This document shows positions 1-64,000 of a stretch of 64,000 bases of DNA, piece after piece. The DNA lies in the NCBI RefSeq assembly GCF_001610875.1, contig NZ_CP011272.1, positions 973,988 to 1,037,987 on the forward strand, given 5' to 3'. Below the pieces are notes generated by a model that was not told where the DNA came from, did not search any database, and worked only from the letters and a program-made list of their open reading frames with translations. This DNA is from Pirellula sp. SH-Sr6A. GTDB taxonomy: Bacteria; Planctomycetota; Planctomycetia; Pirellulales; Pirellulaceae. The translations under genes were made by a program, and so were the position numbers. Position 1 is the first letter of the stretch. Each line of letters starts with the position of its first letter.

Positions 1-235
1 GTTGGGAGAAGCTGCCGTAAAACGAACTGAGGATCGGCTTGAGGTCCTTGTCGTTGGCGAGCTTGCCGGTCGCAGTCTCAGCAAGCTTGTCTTTCAATTC
101 TCGGGTGTCGTTGACGCGGGCATACGCCACCGCTTTTCCCGAGAAAAGCTGAGGAGCTGTGGGACGTTGAGCCCAACTCCAAGATCCGAAAAACGATAGG
201 GCACCGAATGCCGTGAGGATAAGTCTGTTATTCAT
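1..235 (-). CDS. Secreted protein, N-terminal fragment (cut by window edge)
   Basis: First 78 residues of an exported protein whose remainder lies beyond the left edge. The ATG (complement of 233-235) is followed by a hydrophobic signal peptide, about residues 4-22, with cleavage likely after Ala22. Residues 31-78 are soluble, rich in Lys and Asp, and no stop codon occurs before the edge. I do not recognise a domain in so short a piece, so the function is unknown. It follows the SDR gene on the same strand after 79 bases. Confidence 0.6.
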   Translation of the reverse strand, partial: MNNRLILTAFGALSFFGSWSWAQRPTAPQLFSGKAVAYARVNDTRELKDKLAETATGKLANDKDLKPILSSFYGSFSQ

Positions 236-314
236 AGTGCCAGCGATTCGAAGGGAATAGGCAGATCTTGGAAGGGATTCTGCGAAGAGACGAAATTTTT
301 GGGACGCGATCGTA

Positions 315-1160
315 TTAGGAGTTTCCCGCGGGTCGGTCTTTGACGCGGAACATTTCTTGAAATGGAAGCACGATACCGCCATCGATGGAAAGAGTCGCAC
401 CGGTAATGTAATCGCTGCGAGGATCGACAAGAAACGCCACGCCATGCCCTAAGTCTTCGGGCTGGGCCAGCCTTCCCCAAGGTAGCGACTTGCCGCGTTC
501 CATCAGCTCGTCTTCATGGAAGAACTTGCGCTCGCCAGGGGTGTCGGTCCAGCCAGGATGGATAATATTGACACGAATGCGATACTCCGCCAATTCGACG
601 GCTGCGGTTTTGGCCATTTGATCGATGGCTGCTTTGCCCATGTTGTACGCCATCGCGCCAGGAATCGGTTTGTAAGCGTGAGGCGAACTCACGACGACAA
701 TGTTCCCGCGGAACGTATCGGGTTCAGCCGCGAGGGAACGCGAGATCATTCGGTTGGCAACAGCGCGTGTGAGGTAAAAAGGTCCCCACATGCACACGTC
801 GATAGTCTTTTGGAATCCCTCCATCGACGCTTGGTAAAACAATTCTCGATCGCTATACGCCGCATTGGAGACGAAAATGGAGATCGGTCCCATCTCCTTT
901 TCGACCCGATCCACCATCGCCTCGACCGCTTGACGATCGGACACGTCACAAAGAAACGCTCCCGCTCGGCGCCCCATGGCTTGGCAAACTGCCACGGTTT
1001 CGTCGGCAGGATTGATGTCGTTGATGGCCACATCGGCTCCGGCTGCTGCCAGAGCTTTGGCGATCCCTGCCCCGATGCCGCGCGCGGCGCCTGTAACCAA
1101 GGCCAATTGCCCTTGGAGGGCGTTGGATTGACCGTATGCAATTTCCTGGCTGTTACCCAT
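315..1160 (-). CDS. SDR-family NAD(P)-dependent oxidoreductase
   Basis: A classical short-chain dehydrogenase of 281 residues, the usual length. The nucleotide-binding motif TGAARGIG is at residues 23-30, the NAA motif at 99-101, a serine pair at 158-159 and the catalytic Tyr172-x3-Lys176 (YNMGK). The C-terminal TGATLSIDGG segment is typical of the 3-oxoacyl-ACP reductase / glucose dehydrogenase branch. The substrate cannot be told from sequence. The ATG at 1160 overlaps the end of the upstream secretin-like gene by 8 bases, suggesting translational coupling, and has AGGGA about 12 bases upstream. In-frame ATGs further upstream (1184, 1286) would lie well inside the neighbouring gene and have poorer ribosome sites. 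Confidence 0.9.
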   Translation of the reverse strand: MGNSQEIAYGQSNALQGQLALVTGAARGIGAGIAKALAAAGADVAINDINPADETVAVCQAMGRRAGAFLCDVSDRQAVEAMVDRVEKEMGPISIFVSNAAYSDRELFYQASMEGFQKTIDVCMWGPFYLTRAVANRMISRSLAAEPDTFRGNIVVVSSPHAYKPIPGAMAYNMGKAAIDQMAKTAAVELAEYRIRVNIIHPGWTDTPGERKFFHEDELMERGKSLPWGRLAQPEDLGHGVAFLVDPRSDYITGATLSIDGGIVLPFQEMFRVKDRPAGNS

Positions 1161-4100
1161 TTCGTCGACTGCGTCCCTTCGCATTTCCCTGCGATTCTGG
1201 TGGTTGAAATTGATTTGGCATGTTGGGTTGCTGTTGCCCTTCCATACCTGGCTGCTGCGGAGCGCGCTGGACATCTTTCGGTCCAATCAAAGCCTTCAAC
1301 GCCCGCTCCATCGCTTCCGAATTTGTACCACCAACTTCAATCATTTGAACAGCCCCCGATGGCTGAGCCGCTTGATCCAACTCCTTGATCATCTCGATCA
1401 CCAGTTTGAGCAAATCTTCCCCTTCGGCGGACACGATAACCGAATTGGTGATGCGATCGATCCCCATCGAAAGGCGGCCCGTAAAACTGAAGTTCAATCC
1501 ACCGCTGTCGCTTACCGTTTCTGTGGATGCTTCGTGCTTGGATTCTTTGTTGCCCCCAGCCGCTTCTTTGCTGAAGGCCTTATCGTTTGTGCTGAGAAGA
1601 TCACGGTATGCGTCCTTGATCGCCTCGACAATGGAGTCCGCACGGGAATGTTCGATCCGAACCAATTTGGTAAATCGCAACTTTTGACGATTCGTTTTCT
1701 CGGGGACGTCCCAGAGCTTGATCAAGCTGCGAATGGTTTTCAATTGCTGTTCGTCGGCTCCAATCACAATGATCGAGCGGGTGTCGATGTCGCTGATGAA
1801 TCGCAGCTGCCGTTTTTTGCCGAGCTGAGGATCTTCCGTTTTGCTCTTTGGCCCGGAATCAAAACCAAAAATGAACGCGAAGGGGTTGGAGTCTTTCTCA
1901 GGTTCGTCGTCTTTAAAGTAATCCTTCAAGTTCAGCTCTACCCAGGATGGCCGGGCATTCTGGATATAGAAAACCTCATAGCGTTTGAGCGGAGGCGCAT
2001 TGGTGAGCATCATCTGTTCAAGCCGGTCGAGGGCGTCGAGATCATTGCCGGTAAGAACTAGATTACCACGCTCGTCAAATTGCATACGGATCGCTTCCGC
2101 AGGCGTGCCCGATGCTTCCGCAGGCGTGCCCGATGCATTCGAGGGCGTGCCCGATGCAGTAGTGACCTCTGACGAATTGGGCTCTTTGGAACTCGTTGCA
2201 CTCCCTTTCGGAGTCTCTCCCTCGGATTCCTGATGAATCGAGAGCCGCCCTCCCGGGATGGCATCGTTCGCGGTTCGTTGTTTCAGGGTGACATCGGCGT
2301 CTGATTTCTTGGCAGGCTTCTCTTCTGCATTGGGCTTGGCCGTCTCCTCCGCTTTTCCCGCATCTTCCGTTTTGCCTGCCCCCTCGACTTTATTCTCGAT
2401 GTTGGATTTGTCTTGGGAATTGGCTTTGCTCTGCGAGGTGGCGGACGTGGCCTCTGCCGATGTTTCCGGCGGCGTGTTGAGGGCATCCTTCTTTTCAAAC
2501 TCGGTTTCGTCGGGCAGAACAAGCGGGTTGGGAGAAACCTTCGACCAAGCTTCCTGGAGGCGTTTCAAGTACTCTTTTGTCTCGGCGGAGCGAGAAGCGT
2601 CGATGGTGCGAACCCGGCTTCTTTGCAATCCCTGGGGTGGAATCTCGCCGAGCTTCACAAGCAGCTTGTTCACTTCTTGGATTTCCACTTCGTTGGCCCA
2701 AAGCAAGAGCTGATTGTCTTGGCTATTGGCGCCGACTCGGAAGGTATCTTCGTTGGTCGGTTCTTGTTGTCGCGAGTATCCGAAGGGGTCGAAAAACATG
2801 CGGCGATTTCGATCGTCTTGTTTGGGTTCTTCTTTTCCCATCAAGAACTTAATCGTTCCCGCCACATCTTCGGCTCGCAATCGCCTCAGTTGGATGACCT
2901 CAAAGTCTCTGGCGGAACCATCGAGTCGGTCCAAGGTTTGTTGGATAATCAACTGGTCGCTCAGGGAGGCATAAGCAATGATCGCTCGATTCTTTTCGTC
3001 CACCTCCAGTTTGGTGGTGGGTTCCAATGCGTCCATCGCCATGATCGACGTGACGAATTGTTTTGGGTCCAGACTCATGAGCCGGTAGATCTTCATCCGC
3101 GTCTCGATGCTCTGGAGGCTGGCGGAATTTTCGTTTGGCACATCAATTCGTCTCAGAAATGCCGCGATAACTGCCATCTTGTCCGGTGGGGCGTGTGCGA
3201 TCACGCTGTTGCGCCGCGCGTTGGCGACGACATAGATCTCGTTGCTTGCAGCGGAAGCGGGTGGTTTCCCTCCTTGTTGTTGCTGCTGCTGTTGTTGCAT
3301 CTGCATCCGCATTTGCATTTCCTGCTGCTGCATCATCAATTCTTGCGGGCTCAATCTGCCAGATGCAGCGCGATTCGTTTTGTTTTCCAATCCGAGAAAA
3401 CTAATGATCTGTTCACGCGCGTCGGCGGCACGGACAAATTCGAGTTCGAACTCGCGCGCGAGACTCTCCTGCGCTTCGTCCGACTGCTCTTCTTGAAGAA
3501 TGCGATAGATCTCGAACAGATTGCCGGCGGAGTCCATGGCCTCCAGCCGATTGGTAGAGTCGAGTGGATTCAGCGTCCCATTCGCGCTCACCAACGGTTT
3601 GAATTCGAGAGCCGCTTCCTTCGCTATCAACGTCGTCAAGGCAAACGATGTTCGAACGAACCGGTTGGGTGGTAAGGACTCAAGGGCTTCCGGTGGTACT
3701 TTTGGAACGAGCGAGACGTTGATCCCCGCAGTCTTGACGACTTGGATCATCCCGTCGAGTTCCAACATCGTGAAGCCCCGGGCTAGCAAATGACGGTTGA
3801 ATTGATCGCGCGTTTCCTCGAGCGATTGCTTCCGCTGAGTGGCGATATTGAGATAGTCGCTGGGAAGCTCTTGCCAATCGAGGGAAAGGTTTGAGGTTTC
3901 GGCCAACCATCGAAGTAAATCGGGCCAAGCCTGATTGCGAAATTGAAATTGAACCATCCCTTTCTCGTCTGGTCGAACTTCAAACTCTTTCTTGTTGGGT
4001 GGTTCGGGAGGTGTGCTGGTCCGTTTGATCGGCTCGGAGGGCCCGCCTGGCCCCTTCCCATCCGGACCTTTCCCACCCGGAGGATTCGGGCCACCAGGTG

Positions 4101-4371
4101 GGATGGGCTTTCCGTCTGGGCCGATCGCAGGTGGCTGTCCCCCAGGAGCGGGACCTCCGGGAGGCTGACCAGGAGCCCCCTCTGGAACGACTACAGCGCC
4201 GGGTGGTAGTCCCCCTGACTGTTGGATGACGACGGTCCCCCCAGGTGACGGGGTCGTGACCACATTGCGCTGGGCGTGCACCCACGCAGAAAACGAAAGG
4301 ACAAAAAGCGGTACGATTCCCAGGATAAAGTTCGGGCGGTGCACAGCAATCATCATCAGTCCATTTGGCAT
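1153..4371 (-). CDS. Secretin N-domain-like secreted protein
   Basis: A 1072-residue exported protein. A signal peptide (about residues 14-33, ending Val-His-Ala before Gln34) leads into a Gly/Pro-rich linker to about residue 110. Then come several secretin short-domain (NolW-like) repeats, recognisable by motifs such as NSVIAHAP, RSIIVIGAD and NSVIVSAEG each followed by a conserved hydrophobic helix. A Gln/Met-rich run and an acidic Lys/Glu/Ala-rich linker separate them. I see no secretin pore-forming domain at the C terminus, so it may be a periplasmic scaffold rather than a channel. It follows the anti-sigma-like membrane protein after 33 bases and probably shares its transcript. Role inferred; the family is common but poorly studied in planctomycetes. 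Confidence 0.75.
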   Translation of the reverse strand: MPNGLMMIAVHRPNFILGIVPLFVLSFSAWVHAQRNVVTTPSPGGTVVIQQSGGLPPGAVVVPEGAPGQPPGGPAPGGQPPAIGPDGKPIPPGGPNPPGGKGPDGKGPGGPSEPIKRTSTPPEPPNKKEFEVRPDEKGMVQFQFRNQAWPDLLRWLAETSNLSLDWQELPSDYLNIATQRKQSLEETRDQFNRHLLARGFTMLELDGMIQVVKTAGINVSLVPKVPPEALESLPPNRFVRTSFALTTLIAKEAALEFKPLVSANGTLNPLDSTNRLEAMDSAGNLFEIYRILQEEQSDEAQESLAREFELEFVRAADAREQIISFLGLENKTNRAASGRLSPQELMMQQQEMQMRMQMQQQQQQQQGGKPPASAASNEIYVVANARRNSVIAHAPPDKMAVIAAFLRRIDVPNENSASLQSIETRMKIYRLMSLDPKQFVTSIMAMDALEPTTKLEVDEKNRAIIAYASLSDQLIIQQTLDRLDGSARDFEVIQLRRLRAEDVAGTIKFLMGKEEPKQDDRNRRMFFDPFGYSRQQEPTNEDTFRVGANSQDNQLLLWANEVEIQEVNKLLVKLGEIPPQGLQRSRVRTIDASRSAETKEYLKRLQEAWSKVSPNPLVLPDETEFEKKDALNTPPETSAEATSATSQSKANSQDKSNIENKVEGAGKTEDAGKAEETAKPNAEEKPAKKSDADVTLKQRTANDAIPGGRLSIHQESEGETPKGSATSSKEPNSSEVTTASGTPSNASGTPAEASGTPAEAIRMQFDERGNLVLTGNDLDALDRLEQMMLTNAPPLKRYEVFYIQNARPSWVELNLKDYFKDDEPEKDSNPFAFIFGFDSGPKSKTEDPQLGKKRQLRFISDIDTRSIIVIGADEQQLKTIRSLIKLWDVPEKTNRQKLRFTKLVRIEHSRADSIVEAIKDAYRDLLSTNDKAFSKEAAGGNKESKHEASTETVSDSGGLNFSFTGRLSMGIDRITNSVIVSAEGEDLLKLVIEMIKELDQAAQPSGAVQMIEVGGTNSEAMERALKALIGPKDVQRAPQQPGMEGQQQPNMPNQFQPPESQGNAKGRSRRNG
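2093..2155. repeat. 21-base in-frame tandem repeat, three copies
   Basis: Three consecutive 21-base units (2093-2113, 2114-2134, 2135-2155). The first two are identical and the third differs at a few bases. They encode the heptad ASGTPAE/SN in the linker of the secretin-like protein. Being a multiple of three, the repeat can expand or contract without shifting the frame. Confidence 0.85.
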
Positions 4372-4404
4372 GAGGAAAAGGTTGATAAGGGTTTGGCCCC
4401 GTTC

Positions 4405-6675
4405 TTAAGGTCCAACCGTCGATTCAAGCCTGCGAATTTCCGACCTGCTGAGGAGCTTGCGCCACTGCTGCATGGAATCCGCTGAGTTTTTCTCGGGGTG
4501 ATAACTAAATGTTTTGCCCGTCAGATCGGAGAGCTGGGTAATCGCTAGGACGCGTTCGTCAAGAAGTCCGCTGGCGAGAGCCTCCACCAGAAATCGATCT
4601 CCCCCATCCACCAACTGAGCGTTGCTGTAGGGGATGAGCAGCCTGAGCAACGTCTCCGCTCGTTCTGGTTCCCCCTGAACAAAACTCTGGACCAAACTCA
4701 AGATTCTTTCTTTTGAATGAACGAAGCAAGGCATTTTATTTAACCAAGCGGAAGAATGGACAAAAACTCCCTTCCTCATCAGCAGTCCGTTCGGACCCGA
4801 GAGAGCGGAAAAGTCCCCGAGTTGGGCGAGGAGCCGGGTAGCCATCGAGGCAGTCTCCCCCTTCCTGTGGCTTGTCAGCTGCCGAATCAACTCCAACGAA
4901 GAGCCTTCCCCGGTCGCCAATCCTTTGGAGATATCTCGAGCAGCATGTTGATCGATCGGACGTTCCACACTCGACCGCAACCAATCGGGGGTGAGATCCA
5001 GTGGGCCAACCATGGCAGGTTTGGAGGGGAATAGAACAACGCGGTCTCCAACCTCCACGGCTATTGGTTGACCAGCGGGAAGTCCATTCGATGCGTCTAA
5101 CGAGGCTTGAAACGAGCCTTGCAATCCGATCAACTCGATAACGCATTGAGTTTGAATTGATTCGGCGAGAGCCGTTGCAAACGCGGTCGGAACTTCTCGA
5201 GGTAGGTTCGAGGGGGGAACCCAGTCTCTCCACGCATGGCGAATCTCCAAGGCACAACTGGAGTCTTTGTCAGCGAAGTCAACTTTGAGAACACCGATCG
5301 GCGTAGCGATGTCCAATTTGGTATGCCCAGGGGCTGGAAAAAGGATAAGCCGTCCATACGGAACCGAAGCAGCGACGTGTGAATTTTCACTCGTTCCATT
5401 GGGTTCGAAGGTCGACGCATCTCGCAATTCGGTTTCGCCACAAATCATTGCGCGGATTCCACCAGGCAGTCGGAACTCGGTGCGCTGTGCGGTTGGAATG
5501 ACCCACCACCCTCCCTGCGGTTGCATCCCCCCTTTGGCGACGATCCACTCCTCCTTCTTCTCCGAGGGAAATTGAACCATCACGATCGCTTCGGATGATT
5601 CGGCCGATGCAGGAAGCCATTGAATCGCCTCCCTCAATGGCTGGCTCGCTCCCTCCTCGGTCAGAGCGGGATTGGCACCGTCGACGCTAACCGGCGATCC
5701 CTTTTCGGCCGTAGGGGGTTCATTCTGAGATTCGGGCGTCGGACTGACCGATGGAGATGTGTCGGTCCCAGCAGGGGGCTGGACCTTCGGATCCACGCCG
5801 GATTGGTTGCTAGGTTGGTTATCGGAAGGGTTGCCAGTATCGGTCGAAGATGGGTTCAAGTTCGCCGAGGAAGTGTCCAGTGCGGCGGTCGTATCGGTAG
5901 CAGAGTCGATCAGGACGGGCGGTGTGTCGCTTTGCTCCGTCGATGCCGCGTGAGGCTTTAACATTTGGGCAAGCCGGTCAGTCGGGCCCAACGCCAAGAT
6001 GCCAACGACGGCTAAACCTCCGAGCAGGCCAGCGACCGCCAACGCATTCCTCAACCAACTTCGATCACTCCCGAGAAGATACTCGGGTACTTGATGTCCG
6101 AGCCCTTCGCTCAATTCGATTCCTGAACCCCGCGAATCCGCGGGCGCCGTTCGCATGGTAGCAGGGGAGATTGCCTCTACCCTCGACCTGCTGCTCGCGT
6201 TGGAATTCTGACCGGACCCGGGATCGCTACGAAGCGAATTTGTTCCCACATCGACTCGTTCGATCCGCAATCGACCGGGGGACGCATCCGGCTGGGTTGG
6301 CAGGACATGGATTCGCTCACGCAATTGGTCCGGGATTTCGACCGTCTGCGTTAACGCCTTGGCCAAGATCGAGTGGCAACTTCCTACTTCACTCAACAAC
6401 GCATTGTTTTCCAAACACCGTCGCTCGAGATCCGGAATCTCTTCGGTGGGAAGCGTATCGTCCAGGTACTCCGCGATCTGATTAGCGTCGAACCCAGGTT
6501 CCTTCGCATCGATTGGGATTGGAGCCAACTTCGGATTCCGCAAACTTTGGTCGATCCGTTGAGAGATATGACGAGCCGTGGGGCTCTCTCTCAATTTGCT
6601 TTCCAAAACCTGGCTATCTTTCGGATCCAGGACTCCGTCGCGATAAGCAAGAAGAGTTCGAAGAGTCAGTCGCAT
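4405..6675 (-). CDS. Anti-sigma-factor-like single-pass membrane protein
   Basis: A 756-residue protein with a cytoplasmic N-terminal region of about 210 residues, one membrane helix at about 211-230, a Ser/Thr/Pro/Asn-rich linker to about 320, and a large outer domain. The N terminus (short helical segments around 'LLAYRDGVLDP' and a second 'IAEYLDDTLP' at about residue 68) resembles the tandem helical modules of planctomycetal anti-sigma-like proteins, but lacks the His/Cys zinc ligands of the ZAS family. It sits upstream of the secretin-like gene, 33 bases apart. Signal transduction across the membrane is plausible but inferred; I recognise no enzyme motif. Confidence 0.6.
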   Translation of the reverse strand: MRLTLRTLLAYRDGVLDPKDSQVLESKLRESPTARHISQRIDQSLRNPKLAPIPIDAKEPGFDANQIAEYLDDTLPTEEIPDLERRCLENNALLSEVGSCHSILAKALTQTVEIPDQLRERIHVLPTQPDASPGRLRIERVDVGTNSLRSDPGSGQNSNASSRSRVEAISPATMRTAPADSRGSGIELSEGLGHQVPEYLLGSDRSWLRNALAVAGLLGGLAVVGILALGPTDRLAQMLKPHAASTEQSDTPPVLIDSATDTTAALDTSSANLNPSSTDTGNPSDNQPSNQSGVDPKVQPPAGTDTSPSVSPTPESQNEPPTAEKGSPVSVDGANPALTEEGASQPLREAIQWLPASAESSEAIVMVQFPSEKKEEWIVAKGGMQPQGGWWVIPTAQRTEFRLPGGIRAMICGETELRDASTFEPNGTSENSHVAASVPYGRLILFPAPGHTKLDIATPIGVLKVDFADKDSSCALEIRHAWRDWVPPSNLPREVPTAFATALAESIQTQCVIELIGLQGSFQASLDASNGLPAGQPIAVEVGDRVVLFPSKPAMVGPLDLTPDWLRSSVERPIDQHAARDISKGLATGEGSSLELIRQLTSHRKGETASMATRLLAQLGDFSALSGPNGLLMRKGVFVHSSAWLNKMPCFVHSKERILSLVQSFVQGEPERAETLLRLLIPYSNAQLVDGGDRFLVEALASGLLDERVLAITQLSDLTGKTFSYHPEKNSADSMQQWRKLLSRSEIRRLESTVGP

Positions 6676-7145
6676 CAGTTCAGCTCATTCTACGGGCGCC
6701 GCGTACACACAAGTTGGGGGGGAAGGATGGGCTACTGACTTCAATAGTGACGATCCGGGGGACGATCCGTTCAACAAACGGAGAAAAAAACGTGACTTTT
6801 TTGGTATCACAAGACTCGGGCAAGACGATTTGCGGACAAGCATGCGAGTTGGAGGTTAAGACGCGACCTGTTTGCCCCCGATTGACAATGGGCGTCGAGG
6901 GGGCCTAAAATGCTGGGTTTTCCGCCATTCGACGACAGCGATTGGGGGCTTGGACCCCGGGCTCGCCGCGGCATGTTTTTGCCGTTGTTTCGCCGGGACC
7001 AATCAGTTCGAAATGCAAAAAGAAAAAGAACGTGTCGCCGATCCGGATTTTGTTCGAATCGGCGATCTTGATTTTCCGACTGAGTGTTTGTGGATCTCCC
7101 GTTTTGAAAACGGCAGAAGTGAATGTTCATGATTAGGAACCGGCA
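6676..7145. other. Divergent intergenic region, 470 bases
   Basis: Separates the leftward envelope operon from the rightward argB. It must hold both promoters, but I see no convincing -35/-10 pair, hairpin or riboswitch-like structure. The stretch AGGAA at 7134-7138 is the ribosome site of argB. Long reading frames crossing this region on the minus strand are shadows of argB. Confidence 0.5.
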
Positions 7146-8066
7146 GTGAAAGCACCTCACGAAGCGATTGCGAAAGCGGACACCTTGATCGAAGCGATGG
7201 GGTGGATCCGCAGATTCCGCGGCAAAACGACGGTGATCAAACTGGGTGGATCGCTGATGGGCAATGACGACGCAATGCGACATACCTTGCTGGACATCAT
7301 CTTCATGGAGTCGGTGGGGATGCGTCCGGTGGTGGTCCACGGTGGCGGCCCGTCGATCAACAAGGCGATGGAGAAGGCGTCGATAGAGCCGGTCTGGATC
7401 CAGGGTCGGCGCTATACAGATGCCAAGACGTTGGAGATTGTTGAACAAACGCTGGCTTATGAATTGAACGAGCAATTGACGGCGGAGATCGAGCGGCTCG
7501 GCGGGCGCGCCATGAATTTGAATTTTCGCACCACCAACGTCCTCTTCGGCGAGAAGCTTCTTTTGGACGAACCGGGTTCCGAACCCATCGATCTGGGCTA
7601 TGTCGGCCATGTCACTCGCGTCGATCGACAGACCATCGAAGCGTTGACCTATACCGAACAGATTCCTGTGATTCCTTCGATGTGCATCGACGAGAACGGC
7701 CAGAAATACAATGTCAACGCGGACACCGCCGCGATGGCCGTTGCCGAAGCGCTGGGTGCGGAAAAGCTGATATTCATCAGCGACGTGAACGGCGTCCGAC
7801 GAGTCAAAGACGATCCCGAGAGCGTTATTCATTCCTTGACCGCCGCGGAAGCCCAGCAATTGATCGCCGACGGCGTCATCGCGGGGGGGATGATTCCCAA
7901 AGTCGAGGCATGCATCTCGACTCTTCACCGCGGCGTAGGCAAAGTGCACATCATCGATGGGCAACTGCGCCATTCCCTTCTTTTAGAAATCTACACCACC
8001 GCTGGCGTCGGAACGGAAATCGTTCAGAGTCGCCAATCCCCTGCTACGCGCATTTCCCCAACGTAG
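7146..8066 (+). CDS. argB: Acetylglutamate kinase
   Basis: Phosphorylates N-acetyl-L-glutamate, the second step of arginine synthesis in the cytoplasm. The 306-residue length is normal. The Lys/Gly-rich phosphate loop KLGGS is at residues 32-36 and the substrate-binding HGGGPSIN at 65-72; the IFISDVNGV and VEACI segments near the C terminus fit the amino-acid-kinase fold. The start is GTG, supported by AGGAA seven bases upstream. argF follows after six bases, so the two form an arginine operon; the other arginine genes are not in this window. Confidence 0.95.
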
Positions 8067-8072
8067 TTGATC

Positions 8073-8999
8073 ATGAAGCATATTCGATCGCTCTTCGATC
8101 TCACTCTCGACGAATTTCACCAAATCATCGCGCTGGCGGGCGAACTCAAACACCAACTTCGAACGGGCGACCGCGTCGAGCATCTGAAGAACCGCACCTT
8201 GGCGATGATCTTCGAGAAGGCGAGCTTGCGGACCCGCGTCAGCTTTGAAGCGGGCATGGCACAGCTAGGCGGGACCGCTCTCTATCTCACCAGCGATGTG
8301 GGATGGCGAGAACGGGAGTCGATCGCCGATTTCGTTCGAGTCCTCGCCGAGTACTGCGACTTCATCGTTTGCCGCGCTATCTCGCAATCGACCGTCGATG
8401 AACTGGCGAGCCACAACGTTCTCCCCGTCATCAACGGACTCACCGACCATGCTCACCCCTGCCAAGCGTTAGCGGATTACATGACCCTGCGAGAGACGAT
8501 CCCCGAGATCGAAGGAAAACAAATCACATTCGTCGGCGACGGCAATAACGTCGCACGGTCGCTTTTGAACGTTTGCTCCATGGGGCGTATTCGCTTTCGC
8601 CTCGTCGGGCCCAAAGAATACCACATCCAATCGTCCTACATTGAAAAGGTGAAGGAGCACGCTGGCTGGCTGGACTTTGAACAAGGAACCGATATCGACC
8701 ATTACGTTCGCGACGCGGACTTTCTCTACACGGATGTCTGGACGAGCATGGGACAAGAAGCCGAGGCCGCCGTGCGCAACGCCGCCTTCCGTCCCTATCA
8801 AATCAACAAGACCTTGATGTCGAAAGCGCCTGCCCACTGCAAAGTCTTGCATTGCCTCCCCGCTCGCCGAGGACAAGAAATCTCCGACGACGTGATCGAC
8901 TCCGCAAGCAGTCTCGTCTTTCCTCAAGCCGGAAACAGGATGCACGTCCAAAAAGGACTTCTCGTTTGGCTAGCGAGAATGAACGGAATGATTACCTAG
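8073..8999 (+). CDS. argF: Ornithine carbamoyltransferase
   Basis: Makes citrulline from ornithine and carbamoyl phosphate. The carbamoyl-phosphate motif SLRTR is at residues 51-55 (Leu in place of the more usual Thr), HPCQ at 128-131 and the HCLPARRG ornithine-site motif near the C terminus. The product is 308 residues, normal for the family. ATG at 8073 is preferred to the TTG at 8067, which abuts the argB stop; both give the same protein plus or minus two residues. Cotranscribed with argB. Confidence 0.95.
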   Translation: MKHIRSLFDLTLDEFHQIIALAGELKHQLRTGDRVEHLKNRTLAMIFEKASLRTRVSFEAGMAQLGGTALYLTSDVGWRERESIADFVRVLAEYCDFIVCRAISQSTVDELASHNVLPVINGLTDHAHPCQALADYMTLRETIPEIEGKQITFVGDGNNVARSLLNVCSMGRIRFRLVGPKEYHIQSSYIEKVKEHAGWLDFEQGTDIDHYVRDADFLYTDVWTSMGQEAEAAVRNAAFRPYQINKTLMSKAPAHCKVLHCLPARRGQEISDDVIDSASSLVFPQAGNRMHVQKGLLVWLARMNGMIT

Positions 9000-9006
9000 G
9001 TGCAGC

Positions 9007-10371
9007 CTATTGTTTATGGCTATTGGGGCCGACGCCATCAGGCGTGTTCCAGTAGCCACCTAGGCTCGGATCGAATGCAAGTCTTTTCGCGGGTTCGGTT
9101 CGCACGACCCGACCGGTATCGAACGCAAGCTCGCCGCCAACCCAAGTTTTCACAGGCCATCCTCGAAGTGTTCTGCCGGCCCAAGGACTCCATTTGCTCT
9201 TGGTGAACTGCTCTTCGTTGCGAATGGTCTTCGCGAGATTCGGATCGACCAAGACCAAATCGGCATCATAACCGACTTCGATCCGCCCTTTTCCAAGTAT
9301 CCCCCAAACACGAGCGGGAGCATCGCTGGTCCATCGTGCAATCTCTTCCCATGTGCAGAGGCCTCGCGAGGCGCGATCCAGCAAGAGCGCAAAGTAGTTC
9401 TCTACCGCCGGCAAACCGCTCGGGGAAGCGGGATAGGGCTTCTGCTTTTCCTCCAGCGTGTGGGGCGCATGATCCGTGGCGACAACCTGCAACACCCCAT
9501 CCCGCAAGGCTTGCCATAACGCCACGGTGTCTTCGCGGTTCTTGATTGAGGGATTCATCTGTATGAGGCTTCCCAGTTGCTGATAATCTTCGACGCAAAA
9601 CTCCCAATGATGAGGGCATAGTTCCGCAGTGATGAGTTGGCGGTGGTCTCGGATGCACTCCAGCTCAGCGGCTGTGCTCACGTGCAGAACGTGGAAACGA
9701 TGGCGATGCCGATAAGCAAGATCCAGTGCACGGCGGGTCGCGATGATGGCAGCTTGGTGGTCGCGGATCAACGAATGATCACGGACTCGGTCTGTCCCCT
9801 TGAGCCGCTCGGCATTCGCTCGCACGGTGCTTTCGTCTTCGCAGTGCGCGCAAATGGGGAGCGTCGTCTCTGCGAAGATACGCTCCAACGCGTCTTGGTC
9901 ATCGACGAGGAGATCCCCCGTGCTGGAACCGATAAAGATTTTGATACCGGGCACCCCGGTTGCCTTTTTCAGTTCCTCGATGTTCTCACTCGTTGCTCCA
10001 ATGTAGAAGCCGTAATTCGCGATCGATTTCGCAGATGCGATCGCGTACTTTTCTTCGATCCTTTCTTGCGTCGTCGCCGCAGGCTTGGTGTTCGGCATCT
10101 CCAAAAACGAAGTGACCCCGCCAGCAACGCACGCTTGGCTCGCCGTCTTCAAATCTTCTTTGTGCGTTAAGCCCGGTTCGCGAAAGTGAACTTGGTCATC
10201 GATCAATCCCGGAAACAGAACCAGTCCCGCCGCATCGATAATTTGATCTGCGGAGGTTGTGGGGGGGGCATCCACGCTAGCGATCGTCCCGTTTTCGATC
10301 AGAACATTGGCTTCGGCAACTCCGGTTGGAAACACGACCTTTGCCGAACGGATAAGCTGCCTACGGACCAT
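9007..10371 (-). CDS. pyrC: Dihydroorotase
   Basis: Cyclises carbamoyl aspartate to dihydroorotate in pyrimidine synthesis. It is a 454-residue amidohydrolase. Motifs are [10 protein letters not shown] (about 58-67), the substrate segment SFLEMPNT, and the C-terminal metal-site ATDHAPHT. The first His of the usual HxH pair is Gln; this is the form I associate with a dihydroorotase branch also seen in Bacteroidetes, so it need not mean inactivity. The start at 10371 has GGAG nine bases upstream; a longer frame upstream lacks a better site. It converges with argF, seven bases apart, and diverges from the TPR gene. Confidence 0.9.
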
Positions 10372-10502
10372 GGGATCTCCGCGATGGATTATTGTGGGAG
10401 AGAACTCGACGCGACACTTTTGAAAACTGTACAATCTAGGTCCGCTTCGCGGGAGGGTCTGTCCTTCGCGTCGCGATGACTTTTCAAGCCAGGAGAATCA
10501 CC

Positions 10503-11306
10503 TTGCGCGTTCAAGCGGATAGGATGGCCGATCGGCCCATGCTCGGTGGATTGGTTGTGTTCGGAGCGATCGTTCTGGGGACTATGGCCCTTACCCTGAC
10601 ACAAGCCCCCCCGAAATACCGACACCTTGCTCAAGATTGGAGCAATCGGATCGAAAAAGCGATCCAATCAGGAGCGACCAATGAACTCCTGGACGAGCTC
10701 AATTCGGCTATTCGCAAATCGCCCGTCGACGAACAACTGTTCCTCGCACGAGGCTCGCTCTACTTTCGCACCGGCAAAGTGGATCTCTCTCTCGCTGATT
10801 TCGACAAAGTGATCGAACTTCAGCCCGAGTCGAAACCATATCTATGGCAACGCGGCATTTCGTTGTATTACGCAAAACGCTATCGCGAAGGCAAAGAGCA
10901 GTTTGAGGTCCACCGTACCGTCAACCCCAACGACGTGGAAAACGCCTTTTGGCACTTCCTGTGCGCCGCCAAAATCACGAACGTCGAGAATGCCAGTCGA
11001 GAAATCCTGCTGTCCGGGTTGGATCGCCGAGAACCCCTCATGCAAGTTCAACAGATGATCGCCGGTAAACTCCCTCCGGACGAAGTAGTGAAAGTAACGG
11101 AAAAAGGTGGCAAGTCCGTTCAGTTCTATGGCTATCTCTACCTCGGTCTCTATTTCGATGCCAAGGGAGATACCGCGGAGGCGACCAAGTACCTTCGAAA
11201 ATGCGTCGCCGTCGATTACCCGGGCTACATGTACGATGTCGCGAAAGTACACCTGCGATCGCTGGAGCAACCCAGCCCCACCGAACGGGCAAAGAGCGAC
11301 AAATAA
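10503..11306 (+). CDS. TPR-repeat membrane-anchored protein
   Basis: About 267 residues: one N-terminal membrane helix (about residues 13-32) followed by tetratricopeptide repeats, with clear TPR consensus in 'FLARGSLYFRTGKVDLSLAD' and the repeat after it. Such proteins are protein-interaction scaffolds, here probably facing the periplasm; no enzyme motif is visible. I chose the TTG at 10503 because AGGAG lies seven bases upstream. An in-frame ATG at 10476 would add nine residues but has no well-spaced ribosome site. Probably monocistronic, with the twin-hairpin RNA downstream. Confidence 0.7.
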   Translation: MRVQADRMADRPMLGGLVVFGAIVLGTMALTLTQAPPKYRHLAQDWSNRIEKAIQSGATNELLDELNSAIRKSPVDEQLFLARGSLYFRTGKVDLSLADFDKVIELQPESKPYLWQRGISLYYAKRYREGKEQFEVHRTVNPNDVENAFWHFLCAAKITNVENASREILLSGLDRREPLMQVQQMIAGKLPPDEVVKVTEKGGKSVQFYGYLYLGLYFDAKGDTAEATKYLRKCVAVDYPGYMYDVAKVHLRSLEQPSPTERAKSDK

Positions 11307-11573
11307 CGGAAGCGCTGGGAACTCCGCCCCACCCCGATCCCTTGAACACCGCCGCTGGCTCCGATCCTCTGCATTCCGACGCCGGCGCGGGAGCCAACCG
11401 ACGCAAGAAACGGAGAATTTCGCCCCGGAGAATGCGGCATGACGAAGGACTCACGTCGCCAGGAATATCGAAATACTAAGCAAATGAGGCTAACCGTATT
11501 TCAACCGAACATTCGATCACGAAAAATTTGAAAATTTTCAACAACCCCGATTTTCTTTTTGAGTACTCTCGCC

Positions 11574-11579
11574 TAATAT
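11574..11579 (+). promoter_or_regulatory. Candidate -10 box of the twin-hairpin RNA
   Basis: TAATAT, one mismatch from the sigma-70 consensus, placed so that transcription would begin about six bases on, at the foot of the first hairpin. The -35 side is only a T-rich stretch (TTTTCT at 11551-11556, 17-base spacer), so the promoter call rests mainly on the -10 box and its position. Confidence 0.4.
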
Positions 11580-11582
11580 ACC

Positions 11583-11697
11583 GATGTCAGTGGCAGACGG
11601 GACTCGGGCGTGACCTGTCTGACGCTGACACAACCTTGCCCCATTGTGCTTAACTGGATTTCGGGCGTGACCAGTTAGGTGCTTTGGGGCTTTTTCG
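11583..11697 (+). ncRNA. Candidate small RNA with two same-loop hairpins
   Basis: About 115 bases between the convergent TPR and PVC-dehydrogenase genes. Hairpin 1 pairs 11585-11600 with 11614-11630 (outer TGTCAG/CTGACA, inner CAGAC/GTCTG then GG/CC). Hairpin 2 pairs 11638-11657 with 11671-11690 (GCCCCA ... TAACTGG with CCAGTTA ... TTGGGGC). Both have 13-base loops whose last ten bases are identical, TCGGGCGTGA, although the stems differ. Hairpin 2 is followed by five Ts and so doubles as an intrinsic terminator on the + strand. A -10-like box lies just upstream. No open reading frame fits. Identical loops on unlike stems suggest a binding site shown twice, for a protein or a partner RNA; this is inference. 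Confidence 0.55.
11638..11695 (+). terminator. Rho-independent terminator (hairpin 2 plus T5)
   Basis: Twenty-base arms with two T-T mismatches and a few G-T pairs, a 13-base loop, then TTTTT at 11691-11695. On the minus strand no T-run follows the hairpin, so it terminates rightward transcription only: the small RNA, and perhaps read-through from the TPR gene. Confidence 0.7.
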
Positions 11698-11806
11698 TTT
11701 CTAGACCGAGAGCCCGACCTCGCACCTGAATGCGAGGGCCTTGCCTGGGCGATCCGATCGGTTCAGGCGCGGGACCGGAGCCCTGTCCCCGTTTCATCCT
11801 CCCAGC

Positions 11807-14800
11807 TCACTGCTTCTTGGCGGCCGATTGGAGGAAGTTCAGGAGAGAGGCCAATTCGTGGGTCGTCATGGTTTGCTCCATGTTGCTCGGCATAAGCGAA
11901 AGTTCGCTCCGCTTTTCTTGCTCGACCTCGGACGTGGGAATTGCCACCTTCTTCCCGGTTTGATCCACGAGGTTAATTGTGTCATCCGTTCGGTCCGTGA
12001 TGAGCCCTGTATGGGTAACGCCGTCTTCCATTCGAACGAGCGTCACGCGAAAGGCCTCGTCGACATTGCGATCGGGCCAAAGGATGTCTTCGCAAAGACG
12101 CTCTAATCCGCGATTACCGATTCCTTCCAGCTGCGGACCGACGACGTTTCCGATCGTCCCAAGCTTGTGGCATTGCGAGCACTTGTCCGTAAAAACGCGA
12201 ATCCCTACTTCACGATTGGGGGTTTCACTGCCCATCTCCGCCAATTTGGATTCGATCAGTTTGCTTTTATCCACACGGGCGGCGAGCGAAGCGCGGAATG
12301 AAGCCAACCCCTCCTGCTCCTCTTCGCTCAGACCACCCCACCAGCTCTCGGGAAGAGCGCCCAGGGCATCCACGGAAAGAGCACCTTGCTTAGTCCAAGT
12401 CGTAAATCGGATCGCTGCGTCGCGATATCGGGAGAGTCGGCGCACCAGGCGTGTCTGCCCTGCCGCGCTCATCCGCTTCAACAGGACTACGGCTTGTTGC
12501 TCCCATTCCGCTGCCCACTGTCGCAGGGATCCTGCATCTTGAGGTGACTTGGGAATAGTAAGAAGACGGACAATGTCCCAGCACTGCGACTCCGCAGCGA
12601 GGTCCGTCAGTTCTGTTTCAATCGGGGAGACTTGCAAAAGCATCGGTCGAAGGATGGCAAAACGGGCATACTCGGAGAGCCCCTCGGATGCGATGAACTG
12701 CGACACAGCCTTCGATTCGGTGGGGACACCGAAGAGGTTGAACATTGTCCGAAGCACTTTGAGCTCGCTTGGGTCGCTCCGGAGCTGAAGCGAGGGGTCC
12801 GAGAAGTTCCCAATTGCGATCCACGCGTAGCTGCCGCCATTGTCACCATCGACGACTTCGAGGACGACCGATTTACCTTCGAACAATTCCGTCCCCCAAC
12901 GAACAGTTGCCGCGATATCGCTTCGAGGTGGAAAAGCTCTGGCAACTTCTTGGTAAGTGTTGAGTTCGGGTGCCCACGCGAGAAGTCGAACGTAGTTCTT
13001 CCCTGTATCGGGCTTGGAGGGTAATCCGTTGTGACCTGCCACGGACAGCTCGATAGGTCCACCAGGAGTAAACGGTTCTGTCGACCAACTGCCTGTGTAG
13101 TTTTCCCCCAACGGAAAGCTGCTGAACAGCGGCATCGCTTCTTGCGATTCCTTGCCGGTCGGCGACATAACTTTGACCTGACGCACCTCGACCCCCCAAG
13201 GCCTCCGATCGTCGTTGCCTTTCGACACGGCTACCCATTCTCGAATGGGTGCGGCTCGACCCGCGGATGCGTTCGTACGATTTAGCTCTTGGACTATCTC
13301 ATTCATGGCGAAATGACCTGCCTCCACGAGCTTGGGAGACAGGCTGCCTCGCGATTGTTGTTGGCGAGCACCGATCCCGACGAGTCGCTCCGCGAACGAG
13401 AGAGGATTGGGAGAGGATTCCATGCGTCGGAGCAATTGCAGATAACGATCCATGGTCGCGTCGTCGACGACATCCGCCAATTTTTCGACCGTAGCTCGAA
13501 TCACGCCTTCGTCCTCTTCCGATCTTCCCTTCTTGTTGACTACCCCACTCTCTAGTAGATCGATCGCCCATTCCGTGCATCGTGTTGTTCTGCAAGCCGG
13601 CAGAACGCGAATCAAGACACGAAGCACCGGCGATTGCAGACCTTGAGACGTGTGGCTTGAATCAATAAGAATCGTTTTTACCGCAACGGGGTTGGAGTCG
13701 GCCAGGGAGAGTATCGCGCGGCGAAGGGCGATCGCATGCGTCTGTTGCAATATTGGGTCCTCCAACTGGCTCACCTTTGCGGCGGTACGAAGCAGGGCTT
13801 GCAGGCCTTCGACGGGGACTTCCTGACTAGAAAGTTGTTGCACGGATGCGAGCCATTGCATGGCGTCGATTGTCTTCGTCACATCGAGGTTTTCCAGGTC
13901 GCTCCATCGCAGACTTGGATCCTCGCTAGCGGTTAACTTCGAGTCTGCTGGCGCGGCAGGAGAATCACCAGTCCATCTCACACGCCAAATACGACCGCTG
14001 TTTCGATCGCGATCGGGGTGATCGAGCGGAACTTCGTAATGACCGATGACTTTGTTGTAGAAGTCGGCGATGTACAAGTGGCCATCAGGACCGAAAACGA
14101 GGTCGACGGGGCGAAACCAGGAATCATCGCTCGTTAACAAGTCCGGCAATTCGGTCGCATGGGCCGTTGCCCCTCGGTAGGTAATCTGATTTCGATTGAT
14201 CCGGCACGTCATGACGTTTCCACTCAGGAACTGGTCGGTCATTTCCATCGGGAACTTGGAATCCTTTGTGTGCGCCAAACCCGCGATAGCGGTGCTCCCA
14301 TGCAAGTGATCCATCATGGGCGGAACGAACCCAAGACCATCATCAGGCCGACCGAAGCTGGGATTGCATCCGCCATAGAGAAGCTGTGTGATAGGTTTGC
14401 TATGGCAATCGGCGCTGAACCAGTTCCCGTAACGGTCTTGGGTCATGCCGAACGGATTGACTTGCCCCTGGCTATAAAGCTCGATACGACTTCCATCGAG
14501 GCGGAATCGAAAGATATTTCCCGATGTCATGCTCACACGGTGGCCATCGCGACCGGCCACATTGGATTGGTTATTGAAACCATGGCATGCGTAGATCCAG
14601 CCATCCCTTCCATCGCGAAGCGAGTTCACCATCCCGTGCGTATCGCGGCTCGTGTCGAACGGCCCGTAAAGGATCTTTCGATCATCGCATACGCCATCGC
14701 CATCGGTGTCTCGCAGATACCAAAGGTTGGGAATGGAAAAGCAGATGACGCCATCGTCGACAGGCAAAATCCCAATGGGAATATTCAGCTCTGAAGCGAA

Positions 14801-15178
14801 CAATCGCTTGGTCTCAAACGCACCATCGCGGTCCGAATCCTCTAAGACCACGATCGAATCGCTCGCCGGCTCCCCCTCTTTGACCGGAAAAGGGTAGTGT
14901 TTCGTCTGAGTAACCCAAAGTCTCCCCTTGGCGTCAAATGCCATATTCAGAGGTTTCGAAATATCGGGCTCGGAAGCGATCAAATCGACGACGAACCCCT
15001 CGGGTACGTGAAACCCTGCTTGTTCCTCGGCCGGAGTTCGGTGTGGAGTGGAACGAATCGTAAGCCCAAACTCAGGCAGAGGCGTCGCGGGCTCAGCGGG
15101 TACAAAGCGGTCCGCCGCGTGGGCGGTGGAGAGGAGACCTGCGAGGAACCAAGCACAGAATCGAATATTTGCTGTCAT
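11807..15178 (-). CDS. PVC-type haem-binding dehydrogenase with C-terminal cytochrome c
   Basis: A 1123-residue exported protein. A signal peptide (cleavage after about Ala21) precedes a six-bladed propeller of the soluble-glucose-dehydrogenase type (for instance FDAKGRLWVTQ, FGPDGHLYIADFYN). A helical middle region follows, and the C terminus is a cytochrome c domain with CSQCH at 1000-1004 and a likely Met ligand near LMPSNM (about 1096-1101). Members of this planctomycete/verrucomicrobial family are thought to oxidise sugars or sugar polymers in the periplasm and pass electrons to haem; the substrate here is unknown. It appears monocistronic, with its own upstream region shared with the divergent POTRA gene. 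Confidence 0.85.
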   Translation of the reverse strand: MTANIRFCAWFLAGLLSTAHAADRFVPAEPATPLPEFGLTIRSTPHRTPAEEQAGFHVPEGFVVDLIASEPDISKPLNMAFDAKGRLWVTQTKHYPFPVKEGEPASDSIVVLEDSDRDGAFETKRLFASELNIPIGILPVDDGVICFSIPNLWYLRDTDGDGVCDDRKILYGPFDTSRDTHGMVNSLRDGRDGWIYACHGFNNQSNVAGRDGHRVSMTSGNIFRFRLDGSRIELYSQGQVNPFGMTQDRYGNWFSADCHSKPITQLLYGGCNPSFGRPDDGLGFVPPMMDHLHGSTAIAGLAHTKDSKFPMEMTDQFLSGNVMTCRINRNQITYRGATAHATELPDLLTSDDSWFRPVDLVFGPDGHLYIADFYNKVIGHYEVPLDHPDRDRNSGRIWRVRWTGDSPAAPADSKLTASEDPSLRWSDLENLDVTKTIDAMQWLASVQQLSSQEVPVEGLQALLRTAAKVSQLEDPILQQTHAIALRRAILSLADSNPVAVKTILIDSSHTSQGLQSPVLRVLIRVLPACRTTRCTEWAIDLLESGVVNKKGRSEEDEGVIRATVEKLADVVDDATMDRYLQLLRRMESSPNPLSFAERLVGIGARQQQSRGSLSPKLVEAGHFAMNEIVQELNRTNASAGRAAPIREWVAVSKGNDDRRPWGVEVRQVKVMSPTGKESQEAMPLFSSFPLGENYTGSWSTEPFTPGGPIELSVAGHNGLPSKPDTGKNYVRLLAWAPELNTYQEVARAFPPRSDIAATVRWGTELFEGKSVVLEVVDGDNGGSYAWIAIGNFSDPSLQLRSDPSELKVLRTMFNLFGVPTESKAVSQFIASEGLSEYARFAILRPMLLQVSPIETELTDLAAESQCWDIVRLLTIPKSPQDAGSLRQWAAEWEQQAVVLLKRMSAAGQTRLVRRLSRYRDAAIRFTTWTKQGALSVDALGALPESWWGGLSEEEQEGLASFRASLAARVDKSKLIESKLAEMGSETPNREVGIRVFTDKCSQCHKLGTIGNVVGPQLEGIGNRGLERLCEDILWPDRNVDEAFRVTLVRMEDGVTHTGLITDRTDDTINLVDQTGKKVAIPTSEVEQEKRSELSLMPSNMEQTMTTHELASLLNFLQSAAKKQ

Positions 15179-15403
15179 TGCAGAGGGGGTGACTAGGAAA
15201 GATGGAGAGGGAGAGGCGATTCAGCAAACCTGGCAGGTTAGCGAAATGGTTTTCGCTACTTCCACGGGCTTGCGGGTGCTAATTGTAACCAAAATTCGAA
15301 GAATGCCTAAAGACAGCTCGTCTGCACCTTGCATCCTCCCCCCGAGATTCTGTATTCAGCAACAGAAGTATTCCCCACCCGAGCGCCTTACAGGGAGATT
15401 GTC

Positions 15404-16774
15404 ATGAAGCCACTTTTCCAAATCGCAGCCACCGCTTCGCTGTCAATCGCATTGATTAGCACCACCTATGCACAAATGGGAGGGGGGCCTGGCAACGATC
15501 CCGCTCCGGCGTTTAGCGAGCCCAAATTTGAGGACCGGGTTTTCGAATCAGGCGGTCCGCGCGCTCGAGAGGCCAAAAACGGATCGGTAATTCTGTCGGT
15601 CAAGATCGAGGGGAACAAATCGGTATCGGAAAACGCGATCCTCGCCGTCATGCAATCGAGGCAGGACCGGGTATTTGACACGGAGACCTTTCAACGCGAC
15701 ATCGCCGCCCTTTATCGCACCGGGTTGTTCAAGAGAATTGAACCCTACTTCACCGAAGAGTCCGGTGGAGTGCACATGAAGCTGATCGTTCAAGAACGAC
15801 CGATCATCAAATCCGTACTCTTCACAGGCAATCAGAGCGTCGACGACGCCGCCTTGATCAAGCATGCAGGGATCGCCAAAGGAGAGCCGCTCGACCCCAT
15901 CGCGATCAATTCGGCACGCACCAACCTGATCGAGTACTACCAAGACAAAGGGATGAACCAAGTCGATATCCAAGTGGTATCCGGTTTGCTTCCAGGCGAA
16001 CGGGACGTGGAGTTCGTCATCAATGAAGGGCCCATCGAACGTTTCAATTCCATCGGCTTCGCAGGAAACAAAGACTTTAGCAGCGAGCTTCTCAAAGCAA
16101 AGATCTCATCCAAGGATGCGCGGGGCGGACTGACCAAATGGATGTTCAATCGCGCGTCGGATCTGAAGATTGAAAACGACCGCCAAACATTGACCGCATA
16201 TTACCGACGGCTCGGCTACTTTGACGCACGTGTGGATGTTCGAAAGGAATACGACAACAGTGGAAAATGGGTCGATCTCACCTTCGTGATCTACGAAGGG
16301 GTTCGATACAAGATTCGCTCGGTGGCCATCAGCGGTACGAAGCGTTACCAACCCTCAGAATTGATGCCCTACATGTCAGCGAAGCAAGGAGAGCCCTTTC
16401 AGCTGGACAACAAAGCCGCTGATGAACGATTCATCCGCGATCTGTATGGGACGCAGGGACATTACTTTTGCGATGTCGTCGGCGAGCTTGTCTATCAGCT
16501 GAATAACGAAGTCGACATCATCTACAACGTAGGTGAAGGTGATATCTATCGTATTAGCGATGTGCGGGTGCATATCGAAGGCGATTACACCAAGGAACGC
16601 GTCGTTCTTCATCCACTCGCGAATGTTCGGCCGGGCAGCATCATCAACAGCAAAGGTGTCGAGGATGCTACACGTCGCCTTCGATTCTCCTCGATCTTCA
16701 ACAACGATCCCTCGCAAGGCATCGTGCCGACGATCAAGGTAGAACCCCCCGAAGACGTTGACTTAGACAAATAA
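15404..16774 (+). CDS. POTRA-repeat outer-membrane assembly protein (BamA N-terminal half)
   Basis: A 456-residue exported protein built from consecutive POTRA domains: a signal peptide (about residues 1-24, Thr-Tyr-Ala before Gln), then repeats beginning with the 'VKIEGNKSVSENAIL' type strand-helix, each about 75-85 residues and repeating to the end. There is no beta-barrel. The ATG at 15404 has GGGAG eight bases upstream. The next gene, 72 bases on, encodes a barrel with no POTRA repeats, so the pair appears to be a BamA split in two. Together they would fold proteins into the outer membrane. Confidence 0.85.
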   Translation: MKPLFQIAATASLSIALISTTYAQMGGGPGNDPAPAFSEPKFEDRVFESGGPRAREAKNGSVILSVKIEGNKSVSENAILAVMQSRQDRVFDTETFQRDIAALYRTGLFKRIEPYFTEESGGVHMKLIVQERPIIKSVLFTGNQSVDDAALIKHAGIAKGEPLDPIAINSARTNLIEYYQDKGMNQVDIQVVSGLLPGERDVEFVINEGPIERFNSIGFAGNKDFSSELLKAKISSKDARGGLTKWMFNRASDLKIENDRQTLTAYYRRLGYFDARVDVRKEYDNSGKWVDLTFVIYEGVRYKIRSVAISGTKRYQPSELMPYMSAKQGEPFQLDNKAADERFIRDLYGTQGHYFCDVVGELVYQLNNEVDIIYNVGEGDIYRISDVRVHIEGDYTKERVVLHPLANVRPGSIINSKGVEDATRRLRFSSIFNNDPSQGIVPTIKVEPPEDVDLDK

Positions 16775-16846
16775 GCACCGCCTGCCCAAGCACTGATTGC
16801 CATTCCCTTTCGACGAATCACCGGACCGCACTCCAAAGCGTTAACC

Positions 16847-18382
16847 ATGCTTCCATATCATTCTTCTCGATCCGCAAAAATGCCGTCATGGCAGCGACTG
16901 TTGCGATGGTCGATTGCTGGCATCGTCGGAATCTCTAGTGCCACGCCCCTCCTCGCTCAGTCCCCCGCTCCTGGCTATGGCAATTATCCGGTTCCCTCCA
17001 CTGGGAACTACGGTGCACCACCTGGTTTCGGGCAAAACCCCGGTGCACCTGTCGGCTCGCCCTACACAACGCTCCCCAACGGAGTGGTGGCCCCAGTTCC
17101 AACCACGACCGCTTATCCAGCTCCCATTCCTCAACAATCCTACTCTCCGCAGACGGGATTCATCCCCGCCGACAACAATCGTTTTAACCAGCCTCTCTCC
17201 GCCCCAGGCCCCATGAATCAGCCACTGCCACCGCTGAACCAGCCTTGGCAACTCGAACCGAATACTACTTTTCTGCAAGGAGCTCCCTTTGGTTACAACC
17301 CTTCTATTCGTGATGTACCTGTGGACGTTTATGTCCAGGAGGGGCAAACCGGCCGATTCTCCCTCGGTGGATCGGTAAACAGTGACTTGGGCGTTGCAGC
17401 CCAGATCATCCTCGAGGAGCGCAACTTTGACATTCGAGCTTGGCCAAACTCCCGTACGGGGTTTTTCAATGGTGCCTTTCGCGGTGCCGGTCAAAACTTT
17501 CGTGTTGAGCTGATGCCGGGTAACAACGTGCAACGCTATACCGTGAACTGGACAGAGCCGAATTTGTTTGGGTATTCCCCCTTCAGCCTTTCGGTGGGGG
17601 GATTCTATTTCACTCGATTCTTCCAGGATTGGTCCGAGCAAAGACTCGGTGGCCGAGTTGGTCTCGGTTATGAAATCTCCCCCGATCTCTCTCTAACGAC
17701 GGAACTGACCGGACAAGATGTCAAGATATTCGATCCAGCCGTCAATACGGTTCCTGCGCTCAATCGAGTTCTCGGTAGCAACGATTTGTACACGGGGCGT
17801 GTTCGTCTGACGCATAGCACTCGCGATAGCCCTTTCATGCCGACAGAAGGTCATCTCTTTGAGATGATTTACGATCAGAACTTCGGTGAATTCGACTTCC
17901 CGCGAGGGCAAGTCAACTGGAGCAAGTACTTTCTGGTTCGAGAGCGCCCCGACCGAACGGGACGTCATACGTTCACGTCCGCCGTTCGCTTGGGCTTCTC
18001 TGGCTCCGACACCCCTGTTTTCGAGAACTTTTTCGCAGGGGGTTACTCGACGCTCCGCGGGTTTGATTTCCGTGGGGCAGGACCTGTTGAGCAAGGCGTA
18101 CAGCTCGGGGGTCGTTTTCAGTTCTTAGGCTCCTTTGAATACATGTTCCCCATCACTGCGGATGACATGCTGCGCATGGTTACCTTTGTGGATTACGGGA
18201 CGATTGAACAAGACATCGAGTTGGACTGGGATAACTTCCGGGTTGCACCTGGGGTTGGATTCCGAGTGGCTGTCCCCGCCTTGGGACCCGCTCCTCTCGC
18301 GTTCGATTTCGCGGTACCGGTGGCTTATGCCGACTCGGACTCGCGACAAGTCTTTTCGTTCTCGATGGGCATGACTCGGTAA
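16847..18382 (+). CDS. Omp85/BamA-type outer-membrane barrel protein
   Basis: A 511-residue protein with a signal peptide (ending Leu-Leu-Ala before Gln, about residue 38), a Pro/Gly/Tyr/Asn-rich linker to about residue 140, then a beta-barrel of the surface-antigen D15 family. The barrel motif GGYSTLRGF (the LRGF of the conserved loop-6 (V/I)RG(F/Y) motif) is present. The last residues FSFSMGMTR form an amphipathic strand but end in Arg rather than the usual aromatic residue. It follows the POTRA protein and probably partners it. The start at 16847 lacks a clear ribosome site; ATG at 16880 is an alternative that shortens the leader. Confidence 0.85.
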   Translation: MLPYHSSRSAKMPSWQRLLRWSIAGIVGISSATPLLAQSPAPGYGNYPVPSTGNYGAPPGFGQNPGAPVGSPYTTLPNGVVAPVPTTTAYPAPIPQQSYSPQTGFIPADNNRFNQPLSAPGPMNQPLPPLNQPWQLEPNTTFLQGAPFGYNPSIRDVPVDVYVQEGQTGRFSLGGSVNSDLGVAAQIILEERNFDIRAWPNSRTGFFNGAFRGAGQNFRVELMPGNNVQRYTVNWTEPNLFGYSPFSLSVGGFYFTRFFQDWSEQRLGGRVGLGYEISPDLSLTTELTGQDVKIFDPAVNTVPALNRVLGSNDLYTGRVRLTHSTRDSPFMPTEGHLFEMIYDQNFGEFDFPRGQVNWSKYFLVRERPDRTGRHTFTSAVRLGFSGSDTPVFENFFAGGYSTLRGFDFRGAGPVEQGVQLGGRFQFLGSFEYMFPITADDMLRMVTFVDYGTIEQDIELDWDNFRVAPGVGFRVAVPALGPAPLAFDFAVPVAYADSDSRQVFSFSMGMTR

Positions 18383-18411
18383 CGACTGCAAAGGACCGGA
18401 GAGATAGCACG

Positions 18412-19227
18412 GTGTTCGGAATCGACTTGCCAGCCTACCACGGACCGATCGATTTGCTCCTCTATCTCATCCGGCGGGAAGAGCTCCCGCTGGAGGAAAT
18501 CTCTCTGTCCCGCATTACTGCTCAGTACCTTGACTATGTTTCGATCCTGCAAGAACTCGATCTCGATGAAGTCGGTGAATTCATCGACATTACGAGCCAA
18601 TTGATCGAGATGAAGGCCAAGGCTGTCTTACCGAACGACGAAGAAGAGGCGCCGCAAATTCTGTCGATGCAGGAGACCGGTGATGGCGTCGAAAACCTGG
18701 TCGATCGCCTGGTTCAATACAAGCGGTTTCGAGACGTGGCGAGTTTGCTCGACGAACAAAGTCGCCAATGGCAATTGCGATTCCCGCGGCTTGCGAACGA
18801 CTTACCGCCCAGACGATTGGATGCCGCAGACGTTCCGATCGCAAAGGTCGAGGTGTGGGATCTGGTCAGCGCGTTCGGTCGAATACTCAAAGCAAAACAG
18901 AAAGCCCCGGAGCACAAACTAACCTACGACAACACGCCCATCCATGTTTACATGGAACGGATCCATGGTTTGGTCCGGGATCATGGTGAGGTCGAATTGC
19001 AAAATCTGTTCGATCTGGGCATGCACAAAAGCGGGTTGGTTGCCATGTTCCTTGCGACGCTCGAGTTGACGCGCCACCACGGGCTTTTGGCGCAACAACG
19101 AGACGCCGACACCCCATTGCTGCTGGTAGCGGGACCAACCTTTGAGGAGGTCCTGCAAGTCGCTGCGGTCGATAACTTGGAGGCCGAAGCAGTTGCCAAC
19201 TCCAACATGCCTGTCATGCCTCGCTAG
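18412..19227 (+). CDS. scpA: Segregation and condensation protein A
   Basis: The kleisin subunit of the SMC-ScpAB condensin that compacts and segregates the chromosome. It has 271 residues; the N-terminal SMC-head-binding segment (FGIDLPAYHGPIDLLLYLIR) and the helix with 'EFIDITSQLIEMKAKAVLP' are diagnostic. The C-terminal winged helix is recognisable in the last 80 residues. GTG start with GGAGAG about ten bases upstream; it lies 29 bases after the barrel gene. The 3' end overlaps the convergent fliG by four bases. scpB is not adjacent. Confidence 0.93.
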   Translation: MFGIDLPAYHGPIDLLLYLIRREELPLEEISLSRITAQYLDYVSILQELDLDEVGEFIDITSQLIEMKAKAVLPNDEEEAPQILSMQETGDGVENLVDRLVQYKRFRDVASLLDEQSRQWQLRFPRLANDLPPRRLDAADVPIAKVEVWDLVSAFGRILKAKQKAPEHKLTYDNTPIHVYMERIHGLVRDHGEVELQNLFDLGMHKSGLVAMFLATLELTRHHGLLAQQRDADTPLLLVAGPTFEEVLQVAAVDNLEAEAVANSNMPVMPR

Positions 19228-20294
19228 GCGACGAACTCCTCTTCTCCATCGCTGCCCGGTCGCTGCAATTGGCCTGCTTCCTCGAGACCGCGAACGATAT
19301 CGACAATCTTTTGCTGAACCGATTCGACATCGCTGAGCTTGACGCGACCAAGGAACCCGATTTCCTCCTTGAGGATCTCTGCTGCTCTCTGCGACATGTT
19401 CTTCATGACCTTCTCCTGGAGCTGCGGGCTCGCTCCCTTGAGGGCCATCGCCCATTGATTGGTCTCGACGTTCTTGAGCAAGGTCTGAATATCTTTGTCG
19501 GCCAACTTCTGAATGTCTTCGAAGACGAACATCAATCGTCGGATCTCTTCCACCAGTTCCGGACTGTCCTTGGAGAGGTTCTCCAAGACCATGCGTTCGG
19601 TCGCCCGATCTGTGACGTTGAGGATTTCGGCCACCGCAGGCACCCCCCCGGCTTTTTGGAATGACTGGTTCATAACCATAGACATTCGAAACTCGAGGGC
19701 ACGTTCGATGTCCGCGATCGCTTCGGGACTCGTCTGCCCCATTTGAGCGATGCGACGGATGACAGCCAATTGCTTCTGCTGAGGCAACCCGTTCAATATT
19801 CCCGCCCCGGTTGCAGCGGGGACGTGGCAGATCACCACCGCGATCGTTTGCGGGTGCTCGTCCATGATAAAGGTGAGAATGTTTTGCGGATCCGCCTTTT
19901 GCAGGAATGCAAACGGCAGGGATTCGATGGTCTGCTGCAAGACGGCCAGCATGTCGGCAGCATCTTTGCCGAACGCCTTCCTCACCAGCGTTTTCGCCCG
20001 TTCCAATCCGCCGCACGCATGAATCAAAGAGCTCGGGGCACCACCAAAAAATTCGGCGATTACTTCTTCCTGCACTTGGCCCGGAATATCGTCGATCTGA
20101 GCAATGGCGAGCGAGACGGCCTCCACGTATTTGGATGGCATCTTCGACAACAGCATGGCTGCATCGTCTTCCTCAAGTGCCATGAGGAGAACCGCGGCTT
20201 TTTGAATACCCTCTTCGGCGAGTTGCACAGGTGAGGACTTTAGCATGTGGCTCAAGATGCTTGGAAGGTGGAACGCAAACGCTTTGCGGACCAT
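19224..20294 (-). CDS. fliG: Flagellar motor switch protein FliG
   Basis: A component of the C ring that receives torque from the stator. The 356-residue protein has the N-, middle and C-terminal FliG domains: 'KAAVLLMALEEDDAAMLL' near the start, 'HPQTIAVVICHV' (the EHPQ region) in the middle, and the C-terminal torque helix 'DIQTLLKNVETNQWAMALKG' with charged residues. No other flagellar gene lies nearby, so it is away from any flagellar operon in this window. The start at 20294 has AGAAGG upstream; ATG at 20246 (giving MLKSSPVQL) is an alternative nearer the usual family start. Confidence 0.92.
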   Translation of the reverse strand: MVRKAFAFHLPSILSHMLKSSPVQLAEEGIQKAAVLLMALEEDDAAMLLSKMPSKYVEAVSLAIAQIDDIPGQVQEEVIAEFFGGAPSSLIHACGGLERAKTLVRKAFGKDAADMLAVLQQTIESLPFAFLQKADPQNILTFIMDEHPQTIAVVICHVPAATGAGILNGLPQQKQLAVIRRIAQMGQTSPEAIADIERALEFRMSMVMNQSFQKAGGVPAVAEILNVTDRATERMVLENLSKDSPELVEEIRRLMFVFEDIQKLADKDIQTLLKNVETNQWAMALKGASPQLQEKVMKNMSQRAAEILKEEIGFLGRVKLSDVESVQQKIVDIVRGLEEAGQLQRPGSDGEEEFVA

Positions 20295-20398
20295 CGACCC
20301 TTCTTCGCCATCCTGAAGTCAAGAAAGGTCGGCCCATCTCCTCGATTCGGCCGATCCCATTGCAACCTGCACAGTTTGTCTCGTTGGACTCAAATCCG

Positions 20399-20911
20399 TT
20401 AAGAAACGCGTGACCATGGCAATCGACAGTACCCCCACTGCCCATTGTTTTCGTCCACTCCGATCTCCAGCCAGTCGAGCCTATCCCCTATCTTGGAATA
20501 CAACTCGGAGAGCAACTCTCGACCGATCCATTCCGCAATCTCTTCTGCGGTGGTATTCACGATCGGGAGCAGAATGCAATCTTCAGCGGGGAAAACCCAC
20601 CGCTTGGCTCGAAAGCGGACGACGACCTCGTCCCCGTCTTCCTGGACGGAGATCATGGAGTGCCGTGTCGGTAGCAGCATATGGTGATCCAGTCGCTTCA
20701 CGATTTTGGCCAGCGTGTCGCGAAACGCGATGAAGTCGATGACATAGCGGTTTTCGTCGAGCTTACCCTGAACCTCGCCTCGCAATCCATAATTGTGACC
20801 ATGCAGACATTCGCAAATGTCGCCGGCAAAAGTGATGAAGTGCGCGGAGGAAAAGACCAGTTGCTCTTTCTGCAAGAGGACTCGAAAGGTTCCGCTGTGA
20901 CCGCTGCTCAT
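20399..20911 (-). CDS. queD: 6-carboxytetrahydropterin synthase (QueD family)
   Basis: Converts dihydroneopterin triphosphate to 6-carboxytetrahydropterin on the queuosine/7-deazaguanine pathway, or serves as a PTPS homologue. It has 170 residues, slightly longer than E. coli QueD. Zinc ligands are His24 (SSAHF) and His37/His39 in the CxxxHGH motif (Cys33 being the catalytic cysteine), and the LDHH catalytic pair is present. Other queuosine genes are not in the window, so the pathway assignment is by family. It lies between fliG and dnaB on the same strand with gaps of 104 and 51 bases. Confidence 0.88.
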   Translation of the reverse strand: MSSGHSGTFRVLLQKEQLVFSSAHFITFAGDICECLHGHNYGLRGEVQGKLDENRYVIDFIAFRDTLAKIVKRLDHHMLLPTRHSMISVQEDGDEVVVRFRAKRWVFPAEDCILLPIVNTTAEEIAEWIGRELLSELYSKIGDRLDWLEIGVDENNGQWGYCRLPWSRVS

Positions 20912-20962
20912 AATGCTGCTCTCGGGTGATTCGTGGGAATGTCGTAAGGTGCCGTTCCGGAC

Positions 20963-22438
20963 TTAGTAGCCACCAGGAGTTGAGAAGTCACTGTAGCTGT
21001 TGAACTCCTCATGCCGCTCCGGTGCCTTATTAAGGAACCGCGTAAAGTCCTTTTCCCAGATCAGCTCGACATCACCCACCGGACCGTTTCGCTGCTTGGC
21101 GATGATAATCTCTGCCTGGCCTGCGTACTGTTCGGCATCTTCACCGCGATGGTAATACCCTTCGCGGTGCACAAACATGACGACGTCCGCGTCTTGCTCG
21201 ATCGCACCCGACTCCCGCAGATGGCTTAGCTTGGGTTTGTGATCCTTGCTCTCTTCTGATTGACGGTTGAGCTGGGACAAACAGAGGATGGGCACGTGTT
21301 GTTCCCGGGCTAACATCTTGAGGCGACGCGCGATTTTGGCGACTTGCTCTTGCCGCGGATCCTTCGGGTTATCCGGTTCGATGAGCTGCAGGTAGTCGAT
21401 GACGATAAGCCCTAGCTTGCGACCCCCGGTCTTGCGAAGCTCTTGCTGGGTGATCCGTCGGGCGACAGCCGCGATTTCGCTCACCGTTCGGCTCGGTGCA
21501 TCGTCGATATAGAGAGGGGATGTTGCGATTTTGGCCGCGCTGGAAATAAGTCTCTTTTGATCGTCCTGCGAAATCGTCCCGACCCGCAGCCGCGAACCGT
21601 TCACTTTGGCAACCGAGCAAAGCAAACGATCGACCAACTCGACCGCCGCCATTTCCAAACTAACAAAGAGGGTCGGCGCATTGTCCTTCATGGCGACTTG
21701 CTCTGCGATGTTCATCGCAAAGGCCGTCTTACCCATTGCAGGGCGAGCAGCCAAGATGATCAGCTCCCCATCGTGGAGTCCACCTGTCATCTGATCGAAG
21801 TCCGTGAAGTGGGTCATAACCCCGGTGTTCAGCTGATGCCCCTGCATCCGCATATCGATCCGGTTCATGGCCGTGCGCAACACTTCGCTCACAGGCGCGG
21901 CGGAGTTGGCGTTTCGCTCGTCCTGGATTTGAAAAATCCTCTGCTCCGCCTGCGATACCAGTTCTTTTGCGTCAAAGGTCTCATCGTACGCATCTTTGAG
22001 GATGGACGTCGATGCGTCGATCAATCGTCGTAGCGTCGCCTTGGTCCGGACGATCTCGGCATAGTAGATCGCGTGGGCCGCGTTCGGAACGCTGTTGGCC
22101 AGTTTGGCCAAATAGGCAGCCCCGCCCACGAGCTCAAAGTCCCCGGCGGCCTTCAGTTCATTGACGAGCAGCGTGACGTCCATCTTCCGCCCGGCCTCGA
22201 ACAAACCGATCATCGCTGCATAGAGTTTCCGATTCGCGTCGTCGTAAAAATCGTCCGCACGAAGAACCAACGTAAGATCATTGGTCAAATCGGGATTGAG
22301 GATCAAGCTCCCCAAAACACCCATTTCGGCAGCCAAATCGAAAGGAGGCGAACGATCGAGGATGTGGGGCTGATCCTGGGGGGGACCACCTTTGCCGCCA
22401 TCGTTGCGGTTCCTTTTTTGCGGCGATGTCATCTTCAT
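20963..22438 (-). CDS. dnaB: Replicative DNA helicase DnaB
   Basis: The hexameric helicase of the replication fork; 491 residues from the chosen start. The N-terminal primase-interacting domain (AAEMGVLGSLILNPD) is followed by the RecA-like ATPase: Walker A ARPAMGKTAFAMNI, LFVSLEM, Walker B LIVIDYLQLI, and the arginine-finger region SGAIEQDADVVMF. No intein is present. The start is uncertain: ATGs at 22432, 22438 and 22492 are in frame and none has a good ribosome site; 22438 gives an N terminus of ordinary length. Confidence 0.95.
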   Translation of the reverse strand: MKMTSPQKRNRNDGGKGGPPQDQPHILDRSPPFDLAAEMGVLGSLILNPDLTNDLTLVLRADDFYDDANRKLYAAMIGLFEAGRKMDVTLLVNELKAAGDFELVGGAAYLAKLANSVPNAAHAIYYAEIVRTKATLRRLIDASTSILKDAYDETFDAKELVSQAEQRIFQIQDERNANSAAPVSEVLRTAMNRIDMRMQGHQLNTGVMTHFTDFDQMTGGLHDGELIILAARPAMGKTAFAMNIAEQVAMKDNAPTLFVSLEMAAVELVDRLLCSVAKVNGSRLRVGTISQDDQKRLISSAAKIATSPLYIDDAPSRTVSEIAAVARRITQQELRKTGGRKLGLIVIDYLQLIEPDNPKDPRQEQVAKIARRLKMLAREQHVPILCLSQLNRQSEESKDHKPKLSHLRESGAIEQDADVVMFVHREGYYHRGEDAEQYAGQAEIIIAKQRNGPVGDVELIWEKDFTRFLNKAPERHEEFNSYSDFSTPGGY

Positions 22439-22637
22439 ATGCTTGCGAAAAGAGGGAACAATCCATCGTTGCCGAGAGAGAAAGGCTGGCATTCTAGCGA
22501 AACGGGGTAGAATCGCGAAGGTGAACTAGATTTAGTAGGATCGCGACGGGACAATGCCTACATAAAGCGGCTTGACCCCGACTCGGTCGATTCCCCCTTT
22601 CAATGCGGTCGCTTCCTCTCCAAACCCTCGTGCCGGC

Positions 22638-23816
22638 ATGATCTATTTGGACAACAACGCGACCAGCTTTTTGGCCCCCGCCATCGCGGAGCGGATGCGC
22701 GTCCTATCCTTGGAGAGGATTGCCAATCCCAGCAGCCAGCATGCGGCCGGTAGGCGGGCTCGATCGCTCGTCGAAGCGGCTCGCGATCGAATCCTCGCAG
22801 GATTAGGCGCTCGGACGGCTGGGATGGGAGCAGACCAACTGCTCTTCACCAGCGGAGGAACAGAAGCCAATAACCTTGCATTGTTCGGGTTGAGCGAGCT
22901 TCGCCCCGGTCGGATCCTCGTCTCCGCCATCGAGCACCCGAGCGTCTTGGGGGCGGCCGATCGCCTGCGACAGCTTGGACGGAGCACCGAAACGATCCCA
23001 GTAACCAGGGAAGGTCTCGTCGATTTGGAGGCGCTCCGCCGAATGCTGACGGCCGATTCTTCATCTCCCGTGTCCGTGGTATCGGTGATGGCCGCGAACA
23101 ACGAAACCGGCGTCCTCCAACCTATCGAATCCGTCGCTGCGCTGTGCCAAGAGCATCGAGTTTTGTTCCATTGCGATGCCGTGCAAATGCTCGGCAAGGT
23201 CCCCATCTGCTTTGAAGCCTGGAAGGCAGATGCGATGACCGTCACCGCTCACAAGATCCATGGCCCGGTCGGAATCGGGGGCTTGATCCTGCGGCACGGA
23301 ATCCAAATCGCACCTCAAATGTTCGGTGGATTTCAGCAATTGGGGCTTCGCCCAGGTACCGAAGCTCCCATCCTATGCGATGCGTTTGCGGCGACAGTCG
23401 AAGAGGCTCTCAGCGTGGGCGCTCGCGCGGAAAAGTTGAGCATGCTTCGAGATCGGTTGGAGGCTGGTATCGTTCGAAGCATCGAGGAGTCCGTCGTGGT
23501 GGGGCGCGAGGCAAAACGATTGCCTCACACGTTGAGCGTTTCGTTTCCCGGAGTGGATCGCCAGGCCTTGCAAGTGGCTCTCGATCTCAAAGGAATCGCA
23601 TGCAGCACCGGCTCCGCCTGCGCGAGCGGATCGAGCCAACCATCGCATGTCCTGCAAGCCATGCACCTTCCTGATCAGGTTGTCAAAGGAGGTATTCGAT
23701 TCAGCGTTTCCACGGAGAATACCAAAGCGGAAATCGACCGTACCATCGAAGTTCTCGTGGATGTTGTCGCATCGCTTCGGAAACAGACCACCGCGAAGTG
23801 GAGATTTGGCGCGTAA
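22638..23816 (+). CDS. Cysteine desulfurase (NifS/IscS family)
   Basis: A PLP enzyme that takes sulfur from cysteine for iron-sulfur clusters or thio-modified tRNA. From ATG 22638 it has 392 residues and the typical N terminus IYLDNNATS. His100 stacks on the PLP ring, Asp180 contacts its nitrogen, Lys206 (TAHK) is the Schiff-base lysine, and Cys322 in CSTGSAC is the persulfide cysteine on its flexible loop. An in-frame TTG at 22572 would add 22 atypical residues. No isc or suf partners are adjacent. I leave the symbol open because NifS, IscS and the IscS-like tRNA-thiolation branch cannot be separated here. Confidence 0.92.
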   Translation: MIYLDNNATSFLAPAIAERMRVLSLERIANPSSQHAAGRRARSLVEAARDRILAGLGARTAGMGADQLLFTSGGTEANNLALFGLSELRPGRILVSAIEHPSVLGAADRLRQLGRSTETIPVTREGLVDLEALRRMLTADSSSPVSVVSVMAANNETGVLQPIESVAALCQEHRVLFHCDAVQMLGKVPICFEAWKADAMTVTAHKIHGPVGIGGLILRHGIQIAPQMFGGFQQLGLRPGTEAPILCDAFAATVEEALSVGARAEKLSMLRDRLEAGIVRSIEESVVVGREAKRLPHTLSVSFPGVDRQALQVALDLKGIACSTGSACASGSSQPSHVLQAMHLPDQVVKGGIRFSVSTENTKAEIDRTIEVLVDVVASLRKQTTAKWRFGA

Positions 23817-23820
23817 ACGA

Positions 23821-24675
23821 TCAGGCTCGCGTGGGCGAACAAAACGCGACCAATTGTTCAGCAAACCAATCAGGCGACTCCATCGGAGTCAAGTGAGCAC
23901 TGTGGGGATCGATTCGATACGGAGCCCCATCGATCCGAGATGCGATGCGCTGCAAAGCATCGGGAGGTGTGATCGGGTCTTCCTGCCCTGCGATGCAAAG
24001 AACGGGGCACGGCCAGCGGGAAAGTTCCTCCATCGAATCGGGGCGATTGGCCATCGCCATCAGTGCCCAAGCGACCGTAGACGGACGGGTGGAAAACATC
24101 ATTCCTCGAATGGATTCCACCAAATCGGGGCGCGTTGCAAAACTACGAGACGACAGAAGTTTTTGCAACATCGGCGCAACGGTTGGTTCTGTCCCTTCGC
24201 GAAGTGCCTTCGAAGCGGTTTCTCGCCGGATTTTCTGAGCCTCTGCATCGTCGGCGTTCCCGCGAGTATTGGTCAGAACGACACGTTCGACTTGGTCGCC
24301 AAACATCGCCATATAGCGCATGGCGACGTAGCCTCCCATGGAAAGTCCGCAAACGATCGGTGCGGTTTCCGCGGCGATCCGTTGCACGAGAGCGTGCGCG
24401 TCGCTTGCCAAGTCCGCCAGCTCGAAGCCGAATCGCTCCTCGGCGGATTCGCCGAACCCCCGGAGATCGGGAGCGATACAGAGAAATCGGTCTTGGATGC
24501 GTTCGATGAGCGGGATCCACATTCGGCTATCGAGCGGGTAGCCATGAAGCAAAAGGATCGGCGTGCCTCCCCCTGCGATTCGAACTCGAAGGCGTCGGCA
24601 CGCGCCAGAGGAAGAAGAAATGTCCATCCATTCGTCGTGTATCATCGCAAGCGGTTCCCGGGTTCGAGCGTTCAA
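23821..24675 (-). CDS. Alpha/beta hydrolase
   Basis: 284 residues with the full catalytic set of the alpha/beta-hydrolase fold: oxyanion-hole HGYP at about 44-47, nucleophile Ser112 in GLSMGG, acid Asp233 in GQEDPITP and His261 in SAHLTPMESP. The order and spacing fit the 3-oxoadipate enol-lactonase / BioH-like group, but the substrate is not deducible. It converges with the cysteine desulfurase (four bases apart) and diverges from the secreted protein gene. ATG at 24645 is an alternative start. Confidence 0.85.
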   Translation of the reverse strand: MNARTREPLAMIHDEWMDISSSSGACRRLRVRIAGGGTPILLLHGYPLDSRMWIPLIERIQDRFLCIAPDLRGFGESAEERFGFELADLASDAHALVQRIAAETAPIVCGLSMGGYVAMRYMAMFGDQVERVVLTNTRGNADDAEAQKIRRETASKALREGTEPTVAPMLQKLLSSRSFATRPDLVESIRGMMFSTRPSTVAWALMAMANRPDSMEELSRWPCPVLCIAGQEDPITPPDALQRIASRIDGAPYRIDPHSAHLTPMESPDWFAEQLVAFCSPTRA

Positions 24676-24820
24676 AAAAGTGGTCGGAAATGAGTTTTCT
24701 TTTCCGCTGTTCGTTCCCCCGGATTATACTCCCAGTAGTCTTCTCGTCTTCGAGACGCGGTCGCTCGCCGCTGTGCAAACTTTTCCCCATCCGTCCAGGA
24801 CTCGATCAAGCGTGAAATCG

Positions 24821-25801
24821 ATGGTTTTTCGTTGCTTTTTGTTAGTGGCGATGGTCGCAACCGCCTGGATGCACGCAACCGCCTCCGCTCAGGAAGTTCT
24901 CGCCTCCGTCCCAAAGCCACTTCCCCCCCGGAAACTGGCCGAAGGGGTTATGACGGTTGTTCCGCCGGATGAGAATGCCACCGACACAATCGCAGGAACA
25001 TTCGACCTGGACTTCGTCGAAAAGCACCCGGAGTTGGCTTGGACGGCCCCCGAGTTTCCTGAGAACAAGCCCTTCTTCGCATCGGCCGCCGAAACACTTC
25101 TCGAGAAATCTCGAAACATCACCTTCCGGCACGACGTTTGGTACCTGGAGTTTTCGTTCAAGCCGGTTCGCGTCATCCTCGTCGATATTCCCGGCGCCAA
25201 TGGCGTCCTGCAACGCAAAGTAGCTTGGTACATGGTCTACTCCGTCCGATATCCAGGTCGCGATTTGCGGGCCGATATGGATGAGAGCAGCGAAATCCCT
25301 GGGTCCCCTGCCACGGTCAAATCGCAGGCCGTCCGCTTTCTGCCTCGCTTCACGCTGGTGAGCAAGGAACGGAATTTCGCCATGGACGCTCAAATCCTTC
25401 CCACTGCAAAAGCAGCCATCGAGACCAAAGAGCGAGTGGGCAAGCCATTGCTTGATCACATCCAGATGGCGCAGCAGGAAATCAAGCAGTCCGATTCCCC
25501 AGACGACGCCGTGTGGGGTGTGGCAATATGGACCGACATTGACCCTCGCGTCGACTTTTTTGCAGTGGACGTTCGCGGTTTGTCGAATGCCTTCAAAATG
25601 AAGACAGATTCCAGCGGAGAGATGCGTTATGAGCGAAAGACGCTCCGTATCTACCACTGGCGTGCGGGAGATGGAATCGAAGAGTACAAGGACTTGATTC
25701 GCCTTGGGATTCCTGCGTTCGAAGACCCTGCCCGTCTCGAGTACCATTTGAAGCAGTTCAATCTCGAAGAACGGCTTGATTACCAGTGGATCTACCGCTA
25801 A
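24821..25801 (+). CDS. Secreted protein of unknown function
   Basis: 326 residues: a clear signal peptide (residues 1-23, Ala-Ser-Ala before Gln24) and a mature soluble protein with no transmembrane segment and no motif I recognise. The ATG at 24821 gives a compact signal peptide; the nearby GTG at 24812 is the only sensible alternative and has AGGA twelve bases upstream. The frame is open much further upstream, but that part overlaps the divergent hydrolase and looks like chance. The gene precedes rpmA by 70 bases, which may be fortuitous. Confidence 0.65.
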   Translation: MVFRCFLLVAMVATAWMHATASAQEVLASVPKPLPPRKLAEGVMTVVPPDENATDTIAGTFDLDFVEKHPELAWTAPEFPENKPFFASAAETLLEKSRNITFRHDVWYLEFSFKPVRVILVDIPGANGVLQRKVAWYMVYSVRYPGRDLRADMDESSEIPGSPATVKSQAVRFLPRFTLVSKERNFAMDAQILPTAKAAIETKERVGKPLLDHIQMAQQEIKQSDSPDDAVWGVAIWTDIDPRVDFFAVDVRGLSNAFKMKTDSSGEMRYERKTLRIYHWRAGDGIEEYKDLIRLGIPAFEDPARLEYHLKQFNLEERLDYQWIYR

Positions 25802-25871
25802 AATCCCCACCCCGCGCAACATGGAATGCGTTGTCGGCACACTTTTTTTTGATTGAAGATTAGGTAGATCG

Positions 25872-26126
25872 ATGGCACACAAAAAAGGTCAGGGCTCCAC
25901 TCGCAACGGTCGCGACTCGAACGCCCAACGTCGTGGAGTGAAGAAGTTTGGTGGAGAAAAGGTGTTTCCAGGCAACATCTTGATCCGCCAGGTAGGTACG
26001 AAGTGGCACCCCGGCCGAAATGTAAGCATGGGGAATGACTTCACGATTTTTTCCTTGATCGAAGGAAATGTTTACTTCGACCAAGAAGGACGCCGCATCA
26101 ACGTCCAACCTGCTGTCGCTTCCTAG
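25872..26126 (+). CDS. rpmA: 50S ribosomal protein L27
   Basis: A component of the large subunit near the peptidyl-transferase centre. 84 residues starting [16 protein letters not shown], the conserved N terminus that reaches the P-site tRNA. There is no N-terminal extension of the kind cleaved in Firmicutes. obg follows on the same strand after 232 bases, the common rpmA-obg order, but rplU (L21), usually just upstream, is absent here. Confidence 0.97.
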
Positions 26127-26160
26127 TTTTTCCGCGTCGATTTCAACTGGCTTGTTTCGT

Positions 26161-26194
26161 TTCCGATCACCAGCAGGTTCCGATCACCAGCAGG
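26161..26194. repeat. 17-base direct repeat, two copies
   Basis: TTCCGATCACCAGCAGG occurs at 26161-26177 and again at 26178-26194, back to back, in the rpmA-obg spacer. The second copy runs into a GC-rich inverted repeat (GGAGC/GCTCC around 26198-26211). Effect unknown; probably slipped duplication. Confidence 0.8.
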
Positions 26195-26282
26195 GTGGCG
26201 GAGCGAATGCTCCCCCTGCGGGATGCCGCCTTGCCGGATAGAAATATCGACCTAGCAGCGCGATGCGTTGAACAACCACAGC

Positions 26283-26316
26283 AATACGACGAGCAATTCG
26301 CTCGTCGTATTTCGTT
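26283..26316 (+). terminator. Terminator-like hairpin between rpmA and obg
   Basis: A perfect 12-base inverted repeat (AATACGACGAGC at 26283-26294, its complement at 26300-26311, loop AATTC) followed by TCGTTTT. It would end or attenuate rpmA transcription before obg; the T-run is short, so read-through is likely. Confidence 0.6.
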
Positions 26317-26358
26317 TTGGGGAGCAACCCCAGGCAATTCTTCTTAAGGTTGAAATCC

Positions 26359-27366
26359 ATGTTCGTGGATCGAGTCGAAGTCGAGGTGATCGCAGGCCGA
26401 GGGGGCAATGGCTGCATGGCGTTCCGCCGCGAGAAACATGTGCCTCGAGGCGGCCCCTACGGCGGAGACGGCGGGGACGGCGGGAGTGTCGTCATCCGAG
26501 CACGCTCCGGCGTCAACTCGCTCGTGGAATTCGCGCACCAGCGCCATTGGCGTGCGGAAAATGGTGCCCCAGGACTCGGCGCCAATTGCCACGGTCGCAA
26601 CGGCCAAGATTTGATCCTCGCCGTCCCACCTGGAACGGTAATCATTGACAAAGCCTCGGGAATCATCATCCGCGATTTGGTCAACGACGGAGACGAGATC
26701 ATTGCCGCTCGCGGCGGCCGCGGCGGTTGGGGAAATACCCACTTCAAATCCTCCACCAATCAAGCTCCCCGCGAAACGACCGACGGCGGCCAAGGGGAGG
26801 TGCGACGAATCATCTTGGAGCTCAAATCGATTGCCGACGTTGGTTTGATCGGCAAGCCCAACGCGGGAAAGAGCACCATGCTCAGCCGCCTCTCCCGCGC
26901 CCGTCCGGAAATCGCGGACTATCCGTTTACGACCAAGTTCCCGAATTTGGGGATGGTTTCCGTCGACATCGAACGAACGTTCGTCATGGCCGACATCCCG
27001 GGCTTGATCGAAGGGGCAGCCCAAGGTCACGGCCTGGGACACGATTTTCTGCGACACATTATGCGCGCTGGAATTTTAGTCCATCTCGTCGAACCGATGC
27101 CCATGGACCAAACCGACCCGATCGAGAACTACTTGGCCATTCGCAAGGAACTTGAGGAATACAGCGAGGAGTTGGCGGCTCGTCCCGAGATCATTGTCGT
27201 TACCAAATCGGAACTGCCAGGCTCGGACGAAGTGCAGGCCAAGCTGAAGGAGACGACAGGGCGAGACGATGTACTGCTCGTCAGCGCCGTGACTGGGAGC
27301 GGTCTAAATATCTTGGTTTCACGCGTCGCCGATCTTCTCGCTAGCCAGAAGCTCCTCGCGAAATGA
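26359..27366 (+). CDS. obg: GTPase Obg/CgtA
   Basis: An essential ribosome-associated GTPase. 335 residues: the Gly-rich Obg fold at 1-158 (GRGGNGCMAF, GGDGGDGGSV), then the G domain with G1 GKPNAGKS, the G3 region DIPGLIEGA and VVTKSEL in the place of G4 (NKxD). The C-terminal OCT domain found in some Obg proteins is missing, as is common outside Firmicutes and Actinobacteria. ATG 26359 is preceded by AAGG. The stop overlaps the coaX start as ATGA. Confidence 0.95.
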   Translation: MFVDRVEVEVIAGRGGNGCMAFRREKHVPRGGPYGGDGGDGGSVVIRARSGVNSLVEFAHQRHWRAENGAPGLGANCHGRNGQDLILAVPPGTVIIDKASGIIIRDLVNDGDEIIAARGGRGGWGNTHFKSSTNQAPRETTDGGQGEVRRIILELKSIADVGLIGKPNAGKSTMLSRLSRARPEIADYPFTTKFPNLGMVSVDIERTFVMADIPGLIEGAAQGHGLGHDFLRHIMRAGILVHLVEPMPMDQTDPIENYLAIRKELEEYSEELAARPEIIVVTKSELPGSDEVQAKLKETTGRDDVLLVSAVTGSGLNILVSRVADLLASQKLLAK

Positions 27367-28226
27367 TTCTCGTCGACATCGGCAACAGCGGGGTTCGCGC
27401 TCTGCGATGTTCAGACCGGGGCGATTGGGATCTTTCAAATGTGGTTCGGCTCTCCTGGCCCGCGAACTTGAACACACGCCACAAGTCGACGCCACAGCAA
27501 CAGTCCGCTCCCAACCAATTGTGGTGTGACTCCACTGATCTGTCCGCGTTCAGATGGCTGGTGGAACACATCGATGCACCGTGCGAGTCGACTTGGTACA
27601 TTTCTTCGGTGCATCAAGGTGCATTCTCGTTGCTCCGCGATGCGGCAATGACCATTTGCTCGTCCGCTGAATTGCGAGTCATCACGCACCGCGATGTACC
27701 TATGGAACTCGATGTCGAGCATCCCGATCGCACGGGAATCGATCGTATTTTGTCGTCATGGGAAGGTTGGACACGCGCCAATGATGGGAAGGCGTCCGAT
27801 GTCACCCCAACTCGAAGTGTCATCGTCGCCCAAGCAGGGACGGCATTGACAGTCGATGCTGTTTCGAGAGACGGCGTCTTCCGGGGCGGGGCGATACTCC
27901 CTGGGCTAGGGCTTTCTCTCCAGTTCCTGGCAGCTGGGACGGACCAATTGCCGTGGATCGGCAATCACTTGGTTACCAAGTCTCCGACATTACCGGGTCG
28001 AAACACGTTAGAGGCCATCGCAGCGGGTGTGCATGCATCGTTGGTGGGGGGCGCGCGCCACTTGGTTCAAGCCTATCGCTCTCAACCCGAGTGGCGGGAT
28101 GCCACGGTGATGATCACCGGAGGGGATGGCAATCTATTGGTTCCCTACGTCGAGCCGCCTGTCGTTTATCAAGAGCATCTAGTGCTCCGCGGTCTCCATC
28201 GCATCGCCACGGGTCGTACGCCATGA
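27363..28226 (+). CDS. coaX: Type III pantothenate kinase
   Basis: First step of coenzyme A synthesis. 287 residues of the ASKHA fold with the phosphate-1 motif DIGNS (5-9), the substrate motif PDRTGIDR, GGAILPGLGL and the adenosine motif TGGDG. In the phosphate-2 motif the usual Asp of DxGTAxTxD reads Gln (QAGTALTVD), which may affect activity. Starts four bases inside obg (ATGA) and is itself overlapped by the next gene in the same way, so the three are translationally coupled. Confidence 0.85.
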   Translation: MILVDIGNSGVRALRCSDRGDWDLSNVVRLSWPANLNTRHKSTPQQQSAPNQLWCDSTDLSAFRWLVEHIDAPCESTWYISSVHQGAFSLLRDAAMTICSSAELRVITHRDVPMELDVEHPDRTGIDRILSSWEGWTRANDGKASDVTPTRSVIVAQAGTALTVDAVSRDGVFRGGAILPGLGLSLQFLAAGTDQLPWIGNHLVTKSPTLPGRNTLEAIAAGVHASLVGGARHLVQAYRSQPEWRDATVMITGGDGNLLVPYVEPPVVYQEHLVLRGLHRIATGRTP

Positions 28227-29236
28227 ATCCGGAAGACTTCCGACCTCCCTGGTTTTTGAGAAGCGGCCATCTCCAAACGCTGCTTACAGGCTTTTACAAA
28301 CCGAAAGCGAGTCTTGCCGCACCTATCGTCCACCGATTATCGATCGATCCTTGGGGGGAGTTGCTGGCATACGAGAATACGCCGGTTTCCACACTTGCCC
28401 CTCGCAATGATGCCGTATTTCTCTTTCATGGTCTCGGGTCATCGCATCGCGGAACCTACATGACTCATTTGACGGATCAATTGCTCCAAATGGGGTTTCG
28501 GGTCTTCCGATTCGATCTACCTGGAGCAGGGGATTCGTTTGAGGTTACACCACTTCCCCCTCACGGCGCCTGTGCGGGACTCTTGTGGTCGGGAATCCAG
28601 CAACTTTCGGAACGGCTCGCGATCTCCAATTGGCGAGGCGTCGGCGTCTCACTCGGGGGGAACCTGTTGTTACGAATGCTGATCGACCATGCGTCGGAGT
28701 TATGCGATCCGAACGGCACTCGCGTCAAAATTGTCAAAGCGATCGCCGTGGCTCCACCCATCGACTTGGCTGCCTGCTGCGAGCACATGGAGACGGGTGT
28801 TAATCGGATTTACGCGAAGTATTTTCTGCGATCACTCAAAGTGCAGAGCAAGATCCGAGCAGCGCGATGGCCCGAGTGGGAAGCTCGCTTTCGAACGGCG
28901 GACTTTCGTTCGATCCGAAGGTTCGACGAGTCCGTTACCGCTCCCCTTGCAGGCTTCCCTAGCGCAAACGCTTATTATGAAGCGGGTTCGACCAAGCCGG
29001 AGCTGAGCCAGATTCGAACTCGGACCGTGGTGCTACTCGATGCTCACGATCCAATTGTTCCCTATAGAATATTTCAAGATGCAAAGTGGTCTGGTTCGAC
29101 CACCGTGCGCGTGACCCGCCGTGGAGGCCATGTCGGCTATCTACATCGAAAGCGCAACCCAGGAAATCCCTCGCGGATCGAACGCTGGGCCGATGGATGG
29201 ATCGCAAAGGAATTGGCGACCGACGAACAATCCTAA
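28223..29236 (+). CDS. YheT-family alpha/beta hydrolase
   Basis: 337 residues from ATG 28223, which overlaps the coaX stop as ATGA. N-terminal FRPPWFLRSGHLQTL is characteristic of the YheT/ABHD1-3 family. The oxyanion HGLGSS, nucleophile elbow GVSLGGN, acid in DAHDPIVP and catalytic His in GGHVGYL are all present. The family hydrolyses esters or lipids of uncertain identity. Third gene of the obg-coaX operon. Confidence 0.87.
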   Translation: MNPEDFRPPWFLRSGHLQTLLTGFYKPKASLAAPIVHRLSIDPWGELLAYENTPVSTLAPRNDAVFLFHGLGSSHRGTYMTHLTDQLLQMGFRVFRFDLPGAGDSFEVTPLPPHGACAGLLWSGIQQLSERLAISNWRGVGVSLGGNLLLRMLIDHASELCDPNGTRVKIVKAIAVAPPIDLAACCEHMETGVNRIYAKYFLRSLKVQSKIRAARWPEWEARFRTADFRSIRRFDESVTAPLAGFPSANAYYEAGSTKPELSQIRTRTVVLLDAHDPIVPYRIFQDAKWSGSTTVRVTRRGGHVGYLHRKRNPGNPSRIERWADGWIAKELATDEQS

Positions 29237-29300
29237 ACATGGAACTTGTCCGAGAACCGCTGGCTCGCTTTGTTACGAGTAGTGGCATCCTGGGTTGTCC

Positions 29301-29376
29301 TGATCACCCCGTTAACTGATCACCCCGTTAACTGATCACCCCGTTAACTGATCACCCCGTTAACTGATCACCCCGT
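29301..29376. repeat. 16-base tandem repeat, 4.75 copies
   Basis: The unit TGATCACCCCGTTAAC is repeated at 29301, 29317, 29333 and 29349, followed by a partial unit to 29376. Each unit carries two six-base palindromes, TGATCA and GTTAAC, separated by CCCC. It lies between the convergent yheT-like and glycosyltransferase genes, with no spacer sequence, so it is not a CRISPR. Confidence 0.95.
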
Positions 29377-29440
29377 CGCAGTACAGATTCAGGGCAAAAC
29401 CACCATCGGATTCGCTTCCGTTTCGAGAGCCCGGTTCCGG

Positions 29441-30649
29441 CTAAAGCCTGGAGAGGCGGAGCACACTCAGCAAGAAACTGGACGCCGCGAACTGCGCTGC
29501 CATCGCGATCAATCCCACTCCCGGGATCACTCGCCGCATAGTAGTCGCGTAGTCGAGTGGACCGAAATCGGACCGGTACCATTCCAAAGCGGTCCACCCC
29601 ACGAGCGCGATACCGCATAAAGCCATCACCCCAGCGACGAGGAGTAAGCGTTCTAAATGGGAAGACTTGTCCCTCTCTTCTTGTTCCTCCAAGGACGCAC
29701 GGCCTTCCGATGCGGGTAAGATCCCTTCGCTGATTGCGAACGATTTGGCGAGAACGCCACACCAAATCCATTGCGAACCGACCAAGATCGCTAGGACTCC
29801 GACGAGGAGGGTATGCACATCGAACGCAATCCCGATCCATCGAATCTGAGGAAGCGCCAGTGCTCCCAACAGCACTCCGACAAGAACCATGGAGATGCCA
29901 GGAAAGAAAAAGGTCCAGCGGGGGCAAAGCAAGAGAAAGAATCGAAGCGTACGCCAGCCATCGCGGAACGTTCGCAGATGGGAGCGTTGGTGAATGCGGC
30001 CATCCGGATGAAGCGTCACAGGGACCTGTTCCACGCGGCCCCCAAACAATGCGGACTTGATAATCATCTCAGTCGCAAACTCCATTCCCGTGCATCGCTG
30101 TTCAAGTCCTTGTTGCCAGGTCTTTCGAAAGGCTCGAAGACCGCAATAGACATCCTGGATTCTGGTCTTGAACATCCATTGGACCAGCTTGGTGAGAAGT
30201 GGGTTTCCCAGCCAACGGTGGAGCGGAGGCATAGCACCCCGCATCACCGTACCTCCACCAGAGGGAAGTCTGCATCCCTGCACCAAATCCGCACCCGCGG
30301 CTAATTTCTCATAGAAAATGGGAAGAGTAGTGAAGTCGTAACTGTCGTCTGCATCCCCCATCAACACAAACTGCCCCCGAGCCTCCGCAATGCCCCCCAT
30401 CAACGCGGCGCCGTATCCACGACGCTTCACGTGAATGACTCTCGCGCCTGCACCCAAGGCCAATTCGATCGACCCATCAGTGCTTCCGTTATCCGCGACA
30501 ACAACCTCTCCGCGGATGCCATACTCTCGCATCGTGCGCAGCGACTTTTCGACACAGGTTGCAACCGTGTCGGCTTCGTTCAAGCAAGGCATGACGATCG
30601 AGAGTTCCAGCAAACGATCGCGATCGGGTCCGTCGTTGGAATCTGTCAT
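29441..30649 (-). CDS. Family 2 glycosyltransferase, dolichol-phosphate-mannose-synthase type, membrane-bound
   Basis: 402 residues. The GT2 domain occupies about 15-235: SIVMPCLNEADT at the start, VVADNGSTDGS for nucleotide binding, and GDADDSYDF carrying the DxD metal site. At least four membrane helices follow (about 245-270, 275-300, 335-360, 375-398). This layout matches polyisoprenyl-phosphate glycosyltransferases that load a lipid carrier for protein or lipid glycosylation. The acceptor and sugar are not evident, and no glycan operon surrounds it. Confidence 0.85.
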   Translation of the reverse strand: MTDSNDGPDRDRLLELSIVMPCLNEADTVATCVEKSLRTMREYGIRGEVVVADNGSTDGSIELALGAGARVIHVKRRGYGAALMGGIAEARGQFVLMGDADDSYDFTTLPIFYEKLAAGADLVQGCRLPSGGGTVMRGAMPPLHRWLGNPLLTKLVQWMFKTRIQDVYCGLRAFRKTWQQGLEQRCTGMEFATEMIIKSALFGGRVEQVPVTLHPDGRIHQRSHLRTFRDGWRTLRFFLLLCPRWTFFFPGISMVLVGVLLGALALPQIRWIGIAFDVHTLLVGVLAILVGSQWIWCGVLAKSFAISEGILPASEGRASLEEQEERDKSSHLERLLLVAGVMALCGIALVGWTALEWYRSDFGPLDYATTMRRVIPGVGLIAMAAQFAASSFLLSVLRLSRL

Positions 30650-30808
30650 GAAGGTTGCCGTTCATTCTCCAATTATATTTGGTACACTTTGGCGAGGTTC
30701 GTGCTCCCATAAAGGTTCTATCGAAGCCTGCAAATCGCCACCACCGGGTTATTCACGCCGGGTCGCACCAAGTTCTACCCCCAACACTCCACCTAGGAAA
30801 GTAACGCT

Positions 30809-31303
30809 ATGAGTTCGGGAGATGGATCCTCGACTTCTTTTGAAACCATGCGAGGACGGGACTATCCAACGATCCGTCAGTTTACGGTCTTCCTCGAAAA
30901 CCGCGTCGGGCAATTGCTCGAAGTCGTAAGACGATTTGAAGGAACGGGTATTCGCATCGTCGCCTTGTCGATCAGCGACTCGGCCGAGTGTGCTTTTGTA
31001 AGGTTCTTGGTGAGCCATCCGGAGCGGGGGAGGGAGATTTTGGAACGGGCTGGACTCGCCATCATCGAATCGGATCTGATCGGGGTCGAACTACCCGAGG
31101 GAGGACAACCCCTTTTGCAGATTTGCTCAGCGCTCCTGCAAGCCGAAATCAACATCATTCAGGCTTATCCGCTCATCTTCCGCCCTCATGGCGAACCCGC
31201 GGTTGCCATTATGGTCGACAACACCGAACAAGCCTTGGAAACCTTGGCAAGAAAAGGTTTCCGCATGATCACCGAAGGGGATCTGCTGGATAGTATGGGG
31301 TAA
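30809..31303 (+). CDS. Tandem ACT-domain protein
   Basis: 164 residues made of two ACT domains (about 22-90 and 93-160), the first beginning 'IRQFTVFLENRVGQLLEVVR' as in acetolactate-synthase regulatory subunits and GcvR-like regulators. Stand-alone ACT proteins bind amino acids and modulate an enzyme or regulator; the ligand is unknown. AGGAAAG lies about ten bases before ATG 30809. MoxR begins 38 bases downstream and may share the transcript. Confidence 0.75.
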   Translation: MSSGDGSSTSFETMRGRDYPTIRQFTVFLENRVGQLLEVVRRFEGTGIRIVALSISDSAECAFVRFLVSHPERGREILERAGLAIIESDLIGVELPEGGQPLLQICSALLQAEINIIQAYPLIFRPHGEPAVAIMVDNTEQALETLARKGFRMITEGDLLDSMG

Positions 31304-31340
31304 GTGAAACCAAACCCTTTCTGACTCCCCTAGGTGCTTG

Positions 31341-32297
31341 ATGACGCAGCATGTGCATGATTGTTCGAAGAAGATCATCGCGAATATCGAGAAAGCGATC
31401 GTAGGTAAACGGAAGCAATTGGTACTGTCGCTGGTTTCTTGGTTTTCCGGCGGGCATATCCTCCTCGAAGACGTTCCCGGTGTCGCCAAGACGATGCTCG
31501 CGCGAGCTCTCGCCGCAAGCGTTGGAGGCGAATTCAAACGGGTTCAATGCACGCCCGATTTGCTGCCGAGCGATATCACCGGCGCATCGATCTTCAATCA
31601 GAAAACGGGAGATTTCGAGTTTCGAAAGGGTCCGCTTTTCACCAATATTCTTCTGGCGGATGAAATCAACCGCACCACCCCGCGTGCCCAATCGAGCCTG
31701 CTAGAGGCCATGGCCGAATCGAGTGTTACCGTCGATGGTGTAACCTATCGACTCCCTAACCCGTTCTTGGTCATCGCAACGCAAAACCCAATCGATCACG
31801 AAGGAACTTTCCCCCTCCCCGAAGCGCAGCTCGATCGATTCTTTATGAAGTTCTCCCTCGGCTACCCCTCCATGGAGGAAGAGCTGCGCATGCTTCAGCT
31901 CCTGGAGAAATCGTCCCCGATTCAATCCCTTTCGCACGTTGTATCCGCCGCTGACGTCGTGCAGGCTCAGGAGGATGTCAAACAAGTCTACGTGGATCCC
32001 AAGGTACGGCAGTACCTAGTGCAGATCGTTCACGAAACTCGTTCGCATGAAGAACTGGCCCTGGGGGGCGGACCTCGGGCGAGCATCGCACTGTTTCGCG
32101 CTTCGCAAGCCATGGCTGCTATTCGCGGCCGAACCTATGTCCAACCCGACGACATCAAAAAAGTTATCGCCCCCGTCCTCGCCCATCGACTCATCCTCAA
32201 ACCAGAGTCTCGATTGCGACGGCGCACGAGCGAAATCATCCTCGACCAACTCGTCGCGGAAATCGCTGTTCCGACACTCGAAGAAGGACGCAGCTAA
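31341..32297 (+). CDS. MoxR-family AAA+ ATPase
   Basis: 318 residues with Walker A around EDVPGVAKTML, Walker B ILLADEINR, sensor 1 IATQNP, and the C-terminal lid domain. MoxR ATPases act as chaperones that mature partner proteins, usually DUF58 and von Willebrand factor A proteins encoded next door. No such partner follows here: the next gene is a HTH regulator. The ATG at 31341 is directly preceded by an in-frame TTG. Confidence 0.9.
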   Translation: MTQHVHDCSKKIIANIEKAIVGKRKQLVLSLVSWFSGGHILLEDVPGVAKTMLARALAASVGGEFKRVQCTPDLLPSDITGASIFNQKTGDFEFRKGPLFTNILLADEINRTTPRAQSSLLEAMAESSVTVDGVTYRLPNPFLVIATQNPIDHEGTFPLPEAQLDRFFMKFSLGYPSMEEELRMLQLLEKSSPIQSLSHVVSAADVVQAQEDVKQVYVDPKVRQYLVQIVHETRSHEELALGGGPRASIALFRASQAMAAIRGRTYVQPDDIKKVIAPVLAHRLILKPESRLRRRTSEIILDQLVAEIAVPTLEEGRS

Positions 32298-32522
32298 CGC
32301 TTCCCAAACGGACTGTTCCTCCCCCCATCAGCGCTCGCACCGAGGCCAGAGGTCGGGATATGTTCGCTGCCTTCAGTGGGGTTGAATTCTCCCTAGGATG
32401 AGAACTGGAGTTTTCCGCGTAGGAAAAAAACTCTTTTAGACCGCAGTAAATCTTCACACGAAAATCTCATTTTCCCGGGTGGGTACTTGTAATTTGGTTT
32501 TGAGAATAGTTTGATAGAAAGA

Positions 32523-32536
32523 AGGCAATGTTGCCT
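32523..32536. promoter_or_regulatory. Palindrome upstream of HTH gene (candidate operator)
   Basis: AGGCAA-TG-TTGCCT, a perfect six-base inverted repeat 46 bases before the start of the HTH gene. Its place between the probable promoter and ribosome site of a small HTH protein fits an autoregulatory operator. Inference only. Confidence 0.4.
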
Positions 32537-32582
32537 AATTCAACTGCAAGTCTGATTTCTTTGGAAAGGAGGATTTTCGCAG

Positions 32583-33113
32583 ATGGCATCCGTGACGCAG
32601 AATTCGGAGTCCGACGAGGATTTCGAATTCGAGGAGCGGAGAGTCCGACGGATACGGAAGGGGATGCCCCTTCATCGAATCGCTGACGTTCGCCAACAGC
32701 AAGGCGTGTCGCTACGAACGGTTTCTCGCCGCACTGGCATCGATGTTTCTGTTCTCAAACAACAGGAACTCCCCAGTTGCGATATGAAGCTAAGCGACCT
32801 TTATCTGTGGCAGCAAGCGCTCGATGTGCCCATTCAAAACTTGCTCCAAGACCACGATGATGAGTTGTCCGATGAGACTCAAACTCGTGCGTCCATGGTC
32901 AAGCTGATGAAGACGGTGGTCGCATTATCCGAGGTTTCTTCTTCGCCCCGTGTTGCTCGACTAGTGATGATGCTTCGTGAGCAACTGGTCGGAATGATGC
33001 CTGAGTTGGAAACGATTGGGGGTTGGCCCAGCTACGGCACTCGTCGCAGTGCAGATCAAGTTGGAAAGATAGCAGAGAACCCAATCGACCTTTACAACTT
33101 GGGTATCGATTGA
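32583..33113 (+). CDS. XRE-like helix-turn-helix protein
   Basis: 176 residues. Residues about 30-82 form a Cro/C1-type helix-turn-helix: 'HRIADVRQQQGVSLRTVSRRTGIDVSVLKQ' has the expected helix 2-turn-helix 3 pattern. The C-terminal half is helical with no recognised ligand domain. A strong ribosome site AAAGGAGG lies twelve bases before ATG 32583. Monocistronic, with a perfect terminator downstream and a palindrome upstream. Probable DNA-binding regulator; target unknown. Confidence 0.7.
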   Translation: MASVTQNSESDEDFEFEERRVRRIRKGMPLHRIADVRQQQGVSLRTVSRRTGIDVSVLKQQELPSCDMKLSDLYLWQQALDVPIQNLLQDHDDELSDETQTRASMVKLMKTVVALSEVSSSPRVARLVMMLREQLVGMMPELETIGGWPSYGTRRSADQVGKIAENPIDLYNLGID

Positions 33114-33186
33114 CGGGACGTTCTATTTGTTTCCAGCAGCCATAATTCATTATTTTTTGGATACTTCGAAACAATATGTCCTCATC

Positions 33187-33213
33187 AAGGCCAGCTCTCG
33201 AGCTGGCCTTTTT
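33187..33213 (+). terminator. Rho-independent terminator of HTH gene
   Basis: Perfect ten-base stem AAGGCCAGCT / AGCTGGCCTT with loop CTCG, followed by TTTATTT. It overlaps the stop of the convergent dnaE2 gene (33212-33214). Confidence 0.9.
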
Positions 33214-36200
33214 ATTTGAAGTCCCTCGAACGCAAGTCGACATTCCCCACGACGGATTGAAGATCTTCGATCCTTGCCACCAATACGTGAATGACTCCCT
33301 CTCGGTTCTCAAGCACGCCGTGAACGAGCCAAGCATTCGACTGCTTACACAGCAAGTAGTGCTCCTGCCATACCTCCGGTTTAAGCACCAAATTGATCGA
33401 ACCGGTCTCGTCCTCCATCGTGACGAACGTGATCCCCTTGGCCGTTCCAGGTCGTTGACGCAATAAGATCAAACCTGCTACACGAACGAACCGACCGTGA
33501 CGAGTCGTTTGCAGTTCGACGGCGGTCGTTACACGTTTCGCTTGAAGCCGAGAACGAAAGAACTGCATGGGATGGCCCTTGAGAGACAAACCTGTTCTTA
33601 AGTAGTCAGCGTAGACTTCCTCTAAAGGACTCATAGGACGCAACGCGTCGGGAATCTCCTCGTCGCGATCCACATCCGCATGCGCGAAGAGAGGCGTTTC
33701 GTGATTGGACTTTTCTCGCGACAAGGACTGCCAATAAGCGGCCCTTCGATCGCCCGACAAGGATTCGAGGGCACCCGCGTCAGCGAGGAGGCTAATCGTC
33801 GCTTGCGATAGCTTGGTTCGTCCCACCAACTGGGCTTGGTCCTGAAACCGACCTCGATTCGTCCGATCCGTAAGGATGGACTCGGCGTCGATTTGCTTCA
33901 ACGAACGTAGGGTTCTCAACCCCAGTCGCAACGCTCGTTTCGGGAATTCGCTTTCTGCCCCTAAACTTTGCGAAGGTCGCAACTCCAGCGTGCAGTCCCA
34001 ATCGCTATGGTTTACATCAGCACCCAGGACTTCAACTCCATGGCGAATGGCGTCTTGCACGAGTTGGGCTGGTGCGTAAAACCCTAACGGTTGGCTGTTG
34101 AGCATCGCACAGCAAAAGACTTCCGGGTAATGATGCTTGATCCAGCAAGACGCATACACGAGCAATGCAAAGCTGGCCGCATGCGATTCGGGAAACCCAT
34201 ACTCCCCAAATCCACGCAGCTGATTGAACACTCGTTCTGCGAAGACTTCATCGAGACCTTGCGCACGCATTCCATCGATAAGCTTCTTGCGAAAGTTATC
34301 GATGACACCGGGACGTCTCCAAGCGGCCATCGCACGGCGCAATTGATCCGCCTCCCCAGGAGTGAAGCCCGCCGCGACGACTGCCAAGCGCATCGCCTGC
34401 TCTTGAAAAATGGGCACGCCCATCGTCTTTCGAAGAACTGCCGCGATCCCCTCCGACGGGTATTCGGGCTGAATGCCTGTTCTCCTCGCCGTCAGATAAG
34501 GATGGACCATTTGGCCTTGAATTGGCCCGGGCCGCACGATAGCCACTTCGATCACCAAGTCGTAAAAGCAACGAGGACGAAGCCGGGGCAACATGCTCAT
34601 TTGAGCACGGCTCTCAATCTGAAAAACTCCCAATGTATCGGCATCGCATATCATGTCGTAGACGGTAGGATCCTCAGGTGGAATCGTGGCTAAACTCAGC
34701 GAATGCCCATAGTGGACTTGTATCAAATCCAAACTTCGGTGAATGGCCGAGAGCATCCCCAATGCCAAGCAATCGACCTTGAGGATGCCCAACTCGTCGA
34801 GATCGTCCTTGTCCCATTGAATGATGGTCCGGTCGGGCATGGCGGCATTCTCAATCGGACAGAGCTCGCACAATACTCCGGAGGTCATGACCATGCCGCC
34901 AGTGTGCTGAGAGAGATGACGAGGAAAACCCAATATCGATTGAACCAAGTACTGAAATCGTTTGCCGATGTCGGACTCCGGATCGACCCCCGCAGTCATG
35001 CATCGATCGGAGAAGCTGGTTTCCGCCCCGCGTCCCTCGACAATCTTGGCGAGCCGGTCGATGCAATCGAGCGATAGACCGATCGCTTTCCCGCAATCGC
35101 GGATCGCCGAGCGCGTTCGATAGGTCGTCACCGCTGCCGTCATTCCCGCTCGATCACGCCCGTACTTCTGGTAGACATATTGAATCACTTCTTCCCGCCG
35201 CTGATGCTCGAAATCGATGTCGATATCGGGGGCTTCATTCCGCTCTCTGCTAATAAAACGTTCAAAGAGCAGATCGTATCGGGAGGGATCTACACTGGTC
35301 ACTCCGAGGCAATAACAAACGGCGCTGTTAGCAGCCGATCCTCGACCTTGGCAAAGAATGTTGCGCGATCGTGCGAAACGAACCAAGTCCCACACGGTCA
35401 AAAAATAAGGTTCGTACTTCAAATCTTCGATGATATCGAACTCATAACGAAGCATCTTAATGATTTTCTCGGGCACTCCCTCCGGGTAGCGCTGCTTGGC
35501 TCCTCGCCATGCCAAGCGTTTGAGATACTCGATCGGCGTCAGCCCCTCCGGTGCCACTTCAAGCGGATACTCATACCTCAATTGATCCAGTCGAAATTCA
35601 ATGCGCGACGCCACCTCCAGCGTGTTCTCCAATGCTTGAGGACAATCCCGATAAAGATGATGAAGCTCCGGTAGGGTTCGCAGGGTCCTTTGGGCATTGC
35701 TGGGGCGACTCGCGGCAACCGCATCCACCGTGGTACCCGTAGCGATTGCAGTCAAACAGTCTTGCAGGATCATCCGCTCGGGAATGTGATAGAGAACATC
35801 TCCCGTCGCGAGCAAGGGGACCGAAAGGGTCGCCGATTGTCGCACTAATCTCTCCAAAATCGCAGCGTCGTCGCCCCCTCGATGCAGCGGGCAAGCGAGG
35901 TAGAGTCGATCTTGAAACAGATCCCTCGCAGCTCTCAAATGCTCAGACCATTGGCGGGCACCGGGTTGAGATCGCACACCGGACGCTTGGTCTACTTCGA
36001 GCACTCGCTCCATTCCGGAAGCTCGGCCCACCGGAGGCACGCGGGGAAGAATCGCGACAAGATTGTTTGCGGCGATCATCTGCAAATCGTTCCATGCGAT
36101 CTCGCATTCCCCTTTAGCAGCTCTTCCGCATCCGGCCGTGATCAAACGACACAGGGAACCATATCCGGCTCTATTCTGCGGCCAAACCACGAATGGAGGG

Positions 36201-36418
36201 GCATCGATGGGGTGGATTTCGCATCCGACGTAGAACGGAATCCCTGCACCGCGAGCCGCTGTGAAGCCCCGCACGACTCCCGCCAAGGAATTACGGTCGG
36301 TGATCGCAATCCCACCATAGCCCAGCGCGGCGGATTGCTCGACCAGTTCATGAGGATGCGAAGCACCCTCTAAGAAAGAGAAATTCGATTTGGTGTGAAG
36401 CTCCACATAGGTCTGCAT
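33212..36418 (-). CDS. dnaE2: Error-prone DNA polymerase DnaE2
   Basis: Translesion C-family polymerase, 1068 residues, typical length. An N-terminal PHP domain (YVELHTKSNFSFLEGASHP) is followed by the palm with PDIDIDFEHQRREEV carrying the catalytic aspartates, GRGSAANSAVCY, thumb and fingers, and a C-terminal OB domain (FVTMEDETGSINLVL). The replicative DnaE1 has a different N terminus. In many bacteria dnaE2 is cotranscribed with imuA and imuB under LexA; neither is adjacent here. A 13-base palindrome covers the start codon. Confidence 0.93.
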   Translation of the reverse strand: MQTYVELHTKSNFSFLEGASHPHELVEQSAALGYGGIAITDRNSLAGVVRGFTAARGAGIPFYVGCEIHPIDAPPFVVWPQNRAGYGSLCRLITAGCGRAAKGECEIAWNDLQMIAANNLVAILPRVPPVGRASGMERVLEVDQASGVRSQPGARQWSEHLRAARDLFQDRLYLACPLHRGGDDAAILERLVRQSATLSVPLLATGDVLYHIPERMILQDCLTAIATGTTVDAVAASRPSNAQRTLRTLPELHHLYRDCPQALENTLEVASRIEFRLDQLRYEYPLEVAPEGLTPIEYLKRLAWRGAKQRYPEGVPEKIIKMLRYEFDIIEDLKYEPYFLTVWDLVRFARSRNILCQGRGSAANSAVCYCLGVTSVDPSRYDLLFERFISRERNEAPDIDIDFEHQRREEVIQYVYQKYGRDRAGMTAAVTTYRTRSAIRDCGKAIGLSLDCIDRLAKIVEGRGAETSFSDRCMTAGVDPESDIGKRFQYLVQSILGFPRHLSQHTGGMVMTSGVLCELCPIENAAMPDRTIIQWDKDDLDELGILKVDCLALGMLSAIHRSLDLIQVHYGHSLSLATIPPEDPTVYDMICDADTLGVFQIESRAQMSMLPRLRPRCFYDLVIEVAIVRPGPIQGQMVHPYLTARRTGIQPEYPSEGIAAVLRKTMGVPIFQEQAMRLAVVAAGFTPGEADQLRRAMAAWRRPGVIDNFRKKLIDGMRAQGLDEVFAERVFNQLRGFGEYGFPESHAASFALLVYASCWIKHHYPEVFCCAMLNSQPLGFYAPAQLVQDAIRHGVEVLGADVNHSDWDCTLELRPSQSLGAESEFPKRALRLGLRTLRSLKQIDAESILTDRTNRGRFQDQAQLVGRTKLSQATISLLADAGALESLSGDRRAAYWQSLSREKSNHETPLFAHADVDRDEEIPDALRPMSPLEEVYADYLRTGLSLKGHPMQFFRSRLQAKRVTTAVELQTTRHGRFVRVAGLILLRQRPGTAKGITFVTMEDETGSINLVLKPEVWQEHYLLCKQSNAWLVHGVLENREGVIHVLVARIEDLQSVVGNVDLRSRDFK

Positions 36419-36429
36419 GTTGACAACAT
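36417..36429. promoter_or_regulatory. Palindrome overlapping dnaE2 start (candidate operator)
   Basis: ATGTTG-A-CAACAT, a perfect six-base inverted repeat around one base, overlapping the dnaE2 initiation codon. As dnaE2 is usually under SOS control, this could be a repressor site, but I know of no established planctomycete LexA box to compare it with. Confidence 0.35.
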
Positions 36430-36480
36430 ATCAAACCTAGGCAACACCGAAAAGTTAAGCGATCGCGTTTTGCAAACTTC

Positions 36481-37827
36481 CTACGCGAACAAATCGCCGA
36501 GCGGACCTTCTCCGCAATAGTCAGGATTTCCAAAACTCTTCACCGGAATACCCATCGACTCGCTGAAGCTCATCAACAATCGATTGTGAGGAACCCCTCC
36601 CTTGTAATCGACAGCTCTGCCCATGGAGAATCCACAGCCTTCTCCCACAAGCACGAATGGAATGTTATTTCGCGTATGCGAGTTTCCTTTACCAAGCTCG
36701 TTGGTCCAAACCAAAGTCGTGTTGTCGAGCAAGCTTCCTTGTCCGTCTGGCTCAGGAGTTTCCGAGAGCCTCTTCGCCAAATAGGCGACTTGCTCGCAAT
36801 ACCACGTGTTGATCTTGATCAGCTTCTCGTAGGACTCTTCGTTGCTATCGGGCTCGTGCGACAAATGGTGGTGCCCCTCCTCAATATCCAGCCATCGCAT
36901 TTTGGGCTCGCCTACCGAATTGGTTATCTGAAACGTCGCGACGCGAGCAAAATCTGCAACGAAACTGCTGACGAGCATGTCCATCTGCATCTTGCAAATC
37001 TGCGGAATGTTATTGTTGACTTCTTCGACGTTGGCGGGAAGGCTCGGAACAGCATGCCCCACCTTGTCGACTTTCGTCGCTTGAGCCAACTCGGTTTTGA
37101 GTTCGACTTCTAGTTCGCGCACCATATCCAAGTGATCGTTAAGCAGCCGGCGATCCTCTGAGCTAACAAGCTGCTGCACCTTCTGAAAATCGGCGGTCAA
37201 CTCGTCGAGAACGCTGGCGAGAAGCTCTCGGTTCTTTGTCTGACCATAAAGCTTGTCGAACATCAAATACGGATTATCGATGGGCGCCACCGGTTGGTTG
37301 GGGCCCGCGTAGGACATGCGCGTCCAAGTATCCGCTCGCTCAGGTACCATCACACCGAACTCGAGCGATCCGAACCGGGTTTGCGTCTCAGGGTTGGACT
37401 GCAGGTGGTTCTTAATATGCTGATCAATTGAAATCCCCTTCGACCAGCCTGCAGGGGTATCGGATCCCCCTTGAACGTCCCCAGGAAACAGCTCAATACC
37501 CGTCAGAAGGCAGCCGATCCCGCGCATGTGACCGTCCCCATCCCCCTTGATGCGATTGCAGACGCCGTGCAACGTCAGCATGCGGTTTTTGAAATCGGCC
37601 AAAGGCTGCAGGATTCTTTTCAAGTCGAAGTCTGCGCCCAATTGGGTAGGCCAGAAATGGTCCGGGATCACACCGTTGGGGCTGAAAATGAAAACCATGC
37701 GCTTCTTCGTGGGAGTCCCCGAAGATGCGGCCCAACCCAAACTTGGCAAGCTGAAAAGGAAGTTAGCGGCGGCAGCGCTAACGCCGGTGTTGACAAGAAA
37801 TTCTCGTCTGCTGGTGAAGCGTTTCAT
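36481..37827 (-). CDS. DUF1552 family exported protein
   Basis: 448 residues with an N-terminal twin-arginine-like leader ([10 protein letters not shown], then a hydrophobic stretch ending about Ala34). The mature part is the planctomycetal DUF1552 domain ([41 protein letters not shown]), related in fold to sulfatase-like DUF1501 proteins. The function is not established. Its start overlaps the end of the DUF1592 gene by four bases (ATGA), the usual genomic pairing of these families. Confidence 0.85.
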
Positions 37828-40241
37828 GGTTGACCTTTCAAAGCGACTGAGGTGGGATTGGCAGGGAGGGGGGTGGCGTGTATCCGCGACGCGACAACGG
37901 CGATCTCGACGACCAAGTCGCGGATATTGTAACCGTTTTGACGGAACTGGTCCGTTAACTTTTTCAACGTATCGAGCCCGTACGCATCGGGCGGTTGCTT
38001 GACCAAGTGCTGGAACAGCTTGTTGACAAACGCGCGGTGGGCATCCGGTGAATCCGCCAAGTACTGGGCCAGTTCCGAGGCTCCTTGGAACGTTATCGGC
38101 AAATCATCGCGGCTGCGATAGGATCCTGTTGCGTCGATTGGCTTTTCCCCTTCGGTCGCTCGGAATCGCCCCACCGCATCGTAGTTTTCCAACGCGAACC
38201 CCAGAGCGTTGATCTTCTCGTGACACGCCTGGCAATTCTGGGGGCTCGTCTGGAGGGCTACCCGCTCGCGGGTGGTGAGATTGGGGTGCAAATCGGGACT
38301 GAGAGGGGAAAACGCTTCATTGGGCGGCCGAAGCGTCCGTCCAAGCATGAATCGTATCAAAAACACGCCGCGGTGAATCGGCGAGGTGGTGTCGTGATAA
38401 GCCAATTGACTCATCAACAGCGGATGGGTCAGTACCCCCAGCCTTCGCTCCGAATCCCTGGCGGTTTTCTGCAGCCCCTTCTTGTTGGAATCGAACGGGG
38501 CCCACTCCTCCCCATAAAAGGATGCGATCTTGGCGGTGGTGTATGCCGATTTGGAACGAAAGAGCTGCCGGTAGTCGCTCGTATCACTCCACACGATTTC
38601 CTCGATTGCCGCACGAAGGGATTGGCGGAGCTCCATGGCGAGCTCGGCATCGAATCCCGGATAGAGCTCCTGATTCTTGGTGATCTCGTTTTGCTGCGAC
38701 AGATTGAGCCATTCATGAAAGCCATCGAGAAGCTTGGCTCGCGCTCGATAGTCGTTCAGCATCCGCTTGGCTGCTTCCCGAACTTGCGCCTCGGTCTCCA
38801 ACTCGTTTTTGTCGATCTTCCTTAAAAGCCAATCATCAGCAGGAAGGGAATCAAACAAGGTCAGAGCCAAGCGATTCGCTGTCCGACGGGAGACTGACTT
38901 GTCAACGTCCGCGAGAGGATACAGAAAGCGAGGTGATTTTAAGCCGAGTAGCAAAACACGCCGAATGGCTTCCGCGTCATCTGCCGTTTGGTCGACTTGA
39001 TCGCTCACGTATAGCTTCGCCAAATCGGGTTCCAAGGCTCCTCGGAAAGCTACCGCGAGCACTTGTTCAAGAAACCCCTTGAGGACCTGGCGTTGGTCGT
39101 TTGGCTTGTCCTTTTGGCTGCGAACGTATCGAGGAAAGAGTTCCGAAGCGGCGATTTGGGCGAACTCTACCGCAGACGCGGTCGTTGACTCATCCCACTG
39201 CTTGTTCACGGCCAATCCTCGTTCGAATCCGTAGCTTCGATCGTCCGCAGGTAGCGATGCCTGCAATGAGAACGTGGCCGGAGCAGCGGAGGGTACCAAG
39301 TGGTGGTCGGGAATGGTTTGCTCCACTCCTCCTGGCGGAACCCAAGACAACCGTATCCGAGCCGGTGGTAGCTCCGTCTTGCGCTTGCGTTGAATGAAAT
39401 CGATCTTGAAAGGGTATAGACGCCCAGCGGTCAGATAGATCGACTGTCGAAACTCCGTCTTGTCTCCTGATTGCACATGGTTGTCGATAAAGATACGGTC
39501 CAACTTCCCAAAGTTCATCTTGAACGAGCAAGAACTATTTACCACGATCTCGTATCGACCGGTCTTTTCGGGAAGCAAACTCCCCTCCCAGTAAATGTAA
39601 AACGAGTCCGCCGCGATGCCTTCTCCAGGACTCTCTTTTCCAAAGTCAAAATCGATCACCGGGTCGACCCGAGCAATCTTTTCGTTTTCCTTTTTGAACC
39701 GGTCGCCATCGAAATATTGAGCTCGAACCCCTCGTTCCGTTTTGAGATCCGAAAACCCGGAGAACCGTCCGTAGAGATCCGATAGACTGTTCCGCAATTG
39801 GTTCGCCGTGAGCCTGGCAAACGCAATGCGAGGGGGATTGAGTTTCGCTTGCGCTTCGAGACTGTAGAAAGCAGCGTGCATGTAGGCAGCGACCGCTTGG
39901 GCATCCTCCCCTTTGCATTTCTCTGGCTCCCCCTCCGGCATGGTTTCATCGACGACCTTGGCGATCTCACTGATGGTAAAATCACCGGTCAGCGCGTTCG
40001 GATAGGCTCCAGATACCCCCTCCCCCCGTTCGCCATGACAACTGGCACACTGCGCGGCATAGATCGCTCTCCCCTTTTCCATTCTCACCGCATCGACCTC
40101 TTGCGCGAGGGCGCGGACACCCACCTGCGCGAGTACGATCGCGAACAATGCGGCCGAAGCGAACATTGCGACTGAAGCGAACAGTGCGGCTGAGGGGCCA
40201 AGTGCGGAAGTCCTTGCTAGCAATCTCAAAATGCGACACAT
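37824..40241 (-). CDS. DUF1592/DUF1588/DUF1585 cytochrome-type exported protein
   Basis: 805 residues. After an Ala/Phe-rich signal peptide (to about residue 47) comes a cytochrome c domain with CASCH at 65-69. It is followed by a DUF1587-like segment, a PA14-like carbohydrate-binding region (about 170-300), and the DUF1595-DUF1592-DUF1588-DUF1585 series; CQACH near residue 690 marks the DUF1588 part. These planctomycete proteins are thought to act in periplasmic redox chemistry on polymers. Cotranscribed with the DUF1552 gene. The signal peptide is encoded by three 18-base repeats (40141-40194). Confidence 0.85.
40141..40194. repeat. 18-base in-frame repeat in signal peptide
   Basis: Three units of 18 bases (40141, 40159, 40177), about 80 percent alike, encoding SAALFA / SVAMFA / SAALFA. 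They lengthen the hydrophobic core of the signal peptide of the DUF1592 protein. Confidence 0.75.
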
Positions 40242-40949
40242 AGCTTCTCAAAAAAGATGACATTGCTGCCGAAGGGTGGGAAGGCATGCCAAAACGGGTG
40301 GCCGAACTGCCAATTTAGGGGTGGGAGTGCCTCGTGGGGTGAGGACCTACGCCATTTTACAAAGAGGACTAGCCCAAGGGAATTAGCCAGAATCCGCATT
40401 CGTCCGAAACCAAGAGGAATTGCGATCTCATTTTGCAATTCTTTGCACGAATTGCATTTCCAAAAGACACACCAGCACCGGTGGAAAATAGGGAGAGCCG
40501 GGGAGTTGCGTCAACGGAAGGAGACAGACACGGCGCAAAAGGTACCGGCACTGGACAAATCTTGTCCGAACCAAGCCGAAAAAAAGCGCACAGCCAAATT
40601 TCGACCGAAATGGCCCGCTAGTTGCGGTTCTTCACCGCTGTCAATCAGTCGAGCAGACTGGTTAACAATGGGTGTGAACCCCGGGTCATCTCACTGCGTC
40701 TGAATAGATTCCAAGAAATCTTTCGGGGACAAGCGATCGGTGACCAGGGGAGTCACAGGTCGGGGCGAAGAAATGGTTGTAAGGCATGCAGCCGCTCGCA
40801 ACGACAGTTGGGTACAGAGTAATAGGTACTTGGGTATCGGGTACAATAAGCTCAACGACTGAGCTTGGACCCTTTCAGCGACGTCGAGCGAGGCGGTTGG
40901 GAGCCGCAGGGATCGAACGAAATCGACATCGCAGCAGGGAGCATAAAAA
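40242..40949. other. Intergenic region of 708 bases before the sigma factor
   Basis: Divergent spacer. I see no open reading frame with a ribosome site and no tRNA. The only organised part is next to the sigma gene: a TACAAT box at 40842-40847 directly followed by a seven-base stem-loop, annotated separately. The rest may be a long leader or decayed sequence. Confidence 0.5.
40842..40866 (+). promoter_or_regulatory. Candidate -10 box and 5' stem-loop of the sigma gene
   Basis: TACAAT at 40842-40847 followed at once by AAGCTCA-ACGAC-TGAGCTT (40848-40866), a perfect seven-base hairpin that would form near the extreme 5' end of the transcript. Such hairpins stabilise messages; no -35 box is clear. 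Confidence 0.4.
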
Positions 40950-42614
40950 ATGAATAGTGACTATCGAATCGCACAACTTCGAGAGCTTCGCGACCAGCAG
41001 ATCAAGTTCGCCCCACGCGGGAAGCGAATCGAGCAAGCGGACCGCGCCGAGCAGCTTTTAACCGAGCTGGATCCTCAGCGCGAGTATCCTTTCGATTTCC
41101 TATTCTATCGCGTTACCGAAGTGCGACCTGACAGCACGGGCTACCGCTTGATCAAGGGGAATGATGCGCTCCATGATCTGCGACTCTTTGTCGAGGACAT
41201 CACCGATTCGATGAATCTTCGCGTCGAGGAAGCTTCCGAGCCAGTCCACACGGTCGAGGACTTGAGCAAAATGTTCAATGTCTCGACCAAAACCATCTCG
41301 CGATGGCGTGACCAAGGTTTGGTATCCCGACGATTTTTGGCCGATGGTCGCAAACGAGTTGGCTTCCTTCACTCCAGCGTGGAGCGATTTGTTTCGCAGA
41401 ATAAAACGCGTGTGAAGCGCGGTGAACGGTTCAGCCAACTCACCGACGCGGAAAGAGATGACATCATCGACCGCGCCCGCCGCATCGCCGCGACCGGAGC
41501 GAATTTGTCCGAAGTCGCACGAACTGTTGGGCGGGAAGTGAATCGATCGACCGAAACGATCCGATACACGATCAAGAAGTTTGATCAGCAATTCCCAACC
41601 ATGGCGGTGTTCCCAGAACAACGCGAGGTTCTTTCCGAGGAAGACAAACGAGCCATTTACCAACAGCATCACCGAGGTGTATCGACCGTGATTTTGGCCA
41701 AGCGCTATCGTAGAACACGCGGAAGCATCGTTCGTATTCTGAACGAGCAACGCGCTGCAAAAATCATGGAGCTGCCGTTGGACTACATCGCCAATCCGGT
41801 CTTCGAAGAAGCTTCGATGGTCGACGAGATGGTGGCCGATCTGCCAGCAGCCTTGGAAACACCGCGGAAAGTGAAAGCCCCATCGGGCTTGCCAGCTTAC
41901 TTGGCATCCCTATACGAGGTCCCCTTGCTAACACGTGAGCAAGAGTACCATCTCTTCCGAAAGATGAACTACTTGAAGCATGCTGCGAGCAAGCTGCGCG
42001 AGTCTCTGGACGTGAAATCGCCAGCGGTCGCTGTGATGGAACAGATCGAGGCGCTTTACGAAAAATCGGTCGACGTGAAAAACAAGATCGTACAATCGAA
42101 CTTGCGACTCGTCGTATCGATCGCCAAACGGCACTTGGCCCCGCACGACGATTTCTTCGGATTGATCAGCGATGGAAACATGTCGTTGATCCGAGCCGCA
42201 GAGAAGTTTGACTACTCGCGAGGGAACAAGTTCAGCACCTACGCTTCGTGGGCGATCATGAAGAATTTTGCAAGAACCATCCCGGATGAGTTCAAGCACC
42301 AAGATAGGTTCCGCACCAGTTCTGAAGAAGTCTTCGACTTCCAGCAAGATCAACGGGCTGACAACTTCGCGTTGGAGATCGACCAAGCGGTCCGAACGGA
42401 TCAGATTCAAAAGATTCTGCACACATTGGATCAGCGGGAACAGCAGATCATCGTGCGACGTTTCGGTTTGGATCACCGCTTTGAACCTCTGACGCTCAAA
42501 GAAGTCGGTGAAGCGATGGGAGTGACCAAGGAGCGAGTTCGACAGTTGGAAGCCAGGGCTTTGACCAAGTTGCGTCAAGCAGCGAGCCAAGCGAAGATTG
42601 ACGCTCCAGAATGA
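40950..42614 (+). CDS. Sigma-70 family RNA polymerase sigma factor with HTH N-terminal extension
   Basis: 554 residues. The C-terminal ~245 residues are an ordinary group 2 sigma factor: region 1.2 PAYLASLYEVPLLTREQE, region 2 VQSNLRLVVSIAKRH ... FSTYASWAIMKN, and region 4 with LTLKEVGEAMGVTKERVRQLEARAL. The first ~300 residues are not a sigma domain. They include a MerR/excisionase-like helix-turn-helix at about 105-150 (TVEDLSKMFNVSTKTISRWRDQG ... VERFV) and a second HTH-like segment near 235-275 (AIYQQHHRGVSTVILAKRY). Region 3 is reduced. AGGGAG precedes the ATG. Probably a regulated alternative or secondary sigma factor; the trigger is unknown. Confidence 0.88.
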   Translation: MNSDYRIAQLRELRDQQIKFAPRGKRIEQADRAEQLLTELDPQREYPFDFLFYRVTEVRPDSTGYRLIKGNDALHDLRLFVEDITDSMNLRVEEASEPVHTVEDLSKMFNVSTKTISRWRDQGLVSRRFLADGRKRVGFLHSSVERFVSQNKTRVKRGERFSQLTDAERDDIIDRARRIAATGANLSEVARTVGREVNRSTETIRYTIKKFDQQFPTMAVFPEQREVLSEEDKRAIYQQHHRGVSTVILAKRYRRTRGSIVRILNEQRAAKIMELPLDYIANPVFEEASMVDEMVADLPAALETPRKVKAPSGLPAYLASLYEVPLLTREQEYHLFRKMNYLKHAASKLRESLDVKSPAVAVMEQIEALYEKSVDVKNKIVQSNLRLVVSIAKRHLAPHDDFFGLISDGNMSLIRAAEKFDYSRGNKFSTYASWAIMKNFARTIPDEFKHQDRFRTSSEEVFDFQQDQRADNFALEIDQAVRTDQIQKILHTLDQREQQIIVRRFGLDHRFEPLTLKEVGEAMGVTKERVRQLEARALTKLRQAASQAKIDAPE

Positions 42615-42650
42615 CAGGTCGTTCCGCCGCTCGCTTCCGAGCGAGCAGCA

Positions 42651-42679
42651 AGGGGGGCGAGCCATGCCCCCCTCTTTTT
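42651..42679 (+). terminator. Terminator of sigma gene, first
   Basis: AGGGGGGC / GCCCCCCT stem (42651-42658 with 42666-42673), seven-base loop, then CTTTTT. Confidence 0.9.
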
Positions 42680-42697
42680 CCTGCCATCAAACCATAG

Positions 42698-42728
42698 AAC
42701 CGCACCAAACCATGGGTGCGGTTTTTTT
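42698..42728 (+). terminator. Terminator of sigma gene, second
   Basis: AACCGCACC / GGTGCGGTT stem (42698-42706 with 42715-42723), followed by TTTTT. Two strong terminators in a row insulate the sigma gene from the downstream region. Confidence 0.9.
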
Positions 42729-43064
42729 GTTGCGAAGTATTCCAGAAACCCTTCCGTGAAACACCCGAGATTCCGTCGGCGAGTGCATAACACCCATCGC
42801 TCAAGGCATTGAAGATACTTCGTGACGATAGAGACGAGCGGGATTAGCGCTGCAATCCGCCGAGCGCGGGTGAGGATCGAACGCTTGATCCACTAGAGTT
42901 TGCAAAATCACACCTTGTTCAATCAGCGACGGACCTCGTTACCTCGCTTCTTTATGGGGTGGTGGAAAACGCCAGTCAGACTCAGGTCTGATTACTCGAT
43001 TGTCAGATAGCCTTCGAACATATCAATTGTGGCAAGTACCCATTCCAATGTTCGGAGGATAACA

Positions 43065-45206
43065 ATGAGAGTTATGAAACGTCGTCGTCACATGCAGATT
43101 TGCAAGCTCTGCATGCTGGGCATGTTTGCATGGGCGGTACCGCAGGCCGAGTACGCATCGGCCCAAATAAGACCACCTATTCTTCCGAGAGAGCAGGCAG
43201 CGACGTCTCTTGTTCAAAGTGTTACCAACTTGGAAACCGAACTCGCTCGCTCGAATGCGACGCCCAACGTTAGAGAACTACTCCATCTAGAAGAACTCAA
43301 AAGGCTTGCATCTCGGGCTCCTAGCGATTTAGACGGAGGGTCGGCGGATAGGCTGCGTAGGATTCTAAACGATTTCGATGGCTTCCAACAAAATCGCCGC
43401 TATTCTTCCGTCTCGAGTCTTTCGACGTTCAAGACGACGCATTCGGGACTTCAATCCTTGGTTGCCTCGTTACCAAAGCAGGGTGCCGTTCAGGAAGAAG
43501 CGAAAAGAGCGCTGGATCGGACGCTGAAACCTCGGACCATAGAGAAACCTCAAGAGCCACCCAAGGTGAGGATGCCCGACCGAGTGGGCGGAGCGAGAGA
43601 AAACGCAGCAGCGAGACTCCCGCAAATCGCGAAAGAACACACGGCGTCAGGGTCCATACCGTGCCTAATTTCGCGAGCTCCGCGTCCGACCGGGACAGAG
43701 AAACGCGATGTGATCGCTGCATTGGATTTGCTTCAGAGAAACGAATTCACGATTCCCGGAGCCGCTCGCCTTCACAAAACATTCCCGTTCCATGAACTCC
43801 GATCTCTTGCGTCGGGTGCCAAAATCGAGGTCCAGTCGCAGAGGCGTCTCGAGGCATTACTCGCTGAAATGAATGCGCTATCGCTCGACCCAAATCACGC
43901 CTCTGCGATGCATCACGAAGTGGCAGCAAATCTGCACAACCATCTCCGCGATCTCGTTGATGCTTCGAATGTGGGACATCCTTATTCGCCACCTACACCT
44001 TCGAATGATCTGGCGGCAGTCGAGCTCTTTGGCACCCTCGACAACTACAAATCGGCCAAGTGGCTCCTGCGGCTTCACGTTGTCGCCTGCGCCGACAATG
44101 ATGGCCAACGCCACTCCACCATGACGAAGGCACAAATACAACAAGGCGTTGCGATGGCGAACAAAGTGTTCGAGCCAGCGCAATTGCGAATTGTTTTTGA
44201 CCCAGAGAAAGATTGGGAGGAGTTGAAGAACACGAAAATCAATTCGTGGGATCTGGTCGATCACGATAAGAACGCAGCAGCCCATGCGGCCAGCCCATCG
44301 CTTCATCGAAAGATCGTCCTATTCTCTGCATTTGGCCCCGACGCTAAGACTCCCAATGGCTGGGCAGCCAATGGCGGTACCCACATTTGGCTGCCGACAA
44401 ACGGTATTGACCCGCCGGGACTCTGCCACGAGATGGGGCACTTCCTCGGTCAGCTCTTCCACACCTTCCCAGGGGACGGCAGCCAATTGGTTTACGGAGA
44501 TGACCCGTCCAAAATCACGGCAGCGAACGTGGATAAATTAATCGCTGACTTTATTTACGATCCGAATCGAAACAAAAGCGGAACGTTGACCGAACAAGCA
44601 ATGGATGGGGACGGATTTTCGGATACGCCTCCCGATCCTGGTGCCGACTATTGGGGCGCGAAGTGGCCAGGCAAGGTGTGTGATCCGGGATACCCGACCG
44701 CGACCGTCCCCAACCCGAAAGGGGGACCGCCCTGGGTATTCACACCGGACCGCGCAAACCTCTTGAGCTACTTTTTTCGTTGCCCATCGCAACCGACGAT
44801 CACGCCACAACAAACGGCGGCGATTCTCGGTCGTATCGAGGGGACGGTCCCCCAAAGTGACAACCAGAACTTAAAGAGACTGATCGAGGGGCAAACCCCG
44901 TGGTCGTCCGGTTTCGGTGACATCGTTATTGTTGGCAAAATACGCAACGTAGGCTCGATGACTTCAGTGGGTGGACGAACTGCCGTAATAGAAAGCGTCG
45001 GGGATGCGCAATCCGGAAACGCTCCCCTAGGCCCTCCCGTTACCATCGGTCCGCTAGCGCCTAACGATTGGGTCCTCGTCAAAGTTCCAATGCCCGGCGG
45101 GCTCTCCTGGAAGGGCAGCGCCTGTCTCAAGCTTAGCCACGGTGATGGGAACCAAGCCAATGACACCCTCTGCCCAGAGCCTTACAAAGCTCCACAAGTG
45201 AAGTAA
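43065..45206 (+). CDS. Secreted zinc metalloprotease, M43 (pappalysin)-like
   Basis: 713 residues from ATG 43065, which has CGGAGGAT five bases upstream. Signal peptide to about Ala34. Residues 35-300 are helical and unrecognised. The catalytic domain (about 325-600) has HEMGHFLGQLFHTF at 455-468 and a Met-turn-like NLLSYFFR near 567. The zinc motif fits the M43 consensus HExGHxLGLxHTF except that one extra residue precedes the third His. The C terminus (from about 615) looks like a CARDB/Ig-type adhesive domain. Likely exported peptidase; substrate unknown. It marks the left edge of the repeat-rich region. Confidence 0.7.
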   Translation: MRVMKRRRHMQICKLCMLGMFAWAVPQAEYASAQIRPPILPREQAATSLVQSVTNLETELARSNATPNVRELLHLEELKRLASRAPSDLDGGSADRLRRILNDFDGFQQNRRYSSVSSLSTFKTTHSGLQSLVASLPKQGAVQEEAKRALDRTLKPRTIEKPQEPPKVRMPDRVGGARENAAARLPQIAKEHTASGSIPCLISRAPRPTGTEKRDVIAALDLLQRNEFTIPGAARLHKTFPFHELRSLASGAKIEVQSQRRLEALLAEMNALSLDPNHASAMHHEVAANLHNHLRDLVDASNVGHPYSPPTPSNDLAAVELFGTLDNYKSAKWLLRLHVVACADNDGQRHSTMTKAQIQQGVAMANKVFEPAQLRIVFDPEKDWEELKNTKINSWDLVDHDKNAAAHAASPSLHRKIVLFSAFGPDAKTPNGWAANGGTHIWLPTNGIDPPGLCHEMGHFLGQLFHTFPGDGSQLVYGDDPSKITAANVDKLIADFIYDPNRNKSGTLTEQAMDGDGFSDTPPDPGADYWGAKWPGKVCDPGYPTATVPNPKGGPPWVFTPDRANLLSYFFRCPSQPTITPQQTAAILGRIEGTVPQSDNQNLKRLIEGQTPWSSGFGDIVIVGKIRNVGSMTSVGGRTAVIESVGDAQSGNAPLGPPVTIGPLAPNDWVLVKVPMPGGLSWKGSACLKLSHGDGNQANDTLCPEPYKAPQVK

Positions 45207-45294
45207 AGCTCCCCCCGGGCATTGTGGGGAAGGGGTTGGCTGAAGCTAACCTATGGCTTCGCGACCCATCCATTCCTGGGATTGGATGGGAGCA

Positions 45295-45386
45295 GAACAC
45301 TTATCGTCACTAATCACCACTAATAAGGAAAAGCAGCAAGATGGTCGCGGTTTTCGATTAGTGCGAATGAGTGAAGATTAGTGTTC
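45295..45386. repeat. 92-base palindromic element, copy A
   Basis: Imperfect inverted repeat bounded by GAACAC and GTGTTC. Arms of about 32 bases share GAACACTAATC-TCACT-AT-CACTAAT spacing; the loop of about 28 bases includes AAGGAAAAGCAGCAAGATGG. Five copies of identical length occur in the window (also 45837, 46341, 56709, 63159). This copy carries one difference (TTATC for TAATC). Confidence 0.9.
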
Positions 45387-45836
45387 CTGCTTTCTCAGAA
45401 CGCTGAACTTTACATTCTAGCAACGTCGCCGTTATTCTCTGACCGTTTGACTGATTTCTGCGGTTCCCCACGGGTTGATGTGCAATCGATGAAATGATCA
45501 GACCGAATGCGGTCAAGGTTCGAGGCGTTTTCTCACTCGTACTATTCGCTCATCATCTTCCTGACGTTCCTCAGGGATCGATCCATCCTCGAGCCTATCG
45601 ATTCAGAGCAGACATGAGTTAACGCAGCGGTTGCGCTCAACGTCTCGATCAACCGGCCTCAGGCGGTCCATGCCTTCCTCGCTCGACGTGAGTGATCCTT
45701 TTCGTTCGCTCAGCAGAGTTGCGACAGGTCGTTCGAGATCTAACGTTGAGTTCCAAACAATCGTGTGCTACGTCGAACATGTGATCGATAACCTGTGGCT
45801 TCGCGACCAATCCATCTCTGGGATTGGATGGCAGCA

Positions 45837-45928
45837 GAACACTAATCGTCACTAATCACCACTAATAAGGAAAAGCAGCAAGATGGTCGCGGCTTTCGAT
45901 TAGTGCGAATGAGTGAAGATTAGTGTTC
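45837..45928. repeat. 92-base palindromic element, copy B
   Basis: Same bounds and length as copy A, in the first 504-base unit; flanked on the left by GGATTGGATGGCAGCA and on the right by the shared GCTTTCTCAAGACGCTGAA. Confidence 0.9.
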
Positions 45929-46340
45929 CCGCTTTCTCAAGACGCTGAACTTTAAATTGAAGCAATGTCCATGCTTGTTCTCTTTACGTTGCACTCATTT
46001 CTGCTGTGTCCACTGGGTTGATGTGCAATCGGTTTTCTCACTCGTACCATTCGTTCATCATTGCCTGACGTTTCTCAGGGATCGATCCATCCTCGAGCCT
46101 ATCGATTCAGAGCAGACATGAGTTAACGCAGCGGTTGCACTCAACGTCTCGATCAACCGGCCTCAGGCGGTCCATGCCTTCCTCGCTCGACGTGAGTGAT
46201 CCTTTTCGTTCGCTCAGCAGAGTTGCGACAGGCCGTTCGAGATCTAACGTCGAGTTCCAAACAATCGTGTGCTACGTCGAACATGTGATCGATAACCTGT
46301 GGCTTCGCGACCAATCCATCTCTGGGATTGGATGGCAGCA

Positions 46341-46432
46341 GAACACTAATCGTCGCTAATCACCACGAATAAGGAAAAGCAACAAGATGGGCGCGGCTTT
46401 TGATTAGTGCGAATGAGTGGAGATTAGTGTTC
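46341..46432. repeat. 92-base palindromic element, copy C
   Basis: In the second 504-base unit. Differs from copy B at several positions, for example TCGCTAATC in the left arm and GTGGAG for GTGAAG in the right arm, so the tandem copies have begun to drift. Confidence 0.9.
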
Positions 46433-46756
46433 CTGCTTTCTCAAAACGCTGAACTTTAAATTGAAGCAATGTCCATGCTTGTTCTCTGTACGTTTGACTC
46501 AATTCTGCGGTTTCCCATGGGCTAATGTGCAATCGATAAAATGATCTGATAGAATGCGGTCTAGGTTAGAGTTGTTCGCTCACTCGTACTATTCGCTCAT
46601 CATCTTCCTGACGTTCCTCAGGGATCGATCCATCCTCGAGCCTGTCGGTTCAGAGCAGGCATGAGTTAACGCACAACTGACCAAGTGCCACCCAAAAACC
46701 TGGCTGACTTGCGTCCAGGCACGAACCCCGGATCTATGGAAAACGGGAAATTCCCA

Positions 46757-47449
46757 ATGAAGAAACTCACTAACATCCTAATGCTGTTGTCTTCAACGGC
46801 ATTAGTCGGCTGTAACCAGGACGACAATTCCTCAACTTTGTCCACGTCAGAGAATCCACCTAAACTCGCTAGCGAACGAAGTGAGGCAAGTCGTGCGATA
46901 GCTGATTCGCTTGCCCGTGCAGTTTCGAATCAACAAGAGGAAAAACAACCAAGGCTCGACACGCCATTCTATGTGTATGGACTAGGGGAACCAACTTCGA
47001 CGGACTTCTGGCAAGGATCGCAGTTTTTCGGAACCATGGATAAGGTTGGCGTTCTGAAGTCGGTAATGGACCAAATACCGAATCGACAAGCAGATCTAAT
47101 TTTTATCCGCGATCGGAAGGCAGATCGTGAAGCTTATCTCACGCAAAATGGTATCGCTCTAGACTCGCAAGGTCTGTGGGATGTGGGGATCGAAGTAACC
47201 GACCTTGTCAATGGGAAACGCAGGCTCGGTGTTACTGCATCGTATGGCAAAGATATAGAGATCAATGGAGGGATTGGGCAACATGTCGTGAAAAACGTCA
47301 CTGAAATTTGGGAATTGCAGGATAACGGCGCAGACCCGATTTTGCTTGAGCGTCATTCGCTTCCAAACTCGGCAACTGTGCACACACAGTCCGAAGTGCC
47401 TTCGTACATCACAGAACCGCCCTCGCCACCAGGCACAATTGGCTATTGA
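46757..47449 (+). CDS. Lipoprotein of unknown function
   Basis: 230 residues. The N terminus MKKLTNILMLLSSTALVGC has a classic lipobox (LVGC) with Cys19 as the lipidated residue. The mature domain (about 65-210) contains alternating strands and no motif I know. Start chosen at 46757 because it gives the canonical signal; ATG 46736 would add seven residues. It is the first gene after the tandem duplication, and its base composition is more A/T-rich than that of the housekeeping genes to the left. Confidence 0.65.
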   Translation: MKKLTNILMLLSSTALVGCNQDDNSSTLSTSENPPKLASERSEASRAIADSLARAVSNQQEEKQPRLDTPFYVYGLGEPTSTDFWQGSQFFGTMDKVGVLKSVMDQIPNRQADLIFIRDRKADREAYLTQNGIALDSQGLWDVGIEVTDLVNGKRRLGVTASYGKDIEINGGIGQHVVKNVTEIWELQDNGADPILLERHSLPNSATVHTQSEVPSYITEPPSPPGTIGY

Positions 47450-47596
47450 CTGGGAGTGCGACGTTTTTGAAATGCTACCTGACAACAAGTTCACGTGTTA
47501 AAGTGCAAAGTCGCTCGAGAAGGTAACCGTAAGACTACCGCGAACTATTGCCGAGTCGGGTGAAGATCATTTCCTTAAATCACGACGGTGATTCTC

Positions 47597-47680
47597 AACC
47601 ACGGACCGCGCGGAAAACACGGAATGGGAGTAAGAAATGGCTGTGGCCTTCCTTCGGTGTGTTCCGTGTATTCCGTGGTT
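47597..47680. repeat. Inverted repeat with CCACGGA/TCCGTGG arms
   Basis: AACCACGGA ... ACACGGAAT on the left and TTCCGTGT-A-TTCCGTGGTT on the right form a hairpin of about 84 bases. In translation the minus strand reads TEYTEHTE, a signature I know from a hairpin repeat scattered through many environmental bacterial genomes. It stands between the lipoprotein and the alpha-CTD-like gene; no gene is needed here. Confidence 0.7.
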
Positions 47681-47805
47681 CTTGAATCTTTGGCGGTAGC
47701 TTGCCCAAGTGTGTGACAGCAGAGTTGTGAAGTACTTCTCATCCAGGGATGAGGATGCGAGGACAATCATTACGATCGAGCCACTCACCTCGGGACCACC
47801 ATCAA

Positions 47806-48237
47806 ATGAAAATCAAGCGTCGCGTGTCGGATGCAGTCCGTGAAGAATTACGTGATCAAGCGCTCGAGAAGATTCGTGCCGCGTTGAGGGAACGCAGTCC
47901 AGCCTGGGAACGATGCGCCGCAATTGTTGCGGAGTTCATCGCACGGTCGGCGCCAAACGCGAATTAGCTCCAGGCAAACGCCACTATCTACGAGATCGGA
48001 TTGGATGTCCGATCCGCGGATCTACTCTACAACCTTGGTTACATCAGCGTGCAATCACTCGCAGGGACCACCGAATCAGAACTTCGAAGAACGCCAAGCA
48101 TCGGCGAAACCATCGTCGAGCATTGCCGCAAGGTTCTCCGGACTCTCAACATGTCGTTCCGCGACGAGTTTCAAACATACTGTCGCATCGGAGATTACCG
48201 AATGCCAGAGATGTGGAAGACGGCTGACAGTTTTTGA
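47806..48237 (+). pseudogene. Alpha-CTD-like helix-hairpin-helix gene interrupted by in-frame TAG
   Basis: One reading frame encodes 53 basic residues from ATG 47806 (MKIKRRVSDAVREEL...), a TAG at 47965-47967, then 89 more residues. The second part, around 'LDVRSADLLYNLGYISVQSL' and 'LRRTPSIGETIVEHCRKVL', closely resembles the two-helix-hairpin DNA-binding C-terminal domain of RNA polymerase alpha subunit. Either the stop has killed a single gene or the second half is read from TTG 48001. A 123-base piece of the same gene is duplicated at 48956-49078. Confidence 0.45.
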
Positions 48238-48289
48238 CGTCTTCGCGATTGGTACAATGGGGCACAAATCAACGGGTTTCACCACCCAT

Positions 48290-48345
48290 TCGATTTGCCA
48301 GCTGGGCTACAATGGCATTGTTGTTTTCCGGTGCATGCGGCCGGG
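48290..48345 (+). promoter_or_regulatory. Promoter-like module, copy 1
   Basis: TTGCCAG ... GGCTACAATGG followed by TTCCGGTGCATGCGGCCGG. The same order occurs before the Imm63 gene at 49410-49467. TACAAT (48308-48313) is a good -10 box; the GC-rich near-palindrome lies at about the expected transcript start. It precedes the small membrane protein gene by about 70 bases. Confidence 0.35.
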
Positions 48346-48413
48346 TATTTACTAAATATCCGACCAATAGACATACTTACTCTCAATTCATATTACAATC
48401 CAGGATCCCTCTC

Positions 48414-48632
48414 ATGACATCTGGACAAAAGAAGAAACTCATCGGAACGAATGCCGCCATATGGTCGATCGCTATATTGGCGTCCTTCGTACTTCCATTC
48501 ATCGCAGAGTCAGTGTCAACTGGTTCCGCCAAGTTCCTACAAGTGTTGTGCTTCGCCCTGCCGTTGATCGTTGGGATGTTTATCTCATCAATGGTGATCA
48601 GCAAGTCAATCCCTGAAACTGCAGCAGAGTAG
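48414..48632 (+). CDS. Small two-helix membrane protein
   Basis: 72 residues: MTSGQKKKLIG, then two hydrophobic helices (about 14-32 and 42-62) and a short acidic tail. No known family. The ATG at 48414 follows a stretch without strong ribosome site, but the frame and promoter-like module upstream support expression. One of the series of small + strand genes of the island. Confidence 0.5.
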   Translation: MTSGQKKKLIGTNAAIWSIAILASFVLPFIAESVSTGSAKFLQVLCFALPLIVGMFISSMVISKSIPETAAE

Positions 48633-48955
48633 GTCCCTGCAAAAGAGGAGCAAAGTTCGATAACGCGAAGATGCATTTCAACATCGCACCGGAACTCCTA
48701 GCTCAATTATCGCGTAGCAAATGAGTGGCCTAACGCCACCAACGCATCATGTCAGATAGCCGGGTAAGCACGCCACTGCCGGGCATGCACATTGAACTGC
48801 GCGCATGTGGCCGCGCCCGTGCTGTGGCAATGTTGCATCATGTGCTGTGAATTCGTGAATTCTAGCGTTCGTCGAGTATCTTGTGGTTTAATGTAAATTG
48901 TCGCTTTTTATTTCGGAGACTTTTCGTGTTCGTAGATACAAGCGACATTCGGCCC

Positions 48956-49078
48956 ATCGTCGAACATTGCCGCAAGGTACGTCGAACCCTCAACATGTCG
49001 TTCCGCGACGAAGTTCCAAACCTGCTTTCGCATCCGAGGCTACCCAACTCGCGAGAGTTGGAAGATGACTGACAGGGT
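48956..49078 (+). pseudogene. Duplicated fragment of alpha-CTD-like gene
   Basis: About 123 bases matching 48110-48233 (IVEHCRKVRRTLNMSFRDE in the same frame), lacking the 5' part and any start with a ribosome site. A partial duplication or a relic of a second cassette. Confidence 0.65.
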
Positions 49079-49409
49079 TCGATCTCACGTAACTCATGCT
49101 TTGAATCCGTTCGTCGTCGATGACGTCCATGAATGATAGCGAATCAAACCTTGGATCGGCGTCTGGAATTGAGTTGCACTACGACAAGGCATTGAATGAC
49201 GGCTCAGCGCCGGATTTTTCGGGATGCTGTTCGGTAATCCCAGGACCTTCGTCGCATTACACCACACGACGTACAGCGAGCCGCCGCAACATCCCGAAAC
49301 CCATGAGGGGCGCCTACAACTAACCGGCGGTCGCTCCAAGGGAATAATCCATGGCATTGAGCAACTTCACACCTTGGACGGTGAGGTACAATTCAATCGG
49401 TTTCAAAGC

Positions 49410-49467
49410 CCATTCTGCCAGTCAAATTGGCTACAATGGAGGCTTTTTTTCCGGCGCATGCGCCGGA
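49410..49467 (+). promoter_or_regulatory. Promoter-like module, copy 2, with perfect 18-base palindrome
   Basis: TACAAT at 49432-49437, then T-run and TCCGGCGCATGCGCCGGA (49450-49467), a perfect palindrome placed where the transcript of the Imm63 gene would begin (27 bases before ATG). Likely promoter plus 5' hairpin or operator. Confidence 0.4.
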
Positions 49468-49493
49468 GAATCACTAGTTCGTCCATCCAAACT

Positions 49494-49910
49494 ATGCAGA
49501 CTCTTTCGGCATTGAAATCGTCGTACCTTGAGATTGCGCAACGGTTGCATGCGCCAATCGAATACGTGCGATTCGCCGAATCACCGCAACATGATGGCTC
49601 GCCACACATCGAGTCCAATGGGAACGGATTCGCGTATGTGATAACGGAACGTGGCGAGGAGTATGAACGGAAAACCACCACGTGCGAGGACGATATTCTC
49701 TACTGGCTTGTGCGCGACCTTACGCGGGAAATGGCAACAAGTTTTGAATTGGAACATCGACAAGCGAATGCGGATTCGCGTCGGATGTTCTTCCAAAAAC
49801 ACATTGAATTGATCGGTACTATCGATCGCGACTGGGAAAATCGGTTGAAAACCGAATACGACACAGTACTCGAACAACACCCGTTTCGTGATATAATGTA
49901 CGAACAATGA
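49494..49910 (+). CDS. Imm63-like immunity protein
   Basis: 138 residues. The central 'SPQHDGSPHIESNGNGFAYVITERGEEYERK' followed by 'DILYWLVRDLTREMA' and 'ELEHRQANADSRRMFFQKHIEL' fits my memory of the Imm63 family of polymorphic-toxin immunity proteins. Such proteins bind and neutralise a cognate secreted toxin. No toxin gene accompanies it, so it would be an orphan immunity gene. Preceded by a promoter-like module with a palindrome. Confidence 0.65.
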   Translation: MQTLSALKSSYLEIAQRLHAPIEYVRFAESPQHDGSPHIESNGNGFAYVITERGEEYERKTTTCEDDILYWLVRDLTREMATSFELEHRQANADSRRMFFQKHIELIGTIDRDWENRLKTEYDTVLEQHPFRDIMYEQ

Positions 49911-50008
49911 AATGCAAGCGAGTTGCGGAGCGCGCGTTTCCTGACGGAGAGTCACTTGGCCGCAACCGCGTGATTTCGAGCGTTCGCCCGTATTGAGTGA
50001 GGTTCCAT

Positions 50009-50560
50009 ATGATTACCAAGAGCTCAAAGATTCCAGAACATCTGCGCATTCGATTTTGGCGTCGCTGGAAGTGTCGTGTTCTTTGGCCCTTTGCGACGGA
50101 ACCGGAGCGCAATGGTTGCCTACGAATTGCATTCCGTGGCGGAACGTACTCGTTTCAGACATTGCGAGCGCTAGGTGCAACTGTCCAATCTGTCTACGTT
50201 AGATGCCTTCCAGTAGACGACGATGATCTCGCAGCAATGAGTCATTTTAGGAACTGTGAAGCGATGGATTTGGGTGGCACGAACATAACTGATGAGGGTG
50301 TTCGATGCTTGACAAGAATGCCGAAACTTGAGTACATCTTTCTCTGGCATACGCGCATTTCGGACGCAGCCGCGAGCATCTTGATGGGGATTTCCCAATT
50401 GCGAATGCTGTCGCTCCACGATACGCTTGTAACCGAAGATGGATTGGAGAAATTAAATCGCGCGCTTCCTAATTGCTTAATATGCCCGGATGAAAATCGG
50501 TATCGTTACGGTGTACATCGGGATATGGATGCGATCCGGTATTGGACCGATTTAGGATAG
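50009..50560 (+). CDS. Leucine-rich-repeat-like protein
   Basis: 183 residues from ATG 50009, with GAGG eight bases upstream. The segment from about 70 to 150 has three LRR-like repeats (for example 'LAAMSHFRNCEAMDLGGTNITDEGVRCL', then 'MPKLEYIFLWHTRISDAAASIL'), of the ribonuclease-inhibitor-like type common in planctomycetes. Such repeats bind proteins. The C-terminal 30 residues are unique. Role unknown; it follows the Imm63 gene by 98 bases. Confidence 0.6.
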   Translation: MITKSSKIPEHLRIRFWRRWKCRVLWPFATEPERNGCLRIAFRGGTYSFQTLRALGATVQSVYVRCLPVDDDDLAAMSHFRNCEAMDLGGTNITDEGVRCLTRMPKLEYIFLWHTRISDAAASILMGISQLRMLSLHDTLVTEDGLEKLNRALPNCLICPDENRYRYGVHRDMDAIRYWTDLG

Positions 50561-50683
50561 TGGCGAACACACACATGCACCGAAGCATCCGATCGGGCGT
50601 TTTTGATTTTGGAGACCTCACTGACGGATGCTCGGTGATGGTGGTCGTTACGTTGAAGAGGAGACGCGACTCGCGAGCTCGAA

Positions 50684-51073
50684 ATGGAGACCTCCACTAG
50701 AACATCCGAAGGCTTTCCGTTTAACTGCACCGTTTGCGGAAAACAGATGATCGTGTCGTCGTGCACACCGCTAGGAGACACCGTATGCCCACATTGTGGT
50801 GCATTTCTATACGCACATTTGAAAGAACTTCAGATCGACAGTGATGACGACAAGAAGCTCGCTGACTTGGGAATACTGGTTGAGACGGACGACTTTGGAG
50901 AGATCATTTCTGCTCAAATGAATGGCCCGAGATACAACGACAAAACCATCGATAAACTGGCAGGACTTAAGGATATTCCGCAGATCAAACTGTACAATAC
51001 TGCTTTAACGCGGCAGGGCGTCGAGCGACTTCGTAAGATGCTTCCTCAATCTAGCATTGAAGAAATTTCATAA
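50684..51073 (+). CDS. Zinc-ribbon and short LRR-like protein
   Basis: 129 residues: two CxxC pairs (FNCTVCGK at 14-21 and VCPHCGAF at about 36-43) form a zinc ribbon. The C-terminal part ('GPRYNDKTIDKLAGLKDIPQ ... LTRQGVERLRKMLP') resembles one or two leucine-rich repeats as in the preceding gene. Function unknown. Its stop lies 28 bases before the 3' end of the group II intron on the opposite strand. Confidence 0.55.
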   Translation: METSTRTSEGFPFNCTVCGKQMIVSSCTPLGDTVCPHCGAFLYAHLKELQIDSDDDKKLADLGILVETDDFGEIISAQMNGPRYNDKTIDKLAGLKDIPQIKLYNTALTRQGVERLRKMLPQSSIEEIS

Positions 51074-51137
51074 GCGGACGATAGCCGAAACACAACGTAA
51101 TCGGGTAAGGATGCCCGTTGCCGGGCACCCTCCCCAC

Positions 51138-51169
51138 ACCACCGTACGTGCGGGTCCGCATACGGCGGT
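51138..51169 (-). ncRNA. Group II intron domain V
   Basis: A 32-base hairpin: nine-base lower stem ACCGCCGTA/TACGGTGGT with one G-T pair, a two-base bulge (CG) on the 3' side, a four-base upper stem TGCG/CGCA and a small loop. The bulge, stem lengths and CGC in the 5' strand are textbook for the catalytic domain V. It abuts the stop codon of the reverse transcriptase gene (51170-51172). Confidence 0.88.
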
Positions 51170-52600
51170 TCAACGAAGATGAGCAAGCTCTGCCCATAAT
51201 GTCTTCATGCTTAAAACCCCTTGGGCCGCTAACCACGCATTCGTTAGTCCTACACCGCTCGCTATGGTCTTCGACATATGCCAAGGACCTTTACGGCTTT
51301 TACCATGTCGAATCGCTTGCCGTCGCGGGCCCCCCAGTGCAACGAGGTTTCGGATGCGCGTGCGAACTCGTCGCCAACGTTTCCAGTAACAACATCGAAT
51401 GCGCCTGCGAATCCACTGTTCCAAGCTTGCGAACAGTTTCAGTTGCGAGGCAAGGGCGAAGTAACCCATCCATCCGCGCACATAACGTGCAAGTTCTTTC
51501 AAGCGGTGCGCCATCGAAATCCCTCGGCTGCGCCCAGTGATCTCGCGAATACGATGCTTGAACTTGTGAATGGATTGGGCTGAGACGTTGATCGTGGCTC
51601 GAAGTCCCGTGAAGATAAATCCAAGGTACTCGAGTTGATCTACGGACACGATTCGGCTCTTTTCCAGGTTAACGACTAGGTGAAGCTTGCGTGTAAGATA
51701 ACGGTGTACCGATTCGAAAACCCGTTCGGCGCTCCGCTTGGATCTCGTGAAGATCACGAAGTCGTCAGTGTAGCGAACAAAGCGGAGTCCCCGTTGCTCT
51801 AGTTCCTTATCCAAGTCATCCAAGAGGATGTTTGCCAGGAGGGGAGAAGCAGGGCCACCTTGCGGTGTTCCTTCGGTTGTTGCATGAAGTTGCCCATCGA
51901 CTATCACGCCTGCTCGCAAGTAACGACCAATCAGTTGCAGCATCGCTTTGTCATGGACCTTTCTTGCCACACGAGACATGAGTAGATCATGCCCCACGCG
52001 GTCAAAGAATTTGGATAAATCCATATCCACGGCGTAACGATAGCCGCGACGAATGGTGCGTCGGACTTGCTTGGCTGCTCCGTGAGCAGAGCGTTTCGGT
52101 CGAAAGCCGAAGCTCGATTCCGAAAAGCTCGGATCGAACAACGGAGTTAGGATTTGTACTATGGCTTGTTGGATCAACCGGTCTACTAGGTTTGGGATAC
52201 CCAGTAACCGTTTGCCGCCATCGGGTTTGTCGATGGAAACTCGTCGAACCGGATTCGGTTGACAAGTGCCATCGAGAAGCTGTTGTCGAATGGCATGCCA
52301 ACGGGGACGAAACCAAGCTGGGAATTCAGTGATGGTGATCCCGTCGGGACCAGAGGCCCCGCGGTTCGCCTTCACGTTCTTCCAAGCCAGTTCGATGTTG
52401 GAGTTTTCGACTAATGCCTCCATGAGAGACATTGGGAATAAACTCAAGGCTGGTTTCTCAATGGACGCTGTCGCGGCATCATCCGTTCGGACTGTTGAAC
52501 CTGCGGTCTCCATGCGTACGGATTCCGGTAAACTCGGATCTCCTGGCATGGAGTGGTTCCCTCGCGGCAAGTCGATTGATGGCTCTTCCTTGTTCTTCAT
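51170..52600 (-). CDS. ltrA: Group II intron reverse transcriptase/maturase
   Basis: 476 residues. The reverse transcriptase domain has RGASGPDGIT, the RT3-4 motif GFRPKRSAHGA, catalytic YTDD (YADD in most relatives) and GTPQGGPASPLLANI. A maturase (GIIM) domain follows (about 385-430). There is no C-terminal HNH endonuclease, so integration would use another nick, as in the endonuclease-less classes. The frame begins at ATG 52600, and upstream intron RNA shows the usual GGTGAGGGCAACTGC-like stretch. The frame is intact. Confidence 0.92.
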   Translation of the reverse strand: MKNKEEPSIDLPRGNHSMPGDPSLPESVRMETAGSTVRTDDAATASIEKPALSLFPMSLMEALVENSNIELAWKNVKANRGASGPDGITITEFPAWFRPRWHAIRQQLLDGTCQPNPVRRVSIDKPDGGKRLLGIPNLVDRLIQQAIVQILTPLFDPSFSESSFGFRPKRSAHGAAKQVRRTIRRGYRYAVDMDLSKFFDRVGHDLLMSRVARKVHDKAMLQLIGRYLRAGVIVDGQLHATTEGTPQGGPASPLLANILLDDLDKELEQRGLRFVRYTDDFVIFTRSKRSAERVFESVHRYLTRKLHLVVNLEKSRIVSVDQLEYLGFIFTGLRATINVSAQSIHKFKHRIREITGRSRGISMAHRLKELARYVRGWMGYFALASQLKLFASLEQWIRRRIRCCYWKRWRRVRTRIRNLVALGGPRRQAIRHGKSRKGPWHMSKTIASGVGLTNAWLAAQGVLSMKTLWAELAHLR

Positions 52601-53071
52601 TGTTCGGCCCTTCCTGCTTCCATTGGCGTTGGAAGGTCAGTACTACGGCCTCTGCTGACTTCTATACAGCCCGGCGCTGCTTTCGTAGCGTCGTTCCTGG
52701 CTTTCAGTCTTCGAGATGACTTACTCCCTGGAGCTGTATAGATCTCCCCGGATAAGAGCATTGGTTTCCTCTGCACAAGCTCATCCTTTACCTGATCAAC
52801 CGATAGGCATTGGGCTTCGCAATGTTGTGCTTGCTCGCCCGCTGATCCGGCCTTGTAGGATGTTTCTGTTCGTAGCCTCGCAGATTTGGTGTGAATGCAC
52901 TCGAGTGGGGAATGATGCACTGATGGCAATCGACAGACTCGATACTTACCCATACATTCGCAGGCTTCCTTCCCACGGTCGGTTGCCCTTCCGCAGTTGC
53001 CCTCACCGTGTGCTTGCACTTTCGTAGTGGTCATTTGGTATACTGATCTCCTCAAGTGTCCTATCTCGCAC

Positions 53072-53117
53072 AGGGGACTTGAACCCCATTAACCAACGCC
53101 CGTGCCGGGCGTACCCA
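53072..53117. repeat. Conserved 5' exon of the intron and its mini derivatives
   Basis: On the + strand AGGGGACTTGAACCCC (a hairpin) is followed by CCAACGCCCGTGCCGGGCGTA (a second hairpin CGCCCG/CGGGCG). The same 45-50 bases follow the three miniature introns (58169, 60530, 61940) before sequences diverge. It is thus part of the repeated unit and not of any gene. Confidence 0.85.
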
Positions 53118-53212
53118 AGCGGTGAACCCAAGCCGCCGATAGTGTCGCTACTTAAATCAACATCAAACGCGGCGGCTGGGTTACCGCCGCCGACTATGAA
53201 GTCCTGGGTTTG

Positions 53213-53905
53213 CAAGTGGCGGTCGCCACGATTTTTGGATTTTTGTTTTTACATCATGAGAGTTCCCGGTAGGTGCCTTCGTCGGAGCCGCTTGTCGGTC
53301 GCTCACCCCGGCGCAGCGCATGCGGAGCGTATGGCGAATGACAAGCGGCGCAGCGGAGGGCACCGGTGCCTTTGTTGGAGAGCTTTGAGGGAGCTTGGCC
53401 CTGGCGATTGTGACTGCGATACAAGGATGTTGATTAAACGACTATTCGAGGTGTAAACGCTCTTCGGTCTTGTGCGCCTGCTGATGCAGGTAGCGTCCCC
53501 TCAGTTATCCATACACGGTTCAAGCATCTTTGATTCGATGTTGTTCCGCAGTGGCTATAGCTTGCCTGGAGGCTTCTGTGAGCAGCAAGCTACCTTCCGT
53601 TCGACGACACATTCTTTAGGGCGACGTGTTTGACGATTCCGTGAGCCGAAGCTCATGTCCTAATGGAACCGTCAGTGTCAGTTTTGATGGGTGTTGAGTC
53701 GATTGGGTAGGTCTTCTCCTTGATGGCTGTCTGTTAATCGCTGGTTACACTGGCTCCGTGGTTAAAATGGTGTTGTCGGGTTATTGTTGAATCCATGGTC
53801 CAATTCGTTCTCCGATCTGAATGATCAGCCCGCGATACTGGTTGTCCAATGATTCGTTTTGTAAATTGGCGAGCAAGGCGCATTCGTTCTCCGATGTCAA
53901 ACGCA
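53213..53905 (-). ncRNA. Long non-coding end of the IS110-type element (candidate guide RNA region)
   Basis: No convincing gene in 690 bases between the transposase stop and the IS end. It includes a large hairpin at 53272-53364 (arms with GCCGCTTGTC / GACAAGCGGC and GGTGCC/GGGCACC ends) and other short stems. IS110-family elements are known to use a non-coding bridge (seeker) RNA from one end to pair with target and donor DNA, in the IS1111 subgroup on the 3' side of the transposase. That this region holds one is inference; I cannot assign the guide loops. Confidence 0.4.
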
Positions 53906-55270
53906 TCAGGCAGCCGGTACGGGCTTTCTTGCTCGCCGTGGTTTGGTTGGTGTTTGTTTGCTAATTGCACTAGACTTGGTTGCTGCTGTCTTGCGTGGCT
54001 TGTCTGATTTTGCAATCGTTTTGGCTTTGGTTTTCACCGGCCTGGCCTTGGCGTTTTTCTCAGCCGCAGCCTCTCTAATGGCTCGAGCTTCGCGTCGGAG
54101 GCGACTCTTGCGTTGGTCACTGTTCTCCTTGGGCTTCATCTCGGAGAGTGTGGCTTTGAGGGTAGGCGACATGCGACCGAAGGACTCCGTGACGTCAATC
54201 ATGCGCTTCGGATCCCAGTCTTTGTCGTCTCGCATCAGTGCCCAGGCTAAGACCGCTATCTTGCGGGCAAGTGCCACAGCAGCTTTCTTTTTGCGAGTGC
54301 GTTGCTTGCCGCAGACTCGCTCGTAGATGGACTTGGCCCATGGATTGTATCGCAGCGATGCCCATGCGCATTCGACCAGGATGGTTCGAGCTAATGGGTT
54401 GCCTCGCTTGGTAATGCGACCGTTTCGGTCGGTCTCACCGGATTGATATTGGCGTGGTACGAGCCCGAAATAGGCAGACACTTCGCGGCCGCTAGAGAAG
54501 CGATGCGGATCGTCGATGCAAGCGACCAAGATCTCAGCGGTTCTTGGTCCAACGCCGGGGATCGTCATGATACGTCCGATTCGTTTATCGTTCTTACCGA
54601 TTGCTTCAAGCTTCTTGACCACCAGGTCATGCTGAGCGGTGAGTGCATCGAGCTGCGTAAGTTCGATATCAAGTTCGGCTCGCCACAGTTCCTTGTCTTC
54701 GCATTCCGATAGCGGCTTGCGGAATGAATCGATACGCTTCCGGCCAGTGTTCCAGGCCTTCTCGCCCGAGTCGATGGTGATACCATGATTAACGAACCAC
54801 GCGCGGATAGCACACTTCATCTTGCAGATGCGATGATCGAGCGTCTTGCGATATTTGACCAAGGAGCGGAATTCTCGAAGTTTCTCAGACGGCATGTGCA
54901 CAGCCTTAAGTTCGTTCATCGAGGCCATTCGAGCGAGCTTGAGGGCATCGTCTTTGTCGGTCTTGCGTTTGACGTTGGACCACTTCCAAGCGTCTTCGTT
55001 GGTTGAGCAAACAAGAGTTTTGAGTCCCTGGCTGATGGCCAGGTCATTGATCCAACCGGAGGGGCCGCAAGCTTCCATGACGACAAGGTCGACTTTGCGT
55101 GACGCGAAGACTTTGGCAAGATAATCGCGTTCAGTCGCAGCGACTTGGAATTCAGCTTTGCGTGTTTTGGTGTTGAAAAAGCAGCACATTGTCTTGAATT
55201 TGCCGAGGTCGAGAGCGAGAATCAACATGTTGGTTAGCTCCATGGGTTTGGGGGTGGAAGAATGTGACAA
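53906..55270 (-). CDS. IS110 family transposase
   Basis: 454 residues. The N-terminal RuvC-like DEDD domain has ALDLGK (Asp), VVMEACG (Glu) and TDKDDALKLA (Asp pair); the C-terminal transposase_20 domain has TIPGVGPRTAEILVACI and the serine-containing RGNPLARTILVECAWAS. The last 70 residues are a Lys/Arg/Ala-rich tail, unusually long for the family. Intact frame. The exact start is open: ATG 55240 (MELTNMLIL) is a good alternative to the first codon. Confidence 0.93.
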   Translation of the reverse strand: MSHSSTPKPMELTNMLILALDLGKFKTMCCFFNTKTRKAEFQVAATERDYLAKVFASRKVDLVVMEACGPSGWINDLAISQGLKTLVCSTNEDAWKWSNVKRKTDKDDALKLARMASMNELKAVHMPSEKLREFRSLVKYRKTLDHRICKMKCAIRAWFVNHGITIDSGEKAWNTGRKRIDSFRKPLSECEDKELWRAELDIELTQLDALTAQHDLVVKKLEAIGKNDKRIGRIMTIPGVGPRTAEILVACIDDPHRFSSGREVSAYFGLVPRQYQSGETDRNGRITKRGNPLARTILVECAWASLRYNPWAKSIYERVCGKQRTRKKKAAVALARKIAVLAWALMRDDKDWDPKRMIDVTESFGRMSPTLKATLSEMKPKENSDQRKSRLRREARAIREAAAEKNAKARPVKTKAKTIAKSDKPRKTAATKSSAISKQTPTKPRRARKPVPAA

Positions 55271-55391
55271 CGGTCGTTACAGCGACCAAAGATCACGGGT
55301 CTGAGTCGCCAGATTTTATTCGAATGGCTCCCGCCCCAAACCCAGGACTTACATGGATTCTTTCTGTCACTGAAGTCATCGAGGCGTGGGC

Positions 55392-55742
55392 ATGACTGAG
55401 AGCACTGCGCAACTCCTCGCCCACATCACGATCCACGAGACAATCGACGATGTGGCTGCGAAGTTGGTCGCTTGCAATGAAGACGGTTCTTTGAGTTTTG
55501 GCTATTCCGCAACTTCAGTTGGAGAATGCGATCCGGAGCAGCTAAGCGCTGGTACTGACTTCAGAGACTACATTCTTGAGGGCTTCGTGAAATACAGATT
55601 GCAAATGGTACCAGTAGAGAATTGCTCATTGCTAAAAGTATCTGGATACGGCAGTAACCGTGACTACGCGATCGTTTCTGCCATCAAACACTACTTGCAT
55701 GCGGCTTCTGTCGTTCGATACGACGTAGCTATACTCGAGTGA
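55392..55742 (+). CDS. Small hypothetical protein
   Basis: 116 residues from ATG 55392, with GAGG seven bases upstream (a GTG at 55386 is also in frame). Soluble, mixed alpha/beta, without a motif I recognise; the size and acid content resemble immunity-like cassette proteins. It begins 41 bases after the IS110-type element and ends 30 bases before a decayed intron end. Confidence 0.55.
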   Translation: MTESTAQLLAHITIHETIDDVAAKLVACNEDGSLSFGYSATSVGECDPEQLSAGTDFRDYILEGFVKYRLQMVPVENCSLLKVSGYGSNRDYAIVSAIKHYLHAASVVRYDVAILE

Positions 55743-55772
55743 CGGTCGTTTGTGCAGTACAATCGTGACAGA

Positions 55773-55850
55773 ATCGGGTAAGGATGCCCGTTGCCGGGCA
55801 CCCTCCCCACACCACCGAGCCTATGGAGCGGCATTAAGTGGTTCAATTAA
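55773..55850 (-). repeat. Decayed group II intron 3' end, copy 1
   Basis: Domain VI and the 3' strand of domain V are nearly identical to the full intron over 55773-55817; the rest of domain V is recognisable but mutated to about 55850. It begins a module of about 580 bases that recurs at 62554. Confidence 0.75.
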
Positions 55851-56049
55851 GGACTTCCGCGGGTCGTTAAACATGCTGCGTGTTCCCAGTCTTGAGGCAA
55901 TGGATTGATCCTTCTGGCGGTCTGAAAAGTCACTCCCTTTGACTGGAGTCCACGAGGTTCAAACCTTGCTATTGACCAATAGGGATGGATTCTCAGGATA
56001 GACCGGCTGATTCACCAAGTTACCGTGGAATCCCTGGAGTACCCTCGAC

Positions 56050-56727
56050 GTGTCCAAAGCCAAGATCTATCTCAAAGAACTCTCTGACCAGTTCAAGCGA
56101 ACGCAAAAGGCCCTGCAAGCATGGAGCCAGGCCGATACCCCCAACATTGCTTTCGACGGTGGAGTCGTGAAGGGAATCAGCGAATCTCTCCGATTCGAGT
56201 GGCAGCGATTGATTGACGCATCGGCTGACGACGGACGCGAGGTCGAAGATAAAGCCAAACGCGTTGTGATGGCTCTCGACGACTTCGCACTGAAGTTTGC
56301 TCGTTGGATGCGAGCCGCAGCGGTGCAAGCTGATAGCCCGCGAGGAAGCGTTGCGATGTGGGAAGCATGGGAGCGAGTCGAAGCGGCATTCATGCCGGTG
56401 AACCAGTCAATACCCAAGCCGGTGAAGTACCTTGTCGACGTTGCCAATGCCCCTCGGGAACAAATCGCCCGGAAGTACGGATGGATCGATGAGCACGGCG
56501 AGCCCGATCTGCTGAAGGTTCAGGAAGAGTACGAAACTCCAGGCAAGCACTTCGACAACGAGACTTGGACGAGCCCTGTACTCAAGAGCTACTACGCCAA
56601 CATCAATCGCCAGTGGCCGGAGCGTGTTGGATCCCGCAAGCCGTTGTTCTCGACGATGAACGAGTTGGATCCCGAACAGACGGCAACTCCTAGGATTGCA
56701 TGGGAGCAGAACACTAATCGTCACTAA
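56050..56727 (+). CDS. Hypothetical protein of the duplicated module, full-length copy
   Basis: 225 residues from GTG 56050. The N-terminal third is a coiled-coil-like helix pair (KIYLKELSDQFKRTQKALQAW ... DKAKRVVMALDDFALKF). The C-terminal part has 'REQIARKYGWIDEHGEPDLLKVQEE', which looks like a helix-turn-helix with a known planctomycetal flavour but no named family. The last nine residues are encoded by the 92-base palindrome, so the original C terminus may be lost. A shortened copy lies at 62833. Confidence 0.5.
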   Translation: MSKAKIYLKELSDQFKRTQKALQAWSQADTPNIAFDGGVVKGISESLRFEWQRLIDASADDGREVEDKAKRVVMALDDFALKFARWMRAAAVQADSPRGSVAMWEAWERVEAAFMPVNQSIPKPVKYLVDVANAPREQIARKYGWIDEHGEPDLLKVQEEYETPGKHFDNETWTSPVLKSYYANINRQWPERVGSRKPLFSTMNELDPEQTATPRIAWEQNTNRH

Positions 56728-56800
56728 TCACCACTAATAAGGAAAAGCAGCAAGATGGTCGCGGTTTTTGATTAGTGCGAATGAGTGGAGATTAGTGTTC
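56709..56800. repeat. 92-base palindromic element, copy D
   Basis: Same bounds and length as the others; it overlaps the last 19 bases of the preceding gene. About 280 bases of the tail seen after copies A-C follow, to about 57080. Confidence 0.9.
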
Positions 56801-57125
56801 CTGCTTTCTCAAGACGCTGAACTTTACATCCTAGCGACGTCCATACTTGTTCTCTGTAGGTTTGCCCCAATTCTGCGGTGTCCCATGGGCTGATGTGCAA
56901 TCGATCAATTGATCTGATAGAATGCGGTCTAGGTTAGAGTTGATCGCTCACTCGTACCATTCGCTCATCATCTACCTGACGTTCCTAAGGGATCGAACCA
57001 TACACGAGCCTGTCGGTTCAGCGCAGGCATGAGCTAACCAGCGGAAGCATTCAACGTCTCGAGCAGCCCATGCTTTCCCCGCTCGACGTGAGTGATCCTT
57101 TTCGCTCGTCGAGATTGGCTAGTAC

Positions 57126-57497
57126 GTGAATCCATACGCTTCCCCAAAGTCCACGAGATCTCCAGTTCGCGGAGGTTCCGCTTTCAAGATCACAACGACT
57201 ACTTCACTCGTGCTATCGGCTCTGTCCGCAGGCCTCTTCTTCCTAATGGTGACGATGCTTTTTGTTTTTCCTGCTGCAAACTTCGTGCTTATGGCTTCAT
57301 TGATGATCGTCGACCGCTTCCGAGCGACATATGCTCCAAGTAATCTGACAAACAACCGCTTGACTATCACCGCCTCCTTTTCTACGGTTCTCCTGTTGCT
57401 GCTTCCATGGATGCAGTTGGTATCGGGACGTGAGCTTCCTGGTTACCGGATGTTGGCAAGACTTGCCGAGAGACCTTTGCAAATGTTACCTTGGTGA
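57126..57497 (+). CDS. Small membrane protein of the NPYASP type
   Basis: 123 residues from GTG 57126. The start VNPYASPKS is a signature of many small planctomycetal membrane proteins. Three hydrophobic helices (about 26-48, 50-66 and 84-100) follow. No catalytic motif. The gene begins just after the tail of palindrome copy D. Confidence 0.6.
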   Translation: MNPYASPKSTRSPVRGGSAFKITTTTSLVLSALSAGLFFLMVTMLFVFPAANFVLMASLMIVDRFRATYAPSNLTNNRLTITASFSTVLLLLLPWMQLVSGRELPGYRMLARLAERPLQMLPW

Positions 57498-57640
57498 GTC
57501 TAACCTGGAGCGACGATCACGGCGTTGCACCGCAAATGTATAATTTGCCTTTTTTTCAATTACGTTAACACTCGCATCTCGTTGAGCGCGGACGTTATCC
57601 GACAAACGAAGATCCAAACTCTCACATCCGGTTCGAGTAG

Positions 57641-58282
57641 ATGCGTTACGTAACATGCCCTCAATGTAATAGTCGATTTTCTTCTAGAAAGGTTAAATGC
57701 CTCTGCCCGCACTGTGACTGTGCGTTCATGCAAAACGGAGCGATGTTCGGATCGCAGGCCACACCATTAGTCCGTGATTGTGTACCCGTCGACTTCGAAT
57801 CTCTGCCAGCACATGATCAGCGGTGGGTTCACTACCTGATGACATCCATTTCGCGTCAACCTAATTGCACTACCGATTACGTCTTTATCGAAATGGGCTG
57901 GAGATACTATCTTCGCTTCATGACTTCAAATTCCTGGATTGCCGGCACTGGATCCGGACTTGATCGAGCATACCGCTTAACAGAGAATGGTGCTATTTCG
58001 CTTTCACAACGCGACAAGGATCGCTGCCCGTTCCAATCGCCACCCGGTTGCGATCCAAATCGGGTGAGGATGCCCGTTGCCTGGCACTCTCCCCAAACCC
58101 CCGTACATTCTTACATTTTTGTAGCGGTCATTTGGTATACTGATCTCCTCAAGTGCCCTATCTCGCAAAGGGGATTTGAACCCCATCATCCAACGCTCGT
58201 GCCGGGCGTAGACAATGGGTTGCAATCGAAGCCCCAGTTCTGCCGATTTGACTTGCGTCGAGTCAACTGTCGTGTTCGGTGA
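57641..58282 (+). CDS. Zinc-ribbon protein reading through a mini-intron
   Basis: 213 residues. Two CxxC pairs (VTCPQCN at 4-10 and LCPHCDC at 21-27) form an N-terminal zinc ribbon; residues 45-130 are a soluble domain of unknown kind. From about residue 140 the protein is encoded by the 110-base mini-intron (58059-58168) and its exon hairpins, in antisense to the intron. The true C terminus has therefore been replaced unless the mini-intron is the native end. Probably a damaged cassette gene. Confidence 0.45.
   Translation: MRYVTCPQCNSRFSSRKVKCLCPHCDCAFMQNGAMFGSQATPLVRDCVPVDFESLPAHDQRWVHYLMTSISRQPNCTTDYVFIEMGWRYYLRFMTSNSWIAGTGSGLDRAYRLTENGAISLSQRDKDRCPFQSPPGCDPNRVRMPVAWHSPQTPVHSYIFVAVIWYTDLLKCPISQRGFEPHHPTLVPGVDNGLQSKPQFCRFDLRRVNCRVR
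58059..58168 (-). mobile_element. Miniature group II intron derivative 1
   Basis: 110 bases on the minus strand. The first ~65 match the 5' end of the full intron (TTGCGAGATAGG ... ACCAAATGACC); the last ~45 match the 3' strand of domain V and domain VI (to ACCCGAT). Everything between, including the RT gene, is missing. Followed on the + strand by the same hairpin exon as the full intron. Confidence 0.8.
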
Positions 58283-58316
58283 TGCAGGTATTTGAAAACA
58301 ACAGTCAGCAAATGTG

Positions 58317-58679
58317 ATGCCAGAATTGCCTATACTCATACTATTGCTAACGGTTGCACTCGTAGTGATGTGGATAGTGGGCGAGGCATCGAACAAGCCA
58401 TGGCTTCGCAGGGTAGCTGCTCCTCTGCTTTTCATTATGGTGGCAGGTATCTCTGCTGCAGCAACTGGAATTAGCACTTCGTTTGACAGCTCGATCCGAT
58501 ACTCCGGAGCAGTGAAGCGTTTCGTCTCTGCCGTGATCCGTACCGCGGAACGCGATGGCGATGCGGCAGCGATCGATCAGCTTCGGAAATTCGATTCTGT
58601 CAGTATTGAGACCTACGAAGGCGGCGCATTGCTAAGATGGTTGGCAGAACCCGTAGAACTTGAAACCAGCAACCCGTAA
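58317..58679 (+). CDS. Small membrane protein
   Basis: 120 residues from ATG 58317 (GTG 58314 is adjacent). Two hydrophobic helices at about 4-22 and 34-54, then a soluble tail of 65 residues with 'AVKRFVSAVIRTAERDGDAAAIDQL', helical. No family recognised. It lies between mini-intron 1 and the IS3-type element. Confidence 0.5.
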   Translation: MPELPILILLLTVALVVMWIVGEASNKPWLRRVAAPLLFIMVAGISAAATGISTSFDSSIRYSGAVKRFVSAVIRTAERDGDAAAIDQLRKFDSVSIETYEGGALLRWLAEPVELETSNP

Positions 58680-58807
58680 AATTCAGAAAATAGAGTCATG
58701 CACACTGAGCACTCGAAAACGCGGTCTGGCAGTGGTTGCCTTTCATCTCGAGCCCGGTGATGGTGGAGTGCCCCAGTTTTCTGTACCAGGAGTTATGAAA
58801 GGTTTGG

Positions 58808-59683
58808 TTAGGTAGTTGGTAATGGCGTAGCCATCTCGTTGTGGTGGTTCGCTGGAGCGAGCGCAGCGAGCGAAGGCGAAGCTCCACAACGACGCGCGAA
58901 CTCCGAGGGGGTTAAGTAGCCCAGCGAACTGTGCGGACGCTTCTCGTTGAAGTCGTTTTGCCAAGCCCTCGCCTTGAGTCGTGCATCTTGTTCGCTCAAC
59001 AGTTCGGTCTGGCTCAGGTATTCATCTCGTAGTTTGCTGTTGAAGCTCTCGCAGACTCCGTTTTGCCAAGGTGAACCAGGCTCGATGTACAGCACCTCGA
59101 TCCCCAGCGACGACAACCAACGCTTGATCGCCGCTGATATGAACTCTGGGCCGTTATCACTTCGAATCCGCTTAGGTACTCCATGCATGGCGAATAGCTC
59201 CGCCAACGTGTCAATTGCATCCTCACTGGTAATGCTCCGGCTTGCCTTGATGCTCAGGCACACCCGAGTGTATTCGTCAACGATGTTCAAGAAGCGAATC
59301 GTCTTGCCACCAACCGTCGAGGCTTGAACGAAGTCCCAGCTCCAAATGTCGTTCTTACAGCCCGCAGGCTGCAAGTGACAAGCGTTTGCCTTTTCCCCAG
59401 TGGCTCGCTTTAGTCTGCTTTTTCTTGGTACTTTCAAGCCTGCTGCTTTCCAAAGGCGATAGACTCGCTTCACATTGATCAGTTCACCACTGCGACGCAA
59501 CAACTGTGTGATACGACGGTAACCCCAGCGTGGTCGCTCACGGACATAATCCAATATCTTCTTCGTCAGCCGCGCATCATCATCCTTGGGCTGCCCCACA
59601 AATCGCTGCGTCGATCGCGGTTGATCGAGCACTCGACAGGCACGACGTTCCGATACAGAGAACTTCGCTTGGAGCTGTTCCAC
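58808..59683 (-). CDS. IS3 transposase, DDE integrase part (OrfB)
   Basis: 291 residues from GTG 59683. Catalytic residues: Asp in WSWDFV, Asp in RSDNGPEF, Glu in PWQNGVCESF; HTH_21 region 'RRITQLLRRSGELINVKRVYRLW' before them. It is normally made as a fusion with OrfA by -1 frameshifting at 59713-59719; the frame is open back to that point. Confidence 0.93.
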   Translation of the reverse strand: MEQLQAKFSVSERRACRVLDQPRSTQRFVGQPKDDDARLTKKILDYVRERPRWGYRRITQLLRRSGELINVKRVYRLWKAAGLKVPRKSRLKRATGEKANACHLQPAGCKNDIWSWDFVQASTVGGKTIRFLNIVDEYTRVCLSIKASRSITSEDAIDTLAELFAMHGVPKRIRSDNGPEFISAAIKRWLSSLGIEVLYIEPGSPWQNGVCESFNSKLRDEYLSQTELLSEQDARLKARAWQNDFNEKRPHSSLGYLTPSEFARRCGASPSLAALAPANHHNEMATPLPTT

Positions 59684-59709
59684 GGCGGCTCGTCGTGACT
59701 CGGGGCTGG

Positions 59710-59991
59710 TCAGTTTCCCCTAGTGATCTCCTTCAGCATTTGGATGTCCAGTGCTTGCTCGGCAACCAACTTCTTCAGTCGTTGGTTTTCATCCTCAAGT
59801 TGCTTCAGCCGCTTGGCTTCCTCGCTCTTCATGCCCCCGTATTGGGATCTCCAACGCGACAAGGTCGGTTCGCTGATCTCGAGGGCCTGTAGTACCTCGC
59901 CGACACTCTTGCCCGCAGCGAGCATTGCATCAGAGTCTCGTAGTTTCTTCACAATCTGGTCGGCCGAATGCCGATTTCGCTTTCTCGTCAT
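59710..59991 (-). CDS. IS3 transposase HTH part (OrfA)
   Basis: 93 residues: HTH_Tnp_1 'IVKKLRDSDAMLAAGKSVGEVLQALEISEPTLSRW' followed by a leucine-zipper-like coiled coil (KRLKQLEDENQRLKKLVAEQALDIQML). AGGAGGAC precedes ATG 59991. Its TGA follows directly after the slippery heptamer. Confidence 0.93.
   Translation of the reverse strand: MTRKRNRHSADQIVKKLRDSDAMLAAGKSVGEVLQALEISEPTLSRWRSQYGGMKSEEAKRLKQLEDENQRLKKLVAEQALDIQMLKEITRGN
59713..59719 (-). other. Programmed -1 frameshift heptamer
   Basis: G GGA AAC in the OrfA frame, immediately followed by its TGA stop. Slipping back one base reads GGG AAA CTG and enters OrfB. This is an X XXY YYZ heptamer; many IS3 relatives use A-rich ones instead. 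Confidence 0.7.
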
Positions 59992-60103
59992 CAAAGTCCT
60001 CCTGCCGTTTGCGGCGATAGACTTTCATAACTCATGGATCAACTTTTGGGGAGCACTCCAATGGCAGTCGTTACCTTTACGAATCAATGCCCAATCTCAT
60101 TCC

Positions 60104-60400
60104 ATGCCGATCGTAGACGCGAACCCCTTACCTGCGGAAGTGAATCGACACGTTTGGCTGTGGACGAAACGTATGGCAATTGTTTTCGCAATCGTTCTTG
60201 TTGTGTTTCAGTTTTCAATTGGACTTTACGCGGAACTAACTCAACCGCCTCCAACTCCGGAATTCGCTAGCTTTGGGTCTGCTGTCATGCTCGGATCAAT
60301 TCTGACTGGTGCTGTTTTTGTGATCGTAGGAGCCGCATTCGGTTGCTTGATTGACTTTGCGATTCTGATGGCCAGGAAAACCAAAACCGTAAACTATTAG
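60104..60400 (+). CDS. Small two-helix membrane protein
   Basis: 98 residues: a 22-residue cytoplasmic start, then helices at about 24-44 and 66-88 and a short basic tail. The IS3 element lies just upstream, 43 bases before the start, so the original promoter may have been separated. No family recognised. Its stop is 19 bases before mini-intron 2. Confidence 0.5.
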   Translation: MPIVDANPLPAEVNRHVWLWTKRMAIVFAIVLVVFQFSIGLYAELTQPPPTPEFASFGSAVMLGSILTGAVFVIVGAAFGCLIDFAILMARKTKTVNY

Positions 60401-60419
60401 CATACGAGGAAAGCATGTA

Positions 60420-60529
60420 GTCGGGTAAGAATGCCCAATGCCGGGCACCCTCCCCACACTATCGCACATGCTTGCACTTTCGTAGTGGTCATTTGGTATA
60501 CTAATCTTCCCAAGTCTCCTATCTCGCAA
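60420..60529 (-). mobile_element. Miniature group II intron derivative 2
   Basis: 110 bases, colinear with derivative 1 with about 10 differences; 5' end TTGCGAG, 3' end ACCCGAC. Followed by the hairpin exon, here slightly decayed (AGGGGCTTGTACCC). Confidence 0.8.
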
Positions 60530-60698
60530 AGGGGCTTGTACCCACAAACCAACGCCCGTGCCGGGCGTACCAATTGAATTGCAGCCAAGTGCTCGCTCGG
60601 CCGCTTTGACTCGCGTTGACGCAGCTACTCGCAATCGCTGAATTCTGCCTTTCACCAATCGTGGCACTAGGCAACTAACATGGCTTATCGGACAACAG

Positions 60699-61154
60699 TT
60701 GCTCGAGGCCTCCAAGCGGGTTGACGACTGGATGATTCGATTTGAAGGCGACACTTCACTGATCATCGAGTGTCTTTGGCGCCTTGTAGACTCTGTGCAA
60801 ATAATTGTCGCTAGCATCGATGAAGGACAAAGATCGACCATTTGGGTAAATCGCAACGGAAACGACGAGGTAGCAGTTGTTTTCCGGGATGCGGGCCAAG
60901 AGTTGAGTCGCTGCCTTTATAATGCGAGGATACACTCAGCCACGGTTCGGCCGATTACCAATGATGTTCAATTTGACTTCGACAATGGCATGTCGCTGCA
61001 ACTCATTTCTGGACGTTCCTCGTCCGGTGGATGGTGTATGCAATCACCGAACATAAACCTAGTGGCCATTGGTAGCCAGCTGGCACTCCATGCGAAACAG
61101 ACCGGACTCGTCAATGATGAACAAAGGGTTGGTCCCAAGTCGCCGAACGGCTGA
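60699..61154 (+). CDS. Small hypothetical protein
   Basis: 151 residues read from TTG 60699; the frame is open further upstream, so the start is uncertain. Soluble, with a beta-rich centre ('DVQFDFDNGMSLQLISG'), no recognised motif. It lies 169 bases after mini-intron 2 and 66 bases before the next gene. Confidence 0.45.
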   Translation: MLEASKRVDDWMIRFEGDTSLIIECLWRLVDSVQIIVASIDEGQRSTIWVNRNGNDEVAVVFRDAGQELSRCLYNARIHSATVRPITNDVQFDFDNGMSLQLISGRSSSGGWCMQSPNINLVAIGSQLALHAKQTGLVNDEQRVGPKSPNG

Positions 61155-61220
61155 TTTGTCAATAGATGATCCTGCGCGGCGACCGCGTGATCTTATTCGT
61201 TATGTCATGAGAGGAAGCTA

Positions 61221-61829
61221 ATGCCGGGCGTGTGGCTGGGCGAAAACACTGTACCTGAGTTGACCGAACTGAGTGACGATTTGATTCGCTTCGGACACGA
61301 CACTACCCGAAGTCTTTGGCCAGGTTTACTGGTGGTTGCGGGGTTCGGCATTCCCTGCATCATGATGTGTACAGTGTTGGCCTTGTACGGAGAGGGGCCT
61401 GTCAATCCTGTATTCATGAAACTCGTTCTGTTTGCGTTTACCGTGACGGTCATCAGCGTAGTCTCATATGCGTGTTGGTGTGTCGATGCGACCGTCATCA
61501 ACACTCGGACGCGTACCGTAACTCGCGAATACTATTTTATCGGGAAGAAATTCTGGTACCAAACGATTGTGATTTGCGATGACGATTTTCTTGCTGTTAC
61601 TACAACAGAGGATGAGCATGGAACCGGCTGCTTTCACCGCATCTACCTTTGCCGAACAAAACCGCTTTTCCTTTTCTCGGCCATTCACTTTCCATCGACG
61701 AAACCATGTGACAACCTCTTACGCGTCATGGATGAATTGGCTTTTCGATTGCGAATCGAGAATAGGGGATACATCGGGTGGCGTGGATTTCTCAACGCTT
61801 GGACTAGATACCTAATTCGCAAGACGTAA
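61221..61829 (+). CDS. Membrane protein with two helices and beta-rich tail
   Basis: 202 residues. GAGAGGAAG precedes ATG 61221. Two helices at about 35-58 and 70-90, then about 110 soluble residues beginning 'VINTRTRTVTREYYFIGKKFWYQ', reminiscent of PH-like domains attached to paired helices. Its TAA is completed by the first bases of mini-intron 3 (61829), so gene and element abut exactly. Confidence 0.55.
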   Translation: MPGVWLGENTVPELTELSDDLIRFGHDTTRSLWPGLLVVAGFGIPCIMMCTVLALYGEGPVNPVFMKLVLFAFTVTVISVVSYACWCVDATVINTRTRTVTREYYFIGKKFWYQTIVICDDDFLAVTTTEDEHGTGCFHRIYLCRTKPLFLFSAIHFPSTKPCDNLLRVMDELAFRLRIENRGYIGWRGFLNAWTRYLIRKT

Positions 61830-61939
61830 TCGGGTAAGGATGCCCGTTGCCTGACACCCACCCCACACCACCGAACATGCTTGCACTTTCGTAGTGGTCA
61901 TTTGGTATACTGATCTCCTCAAGTCTCCTATTCTCGCAC
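61829..61939 (-). mobile_element. Miniature group II intron derivative 3
   Basis: 111 bases with the same deletion as derivatives 1 and 2. The 5' end is GTGCGAG, as in the full intron. The deletion joins intron 5' sequence (ACGAAAGTGCAAGCA) to the 3' strand of domain V (CGGTGGTGTGGG). Confidence 0.8.
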
Positions 61940-62097
61940 AGGAGACTTGAACCCCATTGACCAACGCCCGTGCCGGGCATAAACAATGGGTTGACCCGAA
62001 GCCGACGGCGCGGTCAAAATGATTTGAAAACAAGATTCGTCGGCGCGGTTAATCGGGTTGTTCGTCGTCCAAGCCCCAAAACAGACAAGAGACACAC

Positions 62098-62511
62098 ATG
62101 AACACTCCCCCTGTCATCAAGTTCGACGGCAAGAGCCTGATATTTGGCGCCCTGTTCGCTTCAGCATTCATTGTTGTTCTCGGTGCGGACAAATCGGACA
62201 TCTCAAAAGTAGATGCGTTGCATCAACGGTTCCTAGTCTTGGAGTCGAATCCGGTTCGAGACGCCGCTAACGGCTATCAATCGCATTTGCTCAAAGTCTG
62301 CCCCTTTTACGGCAAGATCGACCAAGAAAGCTTGAAATTCAGGCTCGTGAGTGAAACGCAAGAGATAAACATGATCGTGGTCGTGTCAGAGGGACACAAG
62401 ATCGCGCGCGGCGACATAGTCGGCTTCGAGTCGTTGCAGCACCAGCGTCTCACTCCTGGATCAAACGTCGTAAGGCATTTGCCATCCGGTGGTCAGGAAC
62501 TTGTCCCGTAA
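62098..62511 (+). CDS. Small exported or anchored protein
   Basis: 137 residues from ATG 62098. One hydrophobic segment at about 14-30 (LIFGALFASAFIVVLG) that may be an anchor or signal; the rest is soluble, with 'CPFYGKIDQESLKFRLVSETQEINMIVVVSEGHKI'. No family recognised. It lies 43 bases before a decayed intron end. Confidence 0.5.
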   Translation: MNTPPVIKFDGKSLIFGALFASAFIVVLGADKSDISKVDALHQRFLVLESNPVRDAANGYQSHLLKVCPFYGKIDQESLKFRLVSETQEINMIVVVSEGHKIARGDIVGFESLQHQRLTPGSNVVRHLPSGGQELVP

Positions 62512-62553
62512 AGTGTGATTGATTGTGTTCGGAAGTACAACGAGAACCGACGA

Positions 62554-62640
62554 ATCGGGTAAGGATGCCGGTTGCCGGGCACACAACACCATCTTCAAAT
62601 CACCTATGTGCTTGTCCGCATACTGCGGCTAAGCGAAGCA
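62554..62640 (-). repeat. Decayed group II intron 3' end, copy 2
   Basis: Domain VI intact (ATCGGGTAAGGATGCC); domain V interrupted by about 30 bases. It opens the second copy of the module that begins at 55773; the 200 bases after it (62640-62832) match 55850-56049 closely. Confidence 0.7.
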
Positions 62641-62832
62641 CTTTTGCAAGTCTTAACGTTGCATGTCTCCACACTTGAGACAATGGATTGATCCTGCTGG
62701 CCTTCTGAAAAGCCTCCTTTGCTGAATGGAGACCGCGAGGTTCGAAGCGTGCTATTGACCGACAGGGGTGGATTCCCAGGATAGACTGGCTGGCTCACCA
62801 AGTTACCGTGGAACCCCCAGAGTACCCTCGAC

Positions 62833-63153
62833 GTGTCCAAAGCCGAGATCTATCTCAAAGAACTCTCCGACCAGTTCAAGCGAACGCAAAAGGCCCTGCA
62901 AGCATGGAGCCAGGCCGATACCCCCAACATTGCTTTCGACGGTGGAGTCGTGAAGGGAATCAGCGAATCTCTCCGTCTCGAGTGGCAGCGATTGATTGAC
63001 GCATCGGCTGACGATGGACGCGAGGTCGAAGACAAAGCCAAGCGCGTTGAGATGGCTCTCGACGACTTCGCACTGAAGTTTGCCCGGAGGATGCGAGCCG
63101 CAGCGGTTCAAGCCGATAGCCCTCGTGGAAGCTTCGCGATGCGCGAAGCATAG
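62833..63153 (+). pseudogene. Shortened copy of the duplicated-module gene
   Basis: The first 99 codons match the gene at 56050 at about 95 percent; the frame then meets a stop (TAG 63151-63153). The missing 333 bases lie, in the full copy, between two GCATGGGAGC direct repeats (56365-56374 and 56698-56707); here a single GCATAGGAGC (63148-63157) remains. A deletion by recombination between these repeats explains the truncation. Confidence 0.75.
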
Positions 63154-63158
63154 GAGCA

Positions 63159-63250
63159 GAACACTAATCGTCACTAATCACCACTAATAAGGAAGAGCAA
63201 CAAGATGGTCGCGGCTTTTGATTAGTGCGAATGAGTGGAGATTAGTGTTC
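63159..63250. repeat. 92-base palindromic element, copy E
   Basis: Same bounds and length as copies A-D. The following tail is cut at about 63350 by the IS3 remnant. Confidence 0.9.
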
Positions 63251-63350
63251 CTGCTTTCTCAAGACGCTGAACTTTACACTCTACCAATGGCCCTGTTTGT
63301 TCTCTGTACGCTTGACTCAATTCTGCGGTTTCCCTTGGATTGAGGTGCAA

Positions 63351-63590
63351 TCGAGATGCTCCGCAAAAGTTGATCCAGGAGTTATGAAAGTCTAACGCCG
63401 TAAACGGCAGGAGGACTTTGATGACGAGAAAGCGAAATCGGCATTCGTCCCATCAGATTATGAAGAAACTACGAGTCGCCGATGCAATGCTCGCTACGGG
63501 CCAGAATGTCGGCGACATACGGCAGGCCCTAGAGATCAGTGAACCGACCTTCTCGCTTTGGAGAACCCATGACGGTGGCATTCGGTGCAA
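63351..63590 (+). mobile_element. IS3-type remnant (TIR and start of OrfA)
   Basis: The left TIR (AAAAGTTGATCCAGGAG), the leader and the first 60 codons of an OrfA are about 80 percent identical to those of the IS3 element at 58764-60060 but in the opposite orientation. After about 63590 the match ends. Non-functional. Confidence 0.8.
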
Positions 63591-63662
63591 TGCCGATAAG
63601 CTTCGATCTCGGTTTTATACTATCTACTTTCTCCCCACTACTCTCTATTCGCCTAAGGCGAA

Positions 63663-63736
63663 TCGGGGCGACAAGATTCGAACTTGCGACCTCTGCGTCC
63701 CGAACGCAGCGCTCTACCAGGCTGAGCCACGCCCCG
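63663..63736 (-). tRNA. tRNA-Pro(CGG)
   Basis: 74 bases fold as a cloverleaf: acceptor CGGGGCG/CGCCCCG with discriminator A, D arm with AGCCTGGTAGA, anticodon stem CTGCG/CGCAG with loop TTCGGGA (anticodon CGG at 63700-63702), T arm GTTCGAATC. No encoded CCA. It lies at the right edge of the island, next to a recombinase-like gene. Confidence 0.95.
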
Positions 63737-63893
63737 TGTCCTGTAATTCTTCGGGTTTTCTCGCATCTGCACAAGACCACTCCACGCAGGTGGCACCAAA
63801 AACGGCACCAAATCTATTTTCCGAGTGACCGAACGTGTCACGGATCGCAATACATTCTGAGGGAAATCCCCCGATCCCCCTGGAGTGTGCAAC

Positions 63894-64000
63894 ATGCGGA
63901 AGCCCTTTTTCCGAAAGGCTAGAAATTGCTGGTTCGTAAAAGACGACTTGGGCCGGTTCATTCGGCTGGATCCCGATGAGACCAAAGCCCACACGCTTTG
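63894..64000 (+). CDS. Tyrosine recombinase (integrase), N-terminal fragment
   Basis: First 35 residues before the window edge: MRKPFFRKARNCWFVKDDL and onward. This opening, with Arg-Lys-Pro and a Trp-Phe/Tyr-Val pair, is typical of a large group of planctomycetal tyrosine-type recombinases. GGAG lies about ten bases upstream of the ATG. The catalytic domain is outside the window, so the call rests on the N terminus and on its place 157 bases from a tRNA gene. Confidence 0.5.
   Translation, partial: MRKPFFRKARNCWFVKDDLGRFIRLDPDETKAHTL

Follow-up and report, generated by a model that had tools for sequence, protein, structure and literature searches.

Two adjacent hairpins at 11585-11690 of the window (the whole stretch of DNA that was analysed, 64,000 nucleotides) are members of a family in which nearly the same loop is carried on different stems. 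Comparison among the copies shows a real family, with a conserved loop, covarying stems, T-runs and many loci within the genus. Our preferred reading, to which we give about an even chance, is that of a multi-copy family of trans-acting RNAs which work through the loop, probably by pairing; transcription, an active loop, action in trans and pairing are all parts that we infer. The original prediction of a small RNA at this place is supported as far as genome comparison can tell, and it withstood the sequence-based attempts to refute it. The elements of the locus, all of them on the + strand, are the following:

11505..11538, + strand: CCGAACA and then an A/T-rich stretch, a possible upstream promoter element (7-mer comparison; suggestive only)
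11574..11579, + strand: TAATAT, proposed -10 box (sequence)
11585..11630, + strand: hairpin 1, loop-bearing (fold; covariance model match)
11604..11613, + strand: loop core TCGGGCGTGA of hairpin 1 (exact match at G000:C1:985591-985600)
11638..11690, + strand: hairpin 2, loop-bearing, also the terminator stem (fold; covariance model match of 74.1 bits, a training-set copy)
11661..11670, + strand: loop core TCGGGCGTGA of hairpin 2 (exact match at G000:C1:985648-985657)
11691..11695, + strand: T5 run completing the intrinsic terminator (sequence; T-run kept in the aligned terminal hairpins)

Two stable hairpins with unrelated stems and equal 13-base loops, identical in their last ten bases, had been described here, and this is what is seen directly at 11585-11630 and 11638-11690. 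The loop of hairpin 1 is GACTCGGGCGTGA (11601-11613) and that of hairpin 2 is ATTTCGGGCGTGA (11658-11670); both have 13 bases, end in TCGGGCGTGA and are flanked by GG and CC, and T5 comes directly after hairpin 2. The 151-base stretch 11560-11710 was folded with an energy of -59.6 kcal/mol (z -3.96), and 0 of 200 shuffled sequences were equally stable. The covariance model matched hairpin 1 with 39.1 bits and E 4.6e-7 at G000:C1:985565-985627, a copy that was itself in the training set. Loci of the window type were found in five genomes, with hairpin 1 present in three of them (G000, G026, and G011) and absent in G022 and G024, and the stem type of hairpin 2 is common to G026, G011, G022, and G024. 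Considering that the relatives keep the loop over covarying stems and that hairpin 1 of G011 has a different stem which is still paired and bears the same loop core, a recent duplication followed by decay of the stems, a possibility that had been raised against the prediction, does not account for the two loops. The prediction had also placed the hairpins in no known RNA family. Rfam 15, at gathering score, agreed in finding no family at 11585-11690 (best below-threshold match E 2.4), and at 16 related loci the Rfam matches were to tRNA only.

The genome that contains the window, G000, is a single contig of 6.53 Mb, in which there are 30 exact TCGGGCGTGA sites and 12 sites of the reversed 10-mer. 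Ten of the 30 form part of a 12-15-base loop in a hairpin at or below -24.4 kcal/mol, and the remaining 20 reach -19.1 at best; the cut-offs for loop length and energy were chosen after the values had been seen, and the gap is nonetheless clear. None of the 12 reversed sites combined both properties, the nearest ones having -23.5 (loop of 32 bases) and -21.6 (loop of 14 bases). The loop had 13 bases in six of the ten strong hairpins (range 12-15), and its first bases vary. In total, G000 has 11 hairpins at 10 places, and at one of these, 1042k, a core base is changed (GGGAG). The loop 10-mer also recurs at G000:C1 3775664, 3777536, and 3779408, opposite or inside a long ORF; since the spacing is exactly 1872 bases, this is probably a gene with long tandem repeats.

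The first copies came from a DNA search of 60 relatives, in which many genus genomes showed the loop, and the covariance model was trained on 31 of these copies. The covariance search proposed along with the original prediction returned members in 24 of the 27 genus genomes, at many unrelated places and with a best E of 7.1e-15 or lower. In 23 of these 24 genomes the best copy either belonged to the training set or had been left out of it as a duplicate, and because the model was built from the copies of the DNA search, their E-values are not independent and only confirm; G008 is the exception. Apart from G008, the copies found by the model outside the training set were those of locus b in G001, G005, G006, G007, G018, and G025, another copy in G011 and, within G000, the loci 1042k, 1533k, 4176k, 5073k, 5588k, and 6363k. 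In this model search of 27 genomes G010 gave no match, and the weak matches of G015 and G021 failed inspection. Adjacent pairs of hairpins with the same loop and different stems were present at the window locus in three genomes and at locus b in six, and the two hairpins of a pair would belong to one RNA. Most other loci have a single hairpin.

The idea that the stems differ while the loops agree was extended by the relatives, which hold the loop constant while the stem covaries. Among 56 collected hairpins (45 distinct) the mean pairwise identity was 0.89 in the loop versus 0.39 in the flanking 12+12 stem bases, the core conservation being inflated by the use of the core pattern in gathering them. 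The core CGGGCGUG(A) is nearly invariant across the family, and the 14 loop variants are all centred on CGGGCGT, once CGGGAGT. Hairpin 1 of locus b is a fairer conservation test than the core-pattern set. It was reached through hairpin 2, and it keeps CGGGCGTG in six of six genomes, three of them close kin; its stems are different in all but the three close genomes, with 5 to 7 of the first 7 positions paired. In the alignment of 31 copies, paired cells amounted to 83.3% versus 72.1% in column shuffles, doubly changed cells were 86 versus 35.2, and the covariation score was 0.408 versus 0.242; none of these values was reached in 500 shuffles, and slid partners scored 0.185 at most. Kinship among copies can raise values of this kind. 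The pairs with a double change (14 of 21, reached by 42 of 500 shuffles) and the further pair types (40, reached by 389 of 500) were not outstanding. At 1740k the closing pair passes from G-C to A-U in both genomes where this locus was found.

The searches beyond the genus, in the family and the order, used strict first filters that may lose weak copies. Among 97 genomes from other genera of the family, 19 were matched at E ≤ 1 (best 0.004), and of the loci viewed in 17 of these 19 none was accepted by eye. A borderline case among these matches is the one at about 1501-1551 of L080 (G101, another genus), a long near-perfect hairpin with ATCGGGCGTGA near the tip. Of 296 genomes drawn from the order, six were matched at E ≤ 0.01; five were of the genus, and the sixth, G163, was not accepted as a member. 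A pattern scan of 84,980 GTDB genomes, made with the commonest closing pairs, gave 57 stretches. Hairpin and T-run occurred together in 19 of these, and every one of the 19 belonged to a contig named Pirellula, Planctomycetaceae or Planctomycetota.

According to the preferred reading, each chromosomal copy would have its own promoter and one or two hairpins, the last being an intrinsic terminator. The working part would be the apical loop, with the consensus A-U-U-U-CGGGCGUGA and the first four bases variable, and the stem would hold this loop open, its own sequence being free to change. The loop would most likely serve as a GC-rich seed for pairing with target RNAs. In NfeR1 (alpha-r14) and EcpR1 the loops work in this way, and it is on account of this analogy that pairing is favoured. 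Pairing would take place without Hfq; the search for Hfq (PF17209) was negative in 27 of 27 genus genomes, and the control search matched 5 of 14 known genomes. Mobile elements with the loop may join or mimic the circuit. A search for the complement of the loop near ribosome sites had been proposed as a check, and it gave no target: in G000, where the perfect 10-base complement was searched against same-strand ORFs of at least 80 residues, none of the 20 non-hairpin sites, with TCACGCCCGA on the other strand, fell within 0-60 bases before an ORF start. The complement site of L135 is intergenic and precedes an ORF by 108 bases. Pairing of the loop with 16S or 23S rRNA was not supported, as shuffled loops paired as well or better in 25 of 60 and 39 of 60 cases.

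PMC10746234, PMC4414408, PMC2864571, and PMC9029176 were drawn on for the comparison with known systems. According to PMC10746234, alpha-r14 or NfeR1 ('cuckoo RNA') of alpha-proteobacteria is a short Hfq-independent RNA in which three hairpins have an identical loop motif and highly different stems. The likeness lies in the same loop motif on hairpins with different stems, here two adjacent ones that would form one RNA; the differences are that its loop is the anti-Shine-Dalgarno CCUCCUCCC, which does not occur in the Pirellula loop UCGGGCGUGA, that it belongs to another phylum and that the Pirellula family matches no Rfam family. NfeR1 and EcpR1 show that pairing is a possible mode of action for RNAs independent of Hfq whose loops are identical or strongly conserved. 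EcpR1 of Sinorhizobium, although alike in plan, differs in having the loop motif on one hairpin only, with a loop UCCGCCGCAUCU that is absent from the Pirellula loops. In the open-licence literature no described small RNA of this genus was found, and by title none of the papers with the string GGGCGUGA was on bacterial RNA. LhrC of Listeria has unpaired UCCC motifs. It resembles the Pirellula family as a multicopy small RNA, and differs in its C-rich motif and its host.

CsrB and RsmZ carry a repeated loop motif on unlike stems, with GGA in most hairpin loops, and GGA is the motif of CsrA. The candidate TwoAYGGAY is grouped with them by the likeness of a repeated loop motif on unlike stems, and the Pirellula family differs from this group in that GGA is not conserved. 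A CsrB/RsmZ-type RNA with a canonical CsrA site was rejected because of this lack of conservation, about half of the locus types having GGA at the loop edge. TwoAYGGAY appears as a candidate RNA in a table of PMC2864571, which also gives Rhodopirellula-1 as a candidate for Proteobacteria and Planctomycetes marked as doubtful as RNA.

The main rival to pairing, which we regard as possible on a tentative basis, is that a protein binds the loop and the RNAs act as its decoys, in the logic of CsrB and RsmZ; the protein would be a CsrA paralogue of unusual specificity or another RNA-binding protein, and the copies in mobile csrA leaders would be regulatory sites for it. csrA was found in 27 of 27 genus genomes, with 2 to 10 matches per genome, 10 of them in G000, and some divergent ones on mobile elements. 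At 1042k the hairpin adjoins a tRNA-like sequence, csrA follows about 165 bases downstream on the same strand, and a DUF3799 gene is located further on. 4176k and its near-duplicate 5073k stand directly after a tRNA-like sequence and about 95 bases before a divergent CsrA-like frame, which after 4176k was confirmed by Pfam. A pattern scan of IMG/VR for the loop gave seven stretches and among them one strong hairpin, that of contig L271, where a tRNA-like sequence, the hairpin and, about 190 bases on, csrA succeed one another; the integrase of L271 is 61% identical to the 4176k integrase and the hairpin stems differ. The neighbourhood of loop and csrA, with the hairpin on the same strand about 95-190 bases before the csrA-like gene, occurs in mobile elements of two kinds, and for one kind it was seen in two relatives that are distinct.

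Besides this neighbourhood, the decoy reading is favoured by the occurrence of one or two hairpins per RNA and by a loop length which, nearly constant despite the variable first bases, suits a protein site at least as well as pairing. Taking into account this constancy and the link to mobile csrA, a protein partner is well in play. Against it, GGA is absent from the loop edge in the hairpins of 1740k, locus b, 6363k, 5588k, 1533k, 4176k, and 5073k and in the second G011 hairpins, and the core CsrA proteins appear canonical by eye. Moreover, among 50 csrA leaders of up to 600 bases (10 from G000 and 40 from other genus genomes) only the 4176k leader contained the 10-base core, and the 1042k leader had the GGGAG variant with its hairpin. 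By our chance estimate about 5 matches of three 7-mers are expected over the 50 leaders, and the five 7-base part matches seen in four genes of the 40 other-genome leaders were taken for chance. The search by protein recovered an integrase relative (94% identical) on a contig that stops short of the hairpin, and also the element of G000 itself; at 15 further csrA loci found by protein the exact loop was absent upstream. The link between loop and csrA is confined to these mobile elements.

Two other candidates in csrA leaders were discarded: the TCACGCCC complement at G000:1276211, where CACGCCC is absent upstream of look-alike csrA genes elsewhere (likeness by eye), and GGGCGTG in the tRNA-like leaders of csrA 539942 and 4898238, not clearly above chance. 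The tRNA-like sequences beside the loop hairpin and upstream of csrA were located at L271 8548-8647, L210 1471-1564, L211 1220-1311, and L209 1070-1138, and those of L271, L210, and L211 are enlarged, with 92-100 bases. In two other viral contigs, L284 and L285, the region just upstream of csrA at 4001 has a tRNA-like sequence followed by a hairpin, and the loop that these two hairpins share contains CCGGGGTGA; the plan is similar to that of the loop family but the loop is not the same. The viral contig L296 (IMG/VR UViG 2687453341_000004), with identical integrase and loop, is the 4176k element or an identical one.

That the genus shares this loop with mobile elements, next to csrA, suggests conflict or takeover. 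In a more specific and rather improbable form of the protein-site reading, the loop would be the site of a Planctomycetes RNA-binding regulator, possibly a CsrA paralogue reading a non-GGA sequence; the host would carry decoys on one or two hairpins, and the mobile csrA leaders, beside tRNA-like sequences, would tap or rewire the host circuit.

The trans-acting RNA reading, which we prefer, calls for independent transcripts, and the chromosomal neighbourhoods bear on this point. The window copy lies about 280 bases 3' of a TPR-protein gene and faces a DUF7133/cytochrome c gene, and in G011, G022, and G024 the copy likewise has a homologue of this TPR gene (56-65% identity) before it. Copies after serS are present in 12 genomes, and a similar stem is found elsewhere in G024. 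In the 14 genus genomes without a serS copy, G024 included, there was no exact loop within 600 bases after serS, serS itself not being found in G010; three two-mismatch loop strings were located within that distance in G000 and G024. Further copies lie beside the genes of a Kup potassium transporter, a redoxin and an S1/P1 nuclease, among others, and locus b is placed between an AAA ATPase and a sigma-54 response regulator. The neighbours of the Kup-type copy of G011 differ, and the neighbour of 1740k is a 112-residue ORF that Pfam does not match and that G026 has retained.

At seven kinds of locus (Kup, locus b, redoxin, 6363k, 5588k, 1740k, and the second G011 copy) the nearest substantial upstream gene is opposite in at least some genomes. 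With this orientation the hairpin does not serve to terminate that gene, and for this reason it is probably a short transcript of its own, of roughly 60-150 bases. At locus b the opposite orientation holds in G001, G006, and G025; in G005, G007, and G018 a same-strand ORF of about 160-220 residues intervenes, and the about 230-270 bases from its end to the terminal hairpin contain a T-run stretch. In G008 (redoxin locus) and G000 (Kup locus), short unsupported same-strand ORFs of 94 and 103 residues are also found upstream.

We consider it unlikely that the hairpins are no more than intrinsic terminators of the ordinary type, in which the loop would be conserved solely for the sake of termination or RNA stability and would have no role in trans. 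A T-run does close the terminal hairpins outside the csrA-linked copies, and 438k and 1533k start about 20 bases after a DUF1580 gene and a gene read as tyrosine recombinase (no Pfam match); but the copies before mobile csrA have no T-run, hairpin 1 at the window locus and at locus b is not a terminator, only about 10 places of a 6.5 Mb genome are concerned, and at several kinds of locus the upstream gene is opposite, as mentioned.

The signals for an RNA with its own promoter and terminator are unequal, the stem and T-run being present and the promoter being argued by comparison and layout only. The reading of hairpin 2 plus T5 as a terminator holds in that stem and T5 are read directly, but the terminator scan does not list it because it permits loops of at most 8 bases. 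As for the proposed box before hairpin 1, the TAATAT sequence is there, but the consensus scan gave no sigma-70 promoter at it and the upstream promoter score was no better than that of shuffled sequence (p 0.365). Near this position G026 has TACTAT and G011 an A/T-rich TTAATATTAT. Only 5 of 46 upstream regions scored p ≤ 0.05 by consensus sigma-70 (vs mononucleotide shuffles), and as these scores are mostly weak the RNA lengths given here are predictions.

The motif [GC]CGAACA was found 128-157 bases 5' of the hairpin in 11 of 12 scannable serS-type loci, 161 bases 5' in two of five Kup-type loci and 72-73 bases 5' in two of three window-type loci. In the window the 7-mer alone occurs 36 times on both strands, and once with a GAAAATTT-like sequence behind it. 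The serS-type copies have a conserved upstream spacing, read by eye, of GTGNCN, about 18 bases and TANANT, which points to a length of about 150 bases for these RNAs; at 1740k, 5588k, and 6363k, where promoter-like elements stand immediately before the hairpin, a length of about 60 bases is suggested.

A role at the level of DNA, for instance as a folded recombination site of mobile elements, is very improbable for the hairpin; the copies near integrase-like genes in mobile elements would speak for it, but not the T-runs on one strand, the conserved upstream stretches, the stems without shared sequence or the fact that no recombinase was recognised next to most chromosomal copies.

As a family present in nearly every sampled species of the genus, with a loop that can be tested by few mutations, the candidate trans-acting RNAs would offer a direct entry to RNA regulation in Planctomycetes. 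In another part of the window, at 51100-52887 on the - strand, a group II intron was observed, with Rfam matches to its D1-D4 parts and its catalytic part.
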